Origin: Corallium rubrum
Taxonomy: Eukaryota > Cnidaria > Anthozoa > Scleralcyonacea > Coralliidae
Direction of reading: 5' to 3'
NCBI GenBank assembly: GCA_964035015.1
Contig: OZ035998.1
Span: 16,040,179-16,104,178 of the forward strand
DNA length: 64,000 bases
Shown piece by piece: positions 1-64,000 of this stretch. Within the stretch, counting starts at the first letter, position 1; each line of letters begins with the position of its first letter. Position numbers and translations under genes: made by a program. The notes under the pieces were generated by a model that saw only the letters and a list, made by a program, of their open reading frames with translations, was not told the origin of the DNA and did not search any database.

Positions 1-362
1 AAGCAGGGTAAAGCGAAAACTTTAGTTAGCCATACTTTCACCTATATAAGTCTGAAACTCATTTTTTGTAGATGATTTTCATTCTTGATTAAACCACAAC
101 ACTTTAAAAACATTCCACAGAAATTAAGCTTCCAGAAGAATAAGTTTCATCATGTTTACCCAGCTTGTGACGTCAGTTAATTAGGCAAGGTAGGCTAGGT
201 CTTACAACAAGATGGCGAACGGCAAGATTGTCTTTTGTCGAAATTAGTGATATTGTTTGGCACAAGAGTTGTTTTGTTTACTTGGATGACCATCACAAGA
301 CAGTTTGTTAATCAGAAATTCAAAAATGTGTACTTGTAATTTTTGTTGCTCTTACCCTTTAA
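1..362 (+). mobile_element. TTAA-type MITE family 1, copy 1 (cut by window edge)
   Basis: This is about 360 bp of a repeat that recurs at 8068-8509 and 29652-30144 in the same orientation. The full copy at 29.6 kb has inverted ends next to TTAA. Here the left end lies outside the window, and the right end reads TTGCTCTTACCCTTTAA. It sits in the intron just upstream of the first visible gene A exon. No coding capacity is seen, so it is non-autonomous. Confidence 0.75.
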
Positions 363-406
363 TACTGGCACAGTGAACACAATATTGACCGTGCCTATTT
401 TGACAG

Positions 407-681
407 GTTACACATTTAATCATTCCAAGATCTCAGAATTTCAAATATAAAGCGGGAGATTACGTATTGGTAAATATTCCGAAAATCGCAAAATACGAAT
501 GGCACCCGTTTACCATCAGTAGTTCACCAGATCAGACAGAAATAATATGGCTTCATATTCGAGCAGTTGGAACGTGGACAAGAAAACTTTATGATTATTA
601 CAATAAAGAGTTTAAGACCACCACATCTTTTAAATGGAAAAGTCGGAAAAGGACAATATCAAATGTGATTGAAGAGGAGAG
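407..681 (+). CDS. NOX5: Gene A exon (FAD-binding segment)
   Basis: The acceptor is TTTTGACAG at 398-406 and the donor is AG/GTACTG after 681. The exon is 275 nt, starts in phase 0 and ends with two bases of a codon. It encodes 91 residues starting VTHLIIPR and containing the GDYV and EWHPFTISSS motifs, the classic FAD-binding signature of ferric-reductase-type NADPH oxidases. WLHIRAVGTW follows. The end is basic (KWKSRKR), matching the polybasic stretch of NOX5. The homologous gene B exon is 29116-29396 (281 nt, same phases). Confidence 0.93.
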
Positions 682-1595
682 GTACTGTCTGTTAATTATA
701 ACCAGACCTTGGGAAAAAGTGTGATCTCGTCAATAATCCATGAGGAAAACATAATGGGAATTAGTTACCAAGACGTTGTTGTAAAATGTGGTAATAAACG
801 CCCATAAATTAAGACAAGTTAAACGTTTTACCTCAAATTTCTCTTTAAATACTGATTTGTTTGAGAAACTATACCATACACGTGAAATTCGTTTATTATC
901 TGATTTAAAACCACCTGGAAATGAACACTTATCTTAAATCAGATAATAAACGGCTTCTCGTGTATGATATATTACTCATTAATAATTCATGTTGATAATC
1001 AGCCAATTACAATAGTTCATTCAACCACCTGATTAAAGTAACACTCTAAAATCGTATACCACCCAAGATATTAGATGAAAATCGGTGTTCACCGAATTCT
1101 TAAGATCTCAATTATCTATGCAAAATAAACAAGTTGCCTTATGAATAAACTTTACACACACTCATGAATAAAGTCTCATGAGGGTTTATTTTAATTGTAT
1201 TTTCCAATTGAAATCGCTCGATTGAGATGCCATATCAAGAACTCGTTTATTATATTTCATCAGGGGAATCCAAACACTCGAAAACAATAAAACCACTCGG
1301 CCTTTGGCCCCGTGCTTCATCATGTTTTCTCGTGTTTGGATCCCGGCTGACAAAACACTCAAACTCGTTGTTGATGTATTACTTGAACAATGAGTTTGAT
1401 TAATCATATTCAGTTATCTCCACATCTTGCTCATAGAATTGGGAGATTATTTTGTTTCCTCGTAATAGGAGGCAAGTGTTCTCAACTAACATCGAGTTCC
1501 AGATTTTGGAGATGTTCCTTAGCTAAAATATTATTTTTGGCGGATTGAGGAAACGTGTATGTGTAGTATTAAACATCCTTATCCAGGAAGAAACA

Positions 1596-2038
1596 TTAAG
1601 GCCTGGCCAAACGATTTCAACATTTCATTCAACATCGTTCAACATTGTTGAATTCAACATGTTGAAAGCGTTTGGCCACCCCTGTTGAATGTTGTTAAAC
1701 GTTGTTGAATGGTGTTGAATGATGTTGAACGAAATTTGAACATGTTCAAATTTTCGTTCAACACGCGTTCAACATTTCTATTGTTCCAAGAATGTTGAAA
1801 GGGTGTTGAACGCATTTGGCACATTTCATTCAACTTTGTTGAACAGAGACATGCGCTATGCGGGATAATGTCGATTCCAGCTTTTGTTAGTAGCCCGCGT
1901 TCAATTAATTGTCATTCATGAATGTTGAACCGGATGTTGAATTCATTTAGCCACTCGTGCTTTCAACATTATTCAACATCGTTCACCAATGTTGAATGAT
2001 GTTGAATGCGATGTTGAAAGTATTTGGCCAGGCTTTCA
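1596..2038. mobile_element. Fold-back MITE rich in TTCAAC/GTTGAA words
   Basis: The left end TTAAGGCCTGGCCAAACG and right end ATTTGGCCAGGCTTTCAA are inverted. A TTAA lies at 1596-1599, and the right-hand copy is decayed. The interior is packed with alternating CAACATTCAAC and GTTGAATG words that pair with each other, so the whole element can fold. There is no open frame. Confidence 0.65.
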
Positions 2039-2402
2039 ATTGTGCAGTCAGAAACATGGAAATTAGGAAATGCAGCACGGAATTGCAATTCAACTTGTGT
2101 TCTTACTAATGGGGCTAATCAATTATATATGCACCGATCATGAATAATTGCCACAGCATTTCAATATAGATTTAATATGGAAATATACACGTTGACAAAT
2201 TTCAATACTTTCCGGCTAAAAAAGTTTGTTACGCAACGTACACCAGTGACTAGCTAAGTCTTCCCTTTGCACACTTTTGAGGAACATTTGTTAAGGAAAA
2301 TCCGGGATTCGCGGAACATTGAACACTTTTTCCACGTCTGATTTTCGCTGATTGCTAATATGAATTGAGACATGGGTGGTACGTGCTTCTAACGCACTGC
2401 TT

Positions 2403-2470
2403 CACACCACTGAAGTTAAGCTGGGTCGAATAGGGTTATTAGTATTTGGATGGGTGACTATACCTAACCT
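2403..2470 (+). repeat. 5S rRNA-like sequence (pseudogene or 5S-derived SINE head)
   Basis: The segment GAAGTTAAGCTGGGTCG, then GGTTATTAGTATTTGGATGG and GTGACTATACC matches the internal control region of eukaryotic 5S rRNA (GAAGCTAAGCAGGGTCGGG, then GGTTAGTACTTGGATGGGAGACC). The 5' third of a 5S gene is not evident, so it is not an intact gene. A second degenerate copy lies at 36604-36658 on the minus strand. Confidence 0.6.
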
Positions 2471-2676
2471 AAAGTTCCTGCTTTTTTTATACATATGTAA
2501 TAAAACTTTAAGGGAGGTGCCAGATACTAACTCACTATAGAAATAATTGATATTGTCCTTAATTGTTATCAATATTTTGGTCGCGTCGCACTGAACCTGT
2601 TTTGAAAGATTCCACATCAGTTCTCTCGGGTTTTCTAACACTGGACGTAACAAGAACATTATTAATTTTATTTCAG

Positions 2677-2902
2677 AAAAAATCTGACGTATTTGAGAAA
2701 GCGCACTTTCTATAATCTGAGCTCGAAAGAATGGTCCAGAGCTGATGAACAGACCAACATCAATGAGAATGAGAATGGAACGCGTGAGGTGCGTTTTCAG
2801 GCTACGAAATATGATGATGGAATAGTAAATGAATCATCAGTTGCTCTGAAGAGCTACAGGACTCTCGATAGAAATCAAAAGCCTAACATTGCAAAACTTG
2901 AA
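2677..2902 (+). CDS. NOX5: Gene A exon (variable linker)
   Basis: The acceptor is TTTATTTCAG and the donor is GAA/GTAAGG. The exon is 226 nt; the first base completes an Arg codon and 75 full codons follow. The content is basic then acidic and Asn-rich (LRKRTFYNLSSKEW, then NINENENG), with Ser/Thr that could be phosphorylated. In NOX5 this position is the poorly conserved loop between the FAD and NADPH lobes. The gene B counterpart (28361-28493) has only 44 codons, so this linker differs by 31 residues between the paralogs. Confidence 0.85.
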
Positions 2903-4371
2903 GTAAGGCGCTACATATTCTATTTTATACTAGAAATACATGATCGCAACAACCCCTTGCCCACTTTTAATATATACATTTTTGTAATCCACCACCACTA
3001 CCACCACCACCACCACCACCACCAAACACACACTTTCTGTTGCTGTTTTTTTTGTTGTATTTAAGTCTATTATAGTTTTTATATTTTTGTATTTAGTCTA
3101 TTATAATTTTAGTATGTAATAATAACATTAACAGCCTGAAAAATCAGTTTTGAATATAGAAAGAGAGAAACCAGTATAACGTCAAAGAAAATTCGTTGCC
3201 AAAGTTCATCTGTATATAGTCATGTATTGACACACCGAAAGAGCATACAAAGTCAATATTAAAAAAGAAACAACGAGATGAACCAAATAACAAATTTTCA
3301 TTCAAAATAGATAATAGTGGCCAAGAAAAGACACAATGCCACGTCCTAGTGTCCAAAGACAACTGTAGACAAGAATATTATTTATATTGCATGATTTTCT
3401 TTTTCAAGGCTCAGCTAAGCTGGTAAATATGAATCTCCCACAAACACTGCCAATTCAGTCTATACTCTTTTCAGAACTCAGATTGTTTTTCTCGTTTGGT
3501 TTCTTACATTTTCCATGACCAGGCATCATTCAGTTCTCCTCAAGATCTAAAAAGCCGTTTGTTTCAAACTGATTTCTTCTTCGTTCTCCCTCGAGTTAAG
3601 TATAGAATACACCAGAGCAGAATTCTTTACATGCTTTGGCCAGTTTCAGTACACAGTGTCGTTTTCGGTCTACGTCGTAACAGTTACTAGTACCCTGCTA
3701 TCCGAACTGCGAAAGTTGCGGATTTGTTGACATATATACCATTACCAGAAATTTGGGACAAGACGGTGGCGCGCGTGCGTATTAAGGACCATGATAATGG
3801 AGATTCTCAACAGTAAATAATAAGGAGAGCACACAATAATTCAAATTTTGCTTAAACGGTTACATATTTCTTCTTTGCCCGACTCCAGTTGACTTCACCA
3901 TGGACTAAGGAACAGTTATAACTAAAAAACTTTTGCTTACTTCGACGACAAAGTACTTCCCCAGCTCGTCTTATTTTTGCACTGAAAGCGCCACTATCCA
4001 TAGTGTTAGCCATAGTAATCTTTGCAAACAGGTTCTAGAAATTGGCCAAATTGACCAACAACCTTACGAGCGATGCGAAGTGCCCGACTCACGTTGCATT
4101 CGGCATGAGTCAGTCTACTTCGAGAGCACATAAAAGTACTCATTTGTCTTTAGCATAGTACTTCCAAAAGCGTTTGAACTTGCTTGATTTCACAGTCCTT
4201 ATCGTGCACGATTTAGGCGAATTCTAAAGAACTCAATGACCTGAATAATGAGAAACACTAGAATACAGTAGAATCACACTCATTAGAAATTCTAGAATAC
4301 ATAATCATATTATTAGGCGAATATAGCCGCTGACCGAGAGCAGCGGCACAAATGACCCAAATTTCTGGTAA

Positions 4372-5481
4372 TGCATACATGCATACATACATACATACAT
4401 ACATACATACATACATACATACATACATACATACATACATACATACATACATACATACATACATACATACATACATACCTACCTACCTACCTACCTACCT
4501 ACCTACCTACCTACCTACCTACCTACCTACCTACCTACCTACCTACCTACCTACCTACCTACCTACCTACCTACCTACCTACCTACCTACCTACCTACCT
4601 ACCTACCTACCTACCTACCTACATGCATACATGCATACATGCATACATGCATACATGCATACATGCATACATGCATACATGCATACATGCATACATGCAT
4701 ACATGCATACATGCATACATGCATACATGCATACATGCATACATGCATACATGCATACATGCATACATGCATACATGCATACATGCATACATGCATACAT
4801 GCATACATGCATACATGCATACATGCATACATGCATACATGCATACATGCACATGCATACATGCATACATGCATACATGCATACATGCATACATGCATAC
4901 ATGCATACATGCATACATGCATACATGCATACATGCATACATGCATACATGCATACATGCATACATGCATACATGCATACATGCATACATGCATACATGC
5001 ATACATGCATACATGCATACATGCATACATGCATACATGCATACATGCATACATGCATACATGCATACATGCATACATGCATACATGCATACATGCATAC
5101 ATGCATACATGCATACATGCATACATGCATACATGCATACATGCATACATGCATACATGCATGCATGCATGCATGCATGCATGCATGCATGCATGCATAC
5201 ATGCATACATGCATACATGCATACATGCATACATGCATACATGCATACATGCATACATGCATACATGCATACATGCATACATGCATACATGCATACATGC
5301 ATACATGCATACATGCATACATGCATACATGCATACATGCATACATGCATACATGCATACATGCATACAAGCATACAAGCATACAAGCATACATGCATAC
5401 ATGCATACATGCATACATGCATACATACATACATACATACATACATACATACATACATACATACATACATACATACATACA

Positions 5482-5555
<74 letters not shown>
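4372..5555. repeat. Compound tandem array (ACAT)n-(CTAC)n-(ATGCATAC)n-(ACAT)n-(AT)n
   Basis: About 1.2 kb of uninterrupted tandem repeats: ACAT units to about 4478, CTAC units to about 4620, then some 90 ATGCATAC octamers with a short pure ATGC block at about 5158-5197 and an ATACAAGC variant at about 5366-5390. ACAT units follow to about 5510, then an AT run. Long frames open on both strands are by-products of the period and encode only Met/His/Tyr/Cys/Ile repeats. Confidence 0.97.
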
Positions 5556-5558
<3 letters not shown>

Positions 5559-6535
5559 GTAGGAAAATGTAAGACCTTTTAAAGACCTTGAAAAAGTCTT
5601 GAAAACGTCTAGAAAATTGTCTGGAAAAGATCTAGAGACCGCCTAAAGTAAATGTCTTGCAAATGTCTTGCCCGTGATCCTAATTTGACAGGTCGAAAGA
5701 CCTTTTCGAGACATTTCGCTGCTAGAACAAAAAGGTCTTGAAAGGTATAGAAAGGCCTTGAAAGGCCTTGAAAGGTCTAGAAAGGTCTAGAAAGGTCTAG
5801 AGAGGTTTCGAAAGGTCTTGAAATGGCCTAAATAATTCATCAAAAGTATTTTACTTTTATTTAAATAAGTATATCCTATTAAATCACAATCTCGTTCCCA
5901 GAGCCAAATCCGTCGCACGCGAGGCGAAAAAAGGGTTAGGGTTAGGCCGCAGTATTGTTGTGTTAAAAAAATTCGAAGTAAATTAAGTACATGCATGCGC
6001 TCATGCAATCAGACAACTGTAAAAAATATTTCAAAACGTCTCATCAGTTTAGTGTTTGGACTAAACGGCTCGATTCTTTACTTTAACCTACGACAAATAT
6101 TACGGTTTGAATCTAGCCCGATCCCATAGCGAAAGCTATAGTATTGACGAACTGTGTAAAATAAGAATCTTCCATAAATTTTGCAGCGAACCTTAGACAG
6201 ACAAATTTGTGTCACAGCACAGACTTTGTGTGTTATACAGCGGACTCAGACTAATTCTGATTTTACCTAAATGACGTTAATTGCTACTTGCTAGACCTTG
6301 CGGCATATGACTAGACCTTTGAGGCAAAATACTTTGCCGAATCTATTTAGTAGATCTACTTAAGACTTTTCAAGACTTTTTCTCAAGACTTTTCTGGACA
6401 ATCGCGGCACAAAGGTCTTGCAAGACATTTGACAGACATTGAAATCTTATAATTGTCTAGAAAAGGTCTAGGAAAGGTCTCCAAGACCTCATAGTCTATT
6501 TAAAGACCTTGTAAGATCTTTCGTTTTCGTACGGG

Positions 6536-6610
<75 letters not shown>
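5556..6610. repeat. Fold-back unit between TA runs, with a GAAAGGTCTA-type minisatellite
   Basis: The left edge ATACCTGTAGGAAAATGTAAG and the right edge (reverse complement of CTTTCGTTTTCGTACGGGTAT) are inverted, and both abut TA microsatellites (to 5555, and 6536-6610). Inside, 5735-5825 carries about nine imperfect decamers of the form GAAAGGTCTA/GAAAGGCCTT. The AAAGACCTT words recur in both arms. Confidence 0.6.
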
Positions 6611-6614
<4 letters not shown>

Positions 6615-7031
6615 ATCTCGCAGAATTTCTTTCCCACTTGCGTGTAATTTCGCGTGTAAGTGACCTCCACACGTGTCGAGATTAGCATGCACCTTCGGGG
6701 ATAATAAAAACCCGCACAGAAGGGCCTAGTGATTTAGAATGTGTAGGCTAACATTTTTGCATTTGAACCCCGATTATATAAGAACCTGCATGTTGAGCCT
6801 AAAAACTGGAACAGGTTCCTGTTTCGAAAATCAGGGAAAATAGAAAAAAATAATAAAAATTGTTTTTATATGGCAACTAGACTAAATCTCATGGTAATTT
6901 CAATATACAAATTTGATATGCTGTAGTGATGTAATAGATTATTAATAGTTTGAGTACAGTTTCGACTGTTATTAAAAACAGTAACAGTTATCAAGCAGTG
7001 TCGACTGTACTACTGTAGAGAACAGGTACTC

Positions 7032-7889
7032 TTAAAGTGCCTATGAAGTGAAATTTTTTATTGCTTCATTTGCAAGAGCGTCAAAAAGTAGGACAATATG
7101 CAGTTTACTGTTCCTTGATATCTTTTATAGCTCCAGAGTTATAAACATTTAAAGATGTCAAAATGAAGAAAAAATATGGCACAAACAAATTGCTGATTCA
7201 GCGCAAATTGTGACGTCATGTGGTTTGCATGTTAATTTGGTGAATGTTTAAATGAACTATAGCTCAGTTACTATGTGTCAGAATCAAATGAACCTTTGCA
7301 CACATATAGTGCAAGATGAAACACAGTTGATAATATCACAAATTTTGTTGTCAAGGTAACACTGTTGCACCCAGGCCCCTTGCACGGATTTTATATATAA
7401 ACCTTCTCTGTCCTGATAAGGATAAAATAATATCAGACAAGTGCTTGTCATACCTATGCATGCCTAAAATACGTTTATACTATAATAATTTGAAAATTAT
7501 GCCACAGAGATAAATACATGGTGTTTTATAAAATCTGTGCAAGGGGCCTGGGTACAACAGTGTTACCTTGACAATAAAATTGGTGACATTATCAACTGTG
7601 TTTCATCTTGCACTATATGTGTGCGAAGGTTCATTTGATTCTGACACATAGTAACTGAGCTATAGTTCATTTAAACATTCACCAAATTAACATGCAAACC
7701 ACATGATATCACAATTTGTGCTGAATCAGCAATTTGTTTTTGCCATATTTTTTCTTCATTTTTGACATCTTTAAATCTTTATAACTCAGGAACTATATTA
7801 AAGGACATCAAGGTAAACTGCATATTGTGCTACTTTTTGATGCTCTTTCAAATGAAGAAATAAAAAATTTAATTTCATAGGCACTTTAA
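7032..7889. mobile_element. Long-arm fold-back MITE flanked by TTAA
   Basis: Arms of about 355 bp (7036-7392 and 7530-7885) are near-complementary, with a loop of about 140 bp. The outer ends are CTTAAAGTGCCTATGAA and its complement TTCATAGGCACTTTAAG, with TTAA on both sides (7032-7035, 7886-7889). No coding capacity is seen. TTAA duplication suggests mobilisation by a piggyBac-type transposase elsewhere in the genome; that is inference. Confidence 0.8.
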
Positions 7890-8067
7890 GAAAATAAGAA
7901 CCTATTTAAGAACCTAAATGGCCTAAATTAATTAGTAGACAGCAAATGTATAAGCCCCTTTTTAGGCTAACTTGGGAAAACCTTGGTTCTTAAATGCGAG
8001 TTTTAAGTGTAGTCCTTTTATATAGAGAGTATTGCATGGTGGTGCAAAGATATGGATAGATACAATC

Positions 8068-8509
8068 CAGTGTGTTATTTAGACCCAAAGTATTCCAATA
8101 AAACAACTTAATTGCACTTTTAACGTTGTTAATCTGAATCTGCATGTGACGTCACAAGCTGGGTAAAGCGAAAAATTTAGTTAGCCATACTTTCACCTAT
8201 ATAAGTCTGAAACTCATTTTTGTAGATGATTTTCATTCTTGATTAAACCACAACACTTTAAAAACATACCACAGAAATTCAGCTGCCAGAAGAATAAAGT
8301 TTCATCATGTTTACCCAGCTTATGATGTCAGTTAATTAGGCATGAGGTTACAACAAGATGACGAACGGCAAGATTGTCTTTTGTCGAGATTAGTGATGTT
8401 GTTTGGCACAAGAGTTGTTTTGTTTACTTGGATTACCATCGCAAGACAGTTTGTTAATCAGAAATTAAAAAAATGTTCACTTATAATTTGTGTTGCTCTT
8501 ACTCTTTAA
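8068..8509 (+). mobile_element. MITE family 1, copy 2
   Basis: It aligns over its length with 29708-30144 and over its right part with 1-362. It ends in TTGCTCTTACTCTTTAA just before the next gene A exon; the left terminus is decayed. Confidence 0.75.
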
Positions 8510-8542
8510 GACAGTATTGTATACTTTTTTTTGTACTCACAG

Positions 8543-8752
8543 ATTTTTGTTGATGGCCCATACGGAGCTCCTGCAGAACATTTCTTCGAAGCAGAACACG
8601 CAATATTGATCTCAAGTGGAATTGGCGTGACACCATTTGCTTCCATTCTACAAACCATCATGTTGAGGTACAAGAGCGCCTCTCATTCATGTCCAAATTG
8701 CGACTACTCCTGGGTTGGAAATATTCCATTTTCCCTTCGAAAACTACAAAAG
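8543..8752 (+). CDS. NOX5: Gene A exon (NADPH-binding, DGPYGAP / GIGVTPF)
   Basis: The acceptor is TACTCACAG and the donor is AAG/GTAAAA. The exon is 210 nt, phase 0 on both sides, 70 codons. It begins IFVDGPYGAP, the pyrophosphate/NADPH loop conserved in NOX enzymes, and continues with SSGIGVTPFASIL, the glycine-rich nucleotide-binding turn. A Cys pair (CPNC) and Trp follow, as in human NOX5. Gene B has an exactly equal 210 nt exon at 26837-27046. Confidence 0.95.
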
Positions 8753-8814
8753 GTAAAAATTAAAATTTAGAAAAGGGACCGATGATTATTTATAACGAGA
8801 GTTGACAAAAACTA

Positions 8815-9115
8815 TATACGGTCCGTTCTGCGCATGAACGAAATTAATGTTTACATCTCAAGATTGTACCAGCCTCGTAACCAGGCGCGCTAGGGAAAAT
8901 TGCGCGCTAAGCGCGCAGGCGTCCTCCCCACGCACCCTTGCGCGCTTAGCTCGCAACTTTCCCTAGCGCGCCTGGGTACGAGGCTGGAAGAAATCCAAAA
9001 AGACGTTCGCGTTGAATCGCTTGGTCTTCTGCTCTACTTCATGTAACTTTGTGCGAATGTTTATTTGCGAGGGCCCTCAACACAAAGATGGCGGATCATG
9101 CGCAGAACGGACTGG
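8815..9115. repeat. Nested fold-back element
   Basis: The outer inverted ends read GGTCCGTTCTGCGCATG and CATGCGCAGAACGGAC. Inside them is a GC-rich hairpin (about 8868-8986) with arms CCAGCCTCGTAACCAGGCGC and GCGCCTGGGTACGAGGCTGG around a GCGCGC-rich loop. Confidence 0.7.
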
Positions 9116-9959
9116 AGAGCACCTTTAAGTAAATAAAGCTTTAAGTAAGTAATTCAAAGCTGGGCAATAATACGAAAAAACCCTTGAGCGTTGTGTAAAA
9201 AGAAATTCAATTAATTTTACTTTAAGTAAAAAGACACTAAAATGCCTTTACGAGTCAAAACTACATGCATTTTCAGCATGGTCTAATTAGGCAGCCAGTC
9301 GTCTTTTGCACGGCCTTTCTAAATTTTGGACGACTTTCTAAATTTCGAAAGAGACGGCTTAATAAGATTGACGGCTTTTGGACTCGGCTCAATCAGAACA
9401 ATGTGCCTTTCATGTATTTCCCAGGAGAAGCTTGTGGGATGCGCTGTAAAATTCAATACGTCACTTGACGCCGTTTTCGGAAGAGGGAAACTTTCCGAAT
9501 ACGATCTTTGCCTCACTTGGACATTAATAGCCATCATTATAATATGGCACAAGTTACTTCCGTTGAAATCGTGTGTTCTCATTGGCAGAAACGTGTCACG
9601 TGTCAGTCGAGTATTTTCCGTAAAAACCGCGCGGTTATTACGGATTTTGCCAGCTATGATGTTTGCAACTAAACAACGAAAGAAAACCGCGCATTTAAGA
9701 TTCCGAAAGTGATGACAACAAGAGCAACAACATTGAAAACGATGAGTTTATGCCACACGCTCGAGGTTATACTAACTTGACTAAAGTACGTATCATAACA
9801 AAGTATAAATGTGAGGTATATTGTTTCAAAATGCCATGTAATAAACTTTTTATTAACCTCGTCCGCCTGGTCATTACGGAAAAATATCAGACCTTGGTCT
9901 TTATGTACAGATATCGCCCTACGTGTTTGTTCACGTTTATGTGAATTTGTACATCCTGT

Positions 9960-10143
9960 GAGGACAATGTATTTTTGATATGATGAAGCAATCATCCAAT
10001 AGAAGCGTTTGGCTTCAATCGACTCAACCGTGTTGTTTAAATATTAATACGTGAAAAACAAAAGATTTGTGCACGGTGAAGAGTAGACTGTTGTAAGACA
10101 AAATCGCAACTCAGTGTAGATGCTTTGAAGTTTGCCGGGTTTC
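9960..10143 (+). repeat. Dispersed repeat shared with 21268-21440
   Basis: Matching words in order include CCAATAG, TTTAAATATTAATA, TGTGCACGGTG and GCTTTGAAGTTTGCCG. The family is not identified. Confidence 0.5.
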
Positions 10144-10581
10144 CTTATTACTCAGAACAGGCACGACACGTTACTGAAAATCAGTGTCTTATTAGCCAGG
10201 AATTTGTAACTTGGGTATAAAGCCAAAGTATAAATTTAGCGCATATTTTTTGCCATTCTTATAAATAACTTCTTATTAACCGAGAGCGAGGTCATTACAG
10301 AAAATATCAGACCAAGGTAGAACAAAGACTTTCACCGATATTCCAGATCATATTTTGAGTGATTATGCATGGTTCTAGCTCTTTAGCTATAAATGTTTGG
10401 CTGAGCAATTTACCAGCAAGTTATACTGTTCAATACAAACTTTCCATTTTACATGGTTTTACCGACTAATTTACAAAAAAAGTTTATCTGCGTAGGGTAG
10501 AGGTGGGAATGGGGTGCGCCTGTACAATTGTACAATAACGGATACAATTTTAACCAGCGTATATCTTTTAACTATTTAAAG

Positions 10582-10854
10582 GTTGATTTCTTTTGGATAA
10601 ACCGCGATCAAGCAGCCTTTGAATGGTTTCTAAGTCTTTTAACCCAGTTGGAGTTGGAGCAATCTGAGCAATGCGGAGTGCTTACGGAGCATTTTCTTGA
10701 TATGCACATTTACATGACATCTGCATTGCAAAAAGAAGACATGAAAGCACTTGGTCTGCAGTTGGCTCTTGAACTGATGCATGAGAAGAAAGAGAAAGAT
10801 TTAATAACTGGATTAAAAACAAGAACAAAACCAGGAAGACCAGATTGGGAGAAG
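10582..10854 (+). CDS. NOX5: Gene A exon (C-terminal NADPH lobe)
   Basis: The acceptor is TATTTAAAG and the donor is AAG/GTTGGT. The exon is 273 nt, phase 0 at both ends, 91 codons. It contains VDFFWINRDQAAFEWF, the DMHIYMTSAL helix and ITGLKTRTKPGRPDWEK, hallmarks of the NADPH lobe of NOX5. The charged helical segment near the end (HEKKEKD) lies in the area implicated in calmodulin and EF-hand contacts in human NOX5. The homolog in gene B is 22305-22571 (267 nt). Confidence 0.95.
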
Positions 10855-12858
10855 GTTGGTTTGCATGGATAGAAATTAATAGCATGGAATAACAGAAATC
10901 CATTTTAAATTTCTTAAATAATATATTTCATATTAGCGATATATATAATATATACACAAAAAATTAAGTTAATTCGTCTTACTTGAAAGAACACTTATAG
11001 GTCAACTAAACGGCCTTTTGAAGTTATCAATTTCTTCTGAAAGGTTTATCATCTAATTTAGCACTAAAAAGTAAAAAAATATGTAAATTTCGAGATAAAG
11101 CAAAGCATTTATATCAGCGAAGCCTTCTTAGATCCTCGTGAAGCCTCACAGAATGGCCCATTGTCCTTGACGTCATACCGCGGTAAAACCCACCAATCAC
11201 CTTGTTGTTTGTTACCGGTATGACATCACAAGGTACTAGTACCAGTCTTTATTTCGGTCGTTCACACGAGTTCAGCAAAAAGAGTAAAAACTCAAGTTAG
11301 GCAGTTCATAAAAGTGGAACCGAGTGACTGGTTTCAATTATTTCTTCGGTTTTCGATTGAACTTTTCCGACTTTAACTGAAAATAGAATAACCTGCCTTT
11401 TAAAATGACAAAGTAAATTATTTTGCAGTTTTTGGTTTCATGGCTTCGTTTCTGAGATATTTCGGTTTATTTGATATGTAAATGTTACATGTTGCATTGT
11501 GATGTACGTGTGCATATTATACAATTATTGGACGAGGTTGAGCACGATATCAAGAATTATAATATAGCTACTAATGATATATGAGCTATCTTGCAATCTG
11601 ATTGGCTGCATTACTAACTGTATATCAGCTCATATACAGCGAGTAGTGAAAAACAAAATGGCGGCGTAGTTTTCTTAAACTATTGCAGATGAAACTGGCT
11701 GTTTTTTTCAACGTATAGCTCAGAAAAACTTGAGCTAAGAAGGGGAAACTAACATTTAACACAAAATACACAACCCAAAAGCACAATTTACAAAGTTAAG
11801 ATGGTAAATCCACTTTAAAAATCGTCTTAAGACTTTAAAAATCCGTTTTGAATTGTCAGGTTGACAATGTTTTGTCAGACAAATTAAAATCCACAAGAAT
11901 TGAATTAACAACACATATTTATGAGTATAACGATTATTATTACTCAGCGAAGTGGGTTTTTGAAGTAATAAGTCATTCAGATGGATAAAAACTGTGTTAT
12001 TCTTTCAGGTTAGAAATATTGAAAAACAACGCGTAATTTTCGCTATTTATAATTATATTTTTAGCTTCTTTGTCCATTTAAAAAGTCAAAGATTCACAAC
12101 CACGACAGATTAAGAAATAAACCACCCACCTTTTGACTTTTCAATGCTGTTTTTATTCTTCATTCAATCTTTTCAACGTATTTTTTGGCTCTGAGAGAAA
12201 ATTCTGAAGCTGTTTTCAACTCAGCAAGAAACTTGAAAACATAAACTACAATACGCATGACGGAAGCTGATATGTGGCGGATATTCAATTAATATAATTT
12301 ATTGCAATAAATCAACAATTTTGCATTAATTATCATAACATATTTTGCTATATTCGCTCTCGTCGTATATGAACTCATAGCCAACTCGGCGAAGCGCCTC
12401 GTTGGCTATGAGCTCATATACGACTCGAGCTCATGGTATAATTGTTAATTATCAAGGCCGAGGTTTGTGTTATCTGCTAAAGCCAAAGGCTGAGGCGGAT
12501 AATACAAACAGAGGCCTTGATAATTCTTGATATCATGCGATAACCGAATTATTGTTTTATTATACAATTATAAATGTAGAAGCCTTTAGAAAGTTTTTTA
12601 CTACAAAGTTAGGTAAAAATAGTAAATATTCATACCGTCTTCAGTTCGAGGTTCGCTAACTTTTTTCGCTTTCAAATACAATTTTCTCTTTCAAACACTG
12701 CTTTAAACTCTGACAGCTGTATGTGTAGCGCGCTTGTTTTTTCTTGGTGGTTTTAGCATCAACAAAACGTGCCAAATCCGCCGGATTAATCCGCTTCTGA
12801 TCTTCATTCCTAAGGACGGCCGCCATATTTGTTTCGTTCAAACCGCTGGCCAGCGCAC

Positions 12859-13150
12859 TGACCTATATATGTAACTGGACTAGGGATTTTAGGTGAAGGA
12901 AAATTCGAGTGTAGAATATATATATTTTAAGACCAAACCGGGACCAGTTTCGAAAAATGCAACTATGCACAGGCCTTCCGGCAGGAATTGAACCCACGAC
13001 CTTGCGATTCTAGTGCAATGCTCTGACCACTGAGCCACGGAGGCTGTTGCCGAGAGCTTGATCGCGAGTTCTGTATACATTAAGGTGGTAATGCCAGGAG
13101 AGAATTGGGTTTATTAGAAGTAATATTGGGCATTTCACTCGATTACATAG
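12859..13150 (-). repeat. tRNA-derived SINE, copy 1
   Basis: Reading on the minus strand, the head carries an A box (GTGGCTCAGTGG) and a B box (GGGTTCAATTCC) at about 12985-13047, with arms resembling a tRNA and loop bases AGA at the anticodon position. A shared tail follows: GGTCCCGGTTTGGTCTTAAA, then TTCTACACTCGAATTTTCC. The cloverleaf is imperfect and continues into a non-tRNA body, so it is a SINE and not a tRNA gene. Copy 2 is at 60620-60872. Confidence 0.75.
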
Positions 13151-13257
13151 CATGTTAATATGTAACTGGACTGCGGGTGCTGGCCAAAAATGTGTCCCCA
13201 TTTTCACTTTCAAAATGGCGGCATTTATGGGTCCTTCTGCTAATGGTAGCGACCACT
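13146..13257 (-). repeat. Border element with motif CAGTCCAGTTA...GGTCAGTG
   Basis: This is the reverse complement of the element at 14391-14471, which carries ACCCATAAATGCCGCCATTT and GGCCAGCACCCGCAGTCCAG. It lies directly beside SINE copy 1. Confidence 0.5.
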
Positions 13258-13917
13258 GACATGTACTTATCGTAGGAAAAAAGAAGCGAGGGCTTCCCCA
13301 GAGGTGAATAAAATCGTCTGGCGTTAGCCAGAATAAAATACTAAACACCAATTCGGACAGAAAAGAGTTAGAGAAAAATTGTTCTTGTGAAGGCTTCCCC
13401 AAGAGGTGAATAAAATCGTCTGGCGTTATTAGCCAGAACAAAATACTAAAGAGTATTAAGAGCAATAAATTCGAACAGGAAAGAGTTAATGCATGCAGGT
13501 TGGTCATTGTTAATTTCTTGTGGAACGACCAAATCACCAAATAGGAATATCGCCTCCCATGTACGCCTCGCTTCTTTACGATTTTCTCGTGATCTTCAGC
13601 GGTTCTTTATAGAGCTGGCGACTTCATAAAACGAAGTGTTTGTAGATTTCCATGACCATGTGTATTTTGACAGTCTTGTTTATTTTATTGCCATGCAAGT
13701 ATTCGTGCAGTACCGCCGGCCGGCACGTCTTTAACTCAGACTGCTAGAAAGCTAGGCCTACAACAGTAATTGTCTAGGAATATTATTATTGTAGTTCAGA
13801 ACTCTTATCGTGAAAACAATCCGGGCCGCTCAGCAAATATTTTGTTTACACAAACTCGAGACCGGGACGATATTATGCTGACTTGGCAAAAATTCGACAA
13901 AGTTTGCCAAGTCCGTC

Positions 13918-14273
13918 TACTCCGAACATTTTCTCAAGAAATAATCCACTGTAGAAGTTATAAAATAGATTGGCAGAAAGATAATTCACCTTGCTACAGC
14001 ATACGTACAGTTTATCCGACCAAATAGCTTAGTTTCCCTAAAAAAAGCGAAATACCGAACATGTCCAAATCATAATAGCGGCCGCTATTTTGAATTTTTT
14101 CCCCGTATGTATTATAATGTTTTCTCCGAATGTTTCCTCGAGAAATAAACCACTGTAGAAGCGTGATCAAATATACTGGAAGAAAGATAATTCATCTGGC
14201 TACAACATACATACAGTTTATCCGACCAAATAGCTTAGTTTTCGTAAAAAAAGCGAGATACCGAACATGTCCA
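13918..14273 (+). repeat. Direct duplication of about 145 bp, offset about 206 bp
   Basis: 13918-14062 and 14124-14273 are diverged direct copies. Shared words are CCACTGTAGAAG, TTTATCCGACCAAATAGCTT and ATACCGAACATGTCC. No function is recognised. Confidence 0.7.
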
Positions 14274-14295
14274 ACACGAACTAGAGATCTTAGGT

Positions 14296-14486
14296 ATCGG
14301 TCAGCGACCCATAAATGCCTCCATTTTGGGGACACTTTTCCTAACTCAAAGGTAATAGGAGCACGCAGTCCAGTTATATATATATAGGTCAGTGAGAAGG
14401 ACCCATAAATGCCGCCATTTTGAAAGTGAAAATGGGGACATTTTTGGCCAGCACCCGCAGTCCAGTTATATATATAGGTCAGTGGT
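14296..14486 (+). repeat. Two tandem border elements
   Basis: One degenerate unit (14296-14377) and one good unit (14391-14471) each end in GCAGTCCAGTTATATATA then GGTCAGTG. The same border recurs at 12859-12885, 13146-13257 and 36530-36556. Confidence 0.55.
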
Positions 14487-14639
14487 GACAAAACATCAAG
14501 AATTATCTGTAGATTTTTAGCCAATCACAGTTGAGATTGTATCAGATTGTATAATATAATAAAATCACTTATCGGAGAAGGTAATGTATCTTTGCTATTA
14601 TCAAACCAAACTTAATTTGAAGGCAGTATATGTGCGTGT

Positions 14640-15225
14640 TTCCATCCCACCACTAAACATGTAGAATTTCAAGGGATTTTGACTTGTACAGAACAGCATT
14701 TTGAGAATCAGAAATTGTAACGAAAAACTGTGTAACCGTGGTTTCTATGGCAACAATGACGTTTCAAAGTGGTTGCTAATTTGCGTTTAAACTAGGTGAC
14801 CTCCAATTTTTATTTTATTAAAAGTTCTTCTAGTATGAGTAATTGTTAGGCCAATTAAAAAAAAATTCTGTAGATCCAAAACATTTTTATTACGAATAAT
14901 CACATTTTTTTTATTTCAAAAAGTTTTGGATCTACATAATTTTTTTAAAATTTGGCCAATTGACTACTCATACTAGAAGAAAACTTTTAATAAAATAAAA
15001 AATTGGTGTATTTTTTTCGCGTTAAACTTAAACGGAAATTAGCAGCCATTTTGAAACGTCATTGTTGCCATAGCAACCAATTTTTCGTTTCAGTTTCTGA
15101 TTCTCAAAATTCTGTTCTATGCAAGACATTTAGTTTCCTTCTTCTAAAAAATATCAACATACAAGATTTTGAGTCTGAAACGTGTGTTTTCCACTTTTCA
15201 TGAAACTGTATGGAGCCACCTTAAA
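14640..15225. repeat. Fold-back element of about 580 bp
   Basis: The arms pair from the outer TTTCTATGGCAACAATGACG / CGTCATTGTTGCCATAGCAA to the inner GTAGATCCAAAAC / GTTTTGGATCTAC around about 14900. It is non-coding. Confidence 0.7.
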
Positions 15226-15665
15226 TTACACCATTTCCGATTGACAAATTACTGCATGATCACGTGGTATTGAATTGAATTTCCCTTGCACTGCTGATGA
15301 GACGTCATTCACCATGCATTTTTGTTTCATTGCATAGCTTGCACTAAATCCAATCGCGCTAAAATCTTACAAAACATTTTAAAACCTTACTACTAATCAA
15401 TAATGTGGATGTTTTGGTGTTGATATAAAAATATTTTTATTCGGTAAAAAATTAAATATTCCATTCAACTCGACTATTGCATCGTTGGACGGAACATGAC
15501 AATTTTCACATGAAAATACTCTTTACCATTGCACGAATAAACATTCATTATTTGTATACTGTATCGACCTAAAAAAACTGCGTTAGCTGCCGAGTGCATG
15601 GGTTAGCATTTTTTACTTGCTGCTCATCCTTTTAACTCCTTACTTTTTCCTCCTTACTTTTTCAG

Positions 15666-15797
15666 GTCTTTCAAGAGCTAAAGGAAAAGAATTATGGAAA
15701 GGTGTCTGTGTTCTATTGTGGAAATCCAGCTCTTGGAAATATATTAAAGAAAGAGAGCCAGAGACATCAATTTGAATTCCGATCGGAAAAGTTTTAA
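15666..15797 (+). CDS. NOX5: Gene A terminal exon
   Basis: The acceptor is ACTTTTTCAG. The exon is 132 nt: 43 codons plus TAA at 15795-15797. It encodes VFQELKEKNYGKVSVFYCG and ends FRSEKF. NOX5 proteins end in an aromatic residue after a KENF-like tail that places the C-terminus in the active site, and the final Phe is kept here. The length is identical to the terminal exon of gene B (132 nt). Confidence 0.95.
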   Translation, partial: VFQELKEKNYGKVSVFYCGNPALGNILKKESQRHQFEFRSEKF

Positions 15798-15957
15798 AGA
15801 AATTATCGTATGCGGAGTCTAAAACCAAAGATTTTTGGCTTGTTGTTCTATGTAACAAAAGCATTAATGACAAAATTTCAACTTGCCATTCAGAAGAAAC
15901 CTTGTCAAATCCTAAAACTGCGTATTGTTACCTCCGCCAGGATATGTTTTTACCCCT

Positions 15958-16172
15958 TTCTTTCTGTTTGTTTGTTTGTTTGTTTGTTTGTTTGTTTGTT
16001 TGTTTGTTTGTTTGTTGTTTGTTTGTTTGTTTGTTTGTTTGTTTGTTTGTTTGTTTGTTTGTTTGTTTGTTTGTTTGTTTGTTTGTTGGCTGGCTGGTTG
16101 GTTGGTCGGTTGGTTGGTTCACTTGGTTGGTTGGTTGGTCTGTCTGTCTGTCTGTCTGTCTGCCTGCCTGCC

Positions 16173-16225
<53 letters not shown>

Positions 16226-16226
16226 G
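15958..16226 (+). repeat. Microsatellite (TTTG)n-(GGTT)n-(GTCT)n
   Basis: Tetranucleotide runs change unit by single-base steps: TTTG, then GGTT/GGCT, then GTCT/GCCT. The frames open across it are artefacts of the period. Confidence 0.95.
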
Positions 16227-17076
16227 ATTGTCGCCAGGATATCTCAAAAATTATTGTACCGATTTTCATGAAAATTTGCACAAGGGTTGGCCATAGACCC
16301 ACGATCAATCCACTAACGTTTGCTTGAATTTAATCAAAATTTGGATGCGAAATGTATATGAAATGCTTGATTGCGCTAATTATCTTTATTTTATGCAAAC
16401 ATTTTTGAATAATTTTGGTGCATATATTGGTCTCGTGCGCTAGCAGGTTAGCGGGATGGCTCGTTTTCTTTTTAAACATCTCTAATAACCCGCTGGCAGA
16501 GGTATATACAGTCTATGACTGCCTTCTAGTTTGAAATAAGTATTTACAACACCTGTTTAAACATTACTTTCTTTTGGTAATACCATGATCGCCTCGGATT
16601 ATTTTGTTCTCCGAGGAATGTAAACCTCGTATTTTCCTCATCGCTCATGCAAGAGGGAAATATATCCTTTGTCTTCTAATTTTCCCGTGCATGTTGATGA
16701 GGGAAAATTAGAAGACAAAGAAATCCTTCCAATTTTCCTGTGCATGTTGATGAGGAAAGGTGCACAAAGAAATCCTTCGTCTTCTTCTAAATTTCCCGCT
16801 TGCATATATTTTCCCTAATCAACACTGATGCACGGGAAAATTAGATGCAACTTTTCTGATCAACCGTGTAAATTTCCTGTCGTTAAAATTCTCAAAGTTT
16901 TCCTCCGCGATCATAATATTACAAACTAATAACATGACTTTTCGGGAAATTAGCGATTAAATTTCCCCTTTGCTTCGGGAAGATTTTTAAAAGTCCGAGG
17001 GTCGCACAAATCTTCCCTCGGTGGCGGGGAAATTTAATCGCTAATTTCCCTCAAGTCATGTTATTACTTATAATAA

Positions 17077-17844
17077 TAACCAAAACTGATATGCGCGGCA
17101 ATAAACACGTCATGTTTTTCGCCAAAACATTAAAGTGCCACTACCCCCCCCCCCCCCCCCCCAATGTTTTTCGCAAATCTATAAAAGCCCTTATTGAGTG
17201 GTTAGTCCAGTGAATAAATTATTGGTATTGGACATTTCTTTGGTCTTCTGTAGACCATCAAAGTTGCAAAAATTGGCATATGCATGTCCCTGGTGTGACG
17301 TCAGACAAGCGAAACAAGGAACTCATTTGAGCTCTGTCTGCTGAATGCATAGAATTTTTACATTGAGTTAGTTGGGAAAATGAATTTTCAACACAAAAAA
17401 TGCTATGTATTCACCAGACAGAGCTCAAAGGAGTTCCTTGTTTGACTTGTACATGTCTGACGTAACACCAGGAATATACCCATTCCCTTTCCTACTCCGC
17501 CATGGGACATGCAGATGCAACTTTGGTCGTCTACAGAAGATCAACGAAACGTCCCATACCAATAATTTATTAACTGGCCTAATCCACTCAATAAAGGCTC
17601 TTAGATTTGCGAGAAAAAATTTTTGGGGTTAGTGGCACTTTAACGAATCCATCTGCATTCCTTAGCCTTTGAAATTGACACTGTGTACGTGTCACCATGA
17701 GATCACTGCAATATGATTGGTCATTTGCTACTTTTGAATTCTCCAACCAAAAACGTTTAGGAATGCAGACGGATTCGTCAATGTTTTGGACAGAAATCAT
17801 GACGTGTTTTTTTGGGACCATGCCGCGCATCATCGGTTTTGGTA
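17077..17844. mobile_element. Inverted-repeat MITE (TTACCAAAACCGAT family) interrupted by another MITE
   Basis: The ends AACCAAAACTGATATGCGCGG and its partner CCGCGCATCATCGGTTTTGG are inverted. The interior is split by 17134-17639. An uninterrupted copy of the same family is at 49785-50033 (249 bp), which matches the length left here once the insert is removed. Confidence 0.75.
17134..17639. mobile_element. Nested TTAA-flanked MITE with long inverted arms
   Basis: TTAA lies at 17130-17133 and 17640-17643. The ends AGTGCCACTACC and GGTTAGTGGCACT are inverted, and arms of about 240 bp pair throughout (for example GACAGAGCTC / GAGCTCTGTC). A poly-C tract of about 20 lies near the left end. It inserted in the arm of the element at 17077-17844. 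Confidence 0.8.
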
Positions 17845-18684
17845 ATATTTCACCATTTAAATTACAGTCATTTGCAACTCAAGTTTCACCCAAATCTTCA
17901 GGAGTTCGTTCTGAAGTCTGCAAGTTCATTGGAAAATTCGTAGTTCATTTTGAACTACGCATTTGGTTGGTTGCTTGGTTCCTAGCAGCTAATCAAATAT
18001 GTAATTCAAAACGAACTTTGAATTTCCCAACGAACTTGCGAACTTCTGAAGATTTGGGTGAAAGGGGGGGGTTGCAAATGACTGTAATTGCATGATATGA
18101 ACACAGGTAAAAGTTCGTAAATTTTCTAGTGTATTCATTTTCACATGTGGTCACATGACCTGAAAGCAACAGGCGCCGAGCACCGACCGTACTTCGACAA
18201 TTTCTGGACATATTAAACATAGCTTTTGAATAATTTTTCCCACTATATTATTAACATCTAATCGCATGAGTTCTCGTAAAATTAAGGTTTAATTTCACTC
18301 GTGTTTTCAAAATCTCACAAATTATCCTTGTCACTTCGCGACTTGGGCAATTTTGGAAAATTTTGAAAACACTCGTGAAATTAAACCTTAATTTTCCTCG
18401 GCCCCATGCGATTATCTATATACACAAAATTATCCATATACCTTTGGTATTAAAGCATAAGTCGTTACAAAGCCTTGAACTATGTATTTGACAATTTCGG
18501 ACTGTTTTTGCTTGTATTTCCCTTCTGTTTTTCGGTGTATTAAAACAGTAAACGGCCATTTGAGAATTGTTTTCATAATATTGTATCAATAAATTAAATA
18601 TAACATCTTTTCTAGCTAGTGTCACTTCGTCTTTCTAGCTCATCACTTCGTGTTTCCGTATAGAAACAGTTTCAACAAAAATTC

Positions 18685-19127
18685 ATGTTAGACGTTTTAA
18701 AGGGTATGAAAGAACTCGTTAACAGTTTGAAAGAACTCGTGAAATTGTAATAGAAAACCTTTTGCAACTTTTTCGTGTCTTTCTTCGTTTGCAAGATTTT
18801 CAATTTGTTTAATATGTAAATGAACGGGCTGTGACGGACACTTTTTAAATGTTCAGTGACACAAGGCGTTTTTATGTGCGCATGCAGTTTCAAGTGATTT
18901 CGTTGAACAAATTTAGAGATATAACTGATTTTGCTACGTGTGAAAACACTGCACCCTGCTCCTGTCGACGTCAGAGACAATCTCATTTACATATTAAAAT
19001 AAATTGAAATATCTTGATAATGAAGAAAGATGCGAAAAATTGTCAAAGATCTTCTATTACAATTTGATGAGATCTTTCAAATTAGGCAAACTTCATTTTT
19101 GTTGCCAATGTCCTTTAAATTAGGTTA
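18685..19127. mobile_element. Inverted-repeat element (family also at 39395-39775 and 37427-37512)
   Basis: The right end ATTGCCAATGTCCTTTAAA and a decayed left end pair. Shared internal words are CACTGCACCCTGCTCCTG and ACTTAGAGATATAACTGATT. It is non-coding. Confidence 0.6.
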
Positions 19128-19241
19128 CTTTACATCACACATTCAAATCAACTAAATTAATCATAAAACTTAATTTTACTTCAAACGAAGTCATTTTCTT
19201 TTTTTCTCGAGTCAGATAAAAAATGAAAAGATTCCAAGCAG

Positions 19242-19373
19242 CTAGAAATTTTCTTTACGGAATCCAAATCCATATTTTCTGCAGAATATTTTAATTACTT
19301 TTCCCATAACTGGTGCACCGCAAAAGAACACTGTAACTTTTCCTCGTTTCTCCTTGGCAATATTCTCAAATTC
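19242..19373 (-). CDS. NOX5: Gene B exon 15 (terminal)
   Basis: The acceptor is TTACTTGCAG. The exon is 132 nt: 43 codons and TAG (19242-19244). It encodes EFENIAKEKRGKVTVFFCG and ends FRKENF, the standard NOX5 C-terminus. Confidence 0.95.
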   Translation of the reverse strand, partial: EFENIAKEKRGKVTVFFCGAPVMGKVIKIFCRKYGFGFRKENF

Positions 19374-20062
19374 CTGCAAGTAAAAAACGATGTTATATGC
19401 GGTTAAATATAGGATATATTTAAGCGAAGTTAACTGCTGATGTAGTTGGCCTGCGGTTCCCCTTATTAGGGGAGTCCCTAACGTCACGTACGTTAAGGGG
19501 TTTCCCGCGCATTCGAGATTCATTGAGCGTCTGTTGCTTTGCTGCAAGTAGCGTCTTTGCTCAGCTTGTGCTCCCCCTTCACCCTTTCCCCACCCGTGTT
19601 AGATACGAAGTATAGAATCCTATAGATCGTATATGTTATTCCACTGACTTGTCAGTGTGACTGGTGCCGGTGGTCTGCCTTGGCAGAGTTGTCATGGCAA
19701 ACGCCTATTGCTTCTCTGATTACCCTAATTGCTATTGCTTAGTTTGCTGGCTATTTGCTCCTGACTAGCCTGGGCTAGATTGCTGACTAGCCTGGTCACC
19801 AACGACACCTACCTCCAAATAACGCATATTCTGCAGTTAATAAATTTTAAATAAATTATGTTTCCTTTAAAATACAATCTCGTTCCCAGAGCCTTCTCTT
19901 TAAAATAAAGATTTTCCAACCTCGCACCCGGGGTCTTATCTCCGCTCGACGCCTGACCCTCCGCTAAGACTGAATACAGTATTTAAATATTTTCGTTACA
20001 ACAATTTGTCAAACAATAATGCAATCTAGTTAGAAGGTAAAGAAAATCGCTTGAGATAACAA

Positions 20063-20925
20063 GCATCTCTAGCATTACTGCGGCTCTCTCCTCCGCAGAG
20101 GCTTGGCGTGGATCCCTAAGGTAGAAACCGCTGGGTGGGAGGAACGCGGGCGGAAGGAGAAGGGAGAGCGAAGCCTCTGCCAGAAGTCGGTCGAAAAAGT
20201 GCTAGAATGGTCGAAAAAGTGCTAGATCTTGAATTTCTCGGAGGCATTTTGAACAACTGACACGAAATTTTCCCTGAAGGTGTATATAGCCAAGACGTTT
20301 AAAACAGCTATTTATATCAAAATAAACGGCAAGATATGGGGAACATTCCTGTATCGAAATTATCTCGGTTCGACGCATGTAAACGCGATAAACATTCGTA
20401 GAACGCGGCGGGTCAAGATTCTGTTTTCAAATATATAAGGTGTGCCGAACTGACAGTACTAATATATTTTCCCAAATAACAGCGGATCCGTACATTTCAG
20501 AAGACGAAACTAATAGCGTTGATCTCGTCAGATTCAAGAACACATAATTTCCGATAATATAATTCATTTAGATCGAACGGCAAATATTTAAAAATGTCTT
20601 CGAAGTATTAAATAAGTCGGAAACCCGCCAATATTATAGTTCGAAATGTATTATACGAAATCTGCACAACCTACGGTCTCCCACTGGGCTACGCAATCCC
20701 GCTATCCTAATATTAATTCCTTACTGAACACGAGTTGCTCTATCTTCCAAATTTCTTCACAGATACTATGATATCCGCCATTAGCCAAGTCTGCCAATCC
20801 GTACATATATATTACCTCCCCCGGTTTGCCGCGATGTTGGGTGTGACTTCTGGCAGAGGCTTCCCGCCTTCAGCCAGCGGTTTCCACGCGAAGCCTCTGC
20901 GGAGGAGAGTGTTACTGCGGTACAA
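20063..20925. repeat. Fold-back unit with GC-rich inverted ends
   Basis: The left end, about 20070-20185, contains CTCCTCCGCAGAGGCTT and GAAGCCTCTGCCAGAAGTC. The right end, about 20840-20925, has the complements GACTTCTGGCAGAGGCTTC and AAGCCTCTGCGGAGGAG. The central 650 bp is unrelated and non-coding. Confidence 0.65.
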
Positions 20926-21267
20926 TTTAATAGTGAATGAAAAAGATGTCCAACAAATTATGTCATCAAAATTATAAGAGCAACCATACAGTAATTGTTC
21001 TTCAAGACATAAGCATATATGCAGTAAAACGGTACAATAAATGTTTGCACATTCATAACACATATTTTGCACGACATTGACAACTCGGCAGTATACAATT
21101 TTACTCCATTAATACCGTACACAGACGTGGCAGTTCACGCTCTCGACATAGCCTGCCACTGACATCATAGTCAATCGAGATATGGTCTGGAAGCTCAGGT
21201 AAAGTCTTTGGTCTATCTTTTTGTTCGCCTTTATGCATTTTTGTGCACGGTGCACGGTCACTGAACA

Positions 21268-21440
21268 CATTGTATTTCAGTATAATGAACGAATTGTCCA
21301 ATAGCAACGTTTCAGTTCAATCACTCAGCCGTGCTATTTAAATATTAATAAACCTAAAACAAAGGATGTGCACGGTGTAAGGTACGGTTCAACATAAAAT
21401 CACAGCTCATTATAGGCGCTTTGAAGTTTGCCGAGTTTCC
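21268..21440 (+). repeat. Dispersed repeat, copy of 9960-10143
   Basis: It carries TTTAAATATTAATA, TGTGCACGGTG and GCTTTGAAGTTTGCCG in the same order as 9960-10143. The family is not identified. Confidence 0.5.
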
Positions 21441-22304
21441 AGACCATATCTCGATTGACTATATGCTATTTAATAGCGTATTTCACTCGTGGACTACCAT
21501 AGGTTTTGGGCATTGTTGCTTGACCATGAAGCTAAATTTGTTTTCTTAGAAGAAGGTCATCCATTTCTGTTCAGCAACGCAGAGTCTTGTCAGTTTACGA
21601 AGCTCGATCAGACATGCTGGCCATATTATAAATTGCTTCGTCTGAATATGAAATCGTCCACGCAACGACCCGATTAATTTGCTTTCAAAAACTTTTATCA
21701 TCATTCCAACAACGTCTAGTACATCACAATTAAGAATTGACTACGATTCATACTTAAAATACTTACTAAATTTGTAAAAACGTCCTCATGCTGAATATCC
21801 CGCTCCTTGACTATCTCGCTCAACAATGACTTACGAAATACTTGGTATACAGTAATTATTTTGGCTTTGGTGGTTTGTCGTGAGTCAATCGTTTTATTCT
21901 ATGTTTTGATTGGCTCCGAAGGCATTCTTTTGTTGACTTACATTAACTTAACAACGCGACAGCAATGTATCTACTCGCGCATGTGCAGTAGATACAAAAA
22001 TTGTCTATTTTGGTCTGGAATGTATAGGGTACATATTTTGGTCTGAGATAGGGTATGGATTTGATATATTTTTGGGGTTTAGGTCTGGGATAGGGTATGA
22101 AAAATCGTCTTTTTAGATCTGGGATAGGGTGAGGATTTTGAGGTCACGGCGGCACACCCCTACCCAAAAATTGCCAGAGTATCCCCGGTGATAGCGTATT
22201 AATCAGTAATAGTTTCTTGAAGTTTTTAATATTGAATGACATTTGTGTCGGAATTTGAAGTTAAATTACCCGATTAATAAACTCAAAATAAAATGTGCGC
22301 TGAC

Positions 22305-22571
22305 CTGATCCCAGTTTGGTCTTCCCGGAGATGTTCTTGTTCGAAGTCCAGTGATCATATCAACAGATTTCTTCGCATGAATCAAATCAAGTGCAATTTG
22401 AAGGCTAATGGCTTTCATATCATCTCTCGTAAGGGCTGACGTCATATGGATATGCATATCCAAGAAACTCTTAGTCAGTCTTTGGCAACATTGTTCCACT
22501 TCAAGCTCGTTTAACAAACTCAGAAACCATTCAAATGAACGCTGGTGGCGATTGATCCAAAAGAAATCGAC
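22305..22571 (-). CDS. NOX5: Gene B exon 14 (C-terminal NADPH lobe)
   Basis: 267 nt, phase 0/0, 89 codons (residues 788-876). It starts VDFFWINRHQRSFEWF, includes DMHIHMTSAL and MITGLRTRTSPGRPNWDQ, and ends at CAG/GTCAGC. It is two codons shorter than the gene A homolog, with the gap in the acidic/Gln stretch. Confidence 0.95.
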
Positions 22572-23715
22572 CTTTCGTTTGAAGAAAATTGCAAAAATGA
22601 AACTATTAGTAATTGACAACAAATAACCGGAGAGTAATGAGAGTAAGCAAATGTGTAAATTGTTAAAAAAATATTTTGATCACAAATACTGGTGTGAGAT
22701 TGATGAATGATCCCAGAAAAGAATGAATGATCTATATAGGATCACTGAGTCATTATTAAGAATATCTAGAGCCCTAGTTGGCATGGGGATGTAGATTTTA
22801 CTTACTTAACACTAACCCTTCTCCCCTAACATGCATGCATGATCAGACTGCATGATTCCATGATATTTCAAAAATATGTGACTGAACCTATATGGTGATT
22901 TGTGCAATGTGGGACAGCACATAATCTTTTCGTAGAAGTTTAATTGAGACTTGAGCACAGATTTCTGGATATTGTCAGTTACGCCACATTTTTGTCGCCG
23001 GATTTAGCTGTAGATTGACTGGATTCATGTCCGGATTTTTGTATTTCAATCGATTTTTTCCCGCGACAATTACCCGCGAACCGCGCCATTTACCCGTGCC
23101 CCGTGCCAATAGTGAACCTGCACAATCCAACGAGGACGAACGAATAACCTTATTAACTGAACGATTTAGTCGTCCAGACTCGTACAGATTTGCCCTCCCA
23201 TTGGTTAAGACAATGATATATTCGTCAGTACTGAGGCGGATGGTAATAACTTGTCGTTCCAACCAATAGGTAATCGAGTTTGTACGAAACTTGGGGACTG
23301 ACTGGTGCATGCAGTTGCCTCGGCAGACAAGTATATTTAACGCCACCCAAATCGAAACTTGTTTGTTCATAGATATCCCGCAATATACTCTTTGTGACAA
23401 CGCTGTCATTTAACCTTTACACTTGCAAAGTGTGGGGAATATGTTTATTTATAATGCAGTTTTTGAGCCCGATTGACGGCACGATAACATTCGATCATAA
23501 TTTGTGGTATTGTTCGACAAAAACAACAGCGATACTCGTAAACAATATAAACAAGGAGGAGGACTGCAGTTAAAAGCAATATAATATTTTCAATTTAACA
23601 CCATAATAACGCCCCAGTCTGCTAAAACGGTTGTACTGTAGTTAGAATCTGTATTACGATCCCAAAATGCAAATGTCAACTACACGTGTTGATAAGTTTG
23701 ATTCAAGTCAAATAT

Positions 23716-25930
23716 GCACAGGGAGCAGAGAAGTCAAGTATGAGTTATATTTACTGAACGTCTTACCTTTGACAACTTATGAATCAATTCACAAACCTGG
23801 ATGGCTTTGGATGGCTGGATTTTCAACTCGTACGGCTTGGCAAGTTAGCAAATACTTCGTGTATTAAAATTCAAGCAAATTCATTACACCGCAGCCTAAA
23901 GTATTGTGGGCTCGATGCGAGCTGATTGATCAACATAGATTTAATAATAGGAAAAGGGAGGAAACAGCCGTTGGACCATTTTGTTCAAATTGCTCTAACT
24001 CGCATGAGATTCAACAAAAAAGCCGTATTTTAAGTATCCTATCTAAACATTGTATATTCTCACCAAATCGTGCAAGATGTTTGCAGAAATGGTTGTTAAA
24101 GGTGCATATTTGGCGGCCAAAATTTACAGATTGTTTTCGTACGATGTGCACCGCAACACCTGGTGACGGAAATGACGTATTTGTTGATATGAACATGGTG
24201 GAAAGTGGTTTTCCCCCAAGTTAATATTTTAAGAAACGATTGTCCTTTCCACTTATTATAACTAAATCAGCGAGCGGTCTTTTCACTAGATCTCAATTCT
24301 TAAATTCTCATACACCAAACCTGGCTGAAACAGAAGGGAATATCGACCGGTCGACGGTAATGACGGCAGGCGAGATTCGTATTTTTATCTTAGACTGTCA
24401 AACGTCACACTTCAGTGTTTCAATTATTATAAAGCTTCACACAAAGGAGTTGACTCACAAGATCGAACTCAAAATATGAACAAATTTATAGCTTGAATAA
24501 GAGAATACCCTGGTTTTGCATCAAGCGACCGACTCATATTTATACGCATTTAAAAATTTAATCAAAGTTCTACTTTGGCCCAAGCTTTTATATGATCAGA
24601 TCTCATCGAAATATGCTTACGTACACGTATGAATGCACTTAATATTCAAAGATCTTACCGGCATTTAGAAACAAAAACATGTTTCTCCGTGTTCGATGTA
24701 TTTATGGTTTGAAATCTCCTTGAAATTTCCAACGGTCAACTGGTCTAGTGAGGTCATTACCCAAGATTCCGTATTTTTTACCAAAAAATCCCAAGGTTCA
24801 CAGCTTCATTTACTGTAGCCTGCAGATAACCACTAAAGACTTCTGCTTTCCTATTGGTTGAAATTTCGCGCGTTTTTATTGACTATGCCCTACTATTTCC
24901 CAGGTCTCTATCGCCGTTTGAGTGTGCATGTTCCAAATTTTTTTCGTTGGCATCAACATATTGCAATCTGAGCCCACTTTATCAGTGATACTTCATTTGA
25001 ATAGAGTACTTCATCTTGTCTAAATCAAACGCATACATAAAGAACGCAGGGCTGGACACTGAGTATGATCTAATGATCAAGTAAATTTAAAAAAAATACA
25101 ATTAACATTGAAATCAGCTTTTTAAAACCGAAACTGTTTGCTCTGGAAAAATCCCAAGAAAAATCCCAAGGTTGAATCTCTGAGAAAAAAATCCCAAAAA
25201 AATCCCAACTCCTTCAAAAAATCCCAAGATCTTGGGATAAAATCCCAAGGTTGGCAACACTGATCTCCTTGAAATTTCCAACGGTCAACTGGTCTAGTGA
25301 GGTCATTACCCATTCGCTTCCGGTATTTGTGCACTTCCGTCACCAGGTGTTGCGGTGCACATCGAACGATTGAACGTTAAGAGTTTCCTCCCTTTCTCTA
25401 TTTTTATTCGGGTTACCATCCATAGAGATCATATAAATACTAGAGGGGGCATTGGCGGGAAAATTTGGTAACCACATGGGGGCCGCCATTACCTATGATA
25501 TTTCAGTCAATTGGTTGGCAAATGTACTAGACCCAGTCCTTTGCCAACCAACGCGCCTAATGTTTGCCTTCAAAAAAATCCAAGATGGCGGCGTTCAATT
25601 GGTTACCCGCCGTTGACTGAAACTAAGATAGGATGCCCCCTCTAGTATTTATATGATCTCTATGTTACCATCGGGGTACATCGGCTAGGAATATCGTTTC
25701 CGAAGCAAGCTTCGCTGACGTTCGGGGGCAATGCGAGCCCACAATACTATAGGCTGCGGTGTAATGAATGCTTGAATTTTAATACACGAAGTGTTTGCTA
25801 ACTTGCCAAGCCGTACGAGTTGAAAATCCAGCCATCCAAAGTCATCCAGGTTTGTGAATTGATTCATAAGCTGTCAAAGGTAAGACGTTCAGTAAATATA
25901 ACTCATACCTGACTTCTCTGCTCCCTGTGA
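23716..25930. repeat. Large inverted repeat, arms about 500-600 bp
   Basis: The left arm 23716-24220 and right arm about 25316-25930 are complementary. Examples are CTCGTACGGCTTGGCAAGTT / AACTTGCCAAGCCGTACGAG and TGACAACTTATGAATCAATT / AATTGATTCATAAGCTGTCA. The 1.1 kb centre has two direct copies of CCAACGGTCAACTGGTCTAG (24732 and 25275) and several ATCCCAAG words at 25150-25250. The right arm is lengthened by a MITE insertion. Confidence 0.75.
25421..25664. mobile_element. hAT-like MITE with perfect inverted ends and 8 bp duplication
   Basis: The terminal 29 bp are perfect inverted repeats starting CATAGAGATCATATAAATAC. They are flanked by identical TTACCATC at 25413-25420 and 25665-25672. 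At 244 bp with no frame, it is non-autonomous. An 8 bp duplication is typical of hAT transposons. It sits inside one arm of the larger inverted repeat, so it is the younger insertion. Confidence 0.88.
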
Positions 25931-26836
25931 ATATGTTGACGTTTCTTCAGTGCTCTTGTGGCAATACCTTGGACTATATGTATATATAACAATGACTTAT
26001 TATAATTTTTCGTTAAACAGTTTTTACCATGCAAAAGTTCTCAATAAAAAGTGCATGTGAAACAATGGATGATTTTGTATTTTACTCTTGGGAGTTTCAG
26101 CTAATTGTTAATAAACGATTTTAAAATATGAGGACAATTATTAGACGCGTGCTGGACGATTATACTGTAGGTTATAATCCCCGCGATAACTCAGCCTTGG
26201 CAAATTCTTCGTTAAAATATATACCTCCAGGAAAATCGATTATAAGATTAGGGAATTTGGAAGAAAAACACTGATTATATTATATTTCGACAAAATCATC
26301 ATCAACGAAATATGTAGAAACCACATTTTCCACAGCTTCGAGAGGACGTATAACCGAAGGCGGTCCGAGAGTACATTCGTATTTCTCGTTATACTCCTGA
26401 CTAGCTGAATCAGTCTTCTGGGACTGATCATGGAGTTGACATACGGCTTTACGCTTTTGGTCGTTCTTATACTGAATTTTGACGACTATTAATTATATTC
26501 TGGCAATAGCCAATGAACATCTAAGATTTTGCTTGCTATATAATTAGCATAACTGCATGCATATTCGTCCATTCTCGTTGGATTGTGCAGGTTCACTAAT
26601 TAGATTATCTCTTTTTTGACATTTGTATCGATTTTCGTAAAAAAAGTCTGTCAACGGATCGGATAAATTCGAATTTCTAATTCTGATAGACTTAATTCTG
26701 TTTTGACTTCTGAGTGAATGTGGAGTGAGAGCTTAACGGGAGTATAGGGCTTATTTTTTAAACTTTCTAAAAGTCAGGATTTCCTTGGCATTCCAAGCAG
26801 TATTTCACTCGCGATATATAGCAACGTCTAGTTTAC

Positions 26837-27046
26837 CTTTTTTAGTTTCTGCATTCCTTCGGGAACTTTGCCTACCCATTTGTGACTACAATTCGGGCAG
26901 TCAATGGTAGCATTTTGAACTTTTTTCATGATACTTTGAAGAATAGAGGCAAATGGAGTCACACCAATGCCTCCAGCTATTAACACTGCGTGCTCAGCTT
27001 CAAAAATATGGACTGAAGGAGCTCCGTAAGGCCCGTCAACGTAAAT
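26837..27046 (-). CDS. NOX5: Gene B exon 13 (NADPH-binding)
   Basis: 210 nt, phase 0/0, 70 codons (residues 718-787). It begins IYVDGPYGAP and continues AGGIGVTPFASILQS, then CPNC and a Trp. The donor is AAG/GTAAAC and the acceptor TTATGATAG. Length and phase are identical to the gene A exon 8543-8752. Confidence 0.95.
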
Positions 27047-28360
27047 CTATCATAAACAACAAACAAACAACATTAATAACGTGTTATATATTTTCAATAA
27101 TTAATTCCTCCCAACCAAAAATAAACTTTAAATAAATATGTCAGTGCATTCTATTTTAGATTTTAGATTTTAGACTGAACATTTTAAGCGTTTTTTCCAA
27201 GTATATTAGTATAAACTAAAAATTTCTCAAAAAAATTAAGAGCGAATAATCCAATTGTATTTGGTAGAACCTAATTTGTGTTCTTTAGTTCTTCGAAATA
27301 ATTAGAAAAATAAAGGATACAACCATTCCTTCCCTGTAAGAAAGAACAACGTATTGTACTCACGAAGACCACACTTCGTGTGCTGCTAAATTTCCTACTT
27401 TCTCTTTCTTCTTTCCTCCCTACTTTTCTGCCTCTTTTCCTTCCTTCTTTCCCCCTCCCAATCTCCCCTCCCCCTATGTCTCTCAGAGTTGGGAAAAGGC
27501 TTTGTGAATGCGTGTACCATTCACGAAAAAAATTCATTCACTAGGCTACACGTTAAAAGCCACATAAAACAATTTAAAATCTGAGAAAGTTCTAATTATT
27601 ACTCATGCAGTGTGGAGATGGAAGGTGTTGATTTGCAGAGAACGCTGGATAACCAATAAATGCGTATTACTGACAGAAGTTCAAGATGAGATATCTAAAG
27701 TCTGTCTTTCCGCACCGGTCGGGAGAAAGTTATAAGCAGTTAGTTATAGCAGACTAGCTGCCAATACTGAAATCCTATCCGGAAGAAGGTGGAAAGCATT
27801 TTCCAACTCTGCTACCTCTTTTACCTCTTTCTCTCTATATATAGTACGTGTGCGTGTGTGTTCCATGCAATTTAAAGGGCTAATAAACCCTAATAAGCTA
27901 TATATGGATTATATATAATGTGAATATAGCTGAATGCCAAAATATCTTTTTACTTGAACCTTTATTTAGTATTATGTAGAGGTTTGTATTTTCCAAATGG
28001 TAATGAGGATGACGTCAATGTAGGCATTTGTGTTTCTTATTCCTTTTCTTACAAAAAACCGCCTGAAGATTTTAATGAAACAATGATAACATATCGAATA
28101 AACTATTTACGTATGCCGTTAACATGTGAATTGAGTAACATTTCGCCTGTAATAAAACATCTTGTATGTAAATTATGCCTACATAGACGTCATCCTCATT
28201 AACATTTTGAAAATACAAACTTCAATATAACAACATATACAAGGTCAATAAAAAAATATTTTGGCATTCAACTATTCACATTAAATAGAATCCATATTGG
28301 TAATATCATATTTGGGTTAATAAACACTTTAACATTTAATTCAATACGTGTTATAGTTAC
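27047..28360 (-). other. Gene B intron 12
   Basis: It contains a pyrimidine-rich tract (about 27395-27480, CTTT/CCTC words) and a TTAA-flanked MITE (27876-28328). Otherwise nothing is recognised. Confidence 0.6.
27876..28328. mobile_element. TTAA-flanked inverted-repeat MITE (family of 34306-34778), copy 1
   Basis: TTAA lies at 27872-27875 and 28329-28332. The ends AGGGCTAATAAACCC and its partner GGGTTAATAAACACT are inverted. Arms of over 75 bp contain GAATGCCAAAATAT and GGTAATGAGGATGACGTCAA with their complements. It ends 28 bp from the splice donor of exon 12. Confidence 0.8.
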
Positions 28361-28493
28361 CCGTAATTTCTTTGGCTTCTCTATTGCTTCGCCAGGCCGT
28401 TCTGTCTTTCTGTGTCTAATTTCAATCGCTTCGTTCCCGTTCTCATCTGACGTCATTCCGTCGTTGTCAGTGCCTATGTTTACTTCCAAATTT
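28361..28493 (-). CDS. NOX5: Gene B exon 12 (variable linker)
   Basis: 133 nt; the first base completes Arg673 and 44 codons follow (674-717). The acceptor is TTAATTCTTAG and the donor CGG/GTAACT. The sequence is acidic then basic (GTDNDGMTSDENGNE, later RHRKTERPGE and EKPKKLR). It is recognised by position, phase and continuity, as this loop is not conserved. Gene A has 75 codons here. Confidence 0.82.
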
Positions 28494-29115
28494 CTAAGAA
28501 TTAAATTTTTAAGAAATAACTGAAGTCTATTCGTTATCTTAAAAGGTATATTTTAAAGTCAAACAAGAGGGAACTCGGAGACCGCATATAGCCCACGAGA
28601 CGTACACATGAATGAATGAATGAATGAATGAATGAATGAATGAATGAATGAATGAATGAATGAATGAATAGAATGAATGAATGAATGAATGAATGAATGA
28701 ATGAATGAATGAATGAATGAATGAATGAATGAATGAATGAATGAATGGACGGATGGACGGATGGATGGACGGACGGACGGACGGACGGACGGACGGACGG
28801 ACGGACGGACGGACTGACGGATGGACGAACGGAGAACGGACGGACGGACGTACGTACGGACGAAGGAACGAACGAAGGAACGAACGAACGAACGAACGAA
28901 CGAACGAACGAACGAACGAACGAACGAACGAACAAACAAACAAACAAACAAACAAACAAACAAACAAACAAACAAACAAACAAACAAACAAACAGGGGTG
29001 AAAACATAACCTCCTGGTAGAGGTAACAAACGCAACAAATAAAAAAAGAGAATTTCATTTACATAATTAAAATTAACACATGAATTTTCTTCACATAATG
29101 AAACACAACACTAAC
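28494..29115 (-). repeat. Gene B intron 11 with AATG/GACG/AACG/AACA microsatellite
   Basis: Between about 28609 and 28995, tetranucleotide runs follow one another: AATG, then GGAC/GGAT, then AACG, then AACA. Each step differs by one or two bases. Long frames in it are artefacts. Confidence 0.95.
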
Positions 29116-29396
29116 CTTTCTCTTTCCTTTGCTCTGAATGTCTTTTCTCGTCTAATAGCAACTCGATTGGTGAGTGATTTACCCCGAATAACTTCTTCTT
29201 CAAAATATTGATATAATTTTTTAGTCCAAGTTCCAACACCTCTGACGTGTACACAAAGCACTCCATGCTGCTCGGGTGAGCTGCTGATTGTAAAAGGATG
29301 CCACTCATTCTGGGCTATCTCAGGAATATTGATATGTACATAATCCCCAGGTTTAAATTTAAAATTCGGCGGCCTCGTGATGACTAAATGTGTGAC
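29116..29396 (-). CDS. NOX5: Gene B exon 11 (FAD-binding)
   Basis: 281 nt, start phase 0, ends with two bases of a codon. Residues 580-672 begin VTHLVITRPPNFKFKPGDY and include NEWHPFTISSSPEQ, HVRGVGTWTKKLY and a basic end (RREKTFRAKERE). The donor is AG/GTTAGT and the acceptor AACTTGTAG. It is homologous to the first visible gene A exon. Confidence 0.95.
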
Positions 29397-29462
29397 CTAC
29401 AAGTTATAAACATATTTCTCAAACCATATAATGTCAACTAATGATATATACTAATGATATAT

Positions 29463-29466
29463 ATAC

Positions 29467-29546
<80 letters not shown>
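29463..29546. repeat. (TA)n microsatellite
   Basis: About 80 bp of uninterrupted TA, following ACTAATGATATATA words. Confidence 0.95.
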
Positions 29547-29552
<6 letters not shown>

Positions 29553-29651
29553 ACATATAGGTAAGAATTTATATCTCAATGCAAAAGCACATTTCATTAA
29601 AATAGATAAAATTAATGAATGAAATTAGTCATTTAATATTATATTTGTTGA

Positions 29652-30143
29652 TTTTAAAGGGTATGGGCAAGAAAAACACAACATTTCAAAAACAAACCAA
29701 CGACATGATACAATCTAGCGTGTTATTTAGACCCAAAGTATTCCAATAAAACAACTTAATTACACTTTTAAAGTTGCTAATCTGAATCAGTATCTGCCAT
29801 CTTGGATACATCATTATATGCATGTGATGTCACAAGCTGGGTAAAGGGAAAACTTTAGTTAGCCATACTTTTACATATATAACTCTGAAACTCATTTTTT
29901 GTTCCACAGAAATTCAGCTGCCAGAAGAATAAGTTTCATCATGTTTACCCAGCTTGTGACGTCAGTTAATTAGGCTAGGTCCTACAACAAGATGGCGAAA
30001 GGCAAGATTGTCTTTTGTCGAAATTAGTGATGTTGTTTGGCACAAGAGTTGTTTTGTTTACTTGCATTACCATCGCAAGACAGTTTGTTAATCAGAAATT
30101 AAAAGATGTGTACTTGTAATTTTTGTTGCCCTTATCCTTTAAA

Positions 30144-30144
<1 letters not shown>
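29652..30144 (+). mobile_element. MITE family 1, copy 3 (full length)
   Basis: The ends TTTTAAAGGGTATGGGCAA and TTGCCCTTATCCTTTAAAA are inverted, each carrying TTAA at the edge. The internal sequence matches 8068-8509 and 1-362. It directly abuts the TAA run that precedes the LINE. Confidence 0.82.
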
Positions 30145-30237
<93 letters not shown>

Positions 30238-30395
30238 CAATAATGGAAACTTTATTAAATGTCTTTTTATATAATATACAATTGTAAATCTCGCTTATTT
30301 AAGGTAATTTACAATCGGCTACTTGAATCAACACTAACAATATATAACTAATAACTATATATAACAACATAAAACAAATATACAGCACAATCATT

Positions 30396-31412
30396 TTAAA
30401 AAGTTAGCAGTTCAGGATTTGTCCATTCCTTGTTTCGGCAACAGAATATGTAATAGGTGGTTCTGATTGCGATCGTCGTCATTCTACTAATACAATATTT
30501 TTGATGAGTCTTGTCAAGATTAAGATCATTTAGCATTTCTATGAATGTAGAACATTCTGCTGCAAAGACACCAAGGCAGCCAATCGATAGGTTTACAAAT
30601 TTAACTGATCTGAATTGTTCACTTTGACTTTGTTCCCTAATCAATTCTGAATATTTGGATTTTTTACGATCGACGTTGTTCTGAAGATTTGACTCAAAAC
30701 CAACAGTCAGTTCAACAATGTAGAGGCATCCACTTGGAGTTGATAGGAGCAAGTCTGGACGGTATGTGTCACCAGTTATTATGGATGGACTTTTATAACC
30801 TGGAAGATCAACATAAAGACTTGAACCACTTACGGTCTGTAGGGTCGTTGCGAGAAAGTTCAAGATAGAGTCGTGTCTCCATGTAAATCGTTCCAGGTAC
30901 GACTGGCAACCTGCCACTACGTGAAGAAGAGTTTCCGGGACCAGACAAAGAGAACAATCTGAAGTTGGTGATACACCCCATCTTGCAAGGGTTTTGCGCG
31001 TGGGAAGAGAGTTATTCATATATCGTATCGTAAAATTAAAAATATTTTTCCGGAGGTTGGACTGAGACGCACACCATATTTTCGTAAGCTGGGGAAAGGA
31101 GAACTTAGTAATATTGGAGAAAAAGGATCCCTGACAGGTTAAATGGTTATGGAGTCTATCTTCTTGTCCAGAGCGAAAGTCCTTAAGAACTTGCTTGGTG
31201 GAGTTATAGACATACTGGATATTTGTGCTGTTACTAGTTGACTTCCAGAGTTCATTGATTGCTTGGTTTGGAGATGTTTTAAGAGCTGTACGGAGAACTG
31301 TTTGGCATTGGGTGAATTTGACAGATGGAGGACAAATATTAAGACCAAATTTGTTTCTGGTTAGGTAGACAGTACTAAGTGTTCCTGATATAGGTATTAA
31401 ATTTCGAGCCAT
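30396..31412 (-). pseudogene. LINE C-terminal frame: zinc motif and endonuclease
   Basis: A 338-codon frame. After the RT thumb region it carries C153-x2-C156-x7-H164-x4-C169 (CSLC...HVVAGC). The endonuclease core follows: RPD at 218-220, then IVELT with E234, and a KKSKY lysine cluster at 250-254. This order is characteristic of LINEs that cut with a restriction-like nuclease and not the apurinic type. The true upstream continuation is in a different frame (31400-32203). Confidence 0.8.
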
Positions 31413-32203
31413 TTACGAATATAACTGTTCGCTACAGAATCAATGTTCTCTGAAATCCAAGTTTTTGATAAAGTAGTAACAGTAAAATGCCAGGATATTT
31501 TGGATAAAACATAGCGACTGTACAAGAGGATTTTATTTTTTGGATGTAGTGGCCTGGAATCAATATCAGTCATTACTTCGTCAATAAGGGAGGTAAGTTC
31601 AGACTTGTGTTGTTGATCGGACATATTGAAGTCAAAGTATCTTCCTAAATATTGAAAATACTCGCCAATTTTGGTCGCTGGAATTAGTTGATTATTAATG
31701 AGGAGTTTCGGTAGATCTTGGATGGATTTTGTTACAGCTTTTTTAATGCCAAAAGTACTACACTTATCAATCCGTATAATCATGTTGGACCATTGGCACC
31801 AAATAGAAAAGCGGTTCAAAAGATGTTGGTTTTCTGATTCTTGACTACTTATAACAGCAGCGTCATCAGCAAACTGAAACCAGTGGATAGGATTTAAAAA
31901 CTGAAAGGAGAAACCAAACTGACGATACTTCTCGGCTTTGATATGCTGAATAAAAGTGTTAAAACACATATTAAACAGCAGAGGACTGAGACAATCGCCT
32001 TGCAGTACGCCACGGCCAACAGATATGAACGGAGTACAGAATTCAGGTGTAATTATTGAGGTATGGAAATCCGTGTATAGACTTTTTATAACAAATTTTA
32101 TATGGTCAGGGATATGGTGGTAATGAAAGACGGATTGAATTAAATTGTGATGAACTTCGCCAAAGGCATTTTTCAGGTCAAGCAGAGTGATGACAAGAGA
32201 AAT
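31400..32203 (-). pseudogene. LINE reverse transcriptase fragment
   Basis: The frame carries the RT catalytic motif A (LLDLKNAF), GVLQGDCLSPLLFN, and the catalytic FADD box (HWFQFADDAAV), then thumb sequence ending IRKWLEI. The run of Ile codons in front is translated microsatellite, showing that truncation fell just upstream of motif A. The frame closes within a few codons of the point where the downstream frame opens, so a single indel near 31400-31412 breaks the protein. Confidence 0.85.
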
Positions 32204-33362
32204 AATAATAATAATAATAATAACAATAATAATTATGTGCCAAATCAATAAAGCTGCTTCCTCGAACTCCTTCCTGAGCTAACGTCAAACTACATTTTTC
32301 TGCTCTGCATAAGGAAGCCTTCGGACAGGAATGACAAACAAGCTATCGATAACGAAAGCCACTTCCTAGCCAACATAAACACACCTTTTGTCATATAAAT
32401 TGTTGTCAGTGCTCTCTATAGCCATACTATTCCTCCAATAAATTCAGAACGTTTCATATTTTTACTTAGCCTGCATTCATAATCCCCAAGCTATGGCGCA
32501 AAGCGCGGCGAGAGTAATCTCACCCTGCGTGGAGTTTGACTTGCGCCATGAATTGTAAAAGGACTGGGTAGGAAACTAATAGTCATGTGCGGTGTTTTGA
32601 GCCTTTTGATTGGTTAAATCGCATTTACTCAGTTTGCAAAATGGTTGAAACCTAGTTGCAAATAGTGATGTTACAAATGGTGTGAATGTGTTTGTTTTCT
32701 ACTGAGGTTTTTAAGTGAACTTTTTTTTAAATTCTTCATCTTCTCACATTCAGATGACTATGTTGACGGTTCACATGATGTTATCACCTTACAAACCTGC
32801 CTAAGCCACAATCGAGTGTTCCAGTTAAACGTTGCAGTTGATCTTTGTTTTGATGTTTCCTGTGTTGTTTTGAAGAAAGTGGCGTCGCAAAATAATGCTT
32901 TGTTTTGCTCGGAATTTGCGATGCATATTTTAACTAGTAAACCTTGATATTTTCTTTTAAAATGCGTAATAATAGAAGGGCATTCTATCGTATTGTGGTT
33001 TTGTTGTATTTACAGGCAGTTCAATTATTATTTTAAGCTGTATTAATCCTAAACTTTGAATATAGTAGGGGATTTTTAAGCTTGTCAATTTCGACCAGGT
33101 TGCCATGCTCATGCCATGAAGTTTCCTATCCAGTCTTTTTACTATCCATGCTTACACCGAGTTGAAAAAGCATGCAAACGAATTCAATCAGAAGGCGCCC
33201 CAAATGTTCGCGGATCTCTATGAATATGCCATCAAGAAATTGTGGGATATGCGCAGTCCATAAAAGTAACATTTTCAGTGCGCGGTAAAAACAATACGTC
33301 ATTTTATCTGTTTCGTAATTTTATCATGTTTGTGCAATAGGTTATGCTGCGCTATATTATAC

Positions 33363-33554
33363 CTTTGATGCTAGAGTAATGCCTTCCTCGATGTACGTTG
33401 GACCATAACGCGCCACGTTAACCCAGCGCATGCGGATTATTCGTTCTATTAGATACAGTATACCTGGAACAACGATCCACTTCCAGAAATTGGGAGCATG
33501 CACAAGCAACAACACCCAGAAAAATATGTATAGATGGTGAGTCCAGTAGAAGAG
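33363..33554 (-). CDS. NOX5: Gene B exon 10 (membrane helices 5-6)
   Basis: 192 nt, phase 0/0, 64 codons (516-579). It starts LFYWTHHLYIFFWVLLLVHAP; H521 and H534 are 13 apart, as for the helix 5 heme ligands. NFWKWIVVPGILYLIERII follows (helix 6). The exon ends LASK, with donor AAG/GTATAA and acceptor TTTGTTTCAG. Confidence 0.95.
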
Positions 33555-34072
33555 CTGAAACAAACAAAATAAAAGAAAAGGATCCTGGTTATACGTTTGC
33601 CAATTGACTGTACCGAAAAAATGGTGACTTGTACATCTAACCACAATCCTTTGCGTGCAGTTGATATTGTTTCTTGCAGAATTATATTGGAAGCTATGGT
33701 TTTAAAACGATCAACTTTGGTAGGAATGAAGTTCATGCTTACTTAATCCACCTTAGCATGATAAACAATGTTTAGTCGTTACTTGAGCTGATTTGAGGTC
33801 GCAAAGCATTGTGGTTAATTGTACCGCCGCCATCTTTTTCGGTACCGTCAATTATATGTCAATTCCTAGCCGAGGAGTTCCCTTATTTACTCGAACTAAA
33901 TGCAACACTTGTTTTTCTCTGCTTAAAATGTTGTATCCAGGATTTACGCACCCCGAAGGCGACAGACCTACCTAGCGAGACCCGTTTGCTGAAGCGTCCG
34001 ACACCTCGATCTGCTTAGTTTTCGGATGCTGTATACTAAACCTGTAATAACAGTGTTTGTTACAATACTCAC
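33555..34072 (-). repeat. Gene B intron 9 with inverted repeat
   Basis: About 33590-33865 pairs end to end: TTGCCAATTGACTGTACCG / CGGTACCGTCAATTATATG and AACCACAATCCTTTGCG / CGCAAAGCATTGTGGTT. It is non-coding. Confidence 0.6.
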
Positions 34073-34251
34073 TTCAAAATAACCTTTTCTTCGAACAAAT
34101 GGTTGTGAGCAGATGATCATTATCACAAGTATAACAGACAGAATTACTCCTGTGATGCCTGCAGACCCGTTTACCCAACCTTGCCCAGCCTTTGTTGTAA
34201 AAACATATTCCCAAACAGCAATTGAAGTCCCATTCACCTCTGGATTTGCAA
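34073..34251 (-). CDS. NOX5: Gene B exon 9 (membrane helix 4)
   Basis: 179 nt; the first two bases complete Ile456 and 59 codons follow (457-515). It contains GQGWVNGSAGITGVIL, matching the NOX5 loop before helix 4, the hydrophobic helix to about 504, then QPFVRRKGYFE at the cytosolic side. The donor is GAA/GTGAGT and the acceptor TTTAATATAG. Confidence 0.95.
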
Positions 34252-34305
34252 CTATATTAAATTAAGATATTGATTGAAATATTTATAAACCCAATGTTTT
34301 GTTAA

Positions 34306-34778
34306 AGTGCCTATAAACTCAAAAGTGAATACTTGGACGCCATAGAGGCATATAGTGCCTATAAAGTGAATACTTGGATGCCAAAATATTTTCTGACTTG
34401 AATTTTTATTTGTTGTTATACTGAAGTTTGTATTTCCAAAATGGTAATGAGGATGACGTCAATGTAGGCATTTGGGTGTGTTTTTTTTCCTTTCCTTATG
34501 ATAAACCGTTTGAAGATTTTAATGAAAAAAATGATAAAATACAGAATATACTATTCAAGTATTCCATTAACATGTGAATTGGGTAATATTTCTGCTGTAA
34601 CAGAACACTGCGAAAGCAAATTATGCCTACACAGACGTCACTCTCATTACCATTTTGGAAATACAAACCTCAATATCACAACAAACAACACTTCAAATCA
34701 AAAATTATTTTGGCATTCAACTATACACATTAAATAGAATCTATATGCAATAATATCATATTTGGGTTTATAAGCACT
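34306..34778. mobile_element. TTAA-flanked inverted-repeat MITE, copy 2
   Basis: TTAA lies at 34302-34305 and 34779-34782. It aligns with 27876-28328 (ATGGTAATGAGGATGACGTC, TTGGCATTCAACTATACACA). The left end has an internal duplication of AGTGCCTATAAA and AGTGAATACTTGGA. Confidence 0.8.
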
Positions 34779-34787
34779 TTAAACGCA

Positions 34788-35325
<538 letters not shown>

Positions 35326-36529
35326 TTCTTTCTCTTTCTCTCTCAAGTTTACATATCAGAATCACATCAACATAAATACTCAGACCTGCCAACCCCATAC
35401 AGGACTCACAGAACTAATTTCGCCCGCGCGCAACATCCCTTTATCGGAAAATAAAACTTAAAATAGTAATGCTTCATGTTAGATCCACACTTTGAAATTT
35501 TATAAGATATGTATGGTAGTTTTTAGCAGTGCTGACCTAACATTACCCAAATCCTAACCCCAAACGTGCCAAAACATAACGTAGTTACGTTTAAAATTAC
35601 AATTAATGCTGGATGCAAATAAAAACGTGCTCGATATTAACTTTACGAAAAACGGCAATTATTACAACAGGCTTCAACTGGCCATTGCGCATCAATGGCT
35701 GAGTACTGTAGAACAATACATGGCTACCCATGGTTTTTCATTTATTTATCAACATTTGTATCTAACTGATACCGGAGAAACAACAATAGGACTCAAGGTC
35801 CCTTATAAGGTTGTTCTCCCAAAATCCAATTGTTGATTTTACAGAGGGGGAATAACCGGAGAACCTGGAGGAAATCCCTGGAGAGGAAAGCACAGGAGAG
35901 ATCACTGACCCTGCGGGTCCTCGATACTTTTGTATTACGTGAAGTGTCTCCAATTGAAATAGGTCTTCCAACGGCATAAAGTAGCCCGAAGTGTTGGCGT
36001 CACACGCCGATAACTCTTTTGAAGCAAAAAAATGCTTTGAGAAAGACGTTTACACAGAAATTTAATTATTTTTTAAAGTAAAAGGTTCAAAGACATTCAA
36101 ATACATGTAAATTATGGCGTGAAACAAAGGTTCCGTGGAAAATTCCAAGCTTTTTTCTTTGCCGTGTTTGCCGTTGTCGAATGAAGCAAGCTCAAAATGG
36201 ACAGTTAAAACATCTTCCCGAACACAAAGAAACTCAAGAAACACACAAATACAATATAAAACCATTCAGAATTATCCTTTAAAAAGAAACCTATAAATAT
36301 GTCTGGTTTTTTTGCACTTTTTGCTTACCCACAATCATTTTTGACTTTCAAAATGTTTGTTAACTCTCAGCTCGTTTTTTTTTTTTTTGTAAATTTGGTC
36401 CCATGCCCTTTTTAATCTCATAAGACACGGTTAACCAAAAGCTGCCCTGTGATTGGTCAATTTCCGGCTAAGACCTAACAAGATGGTGCTTGATGGCGTG
36501 TATTTGGGCCATTTTTTCGTAGGGCACCC

Positions 36530-36658
36530 GCAGTCCAGTTATATAGAGGTCAGTGCGAGAGATCAACTCACATGAGTTCGAAGCTCAAGCCCGTGACAAG
36601 GTTTGTCCCAAGCGGTCACTCATCCAAGCACTAACCCCGACCAGTCGAGCTTAACTCT
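36530..36658 (-). repeat. 5S rRNA-like fragment beside a border element
   Basis: Reading on the minus strand, 36658-36604 gives AGAGTTAAGCTCGACTGG, TCGGGGTTAGTGCTTGGATG and AGTGACCGCTTGGGACA. This parallels the 5S rRNA internal control region and 3' part. The border motif CAGTCCAGTTATATAGAGGTC lies at about 36531-36551. A true gene would need the 5' third, which is absent. Confidence 0.6.
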
Positions 36659-36840
36659 AGGATCGATTTAACTGGCCATTGGCCATTGTGCTATTTTGCC
36701 TCGAGGGAAGCACGGGTGGCGAAGAGTTGCCTCTCATCCCTGAGATTCATGAATCTCAGGGATGAGAGGCAACTCTTCGCCACCCGTGCTTCCCTCGAGG
36801 CAAAATGGCACAATGGCCAATGGCCAGTTAAATCGATCCT
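36659..36840. repeat. 182 bp near-perfect palindrome without spacer
   Basis: It is symmetric about 36749/36750 (ATTCA/TGAAT). Each arm is 91 bp with a single mismatched pair (CTATTTTGCC versus GGCAAAATGG). It runs from AGGATCGATTTAACTGGCC to its complement. It could extrude as a cruciform or fold as an RNA hairpin. It starts right at the edge of the 5S-like fragment. Confidence 0.93.
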
Positions 36841-36909
36841 GTATTACAATGCTAAACATACTGCAGTGTATACTACTTAAAATTTAGAACCAAAAATAAA
36901 ACGACTTAC

Positions 36910-37310
36910 TATAAAATCCAATGTGACCAACCGTATGCCCAAAACTCAGATAAGCAATGAGCAGTGCCACTAGTTTATGAAACATGATGTGGTCATCAAT
37001 TGGCAAGAATACGCGCAGCCATGTTGATCTCAACCACGTTAGGTACATCTTTAGCATCAATACCAAAACAAAAGTGCAGTTTAGATTTAAACACATTCCA
37101 TGAATCCTGGCAAGTATAACATAAACACCTTCGCAACGACGTTCATATCCAACCCACACCATTAAAGCGACATTGATCAGGAAATAGAAGAAACCAAAAG
37201 AGACACGTTCCGGATTGTTGCGCACGTAGCTCAATGTGAAATATTTTGGAATGTAACTTGAAATGGTCTTTTTCTTTGGTTCATTTGGCGGTGTTAACCA
37301 TTTACCAGCA
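36910..37310 (-). CDS. NOX5: Gene B exon 8 (membrane helices 1-3)
   Basis: 401 nt; the first base completes Ser322, 133 codons follow (323-455), and one base is left over. The order is a Lys-rich stretch (PKKK), helix 1 at about 358-377, CLNLNCTFVLVLMLKMYLTW (helix 2), the DDHIMFHKL motif, and helix 3 with H433, H447 and H451. H433 and H447 sit 14 apart, as do the proximal and distal heme ligands of NOX. The acceptor is ACTCTTTTTAG-like and the donor TATA/GTAAGT. Confidence 0.95.
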
Positions 37311-37426
37311 CTAAAAAGAGATGAAGAGAATCTTTTAACTAACAGCGCATGATACGGAAAAAACAATAAACATGCAATGATGCAGACTAAATTCAATACA
37401 GTATAGAGCAGACTTAAATGATATTG

Positions 37427-37512
37427 GCAATAAAAATGAAGTTTGTCAAATTTGAAAGAATTTGTAATAGAAGACCTTTTACAACTTTTTTTGTATCTTT
37501 CTTCGTTTTTAG
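37427..37512 (-). repeat. Partial copy of the 18685-19127 element
   Basis: It carries TGGCAATAAAAATGAAGTTT and ACTTTTTTTGTATCTTTCTT, the end sequence of that family. Confidence 0.55.
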
Positions 37513-39141
37513 TGCAAAGTTTCGCAGAAACTTTGCAGTATTGTGATGGTGGCGAAAATTCACACGATACATACATACATACATACATACATACATAGTG
37601 TAAACTTTTCCGGGGGGTGTGCCAAGTTTAGCGACATATAAGTTGTCGTGCTTGGATGAATAATATCGTTGTCAATAGGTACTTTAAAGAGTTTCACTGA
37701 TAACTAAGACAATTCAGTAAAGTATCTGTGGATATCTCTTGAAAGACTTAAGTCAAATATTACATTTTAATCTTGAAGTATGTCGAGTCTAAAATCAGAA
37801 TATAATGTTTTCCTCTGGGTGTTTCCCCCCCGGTTTATGTAGAAATCTTACTGCGCACGCGCGAAACTAAATTTTACAAAAGTGAATACCATATAATGGC
37901 GGGGACACAAGAAGGTGCGACCGACAAGCGATTAATAGAGAGGAGGCGATGAATTTTCTTGTCAAAATAAGGACTATGTGGTCTAATTAAATATGGTCTG
38001 AGCGAAAGGATTATATTGTCACATGTATTTCGAGGTAAGCGTATGTTCAGTAGTTTTTATTAGTTTATATTTCACTGTTGACGAATCGCGCCCAGCCGCC
38101 CAACTGCTAATTTTGAAATTTATTGAGTCAAACTAGAGATTTTCCTAAGGGTGGTATGATATTAGCCGCTCAGGTATGATGAACGAAGGGCGCTGAGTGC
38201 ATAAACTTTCTTAGACGATAAACTCAGTACAATCATCGTCTTTTGTTTTGGTCGCTTGTGCTGCCGTGTTTAACACAATTCATCTTTTTTTCGCCTCTTC
38301 ACGGTTTGGTGATTTCCAAATACTTTATATACACAACTATATTTTCATACTATTAAGGCCTACGACAATTGCCTCAGACAAAATTACAAGTCACAAACGA
38401 CGTGTTTCCCATAACGCAGATACGCCGTATCATAGATTCGTAGTCCAGTTTATTTTGTGTCGATTCTCAAGACTGCCGTAGTTAGTTTTTCTTTGCCGAC
38501 ATATAAAAGTAATGTGTATTAAATCACCGCTTGAGAAGTCGGCTGTTTGCATAATTGCATCATCGCTGTACCTTTATAGTATAAATATCATACGACATTT
38601 AATGGCTGGTTACAGACGGCGTATTTTTTTATGAAATTTCAATTCGCAGTCGAGTTTAACATATAGCCGACTCGCCTTCTTTTGTTTTTATGTCAAGATA
38701 CCTCGGGCTCAGTGAAAGTCAGCTCTAGTAAAGCAGCCGCCAGCCGAGTACCAGACTTTGAATCCTTTATCAATTCGCGTAATAGATTTAAACAAAAACA
38801 AATATTTTATAATAACAGAATAGTCGGAGGTCAAATGAGTTGTTTACGTGTCATTGATACGACCGGATATGAGAGATGAAATCATGTGAGGCATATGACG
38901 CCTAGCAACGGGAACGTTCTTTGATGTGATTGGCTGTCTAAATACGGAAATGAGTTTTTTGGTCACATGATATGCTGTTGTTTTGCACGTTTTCTTTCTT
39001 TTCGACGAGGTATTCGAGAAGGGAAGTTATGTGTGTGTTCTCTGCGACTTTTTAGAGTCCTGCGACTCTTTACAATCCTGCGACTCGCCAGGAAGCTTCA
39101 GTTGGTAGCGAAATGCGAGTAGATGGCCAATGTGTCATCGA

Positions 39142-39273
39142 CACAAAGTTCAGTTGCCACGTTAGCACTTTAGGTGCAAAAGGCGATCAGATGTCAACGA
39201 ACATTGCCACAACGTTCAGTCGCCACGTTAGCATTTCAGATGCGAAAGGTGACGAAGTGTCAACGTGCACCGA
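39142..39273 (+). repeat. Two 66 bp direct repeats inside an open frame
   Basis: Units 39142-39207 and 39208-39273 are in register (TTCAGTTGCCACGTTAGCA versus TTCAGTCGCCACGTTAGCA; AAAGGTGACGAAGTGTCAAC in the second). They lie in a frame starting at an ATG (39113) and reaching a GTGAGC donor-like site at 39308. The 22-residue repeat reads F-S-x-H-V-S...A-K-G-D. It matches no family I recognise; coding status is unproven. Confidence 0.4.
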
Positions 39274-39394
39274 CACAGACCCAAAAGTTCACGGGTCTAT
39301 CACAACGGTGAGCAATTGTGAACTCTATCAAAATCTAACAAATACTTATCAAAATCTACGAAACTTTGCACTATCCTTGGGTTCTAGTTAAAAT

Positions 39395-39775
39395 ATTTCA
39401 GTTTGTTTGATATGTAAATTAGATGATCTCTGACGTCAGGAGCAGAGTACAGTATTTTCATACATTACAAAATCACTTACACCTCTGATTGCTCAACATA
39501 AAATGTTCAGTGTCACAAGGCGTTTTGATGTGCATAGTTTTAAGTAATTTCGTTAAACAAACTTAGAGATATAACTGATTTTGCCAGGTGTGGAAATACT
39601 GCACCCTGCTCCTGACGTCAGAGACCATCTAATTTACATATCAAACAAACTGGAATATCTTGAAAACGAAGAAAGATAAAAAAAAGTTATAAAAGATCTT
39701 CCATTGCATTTTAAGAGTTCTTTCATATTAGACATTCACAAACTTCATTTTTATTGCCAATGTCCTTTAAGTGAA
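39395..39775. mobile_element. Copy 2 of the 18685-19127 element
   Basis: It shares CACTGCACCCTGCTCCTG, ACTTAGAGATATAACTGATT and the end ATTGCCAATGTCCTTTAA. It has two facing copies of AGCAGAGTACAGTATT- and CACCCTGCTCCTGACG-type sequence. Confidence 0.6.
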
Positions 39776-40029
39776 ATAGTGTTCTCAAACTCATTAATAA
39801 TTCATGAACCAAAAACAAAAGAAATTAATGTTTAATCAGTGCTTTGAAATCGGAGGAAAAGTACTAGTACTTTGAAATAATGCAAACTAGATTTTCAAAG
39901 TCTTTGGACTTTGAAATAAGGCAAATTATAGTACGTTTCAGAGGTATCTTCGGAGTTTTGAGTTTGAGAAGTCAGTTCAATCGACGTCGGACTTCACTGG
40001 GATTACAAAGTCCTCGTGCACTAAAAAGG

Positions 40030-40545
40030 CTCCAACCTCGTCCCCAGGGCATTTTGCCTCCACGTTGGGAGGTCGGCGAAAATGGCCCTGGCATCGGCTG
40101 GTCGATTCTATAATCGGATTGGCCGGTTTAAAAACTTGATTAATTCAGATACAGTGTAATTTATTCATCAAAATATGAATTGCAATAAATCCACTCTGCG
40201 AAGTTCATCCAAAGAATTGTAACGATAGCTTTGGTTAAAGTCAAGAACAACATCTTCCCGACATTTAAATGTATCCTGCATGGATAATCGTGGGGAGTAT
40301 CATGATGAATAATGCTAGCCAGTTGCATTTATGATAAAGGTTCACATGAGTGATTCGGCAGAGCGTTAAATATTTCTTATTTATTATTCATGTATACGTA
40401 TTATACAAAAACGAAACACAAAGACCGCATAAATTTTCTTGCCAAAACACCCCAAAATTCTGGGTGTCACGTGACCAGCCGATGCCAGGGCCATTTTTGC
40501 CGACTCCCAACGTGGAGGCAAAATGCCCTGGGGACGAGGTTGAAA
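40030..40545. repeat. Inverted pair of 85 bp copies
   Basis: AACCTCGTCCCCAGGGCATT (40032) and GGGACGAGGTTG (40532) bound matching inverted arms that also share CCAACGTGGAGGCAAAATG. The spacer is about 350 bp. Confidence 0.65.
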
Positions 40546-41029
40546 AGGCTCCCCTTTGGCTCGCCTTTTCAAAAAGCACTCGGACTTTGAAATCCCGGTA
40601 AAGTCCTCCGTCTCGTATTTGAACTATAATTTAAACTGCCGAGATTTAGTTTGTTCTACAATAATCAGCTATTTTGTTAAAAATATCAAAGTCCAGCCAA
40701 TTACTGTGAAAAAGCCCATAACATTGAAGAAATGGAAAATGAAAATATTTATTGAACTAACGTTTCGTCGCTAATCTAATGCAACATCTTCCGAGTGATT
40801 AAATTATTACAAATACAAAGGCTTTATATACTTATATAAGGTTACTCAAACAACAAGTATAAAATTACAAAAAAACTGTTAAAATTTGAAATTACAAATA
40901 ATGGTTAAGAATTTGAAAATTTTATATTTTTGATATTGTTAACAAAATTAGGTTTTCCACCTGGAATCTCTATCTCGTTAATCAGCCATTGTTCTATGGC
41001 AAAATACCACAATGGTCAGTCCAAACCTG

Positions 41030-42460
41030 ATTAGTTTTAATAATGAAATACTGACGTTTCGAGCGGAGCTCTTCATCAGAGTAAAATGTGTAAATCAGAT
41101 TCGTATAGGTAATAGCATGGTTTCGAGTGCAATTTGGAAAAAACATGCACAAGTGAGTTTTTCAAAGACTATCAAAATTGCACGAGTCCGAAGGACGAGT
41201 GCTATTTGAGGTCTTTGAAAGACTCACGAGTGCGTGTTTTTTCAAAATTGCACTCGAAACCATGCTATTACTTATTTTATAATATACATGAAAATGTTAG
41301 ACAAAATGTTCTTCCAGCTACGAAGTTAGGGGCGACTTCCATACTCATTTTGCCACGCAAAACGTCAAACTGACGTTTTGACTGGGTGGGTGGGTTATTT
41401 AGAGACGGTTTGACGTTTTGCGTGGCAGTTTGAATTTGCAAGAGAAGAAAGAGAAGAGATGAGAAAATGGTTTTTAATAACCTGTGTTAAAACGCTTTAA
41501 GACGTCAGAATGAGGTAACATGAGGTATCCCCTATTAAACATATACCGCTGTACTAAACTTTGTGGTCTCATGTGTTCGCTGCTGTACGATACGCTCTTG
41601 TGAAAGACAGCAACTGAAGGTAATTTATTTATCATAAATCCTTTGTAATCCGTCATGCATATCGCTTTATGAATATTCTAAATCATATTAGTTTTATTTT
41701 AACACAATGTTCTGGTGCAGCGAGCATGAAAAACTCAAGCCAACTGTAGCGACTAGCAAACAAAACCTGACACCACGAAACGTTCATGGTTGAGTTTTAA
41801 TACATGGAAAATGAACTTGAAACATGAAATTTTTTTAGTTAATATTATATTCATATACACACTTGACGTTTTCAGCACTGGGTGGGTGGGTCATGGCGAA
41901 AACGTCAGTTTGACGTTTTGCGTGGCAAAATGAGTATGGAAGTCGCCCCTTACATACCACTCATTGCTCCACTTCTCGAAGCTTTAATGGTTGAAAACTG
42001 CTTCATTTTGTTCACTAAATACGTCAAACGTTTTACTCATAGCATCTAACCTTTCTAGTCTTCTTGTAGGAACTTTTATGACAATATTAAAGCAAAATTC
42101 ACTGTGTATTTCATCGAAATGTTCTTCGACAACTTTATGTTTTGGTCGCCATATTGGATTTTCTCGTGAAGGAAAAACCATCCTTCAAAATCCGCATAGG
42201 CATTTCATTGGCTTTCCGGTAGATTCCGGTTGTTTATTAGCCAATCAGAATGCTTAATACTCATTGAAATTTGCACTGTATTACACCTTTTCTGCACTGT
42301 ATTACATTGAAATTGCACTCCTCTCGACCAATCAGGATGCAGTAATTTTGTCATGTATATTATTAAAACGTGTAATAAAATGTAACATTTTACTCTGATG
42401 AAGGGCTCCTCCGCTCGAAACATAAGTATTTCGTTATCAAAATTATAATATTCGCAGTTT
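41030..42460. repeat. Nested fold-back elements
   Basis: The outer arms at 41030-41090 and 42376-42450 carry CTGATGAAG...GCTCGAAAC cores. Inside is a unit (41330-41953) whose ends read GGGGCGACTTCCATACTCAT and ATGAGTATGGAAGTCGCCCC, with GACGTTTTGCGTGGCA repeats. A separate hairpin at 41120-41275 starts ATAGCATGGTTTCGAGTGC. It is non-coding. Confidence 0.65.
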
Positions 42461-42685
42461 ACCACCTTTTCACTTTGCTTTATCCAAAGTACACTGCTGC
42501 ACCGCACTCTACCTTTTTTGTAATACAGTATAACGAACTTATTTAATAAATTACTGATAAATAAATTATTTATCATGTGATGTTATTAAAGTCACACTGT
42601 GTAACAGTAAGCATCGTAAAGTACCACATATACCATATTTAAAAGTACAAAACAAGTTAATATGAAATAACTATACACATGTCCA

Positions 42686-43069
42686 TGTCCACAGTAATCC
42701 GTTTTCAAACGAAAATGGAAACTTTTGATACGGTTAGGCCTTTTGTCCACACTAATTCGGCGTCTTCCGTGACCGAAAACGGAGAGTTTCGAAAACGCTC
42801 TCCAGAGTGGAGACATCCGAAGACGCCGTTTTTCTGCACCAGTGTGGACGGCAAAAACGAAGCTTTTGGAAAACGATGATGTCATGATTATGTTATCTTG
42901 GTTTTAGTCACCTAGAATTATTCATTCATAACCCTTGTAGATCTTTTTAGCGTTTTACTAAACAGCGAAAACTATTCGAAAACAATAGTGTGAACGGAAA
43001 ACTCTTGATACGTTTTCGATACGAGGTCGCCGTTTTCGTTTGAAAACGGATTAGTGTGGACATAGCCAT
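42686..43069. mobile_element. Fold-back MITE (AATCCGTTTTCAAACG ends), copy 1
   Basis: The ends AATCCGTTTTCAAACGAAAA and TTTTCGTTTGAAAACGGATT are inverted. The internal CCAGAGTGGAGACA and GGCAAAAACGAAGCTTTTGG are shared with the second copy at 50918-51273. Confidence 0.75.
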
Positions 43070-43350
43070 AATTTTGCGACATAAATTACTTGATTCACTA
43101 GTTTTACGTAAGCTACCAAACGAAATCAGTACTACCAATAGAAATCAGATGGTCGTATATTACTTAACAAATAGATCACATGCATTCTTCCGTGCATGTG
43201 TACTGTAATAGATCACACAGAAACACGATACACGAGACAATATCGTGACGCCATCTGTGTATGTGTCATTTAATAGACCAATGAAAACGCACACAGAGTC
43301 ACCTTATTGTTTAAATATAACTAAAACGTAACACACGTTAAAACATATAC

Positions 43351-43561
43351 CTGATTGAAAGGTTTTCTGCAATTCCTGGATAGTTGTCCAAAAAACTGCG
43401 CAGTTCCTCAAAGGAAATAAAACCATTCTTGTCTTTGTCAGATTCTTCAAATAAAACTTCAGTCAGTTCTTCTAACTGTTGTTGGTCAAGACTTAAGCAA
43501 CTCTCTTCAACGCAAGATTGTAACACAGTTCTCATTTCATCTCGGTCCAACTCTCCGTTTC
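43351..43561 (-). CDS. NOX5: Gene B exon 7 (EF hands 7-8)
   Basis: 211 nt; the first two bases complete Gly252, 69 codons follow (253-321), and two bases are left. The loop DIDGNGELDRDE (249-260, spanning the exon 6/7 junction) is a canonical EF hand, as is DKDKNGFISFEE (293-304). MRTVLQSCVEES matches the NOX5 linker between EF hands 3 and 4. The acceptor is TTGTTTCCAG and the donor CAG/GTATAT. Confidence 0.95.
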
Positions 43562-44070
43562 CTGGAAACAATCAATAAATAGAACGTAATTTTGATGCAT
43601 TGCATGTGCCTGACATAAATATAGACCACTTTCATAATGATTCATCTAATAAACTCAGCCCGGTTCATGTAATCACCCCCTAAATAAGCCTTTCTGGCAT
43701 GTTATGAAGCAAAGATTCTTTTGAATTACAGAAACGAGGCGAGAAAGGCTTATTAAGATGCACAAATAAAGTATATTCAAAATAGTGGCCATTATGAATG
43801 TGGTCTAAATCAGGTGATTTTTGCTGTAATTTTTCTCCGACACATGCGATAGAATGATTGACTTATTACGAATTTATCGCACAATTTTAGCAGAGCAAAA
43901 TTAGGTTCAATACTTAAGGCCCGTTTACACAGGCGATGCCCTTATTCGGAGGACATTCCTGATTTTGTCTTCTAATTAAAAAAATTAACGGATACATTGT
44001 ATTCTTACGTGATTTAATTGATCAGTTGCTTAGTTTATAAATGACATGAACCAACATACTAATTACGCAC
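43562..44070 (-). other. Gene B intron 6
   Basis: It contains half of a fold-back repeat related to 51975-52170 (GACACATGCGATAGAATGATT, then GTTTACACAGGCGATGCCC). No gene is seen. Confidence 0.5.
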
Positions 44071-44233
44071 CATCAATATCGTAAACTTTAAACAAAAATT
44101 GCAGCTTCTCAATTTGACTACCATTTGTCAGCGACTCTAAACCTTGACAAAGATCTTTCATAGAAATAGAATCGTTGGTTCCACTCGAGCTTTCGGTATT
44201 AAAAAGAGTAAAAAACCGCTCAGCGAAAAAAGA
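44071..44233 (-). CDS. NOX5: Gene B exon 6 (EF hand 6, start of EF 7)
   Basis: 163 nt, phase 0 start, one base left at the end; 54 codons (198-251). SFFAERFFTLF aligns with the start of NOX5 EF hand 2; the loop FNTESSSGTNDSIS is longer than a canonical loop and probably weak. KLQFLFKVYDID leads into EF hand 7. The donor is GATG/GTGCGT and the acceptor ATTTTTCAG. Confidence 0.94.
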
Positions 44234-44274
44234 CTGAAAAATAAGATGTAAATTAATATATAGTATTAGTACAG

Positions 44275-44324
<50 letters not shown>

Positions 44325-44993
44325 ATGCAAAGAAATAATATATTATTATATGGCACGGATTACTTTTTTATAAAATCACGCGCCGTGATTGGTTGCTGAC
44401 GTGGCGAGATTTCTCTGTAATGCCCGCGGGATTATGAAAATTGTTTAATGCCCTATACGATTGGAAACCCCTAATAAGAAACTTTCATTGCCGAAAAACG
44501 ACAAAATAAATGAAATAAACGACGATGAACATTACAAAAGTAAATTCCAGTATCCAGACGAGAAAGAAACAACAGAAAATAACGCTAGTTAGGTGTTTTG
44601 ACGAAGTTAAAGGAAGCGAAGACCAAGAAATACAAGATTGATTTTGAAATAAAAAGTTCCATATAATAAACTACTTAATGACCTCGACCGTTCGGTCTTT
44701 ATGGTAAAATATTAAACCTCGGTCTTGAATATATTAACGTCGCTATCGCTCGGTCAATAGAGCAAGACCTTGGTTTAATATTTCACGGTAAACACCTCAC
44801 TCTCGGTTATTAAGTAGTTATTACACTGTGTGTATGCTTATTATAATTTTATAACATTTCGTAACGTTTGGAGAGTTTTGTAACTGTTTTGGCCACAAAA
44901 TTAAATTTGCATAAAAAATAAGTTTGTTACAGGCCTAAAGAATAGTGAAGAATAAGTATAATTTTAATGTAACAACAGTATTAGTATCTTTAC
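44234..44993 (-). repeat. Gene B intron 5 with AT run and palindrome
   Basis: An AT run lies at 44278-44322. A palindrome lies at about 44663-44822, starting AACTACTTAATGACC and ending in TTATTAAGTAGTTATTA. No gene is seen. Confidence 0.6.
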
Positions 44994-45108
44994 CTTTTCA
45001 ATGTGAAGACCTTTCTTAAACTGTTCAAGGGTAATAAGTCGTGATTCGTTACTGTCCACTGAGAATTTTTCTTCAATCCATTCGTACCATTTGGAATCAG
45101 TTGTGGAA
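44994..45108 (-). CDS. NOX5: Gene B exon 5 (EF hand 5)
   Basis: 115 nt; the first base completes Cys159 and 38 codons follow (160-197). KWYEWIEEKFSVDSNESRLI then TLEQFKKGL aligns with the N-terminal EF hand 1 of human NOX5. Loop residues are incomplete, as in other NOX5 EF hand 1 sequences. The donor is AAG/GTAAAG and the acceptor TCGTTTTAG. Confidence 0.94.
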
Positions 45109-45988
45109 CTAAAACGATAAAGACATGCTTGCCGTTTTCAGTAAATTTCTTGCTAGATTTTCAGTTCATACAAAGTTAATCTTCAACATTTTTAAGTTGA
45201 TGAACTTAAGGAGCAGTCGTTATTTATGGGGTTATCTCCTGAGCAATTGTTGACTTTCATAATCTCTTTTCAACGCATATATGCAAACAAATTGTTAGCC
45301 TTCTTCAAAAAGACTTTAAAGTTCAACACTCTTTTCGCAAATATAAAGTTATTAACACAACTTAAAACGTCAAAAACGTTAAGGTTCAGCGCCTTGAAGC
45401 GAAATTCCAAATTTGCCACATTTTACAACGATATACCAAGATAAGTTAAAGTAACCTCCAACGGATTTCCAACTCTAACCAATACCCCGTTTATACCAAA
45501 CAGTTACTCTAACCGACAAAACTCGGTTGCCCAGGACTTAAATTTTTGTAACGATTCCTTCAACTAATCAAAAATGAACATAACTCCTATTTCAATTTTC
45601 AACAACCTGTCCTTTACAATTTTGTTCATCCACCCCCTACTACACTATAGTATAAATATTGACCGCTCTCTTACATTAGATTTGATTTTGAAGTCGTTCA
45701 ATAAACTCAAAGTTCGGATTTTATCATGCAGGTATAAAACACTCGGCTATCCTGCACCTTGGGTGTTTATCATGCAGTACCTAAAAACCTGATAAACACT
45801 TTTGCTCTGTTTTTGGTGTTTTTTTTTGTTTTCTTTTTATTTGTTCCTTTTTTATTTAAACATATTTTGCTCATTTACTAAACAATACCAGAAACTTTCG
45901 CCTAAAACTGCACACACGCAAATATTCATTAATTCACCTTACATGCAACGGCCTACTTGACAATTATGCCAAACGAGTTTTTATTTAC
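45109..45988 (-). other. Gene B intron 4
   Basis: AT-rich, with no recognised repeat or gene over about 880 bp. Confidence 0.6.
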
Positions 45989-46080
45989 CATTCAATTCTG
46001 TCGAGCGCCCCGAGTATTTGGTTTAGACTTATTTCTCCGTCGTTGTTCAAATCCATAAGTTTAAAGATATTGTTCATAAA
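45989..46080 (-). CDS. NOX5: Gene B exon 4 (EF hand 4, canonical)
   Basis: 92 nt, phase 0 start, two bases left; 30 codons (129-158). FMNNIFKLMDLNNDGEISLN contains the full EF loop D-L-N-N-D-G-E-I-S. The donor is AATG/GTAAAT and the acceptor TATTCTTATAG. It is the second half of the second EF-pair module and has no counterpart in human NOX5. Confidence 0.92.
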
Positions 46081-46441
46081 CTATAAGAATAAAAAAGTAG
46101 AAAAATTTAAGTATATATCATCAATAATTCATGAGGAAAACGAAAAGAAAATCCATGTTTAATTAGTGTCTGTATATGTGATACAGATTCCTCTTGATTT
46201 ACATAAACTTTAGCTTTGATTTTCTCGACTTAGACAACGTTTTTTTTTAGAAAAATTATTACGCTAATGAACTTACCAAATCGGATCGTTTTAGATATCA
46301 TTTACAGAATTCGTGGCCGTTCTGTATACCCCGACACAGAACGGCCACTCATTTTGTAAATAGTACATGAGTAGGCAACACGAGTAATTGAATGGGTAAT
46401 TTCGGTTGTTGAGTGCATTGTCCCTATCACTTTTGAGTATA

Positions 46442-46536
<95 letters not shown>

Positions 46537-48648
46537 GTTATTATATGAAACACCCACATTTCATTGTACTAAACTAATTATAGTATGCATATATATGGTG
46601 TGATCAGTGGTTATCACACTCATTTCCATTCAAAAGAATGCGATATCTACATATCACACCATTTATCGCATACTAATGAATATTTTGATTTTTAACTGTT
46701 GGAAGTTTCTTTCTCGGTAAATAATTAAATAAGAAAACATGATTTTATTGCAGAAGAGTCATGAGATAAAATGGTTAATCAATGTTCACTCGTGTAATAA
46801 AGAATTTATCACATTCGTGACCATTTGATCAACCCTTACCTAATTACTATTCAAGTTGTTTTTGAAGTTATAATTGTCATAAATAAGTAAAGGTTATAAT
46901 CAAACTACCGTCGTTTGCAATCACGTAACATCGGACACCATATTAGTTGATTTTCAGTTAATTTGCAAACCAAAATCGAAACAAACATGGTGGCCAGTGA
47001 TTTATCAATAGTGTCCATTGAACTCTAAAAAGACTGGAACGATAAATCCATAGGCAGGCCCTATGATTAGATGAAGTCAAAATTCTGGCTGCTAGGGGCA
47101 ACCATGAACGTGTAGAACGTCTGGCCAACGTAGGAGCAGTGGAAAGCAAAACAATGGCTTGAACTTTTTCACACTTGGTATTAACATCCAGTGGCGTAGC
47201 CAGGGTCTTGGGTTTAGGGGGGGGGGGGGGGGAGGGGCAAGAACCTCGATCTCCTAGGGTGGTCCGGGGGTCCATGCTTCCCCGAAAAAGTTTGGATTTC
47301 TAGGGTCTCTGAAACACTATTTCCTGCATTTTGAGGCATGTATTTAAGAATAATCTGAAAGCCATAAATTACATAATTTTGTTAAAGTCAAACGAGAACA
47401 TAGAATGATACACGCCAGAATATCCTGAAAACAAGTTGTAAATGAAAAACAAGTTGGAGGCATTTTGTATAGACCCTTAGTATTGTAATTTATAGCATAT
47501 TCATGCCCGCTTTATATGACTTACACATTACTCGTCCATTCACTTGGCCTTAAACAACTGTAACTCCCACCCCCCTCCCAAAGTTTCTCCACGGATTTAA
47601 ACTCTTCACGAGAACGGTGTTCATCATTGTTCTTTCTATATGAACTACGTTTGAAGGCGAAAACAGATTAAAGGAGGAAATAAATTGCCAAACAAAAGCA
47701 AAATTTCACATGGAAACTCCTGACAAAAATTCAGGTTTTACTGCTAATGTCTTTTTTTCACTGATGAATTCATGAAGCTCTGTCAAGCTGTTAGTACCTT
47801 TGCTCTTATGAATTATCTTTTCATTCGTTTTGAATCATGAGACTAGGTATATTTTTCATCTTTAAAACACTGTCAGTTCATAGTTCCGTATTGTTTGAGT
47901 TAGTTTCTTTTGACTCGTCAGAGGGCTATTTCTTGTATTTCCTGATCATGTCAGCATCCGTGTCCCTAGATTTAGACTTTAAGGACTTGATAAATGATAT
48001 ATTTATTTGATTCAAAATAGTTGATTGCAAGCAGTTTAATAAACTTGAGACTGAACATGACATACCAAAAAATCAAAACGACCGCGCGGTTTTGAAATCA
48101 AATTTTGATCTGTTTCATCAGATAAATCACCTTTCAAGCAAGTTTTGGTCCCTAAAAATCTTTGAGACAAGACTATTTATTGTACTATGTGTGAATTCTT
48201 TATAACCCGTCCAACGACAATTAAACTGAAGAAAAATGAAGATCCATCTGTTCAAAAATGGACTGGGGTTGACGTGCATGGCGGCGCCCATGTACGCCAT
48301 TTTTGGCTTCAGAATTGCACTCAGCTAGAGTTATCGTTCCAGTATACTTAGAGTTCAATGATAGTGTCTGTCAAACAAAAAAAATCAACCAAGTTGGCGG
48401 ACGTCACGTCATGTGCAAACAATCTACAACTTAAGCCGGTTTTGCACTAGGCGGAATTTTGCGCGCGGAGCGGAATTTTTCTCTGTCTTTTCTAATTAGT
48501 TCCAACCGAGAAATCACAAGACAAAGAAAATTTCTGCTCCGCGCGCAAAATTACGCCTCGTGGAAAACAGGCTTAACGCGCAGCCGCGTAAGATTTTTAT
48601 TACCCCTAGTTTCAATAAATACCGATGCAGCAAAAAATTTTTATTTAC
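46081..48648 (-). other. Gene B intron 3
   Basis: It contains a long AT run (46446-46535), a short hairpin (about 46590-46675), an inverted pair (46900-47070 / 48290-48425, sharing ATCGTTCCAGT and AGAGTTCAATG), a G-rich repeat with GTGGCGTAGCCAGGG (47195-47360) and a TTAA MITE (48435-48572). Confidence 0.6.
48435..48572. mobile_element. Short TTAA-flanked palindromic MITE
   Basis: TTAA lies at 48431-48434 and 48573-48576. The ends GCCGGTTTTGCACTAGGCG and CGCCTCGTGGAAAACAGGC are inverted. A relative begins at about 63911 (GCGGTTTTCCACTAGGCG) and runs off the window. Confidence 0.8.
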
Positions 48649-48781
48649 CTGAGGTTTCCTGAGTACATCTTTAAATTGATCGGCATTTATTTTTCCATTA
48701 CCATCCGCAACTTTTTCTAAAACATTGCTGAACCATTTTAGTGACTTTGTCTTTCCTTTCCCGCCAGTTGTCTTGGTTCTC
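48649..48781 (-). CDS. NOX5: Gene B exon 3 (EF hand 3)
   Basis: 133 nt; the first base completes Gln84 and 44 codons follow (85-128). It starts with a Lys/Thr-rich linker (RTKTTGGKGKTKS), then KWFSNVLEKVADGNGKINAD and QFKDVL, an EF-like loop. The acceptor is AATCAACAG and the donor CAG/GTAAAT. It is the first half of module 2. Confidence 0.92.
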
Positions 48782-50086
48782 CTGTTGATTTAAGTTGAGA
48801 AAAATTTCAACAGCTAGCTCGTAAATGATAGCTATCGTCATTCCTTTATATGGTTCAAAAAATTACAAAAAGATGAGACTTTTTTCCATTAAAGGTTTTG
48901 GAGTATCTAAACTTTCGTTGTCGTTATTATACGTAATTAATATCTCATAAACGAGTGGGATTGTTTTACCAGGTGTTACAAACACGAGAGAACAATGAAA
49001 ACCACGAGGCCGTTAACGAGTAATTTTCATTGTTCTCGAGCGTTTGTGAAACATGAGAGAATAATGAAAATCGCAAGGCTGCAAGCCGAGTGATTTTTAT
49101 TGTTTTCGAATGTTTTACAAACACAAGAGAACATTGAAAATTACGAGGTAATAAATAGGGCGAGTGATTTTTGTTGTTCTCGAGTGTTTGTAAACCCCTG
49201 GTAAAACACGATACACGAGTTTATGAAATAGCTTCTCAATGGTCATATAGTTGAGGGACTTGGTGTTATTGGTCCATGTTGGATTAGACAATGGGTTCAC
49301 GTTGAATTTTTAATTGATAAATGTGGTAATAAACGGTTCTTTGTTTGTGCCGTTTATCATCTGATTTCTTAATTATGAATTCAGTTTGCAAGACCTTTAC
49401 CGGGTTTCAAAACTCGTACATGACCAAATACTTTTCTCTGATTAGCTAATTAGCTCATGAATTATTAATGAGTTTGAGAAGTACATATACAGCTGAGATA
49501 TTTGTGTAAAAATTTCTGTTACAAAAGCTTTAGAAAATCTATATTTAATTGGCATCTACATGTACAGTAACACTACAGCTATGGAATACAGCTCACACAG
49601 GCATTTGGAAATCAGTTTTATTGGGAAAAATATTTCTTATAATTGACTATCAAGTAATTATAAAAGAATAATGCATTATTAACCAAGAAACGATTTTGGG
49701 AGAAATATGAACGAAGTTTCATAATAAATTCTTGGATTAATATTATTTTAACAGCCGCCTGGCAGGCTACCAAATGTTGCTTCTGTTACCAAAACCGATG
49801 CCCCCCAAAAACATGTCATAACTTCTGCCCAAAACATCAACGAATATGTCTGCATTCCCAAACCATTTTTGCTGGATAATTCAAAAGTAGCAAATGGACC
49901 AATCATATTTCAGTGATTTCACGGTTTCAATTTCATAGGCTAAGGAATGCACGCAGACGGATTCGTTAATGTTTCGTCAAAAAAATGCCACGTTTATTTT
50001 GGGTCATGTCGCGGATCATCGGTTTTGGTAATATTTTATATTACAGTATTAGTCATAAAAAAAGTGAAAAATTCATTGTTACTCAC
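48782..50086 (-). other. Gene B intron 2
   Basis: It contains a palindromic stretch with repeated GAGAACAATGAAAA / TTTTCATTGTTCTC words (48955-49215) and a MITE (49785-50033). No gene is seen. Confidence 0.55.
49785..50033. mobile_element. Uninterrupted TTACCAAAACCGATG-end MITE
   Basis: The ends TTACCAAAACCGATG and CATCGGTTTTGGTAA are perfect inverted repeats. It is 249 bp and serves as the intact comparison for the interrupted copy at 17077-17844. Confidence 0.78.
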
Positions 50087-50181
50087 TGTGATAACAAGCC
50101 CAATGATCCAACAACTTCCTGAACTTTAACATAACCAAGATTCTTCATATCAAACAGAGTATAAAGTCTTGTACCAAAATC
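50087..50181 (-). CDS. NOX5: Gene B exon 2 (EF hand 2)
   Basis: 95 nt, phase 0 start, two bases left; 31 codons (53-83). DFGTRLYTLFDMKNLGYVKV is EF-hand-like in helix-loop pattern but lacks several calcium ligands. The acceptor is TTTTCTATAG and the donor CACA/GTGAGT. Confidence 0.9.
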
Positions 50182-51919
50182 CTATAGAAAAGATGAAAAA
50201 TGCTGAGCTTTACGTAAAGTTAAGATCCACATGCAGAGGAGGGGTATATATACACTGGTAGCCAAAATTAACGAGTCACGTACAGGGCCGTAGGCAGGAT
50301 ATTTTAGTCAGGGGGGCAGTGAGACTGGCAAATTTCTAGGGTCCGGGGGTATGCTCTCCCGGAAAATTTTTGAAAATTGAGTCTCTGAAATGGCATTTCC
50401 CACGATCTGACATCATATTTGAGCAAACTTTTGAACATTTTAAAACATATTTTTTAAGACACATTCTCTCATTTTTACAAAAGATTTTGTCTAAAACTAC
50501 AGTATCACATATCTACAAGGACAACTACAGTCATTTGCAACTCACTTGTCACTTTTCACCAAAAGGTTCAGAAGTTTCGTTTGGATGTTCAAACTTCGTT
50601 TTGAACTATAGGCAATTGATTGCCGGCTACTAGGAACCAAGAAGGCAATCAAATGCGTAGTTTAAAACGAGATTTGAACTTCCCAACGAACTTGCGAACT
50701 GCGGAACGAACTTCCGAACATTTTGGTGAAAGGGAGTAGCAAGTGATTGTAAAATAATAGTTACTCTAACGGGATAAAGCGCGAACATAACGCGAAAATT
50801 CATTGTCAGACGACTAGTTTATAGTTCTTTATTCTGTTTAAAAATCATATTTTGGATTTTCTCGCTCGGGGGGGGGGGGGGGGGGGGGGGCAGTTGTCCC
50901 TGCTGCATAACCTATATAGAATTTTCAAACGAAAACGGTACTTTTTGATACGGTTAGGTCTTTCGTCCACACTAATCCGGCGTAATTCGGCGACCGAAAA
51001 CGGAGCGTTTCGAAAACGGTCTCCAGAGTGGAGACACTCGAAGACGCCGTTTTTCTTCACCAGTGTTGACGGCAAAAACGAAGCTTTTGGAAAACGATGA
51101 TGTCACGATTATGTTATCTTGGTTTCAGTACCTAGAACTATTCATTCATACCCCTGTAGATCTTTTTAGCGTTTTATTATCAAACGGCGAGGGCGATTCG
51201 AAAACAATAGTGTGGACGGAAAACTCTTGATACGTTTTCGATACGAGGTCTTCGTTTTTGTTTGAAAACGGAAAGAAAAGAGAAGACAATAAGTGGGTAT
51301 ATGAGTTGAGATATTGTCATATTGACATAGTCACTGTAGTAGGATATCACATCTCCCAAATTATTAAACACTTGCAAAGTATATAGCAAATGTAATATAA
51401 TGCTACCGATGTGCTTAATTTAAACTTAAATAGTAAATTATAGCAACGTACAGTCGCTTTCCGTGAAAAGTATCATTCAAAACTATTGCACGACGTCTTT
51501 TATGCAGTTAGATGACCTTTAGACTATAGTCCTATACAGGCTTAACATACACTACTTTTCATATTGATGCGACTGTGTGTAAACAGTGTAATTAAGGCCC
51601 TTATTATAGAAATGCATTAAAAACTGTCCACATAACGCTAAATATGAGTACAAATATACAGCGATATTTGGATAGTTAGTAATTTTGGATAGTTAGTTAT
51701 TTGTTAGCCAATCAAATTTATCTCACGGGGACTACTTCATGTATGCTTATTATTTTGTCCTGGTGCAAGTCACGCTACTTCTCTGACCTTTTTAGAGTTT
51801 TCTTTTTCCATAAAAATTTGTTGATCAGAGCAGTTGTATAATAAATCTCTTACTAAGATTTTTGGTGTGTAGCATCGCTGTATATTTTTACTCGTTGTTT
51901 GTATTTTGACTCGCCCTGC

Positions 51920-51954
<35 letters not shown>

Positions 51955-52277
51955 TACATCGATACTACACACCAAAACATCTAATAAGATATATGTATCA
52001 CATAGGCGATTTTTGTTGCGATTTTTCTCATCCTGACGCATGCGATGGAATGATTGACTCGCCAAAGTATTGAACCTCATATAGCTCTGCACAAATAATG
52101 TTCAAAACCTTCGCTAGTCAATCCATTCAATCGCATATGTCAGAAGGAGAAAATCTCCTGTGTAAACGAGCAGTTTAGATGCCCACTGATCCCCTAAAGC
52201 GCCACCCTTCTAAAAATGCCACTTTGGGCACGTGCCCCCATGGCGCCCACCCAGTTACGCCACTGTATTTCGCTTAC
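50182..52277 (-). other. Gene B intron 1
   Basis: It holds a G-rich repeat (50285-50470), a poly-G run (50870-50892), a fold-back MITE (50918-51273), a palindrome at about 51855-51980 (TTTTGGTGTGTAGCATCG and its complement) and another inverted repeat (51975-52170). Confidence 0.6.
50918..51273. mobile_element. Fold-back MITE, copy 2 of the 42686-43069 family
   Basis: It shares GGTCTTTCGTCCACACTAA, CCAGAGTGGAGACA and GGCAAAAACGAAGCTTTTGG with copy 1, in the same order. The poly-G run lies just before it. Confidence 0.75.
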
Positions 52278-52433
52278 CTCGATATCATTGGAGGCTCGTC
52301 GGAACTGATCTTTGGTTATCGTTCCATATTTTCCTAATGTGCCAAAGCTATCTCGAAACCAGTCTGAAGGCCGTCGATCATAATTTCGTATAGGAATTTC
52401 AACACTCTCTTCTATTTCGTTCTCACCGCTCAT
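52278..52433 (-). CDS. NOX5: Gene B exon 1 (start, EF hand 1)
   Basis: 156 nt, 52 codons, ends phase 0 at GAG/GTAAGC. Met at 52431-52433 begins MSGENEIEES, like the short acidic starts of NOX5 proteins. DWFRDSFGTLGKYGTI then TKDQFRRA is a degenerate EF-hand unit. The frame continues open upstream of this Met, so an upstream Met or a spliced leader cannot be excluded. Confidence 0.85.
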
Positions 52434-52457
52434 AATTAATAAGACGTGGTGTATGGT
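52434..52457 (-). other. Possible 5' UTR part of exon 1
   Basis: On the minus strand CGTTTTACAG precedes ACCATACACC 24 bases before the ATG and looks like a splice acceptor, suggesting an upstream leader exon not identified here. Confidence 0.35.
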
Positions 52458-52667
52458 CTGTAAAACGGTAATAGCATGAATAATAAGTGATAAGTGATAA
52501 GCACACATTTGGCTCTTCATTTAAGAGAAATCTGTGTTCACTACAGAGAGTTATAAATTCATTAGCGTTTTACAACAGTCAATAAGGTTTACCGTATTTC
52601 TTTATATCAACAAATACAACTTCATTGTAACTTTTTCATGCGCAAGTGTTGTGGATCAACTCTATCT

Positions 52668-52705
<38 letters not shown>

Positions 52706-53585
52706 GATATGAAAAGACGTCTGGGAAAGCCGTGCGAGAAAGTGTTAACAAGATCAAGTTAATTACTCCGTTTAAGTGAACTTCAATTGCGCCAACCGGG
52801 AAACAAAAAAATGTATTGAATACTTGGGAGCACTGATAAAACCAAATTTCAAAAATCAAATTACGGCGTTATCGATTGGTTCCAACCCCGGTGTAGAATA
52901 ACGTCGTTTAAGACCCCGTTTACACGATGCCGGTACAATTTGAAAACGGAACAAAATCATGCCGTTTAGGCCTTGCGTTTACACGACACCGGCACAAAAA
53001 TAACATGAAATGTTATATGCTGTATTTGCATACCGGCATGATTTTCTTCCGTTTTCAAATTGTACCGGCATCGTGTAAACGGGGTCTAAATGTATATACA
53101 CACGTAACGACAAGAGTCTACTTCAAAATGCATATTTCCTGTACATTTCGTGTACATAATGTTCATTCCTCTGTCATCTGTCCGACAAGACATCTGGGGG
53201 AATAGCAATAAGACAAAATCACGCCGCACGCTTATACTACTGTAACAAAAAGTTTATATATAGTTGCTTCCTAAACTCCCAGCGGCAGCTGGGCACGGCG
53301 AGCCGCGTTTCTCTCGTCCAACAGATGGCATGCTGCAGTTCAAAAGTTGTTAGAGTTGTTATATCTATCCCTGTCTGTTTTTATGTTTACTTTCAAGCAA
53401 CCGATGGCTAATTGTCGTTCCACTATATATTTAAGGATAGTGAGAAAGGTGGCAATAGCCCTCTTGCACATGCATACATGACGTCAAAACGGTGGATCTA
53501 GAGTGCAACTTCAAAGTTCCGATGTTCAACAAAGCAAACAATCAATGGAAAATTTTCTTGTTATAAGCGTTTGTCCTCCACTAAA
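52458..53585. other. Upstream of gene B; no gene seen, one fold-back element
   Basis: 52690-52760 shares AACGCCAGACGATTTTACTC with 54990 and with 13310-13450 (reverse). 52908-53089 is a TTAA-edged fold-back with GACCCCGTTTACACGATGCC ends. No promoter motif could be assigned. Confidence 0.5.
52908..53089. mobile_element. Fold-back MITE (GACCCCGTTTACACGATGCC ends)
   Basis: The ends AAGACCCCGTTTACACGATG and CATCGTGTAAACGGGGTCT are inverted; TTAA at left is intact, at right decayed. CCGGTACAATTTGAAAACGG pairs with its complement. Confidence 0.75.
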
Positions 53586-53589
53586 GGAA

Positions 53590-54050
53590 TAAGGGACTGA
53601 TTACATGAGCCGGGCTAGCCCGGCTAACCGGGCTGACTCGTGTCACGAAATTCTTTCCTCGTCCACAAAAGGATATTTTAATGAACGTTATGGTTCGTTT
53701 ACATCTAAACTAAACCAGTTCTTCTGTGTAAATTTAGTTTATGTGAATTTCTAAACCACAGTGAGATCCTAATCAATCGCGTGAGCCCAGTTAACCGGGC
53801 TAGCCCGGCTCATGTAAACAGCCCCTTAGGGGGTGTTTATATGGAGGAGGGTCAGCCCTCTTTGCTGGGATCACGCATTTCAGCGTAATTCCTTGTAAGA
53901 ATTTGTTTGCATTTACATGACAAGAGGGCCAGCCCTCCTATAGGCGATATCTTGCTATTGACAACCCGAGATCTCGCCTAGGAGTTAGGGCTGGAAATTT
54001 CCCATGTAAACGCACTCAAGAGGGCTGGCCCTCTCAGGAGGGCTAGCAAA
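53590..54050. repeat. Adjacent fold-back elements (GAGCCGGGCTAGCCCGG and GAGGGCTGGCCCTC types)
   Basis: 53590-53828 has the ends ACATGAGCCGGGCTAGCCCG and CGGGCTAGCCCGGCTCATGT. 53829-54050 carries repeated GAGGGCCAGCCCTC-type words. Both are non-coding. Confidence 0.65.
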
Positions 54051-54357
54051 TCGAAGCTCAGTATACACGGTAAAGTTTGCCTTTACTAATATTTTTTGGT
54101 CAACTTTTTGTTGATATAAATGTGTTTGATATAAATTCAAATCGTGTTTGCGAAAACATGTTCGGACTTCGTGAGAACGCTGCGCATCTAAGTTTATGAA
54201 AAAATCATTAAAAGACTCTTCATTCATACAACCCAGATCTGAATGATATAATCGACCTAACCAAACACTGGTGATATTGCCAAATATATGGTTATGCATG
54301 TTACTTACGACCTTTACCCCATATATATATACTTGACAGTATGCTCTGTCCCCTCTT

Positions 54358-54655
54358 TCAGAACAACCGTGGTTCCTCGCAGTCTCCTAGTATGAAGATT
54401 GTTAACTTAAGATTCGCCTCTTCTAGGAACACTATAAAGCGCATACTTGACGTTGGATAACATCTGGTCTGTATACACATGTTACGTTCAGTCGGCAGTC
54501 GCGGTGTGACAATTTTGAATGTGTACAACATGTCATCTAGATGTTTAGCAATTGCACGCGCGTTGACGATAGGCATTTCTGGAAGGCGATCTTGTAATTT
54601 CATGTTGATATAGTCTCTAATGTCAACGTACTGTTCTCGTTAACAATTGTCTCAA
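54358..54655 (-). pseudogene. Tc1/mariner-like transposase remnant (N-terminal region)
   Basis: On the minus strand one frame reads TIVNENSTLTLETI. After a one-base shift the next reads MKLQDRLPEMPIVNARAIAK and then HLDDMLYTFKIVTPRLPTERN-like residues. This order (acidic-Asn stretch, TLTL-E-I, LP, T/A-I-x-x-x-L-D, tlK, eRN) is that of the helix-turn-helix to linker region of Tc1/mariner-type transposases. No catalytic DDE region follows. The assignment is from memory of the family pattern only. Confidence 0.4.
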
Positions 54656-54875
54656 TAAAGACACTGCTTCATTTCATTATTAAATTTTATACGTTGTTGT
54701 GACCACTACATGGTCTTTCGGTCGTTTTGTTCTCGTATTCTGTATGTATCTGGCAAGTATTCGCCTAGTCGTTAAACGATTCACACTTGACACCCAGCGT
54801 ATCTGCAGCTAGATCGGCAACCGTTATTAGATAACCCTGCAGTTCGTTCATTGTATGCCAGATGTGGTGGCGGTC

Positions 54876-54979
54876 TGAGATTGTCATCGTGCTGAAATAT
54901 AGTATATCGATTTATGTAATCAAATGTTCAACCCTTTCATGCGCATCGTTGTTGTCGAACAACTTTCTTTTTACTCTAG

Positions 54980-55010
<31 letters not shown>

Positions 55011-55150
55011 GGGGAAAAGTCTTGGAAATCCATGCGTGAAAAGGTTAATGCCCATGCAGAACAGTCAAACGTTTTGCCTTGAAATGATTGATTAATGAAA
55101 ACTCCCATGCACTACAAAATTCAAAACTTTGTGGATTTTGCTAACAGTTG
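54876..55150 (+). repeat. Partial copy of fold-back family at 60085-60598
   Basis: It shares GAGATTGTCATCGTGCTGA, ATATCGATTTATGTAATCAA and ACAGTCAAACGTTTTGC with that element. Confidence 0.6.
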
Positions 55151-55189
55151 TGAATTTGTCACAACGTATTATTATAAGTAATATCATGT

Positions 55190-55500
55190 TTGCATGCGGG
55201 AATTTCTTTTGTTCTCACAGGTCATTAACAACTAATATACCTCATTATATTCATTTTTACTAATCCGACCTCCGTTGATGTCAAACCAGGCCTGATTAGA
55301 ATTAATCATACCCGGTTTGACGTCAACGGAGGTGACAACAAAAGAAATTCCCGCAAGCAAAAGAAATTCCCACAAACATGATATTACAAAGGAATAGCAT
55401 AAAAAGAGGTGGCATTAGCTATTAAACGTCCCGCTCGATTTGGGTCATTTAGGGCCTTCGGGCCCGAGGGATTTTACTAAATGACCGGCCAAATTTAGTT
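55190..55500. repeat. Two short palindromes
   Basis: 55195-55385: TGCGGGAATTTCTTTTG pairs with CAAAAGAAATTCCCGCA, and CCGGTTTGACGTCAACGGAG with its partner at 55265. A second hairpin surrounds the GGGCCTTCGGGCCC core at 55450-55462. Confidence 0.6.
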
Positions 55501-55658
55501 TAATTTAGTTTAATTTAGTTTAATCAATGTCTGTATACCATGATACAGAATCATTAAAAACATCAGTTCTGTATCACATTTACAGACATGAACGTTTTAT
55601 TAAGCGTCTTAGAAGGCATGCATTTACAAAATTCGTGTATCGGAATAAAGACACTCGG

Positions 55659-55661
<3 letters not shown>

Positions 55662-55738
<77 letters not shown>
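55662..55738. repeat. (TA)n microsatellite
   Basis: 77 bp of uninterrupted TA. Confidence 0.95.
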
Positions 55739-55741
<3 letters not shown>

Positions 55742-58451
55742 GGAAAGTGGAAAGGTACAAAAGTTGAGCTCTCATGACAAGTGATGCAATCACGCTACCC
55801 CCCTACCCCCACACTGCCGGGCCAGCCTGTCACATGGTTCATGCACTGGAACTCTCTCTGGAACGCTAATTACGTCCAGTCGTTCGTGGGGCAAAATGTG
55901 AGACAAATTTCTAGGCCCCTGTGCGATTTGCAGGTACAAAATGTTTTTTGACACGGCCACCGGTCTTGAGCGACCCGCGAAGGCTCGAAAAGGTTTGAAA
56001 AATTAATATTTATTGCATCATTTTATCACGCTTTGCTAAACGTGTATTTTCAATTTTGATTGGTTGTGCTATGTTGTCGAACTAATCATGCAGTAATTGT
56101 TTATTTGTTGCTATATAGTAAAAGTCATTATTGTCTTTACAAAACGTGCACGAAGTTTGTCAGTCAAGAAATTAAATCAAAATTTTCGTTATAATATAAA
56201 CCATATATTAGAGTTTCGTTACTCCAAAGAAGAACATGCCATTGGGTCATTCTAGAAAAGATCCATACCTCCCCCACAGAGGAAATCGGTGCCATCCGGG
56301 GAGGGGAGGGGGTAAATCTACTTCTGATAATAGTAAAATGTACTAGGACGTCCGAAGGGGCGAGGGGGTCAACTTCACATTTCCTCCGTGGGAGAGGTGT
56401 GGATGTTTTCTGGAATGACCCATCAGTATACCAGTTTCATGTGTCATTTTGTTTAAAAAGCATTCCGCATTCGTACCGAAAACAACATGAGTAAACGTGA
56501 AAAATAAAGTTGTCAGAGGCCGTTTAACAGATCCAAAAACAAAGTAAAGGAGCAGAATAAGAAAATGACAGATGTATATTATGAAATATCAAGTATCAGT
56601 ACGTCTTTAGACTCGTACAAGAATAGCTTTCTCACTCTTATGTTGCTTAAAGCTTTGCATGGCGAAAGTGTATTTTGCATAAGAAAGTTTGCACTCTTGT
56701 TCTCACCTTTTCAGCTGGCTGTTTCCATCCTAGCTTAATTTACTGTATAGTTTTAATTTTGACTGCTATATAGTAAATAAAACAACAACAGCACTGCACA
56801 ACAATGGGAAACCATTAAATGCACGTTGAGTCTGACAAAATAATTTGATAAATATTTTTTTCAAACCTTTTTTCGAGCCTTCGTACCTTGCAAACCGCGT
56901 GGCCTGGAACTTTTTGCCTCCCCTTTTGGTTTACGCGTTAGCGTTCCAGTTATCACGTTTTAACTTACATCGAGTTTACTGGGTTTACGCTACTAAATCA
57001 TAACGCCATTAGACGCTTTCGATATAACAACATCACTTGTTATATAGCTAGAGTTTCGCTGGATACAACGATGGCTGTCATTGGTTGGTTTGTGGTCACA
57101 TGACCTTAACTAAATTTCAATGTCTACCGAGCGGGCAATAATTGAGAACTTATTGCCTGCTTGGTCAATAAGTTTTCAATTGTTGCCCGCTAGAACTTTG
57201 AACTCTTCACGGCATCCTATAAACAAAAGCTTGTTTGGTACGAAAAACAGAATATTTATAGGTCTTCAAAGCATGTGTGAAGATTAACTGGAGAAATGTA
57301 TTGCTGTTCTTTTGTTCTGAGACTCAAATTTGTTTGGTTGAAGTGAAATTGCGGAGCTAGGCGAAATGTTTTGGTAAGTCTTAGCGTTTGTCTTTTGTGT
57401 ACTCTCCCTTGATATTAATCGTCGAAATCATTCAGCGAAACTCAAGCTATATAACAAAACACTTAATGCCTGATCCCTCGGGAAACAGTTAGTTTTGTTT
57501 TCCCTCCGAGTCTCGATATTTCCCTCGACTCCGTCTTGGGAAATATCAAGACTCTTGGGAAATATCAAGACTCTTGGGAAAACAAAACTCACTGTTTCCC
57601 TCGGGAGCAGACATTAAGTGTACATGTATATTATTTACGTTACGCAAGTACGCAACAGCGTTCAGACTTCAATTACTTATCCACTCACGCTGCGGATTTT
57701 TTTGGGCATGCAGTCTCTGGTTGGGGGGAGGGGCGGCAAGAAAGAATTTTGGGGGGGCGGTCGCAACCCCCCCCCCCCCCCCCCGCCATCGCCTTACCGT
57801 GCCTGATAGCTGTAATTGTAGCGATTTACAAAACATATATCGCTTACGGTTTCCGCATAGTGTTTCGTTGCTAGGATTCATGAAGTTTGTGTTTCGTTTA
57901 TGAGTTTTTAAAAAACAGTCTTTAAAAAACTCACTTTATACTCACGAAATTATGCTAGCTATAATAAATTCCTATACTAAATGCTATGTATCTGTAGCGA
58001 AAAAGTTAGAAACCTAGCTGGATCATGTTTAGGGTGAATCGTGAGAATTTATTTCTAGATACCACGCATAATTCTTGCTTTAGGCGAATTCCAAATCTCT
58101 TTTTGCACTTTCAGTTTCCGTTGTTTACAGATACCGAAAATAATAAGGACAGATTGCATAACAGGCGTTTTGAGGGTAAAGAGTTTATATACCAGTGTTT
58201 TATATATACCACCCTTCACAATTTCTTCGGCGGCGAAACGGGATTGATTATAGTTCGTGTTTTTCATAATTTGCCCGACGAAGTTTGTAATTTTCAGTTC
58301 ATTTCTATATAGACTTTCTTTTTCTCACTCTTCATGCATCAACTGTGGACGCGGTATATCTCAGCGGTATATGATGACTCGATTGAATAGATCGCGTGCG
58401 CTACGATATAAATACCAGGCACGCACGAAATAAATCTGAAATTATCTGAAG

Positions 58452-58456
<5 letters not shown>
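55739..58456. other. Intergenic, no gene recognised
   Basis: It contains a pair of inverted AGATCCATACCTCCCCCACA-type segments (56245-56425), a GTTTTCCC/GGGAAATATCAAG repeat (57480-57600) and a poly-C tract (57767-57784) beside G-rich sequence. Short frames here have no recognisable domains. Confidence 0.55.
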
Positions 58457-58508
<52 letters not shown>

Positions 58509-58798
58509 AGTTTAATATATATATATAAATAGCCAATGCCACTGCGTGGTACATTTTGGCTGCGTGTATACGTATGCATGCCAAGGAGTCACACGCACAA
58601 ATTAAATGACAGACAGTGTCATTTGGTCTGTCTGGCGAGAGACCTTTCGAAAGGACAATCACGCAAAGGAAAATTGTAAATAAAAAAATAGACGTTACCT
58701 TCCTTTCTTTTTCTTCTTCTCTGCTGTTTTTCTCTCTTAAACTTGTACAAAAAATAAATCGTTCTAAAAAACACAAAACTGTAAATTATAACACAAAA

Positions 58799-58895
<97 letters not shown>

Positions 58896-58926
58896 TATAT
58901 ACATATATATATACATATATATATAC

Positions 58927-58970
<44 letters not shown>

Positions 58971-58975
58971 GTTTA
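58457..58975. repeat. AT microsatellites with (ATATATAC) variant
   Basis: TA runs at 58457-58505 and 58802-58970. The second contains five ATATATATAC units. The sequence between is unremarkable. Confidence 0.95.
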
Positions 58976-60084
58976 GATTTGAGATGAATGCAGCAAAAAA
59001 ACAACTACAGAAAAAAATACGCGTTTCTTACAAAAATTTACAATTTAAGATTTAATAGTTATAGCTTTTATATCGTTTATGCTTACCTTCGCCTTGAAAT
59101 TATGTTGTATTCGCGGTAAATTTCATTCACCCTGATACATGTTGTCCGTTCGAAGGTCAACAATAGACTGCATGTCATATTCCAGGTGAGGCAGTTAATG
59201 TTCTCCATGGGAGGTCAACAAAGGTCGGCAGCCGGAAAGGGCTTCATAACTATGTAGGAGGCCGTGTGTGAGATACTCATTGGAACAATCATTACATTTT
59301 GTAATAATAAACGGGAAATAGACGTCTCCTTCCCAAAATGCACATTTGCCGAGCGGACAAAGAAACCAGAAAAGGTTTAGTCGAAAATCTTTGTGTCACC
59401 CGCAGTGTCTTAATTAGGCGTAGTTAAGGCTAAGGTTAACGTTTCGAGCAAACGGAAGGCCGTCGTTCGAAACGTTAGACTTCTAGTACGTTCCATATTT
59501 CGCCAGTATATCCATGCACCTTACTACATCTCGATTTGTGTTTCGGCTGCCTACGCAGCACACTACTTAATTTCATAGGTTACTACATAGTTTAAGGCTG
59601 ACTCTTTAAGGCTTTCACGACACGTAACATGAACTGTTTACTGTTCGTGAACATGCAGTAACTTTTTAAGATGTGTTCAAAAACAGTTAAGCCAGAGTAC
59701 TAGTCAAACTATGTCTGACTCTTCACTCGGCTGCGTTGGGATTTTATTTGGTGTCGCAATGACTCATAATTTACACAAGAGAAAAAAGAATTAAGAAAAT
59801 AGAAGAAAGACGCGGCACATTATTTACGCTGGCTTCCGGTCAAATGTCAGTTATATCACGAATATTTTGGCAAACACGAGTGCATCTTAAGAGCCGATTA
59901 CATGAGGAAAGTTGGCACGGTTAGCCGCAGCTTGACTCGTCAGTTTAATTAGGAGGTTTTAAAACTCGCATAAACTAAATTTGGCTTGGTTTTAAATGTA
60001 AACGAATCCTAATGACGATTCAAATTTCCTCTTACGGCTGAAGAGAAAATTTCGTGACACGAATTGGCCCGGTAAGCCCAGAGA
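58976..60084. other. Intergenic, no gene recognised
   Basis: A short hairpin lies at 59440-59485 (GTTAACGTTTCGAGC and partner). 59880-60080 carries a relative of the fold-back ends seen at 53590 (GATTACATGAGG, GACTCGTCAG). Nothing else is seen. Confidence 0.5.
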
Positions 60085-60598
60085 TTGTCATATATATAGT
60101 GCTGAGATTGTATATCGATTTATGCAATCAATTGTTGAACGTCCATGAGAACAGTCAAACTTTTTGCTTTGAAATGGTTGATTAATGAAATCTTTCAGAA
60201 CTTTCTGGACTTTGCCAATAGTTGTGAATTTATGACATTATCATGCACAAAGGCTTTTTCAAGAAAGAGATCAACAAATGCGAAACTGAAAGAAAAGGAT
60301 GAGTTACTACCGTTTGTCATCACAGATGATTCCGTATTCTCGCTGTATACAGTACGGCTCTGTATATATCATAATGGAATAGAACGGGTCGATTCTGATC
60401 CCGCGTAGATTTACTGATGTATGATATATTGCATTAAGAATATAATTAATTATTCATCGCAAGTATCGCATTTTGTCCTCTGCAAAGCAGTTTTAATAAA
60501 TCATCCATTTCAAAGCAAAAAGTTTGAATGTTTTGGTCATAAAGACCATTTCACAAATCGATATACAAATTCAGCACGGTGACAATCTCAGAGCACCA
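60085..60598. mobile_element. Fold-back element (GAGATTGTCA ends)
   Basis: The left GAGATTGTCATA...TATATCGATTTATG and right CACAAATCGATATACAAATT...TGACAATCTC ends are inverted, with about 110 bp arms including CAAACTTTTTGCTTTGAAAT. An 87-codon frame across it has no recognised domain. Confidence 0.65.
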
Positions 60599-60619
60599 CA
60601 CCTAAACAGCTCTATGTAA

Positions 60620-60872
60620 TCGAGTGAAATGCCCAATATTACTTCTAATAAACCCAATTCTCTTGGCATTACCATCTTAATATATACAGAACTCGCGATC
60701 AAGCTCTCGGCAACGGCCTCCGCTCAGTGATCAGAGCATTGTACTAGAATCGCAAGGTCGTGGGTTCAATTCCTGCCGGAAGGCCTGTGTAGTTGCATTT
60801 TTCGCAACTGGTCCCGGTTTGGTCTTAAAATGTATATATTCTACACTCGAATTTTCCTTCACCAAAAATCTC
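60620..60872 (+). repeat. tRNA-derived SINE, copy 2
   Basis: It has the same order as copy 1: GTAATCGAGTGAAATGCCC leader, degenerate A box (CCGCTCAGTGATCAGAGC), B box GTGGGTTCAATTCC, then CCTGCCGGAAGGCCTG and the tail with TCTACACTCGAATTTTCC. Confidence 0.75.
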
Positions 60873-61095
60873 TAGAACATCTAGCTCCTTACATTTAACT
60901 GCTAGAAATAAAGTGTTCGTGACCGTTATTTCCTTTTAATTTTCCTTTTAATCATTCTTGTACAAAGGAAGTATACTTTCTATCACAGAAAACTGCGCGT
61001 ATGACAATTTTTAAACACGTAAAAAAAACACAACGCTTGCGACAACAGGAACAGTCCCCCTCACTTTAATTATAAGAGAATATACTAGAATAATA

Positions 61096-61127
61096 GGATA
61101 TGATTTATACACACACACACACACACA
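61096..61127. repeat. (AC)n microsatellite
   Basis: A short ACACAC run following AGGATATGATTTAT. Confidence 0.85.
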
Positions 61128-61284
61128 TGTATGCATTGTTTGTATATGACTGTGAGTCAGCACTTGTCTCAACGACAGTGTATAGCGGTAATTGGTGCAT
61201 GATCACCAGTCTTTATCAGGTTTGGAATGAGCTGACCTTAACTGCTGCTGAAATTCTAATTATATTTAATGAAATCCTTTCCTC

Positions 61285-61760
61285 CAAAATCCCCACACGT
61301 GAGATAGGCACTTTAAGTTTCCATCGCGTGCATAGATTAAAATAAATAATGATTATTATATGACTATATATTTTGAAAATATTCCATGTATGTATATATA
61401 TATATATATATATATATGTTTTACTATCCAAACAAACAGGTCTTTTTGGTACATATTCGTAATATTTGGGTCTTCCTGAGCAAAATCATAATATATCTTG
61501 TCAGCTGAAAATTTCATCTTCATGGACTTTTTTTGCTGTCAAAGTTACCGGATGTGATGTCACAAGAGGCATTTTTGTGGCAAGTAACAAAAGAAAACTG
61601 GTTTGGAAAGCCTCTTGTGACATCACATCCGGTAAATTTGACAGTGAAAAACTCCATGAAGATGAAATTTTCGGCTGACAAGATATATTATGATTTTGCC
61701 CAGGAAAACCCAAATATTACGAATATGTAAAATCCCCAAACGTCAGATAGGCACTTTAAG
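61285..61760. mobile_element. Palindromic element with TTAA-family end sequences
   Basis: Arms 61452-61577 and 61604-61729 pair: ATATTCGTAATATTTGGG / CCCAAATATTACGAATAT and TTACCGGATGTGATGTCAC / GTGACATCACATCCGGTAA. The GATAGGCACTTTAAG end occurs at both 61300 and 61754 in the same direction. Confidence 0.7.
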
Positions 61761-61987
61761 CAGCACAAAGAAAACTATTATAATGTTGTTTATAGTTACA
61801 ACCTGAAAGAGACTGAGTGTCTTGGTTATCAGTCAACTTCGATTTTGACCAGCAAAACAACTGTGTACTTATTATTTATAGAACACATTCACTGGCGTTA
61901 GCAACAATACCATTTCAACATCCGATATGAAAACAAAACACACTGTTAATTCTTTTAAAGTTTTCATGGCGATAAAGTAATATAGAT

Positions 61988-62690
61988 TTGTGGAAACACC
62001 ACGTATAATTTTTATTTGCTAAGCTTTCGGCCTGTTAACTCAGGCTTTCATTAGAACAATAACAACAAGCTCAGTTGGCTCACGTCATTTATAAACTAAG
62101 CAACTGATCATTTAAGACTGCGTTTACACTAGAGCAAAAGTATCCGGATTCACATTGTTTTTCATCCTCATGGGAATAAAAAACAATGTGAATCCGGATA
62201 TTTCTGCTCTAGTGTAAACATAGTCTAAATCACGTAAGAATATACAATGGCGTATCACGTTAATTTTATTAGAAAACAAAATCAAGAATAGTATAGTTTT
62301 ATAACTGCTTTGCATTGCTTTGGTGAAGAATGTTATAATATGTTTGCGGATATATACAACCATGTAAAATATATTTATTCTACTGAGCTTTCGTGCTGTG
62401 TTGCTCAGGACATCATCAGAGCAATCTGATAGTTACAAAATATTAAAAAAATCCATGACGTTTACAAACTATCATAGATTGATCTGATGATGTCCTGAGC
62501 ATCACAGGACGAAAGCTCAGCGAATAAATATAGTTTACATGGTTGTATCCGCAAACATTTTTAATTGATCAGTTGCTTGGTGTATGAGCCAACAGCTTGT
62601 TGTTATTGCTCTGATCATGAAGGGCCGAGTCAACAGACCGAAAGCTTAGCAAATAAAAATTATACGTGGTGTTTCCACAAAACCTAACTA
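61988..62690. repeat. Nested inverted repeats carrying four hammerhead-like cores
   Basis: The outer arms (61988-62115 / 62562-62690) pair through GTGGAAACACCACGTATAAT. The inner arms (62335-62425 / 62460-62560) pair through GGTTGTATATATCCGC. Cores of the form CTGATGA-stem-GAAAGC lie at 62024-62054 (-, CTAATGA), 62382-62419 (-), 62484-62520 (+) and 62611-62650 (+, degenerate). A small MITE (62112-62229, GACTGCGTTTACACTAGAGC ends) is nested inside. Confidence 0.6.
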
Positions 62691-63060
62691 TAAAACTTTT
62701 TTTTTTCATGAATCTAAAGTCTGACCTCGCTAATTATATATATGAACGCTTTCTCAAAAAAACCCTGGATCGATCTGCAATCGAATCTAGTCATTCTAGT
62801 GAGAATGTTACAGAACATCAGCATATCCTCTCATCTAACCTTCAAGATAATCTTGAATTATAAAGGAACTGAAACTCAAACCCCACCCGACCCTCATCCT
62901 AACACCTTTAATCCTGACTCTTGTACGACCCGCACGGCAACCCTAAACCTAACCACAATCTTGCAGCGACCCTAAACCTAAACAACAACCGACCACCACA
63001 CCCCTACTAGATCATTTGTTATATATGCTTTTGAGTTTAACATGCTGATTTTGCGTTTAT

Positions 63061-63205
63061 ATGCTATTTGGGTGAAGGAAAATTCGAGCCGGTGTAGAAT
63101 ATATACATTTTAAGGTCTTAAAATGTATATATTCTACACTCGAATTTTCCTTCACCCCAAATCCTCAGAACATGCTACTTAATCGAGTGAAATGTCCAAT
63201 ATTAC
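63061..63205. repeat. Head-to-head SINE tail fragments
   Basis: GGTGAAGGAAAATTCGAG and its complement CTCGAATTTTCCTTCACC face each other 63 bp apart, followed by AATCGAGTGAAATGTCCAA of the SINE leader. A further fragment lies at 63460-63520. Confidence 0.65.
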
Positions 63206-63364
63206 TTATATATATATATATATATATGAGGCACCAAAGGTGATTGTAAATAGCAGTTACCTTCATCCTGCTCATCAGCACTACACTGATGAGGCCCAAA
63301 AGGCCGAAACGGTACCGTCTGTAGTTATATATATATATATATATATACATATATAGATACATAC

Positions 63365-63436
<72 letters not shown>
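63206..63436. repeat. AT microsatellites bracketing the ribozyme
   Basis: AT runs at about 63206-63227, 63326-63348 and 63370-63436. Confidence 0.9.
63280..63325 (+). ncRNA. Hammerhead ribozyme, type I, complete core
   Basis: Stem I: 63280-63285 (ACTACA) pairs with 63320-63325 (TGTAGT). Catalytic box CTGATGA is at 63286-63292. Stem II: GGCC 63293-63296 pairs with GGCC 63302-63305 around CAAAA. GAAA is at 63306-63309. Stem III: ACG 63309-63311 pairs with CGT 63316-63318 around GTAC. C63319 is the cleavage-site base, so predicted cut is between 63319 and 63320. Every conserved core position is present. Such ribozymes occur in Penelope-like elements and retrozymes of animals; no reverse transcriptase of that type is seen here. 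Confidence 0.85.
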
Positions 63437-63438
<2 letters not shown>

Positions 63439-63645
63439 AGTATGTTCTATGGATTTTTGGTGAAGGAAAATTCGAGTGTAGAATTTAATCGAGTGAAATG
63501 CCCAATATTACTTCTATATTTCAAGTAGTCGTTTACATAAATAGACGATATACTTTTGAAGGTAGAGCAAGATAGATTTTATTTTAAAAAAATGAACGTT
63601 GCTACTCCGAGTTTCATGCGTTAAGCGAAAGTGAAACTTTTTCAG

Positions 63646-63686
63646 TTGCCTGATGATCGCTTAACGCGTGAAACTCGGAGTAGCAA
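63646..63686 (+). ncRNA. Second hammerhead-like ribozyme
   Basis: Stem I: TTGC 63646-63649 with GCAA 63683-63686. CTGATGA is at 63650-63656. Stem II: CGC 63658-63660 with GCG 63666-63668, preceded by a T-T mismatch where G-C is usual. GAAA is at 63670-63673. Stem III: ACT 63673-63675 with AGT 63679-63681. A82-position base A63682 is the cleavage-site base. It is weaker than the first because of the mismatch and short stems, and lies in the right arm of an inverted repeat (63585-63700). Confidence 0.55.
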
Positions 63687-63745
63687 GATTCATTTTTTTA
63701 AAATTTGTTGATACGTATACATGTAGTGCATGTGGTACGTTTGCA

Positions 63746-63897
63746 AGCTTGGTGTAACATGTAGCAGACGTTCGGCGGACGTTCGTCAAGCTCAATTACT
63801 CAGAAACGGTTTCTGACGCCCCAGACATGCAGAGTTCGAACCTGCAACCATCTATAATGATCGGTTAGACGCTGTAACCATTGAGCCACTGAGGTTC
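63746..63897 (-). repeat. Second tRNA-derived SINE type
   Basis: On the minus strand, from 63897: CTCAGTGGCTCAATGGTTAC (A box), then GATGGTTGCAGGTTCGAAC (B box), then a non-tRNA body with TCAGAAACCG, a GTTTCTGAG hairpin and GAACGTCCGCCGAACG. It differs from the other SINE. Confidence 0.6.
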
Positions 63898-63910
63898 AGA
63901 TGGAGAGCTA

Positions 63911-64000
63911 AAGCGGTTTTCCACTAGGCGAAAAATGTCGCGCGAAGCGACATTTTCTTTTGTCTCGCAAGCTCTCGAGTGGAACTAATTAGCCAAGACA
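63911..64000. mobile_element. Partial MITE related to 48435-48572
   Basis: GCGGTTTTCCACTAGGCG, then TCGCGCGAAGCGACATTTTC and GGAACTAATTAGCCAAGACA resemble the short TTAA MITE at 48.4 kb. The right end is beyond the window. Confidence 0.6.

Follow-up and report, generated by a model that had tools for sequence, protein, structure and literature searches.

A 5'-truncated retrozyme copy in a TA repeat of Corallium rubrum and the junction pattern of its high-copy family

The window, i.e., the whole analysed stretch of 64,000 nt, harbored a 101-base element (63227-63327, forward strand) inserted within a TA repeat. Based on the alignment to one unit of locus L024 and on the letters themselves, it corresponds to a retrozyme copy shortened on its 5' side, in which nt 139-231 of the unit (63227-63319) are joined to the initial 8 nt of a next unit (TGTAGTTA, 63320-63327). 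It is bordered upstream by a TA repeat (63207-63226) and downstream by a TA-rich repeat (63326-63436). The exact boundaries are ambiguous, as both the T at 63227 and the TA at 63326-63327 might just as well be counted as part of the repeat. Palindromic MITE-like repeats at 63067-63160 and 63439-63515 flank the retrozyme, with related pieces elsewhere in the genome, e.g., three copies 277 bp apart in locus L044. An inverted repeat with arms of 48 nt (63581-63628 and 63657-63704; 94% complementary, 28 nt spacing) was also identified. Elsewhere, the window revealed (ATGCATAC)n and related tandem repeats of about 1.2 kb, which are open in several frames (4371-5556), and a tRNA-like sequence on the reverse strand (12973-13044, 43.3 bits), which may be SINE-like, as a near copy of it sits in a repeat of locus L013.

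The 3' half of the element displays a type I hammerhead ribozyme motif at 63280-63325 (forward strand). Stem I is formed by ACTACA (63280-63285) and TGTAGT (63320-63325), the core CTGATGA (63286-63292) is followed by stem II (GGCC at 63293-63296 and 63302-63305), GAAA (63306-63309), stem III (CGGTACCG, 63310-63317), and the TC (63318-63319) after which the cut would be expected. Thus, CUGAUGA, GAAA, a UH before the cut, and three helices with helix I open place it in type I, helix III being a tight palindrome only. Comparison with the Rfam family Hammerhead_1 (RF00163) over 501 bases resulted in a full-length match (63280-63325, E 8.5e-6) with a score of 31.0 bits, 3 bits below the gathering score of 34, which is an entry criterion of the database and no biochemical definition. 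The three listed units of L024 scored similarly (31.0, 31.0, and 28.6 bits, all below 34), and a search of the whole window at gathering level yielded the tRNA only and no hammerhead. Matches of the region to Rfam microRNA, snoRNA, and viral-UTR families all stayed below the gathering scores of their families and were rejected as microsatellite or palindrome artefacts. Using a strict descriptor (at least 5, 4, and 3 pairs in stems I, II, and III and a strict core), one match was found in the window and six in 7,304 dinucleotide shuffles of it, both strands included, and a chance origin of the motif is therefore very unlikely.

A sequence-only reading of this DNA had reported a complete hammerhead at this place, with CTGATGA, GAAA, and the C cleavage base, and had called its chance occurrence very unlikely; both statements agree with the letters, the full-length RF00163 alignment, and the shuffled sequences. 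Its claim of three fully paired helices is in part too generous, since the helices are present but the palindromic stem III leaves a loop of 2 nt in a single molecule. The covariance-model search that it had proposed as a check, with a hit above threshold, formally went against it, by the 3 bits given above.

The bare pattern of CTGATGA, hairpin, and GAAA occurred eight times in the window (1.48 expected). Additional motifs of this kind, several of them as facing pairs within inverted repeats, are located at 41057-41079 and 62389-62419 on the reverse strand and at 42395-42420, 62484-62514, and 63650-63673 on the forward strand. None of the additional motifs of the window passed a relaxed full-hammerhead descriptor; they resemble minimal Penelope-type motifs.

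Judging from its sequence, the window copy with its single hammerhead could cut a transcript but could not release a circle. Its minimum-energy fold, calculated for the 99-nt island, is not predicted to be the hammerhead, because an upstream arm (CTCATCAG, 63271-63278) pairs with the core CTGATGAG (63286-63293) and is thus predicted to hide the catalytic center. Further upstream, an imperfect hairpin (AAGGTGATTG...CAGTTACCTT) is predicted at 63237-63263. For the circular unit, the predicted minimum-energy fold of -83.5 kcal/mol likewise has the core hidden in the CTCATCAG/CTGATGAG hairpin, compared to -74.5 kcal/mol with hammerhead stems I and II formed and the core unpaired, both values being secondary-structure predictions without tertiary contacts.

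A search of the genome (474 Mb, 312 contigs) with the 104-bp island, a query with a few letters of the TA runs at both of its ends, resulted in 716 candidates, of which 40 were scored, all of them as matches of 99-100%. The flanking sequences of the loci revealed an element with a unit of about 231 bp, occurring singly or in head-to-tail tandem, of which the island is the 3' part. While L024 contains three complete units plus a partial fourth, other loci are shortened at differing points on the 5' side. Altogether, 82 clusters were detected in 77 of 79 loci (L036 and L051 yielded none), and 76 were kept after removal of four duplicate loci (L040, L059, L061, and L065) and two pieces shorter than 40 nt; 75 of these are distinct, as L097 and the minus-strand cluster of L049 coincide. 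Their lengths were below 220 nt in 37 cases, 220-240 nt in 13, and longer in 26, with a maximum of 805 nt. Identity to one unit of L024 had a median of 98.9% and a minimum of 93.7% (93 pieces aligning over 90 nt or more, with duplicates counted). In the genome, the 3' end together with the TA behind it had 259 exact matches, the junction between two units 230, and a mid-unit probe 290, while the backward controls of all three probes gave none. The unit has a GC content of 0.494 and no long reading frame (the longest open stretch in its fourfold repeat comprised 64 codons), and its copies terminate in TA repeats rather than in long terminal repeats. A type I hammerhead in a short repeat within 150-450 bp, present from single copies to multimers, corresponds to the metazoan non-LTR retrozymes. 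Judged on sequence features, the assignment of the window element to this group as a 5'-truncated copy is near certain. Taken by itself, the copy is an unremarkable representative of this group; the junction pattern of its family bears on the question of how such RNA circles return to DNA.

These results also modify what had been said on the origin of the island. The genome-wide search suggested by the sequence-only reading did recover copies with conserved stems, in hundreds of exact matches, and the proposed mobile element in an AT run was confirmed for a TA run, but the term remnant falls short, since a high-copy family and no isolated relic was found (259 and 290 matches, see above). As to the two origins considered, the non-LTR retrozyme with its unit of about 231 bp holds and the Penelope-like element does not.

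For the analysis of the 3' ends, the way in which loci were found matters: L001-L058 came from queries that included the beginning of the TA tail, which biases their 3' ends towards TA, and L059-L066 were found via the unit junction. A tail-blind sample was taken from the first 29 places of the 290 mid-unit matches, corresponding to 27 loci, all on contig C1 (L087-L099 plus L032, L038, L039, L040, L041, L046, L047, L052, L054, L058, L060, L063, L064, and L066). In this sample, 26 of the 27 loci run into (TA)n between -5 and about +8 nt from the scissile bond, 24 of them reading across the bond and two (L060 and L066) stopping before it; the exception, L064, ends near +76 and has no pure TA run. 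Thirteen end at TGTAGTTA, while the remainder stop at TGTAGTT, a six-letter variant, TGTAG, TGTA, TGT, GGTAC, or GGTA, a letter being substituted in several of them. The pattern used for a second set required TA no more than 24 nt from the ribozyme; here the end position and not the TA itself is the finding. Of the first 29 loci in this set, 18 end at TGTAGTTA, two each at TGTAG and TGTAGTT, one each at TGTA and TGT, one at +13 (TGTAGTTAGATAT), one at the variant TGTTGTTT, and three before the bond (GGTA, GGTAC, and ACCG). Thus, 26 read across the bond and none ends exactly on it. One further retrozyme piece, located in L062, stops precisely on the scissile bond within a TATATG repeat, as expected for a linear RNA after cleavage. 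Overall, at least eight distinct junction points around the bond were identified. For those copies that cross it, the template must have had the bond intact, as in a circle or an uncut multimer. The unit sequence directly following the junction is TGTAGTTAGATAT; judged by its letters, it would allow pairing to a (TA)n primer with a single mismatch.

On the 5' side, a TA run of at least 10 nt was present within about 45 nt of the end in 56 of the 76 clusters (10 of 13 in L087-L099), compared to a rate in random stretches of 2% in the window and 4-5% in the flanks of the loci; the 5' flank is not TA in the remaining 20. The corresponding count for the 3' side (71 of 76 with a TA run within 60 nt) is biased by the selection. 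One palindromic repeat has its two arms on either side of a 71-nt TA-rich run in L019 and of a retrozyme within TA in L027, and the unoccupied paralogous site of L019 indicates that the TA run can precede the insertion. A search of the open-licence PMC literature revealed no report of TA-repeat insertion or of ligation-site 3' ends of retrozymes, although subscription papers may hold more.

The first 100 of the 230 unit junctions were distributed over 69 arrays; 50 of these contain a single junction, 11 contain two, and four each contain three and four. Within the eight arrays that have at least two spacings, the unit spacing differed by a mean of 1.17 nt compared to 4.08 nt after permutation, and none of 10,000 permutations was as low. 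Five of these arrays are uniform (230, 230, 230; 237, 237, 237; 229, 229; 231, 231; and 237, 237), while three are mixed (222/231, 228/230, and 229/231). Mostly uniform lengths within an array, with differences between arrays, would be expected from repeated laps along a single RNA circle; recombination that homogenised the units afterwards would produce a similar picture.

Among the matches listed for a type I core with the required TA, two further retrozyme types were identified. A second family reads CTGATGAGCTGTAGTACAGCGAAACACGTGTC followed by TGTAGATTGAACTAT(TA)n and forms a tandem in L102, with units 278 bp apart, in which the unit-unit junction continues differently after TGTAGATTGAACTAT. 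The third type is represented among these matches by the single locus L106 and differs from the second family in stem I, which reads CTGCA/TGCAG instead of CTACA/TGTAG. In both types, TA is reached about 7 to 15 nt beyond the bond. L107 was considered as another retrozyme and rejected, since its stem I does not pair by eye. A core-hiding hairpin as a general retrozyme trait is likewise unsupported, the second family having, by eye, no exact TCATCAG just upstream of its ribozyme.

Candidates for enzymes that might move such elements were also found. A search of the genome for GIY-YIG endonuclease domains resulted in at least 143 matches among the 150 scored of 1,845 candidates. In L077 and L085, a single open frame combines a GIY-YIG domain above the cut-off with a reverse transcriptase below it (Pfam scores of 27.0 and 24.8 bits against a cut-off of 29.6; E 4.5e-6 and 2.1e-5, respectively). 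Of 20 Penelope-like loci, 15 run into TA downstream of the endonuclease. Two families among them revealed a double end: in family A, three loci stop at a short end and five at a long end 36 nt apart, and in family B, three stop at each of two ends 42 nt apart, while L069 represents a third kind of end. The five loci without TA either diverge earlier (L067, L068, and L070) or pass the long end (L076 and L084). A comparison of the retrozyme with these 20 loci gave no sequence similarity at E<=1. For Penelope elements, a 'tail' of short and long ends is described for an Anolis element in which reverse transcription initiates at two internal positions and AT-rich DNA is cleaved (PMC11167929), and simple AT-rich targets are favoured (PMC3846280). 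The window itself contains a broken LINE on the reverse strand (30396-32278; RVT_1 66.9 bits, zf-RVT 27.4 bits and just under the cut-off), with (TTA)n and not (TA)n downstream of it (repeat at 30148-30244), a comparison covering one LINE. A tblastn search of this LINE against the collected loci matched the window itself only.

Based on these observations, we propose that a reverse transcriptase of the Penelope-like type copies circles of the retrozyme, with priming at TA repeats that have been nicked. Transcripts of tandem arrays would be cut by the hammerhead into monomers of about 231 nt and closed into circles, steps that were demonstrated, together with transcription, for retrozymes of other animals (PMC7229834). 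A Penelope-like protein with reverse transcriptase and GIY-YIG endonuclease would nick a TA repeat, whose (TA)n end would anneal to the UA-containing sequence immediately behind the ligation junction (UGUAGUUAgAUAU). Copying would then cross the junction and continue round the circle, so that a stop within the first lap would leave a truncated copy like that of the window and several laps a tandem array. Taken on its own, we regard this mechanism as somewhat favoured, and the joint explanation, retrozyme identity together with the circle and the Penelope-like mechanism, as quite probable. A more specific version, in which the circles parasitise Penelope-like elements, the hammerhead folded by the ligation junction marks the start of reverse transcription at nicked TA, and rolling copying builds the arrays directly, is tentative and about evenly balanced, leaning slightly to the negative. 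In that version, the hammerhead would have a double role, as circle maker and as landing site of the copying enzyme.

The intact bond would also be explained by a linear read-through, in which an uncut transcript running into its own TA tail serves as template, so that (TA)n is inherited as in a LINE or SINE and single copies need no circle. The identity of 18 of the 29 listed junctions (TGTAGTTA followed by TA), as if inherited from few sources, and the frequent truncated single copies (37 of 76 clusters below 220 nt) fit this explanation, whereas the eight or more junction points around the bond, the mostly constant unit length within arrays, and the TA on the 5' side of most copies do not, and we consider it rather unlikely. 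The mover could further be a reverse transcriptase of LINE type that also uses TA repeats. LINEs or PLEs are both named as possible movers (PMC7229834), and Penelope-like movers were proposed mainly from co-occurrence, the mover itself being left open (PMC7229834, PMC7761336). In this genome several kinds of repeats are flanked by TA runs; TA is thus no private mark, and the link of Penelope-like elements to the retrozyme is one we infer. Nevertheless, the sole LINE examined has (TTA)n downstream, while two Penelope-like families end in TA with the double end of the Penelope type, and a LINE mover appears unlikely.

Two further explanations concern the identity of the island. A fragment of a Penelope-like element with a minimal hammerhead, the first candidate of the sequence-only reading, would be in line with the type I hammerheads carried by such elements (PMC7229834, PMC11167929) and with their frequency in this genome. 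It is nevertheless highly improbable in view of the repeating unit of about 231 bp, whose stems I and III pair while Penelope motifs are described as minimal (PMC7761336); the absence of a reverse transcriptase or GIY-YIG frame in the unit and of similarity to the 20 Penelope-like loci led us to reject this identity. That a hammerhead-like sequence arose by chance beside a microsatellite agrees with the Rfam score under the cut-off, but is refuted by the rarity of descriptor matches in the shuffles and by hundreds of exact matches to parts of the unit, plus the arrays. For the question of the mover, the genome supplies testable junction evidence, namely 3' ends at the ligation site, TA targets common to two Penelope-like families, and lap-like unit lengths, and its many closely similar copies are suited for experiments.

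Compared to known systems, the family resembles the non-LTR retrozymes of Acropora millepora and other metazoans, which also have a type I hammerhead, short non-coding units present singly and in tandem, a GC content below 50%, and many copies (PMC7229834). By description only, unit sizes are comparable as well, with 220-240 bp in metazoan retrozymes, about 225 and 245 bp in the units of a coral, and 231 bp here (PMC7229834). Insertion into TA repeats, 5' truncation, and 3' ends just past the junction, as seen here, are not described in the main text of PMC7229834, in which the words 'microsatellite', 'truncat', and 'tail' do not appear. In most animal circles covered there the hammerhead is free to fold, while a core-blocking hairpin is predicted here, so that our family may differ in hiding its hammerhead. 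With Penelope-like elements it shares a hammerhead close to the 3' region, copies in tandem, AT-rich targets, and, if our proposal is correct, an internal start of reverse transcription (PMC11167929, PMC3846280); unlike these, which encode reverse transcriptase and GIY-YIG, it encodes nothing and has no sequence in common with the 20 Penelope-like loci compared. Plant LTR retrozymes are, by analogy, also non-autonomous and pass through a circular RNA intermediate made by the hammerhead, as would be the case here, but differ by a type III hammerhead, LTRs, target duplications of 4 bp, and circles of 600-800 nt (PMC4918200, PMC7229834).
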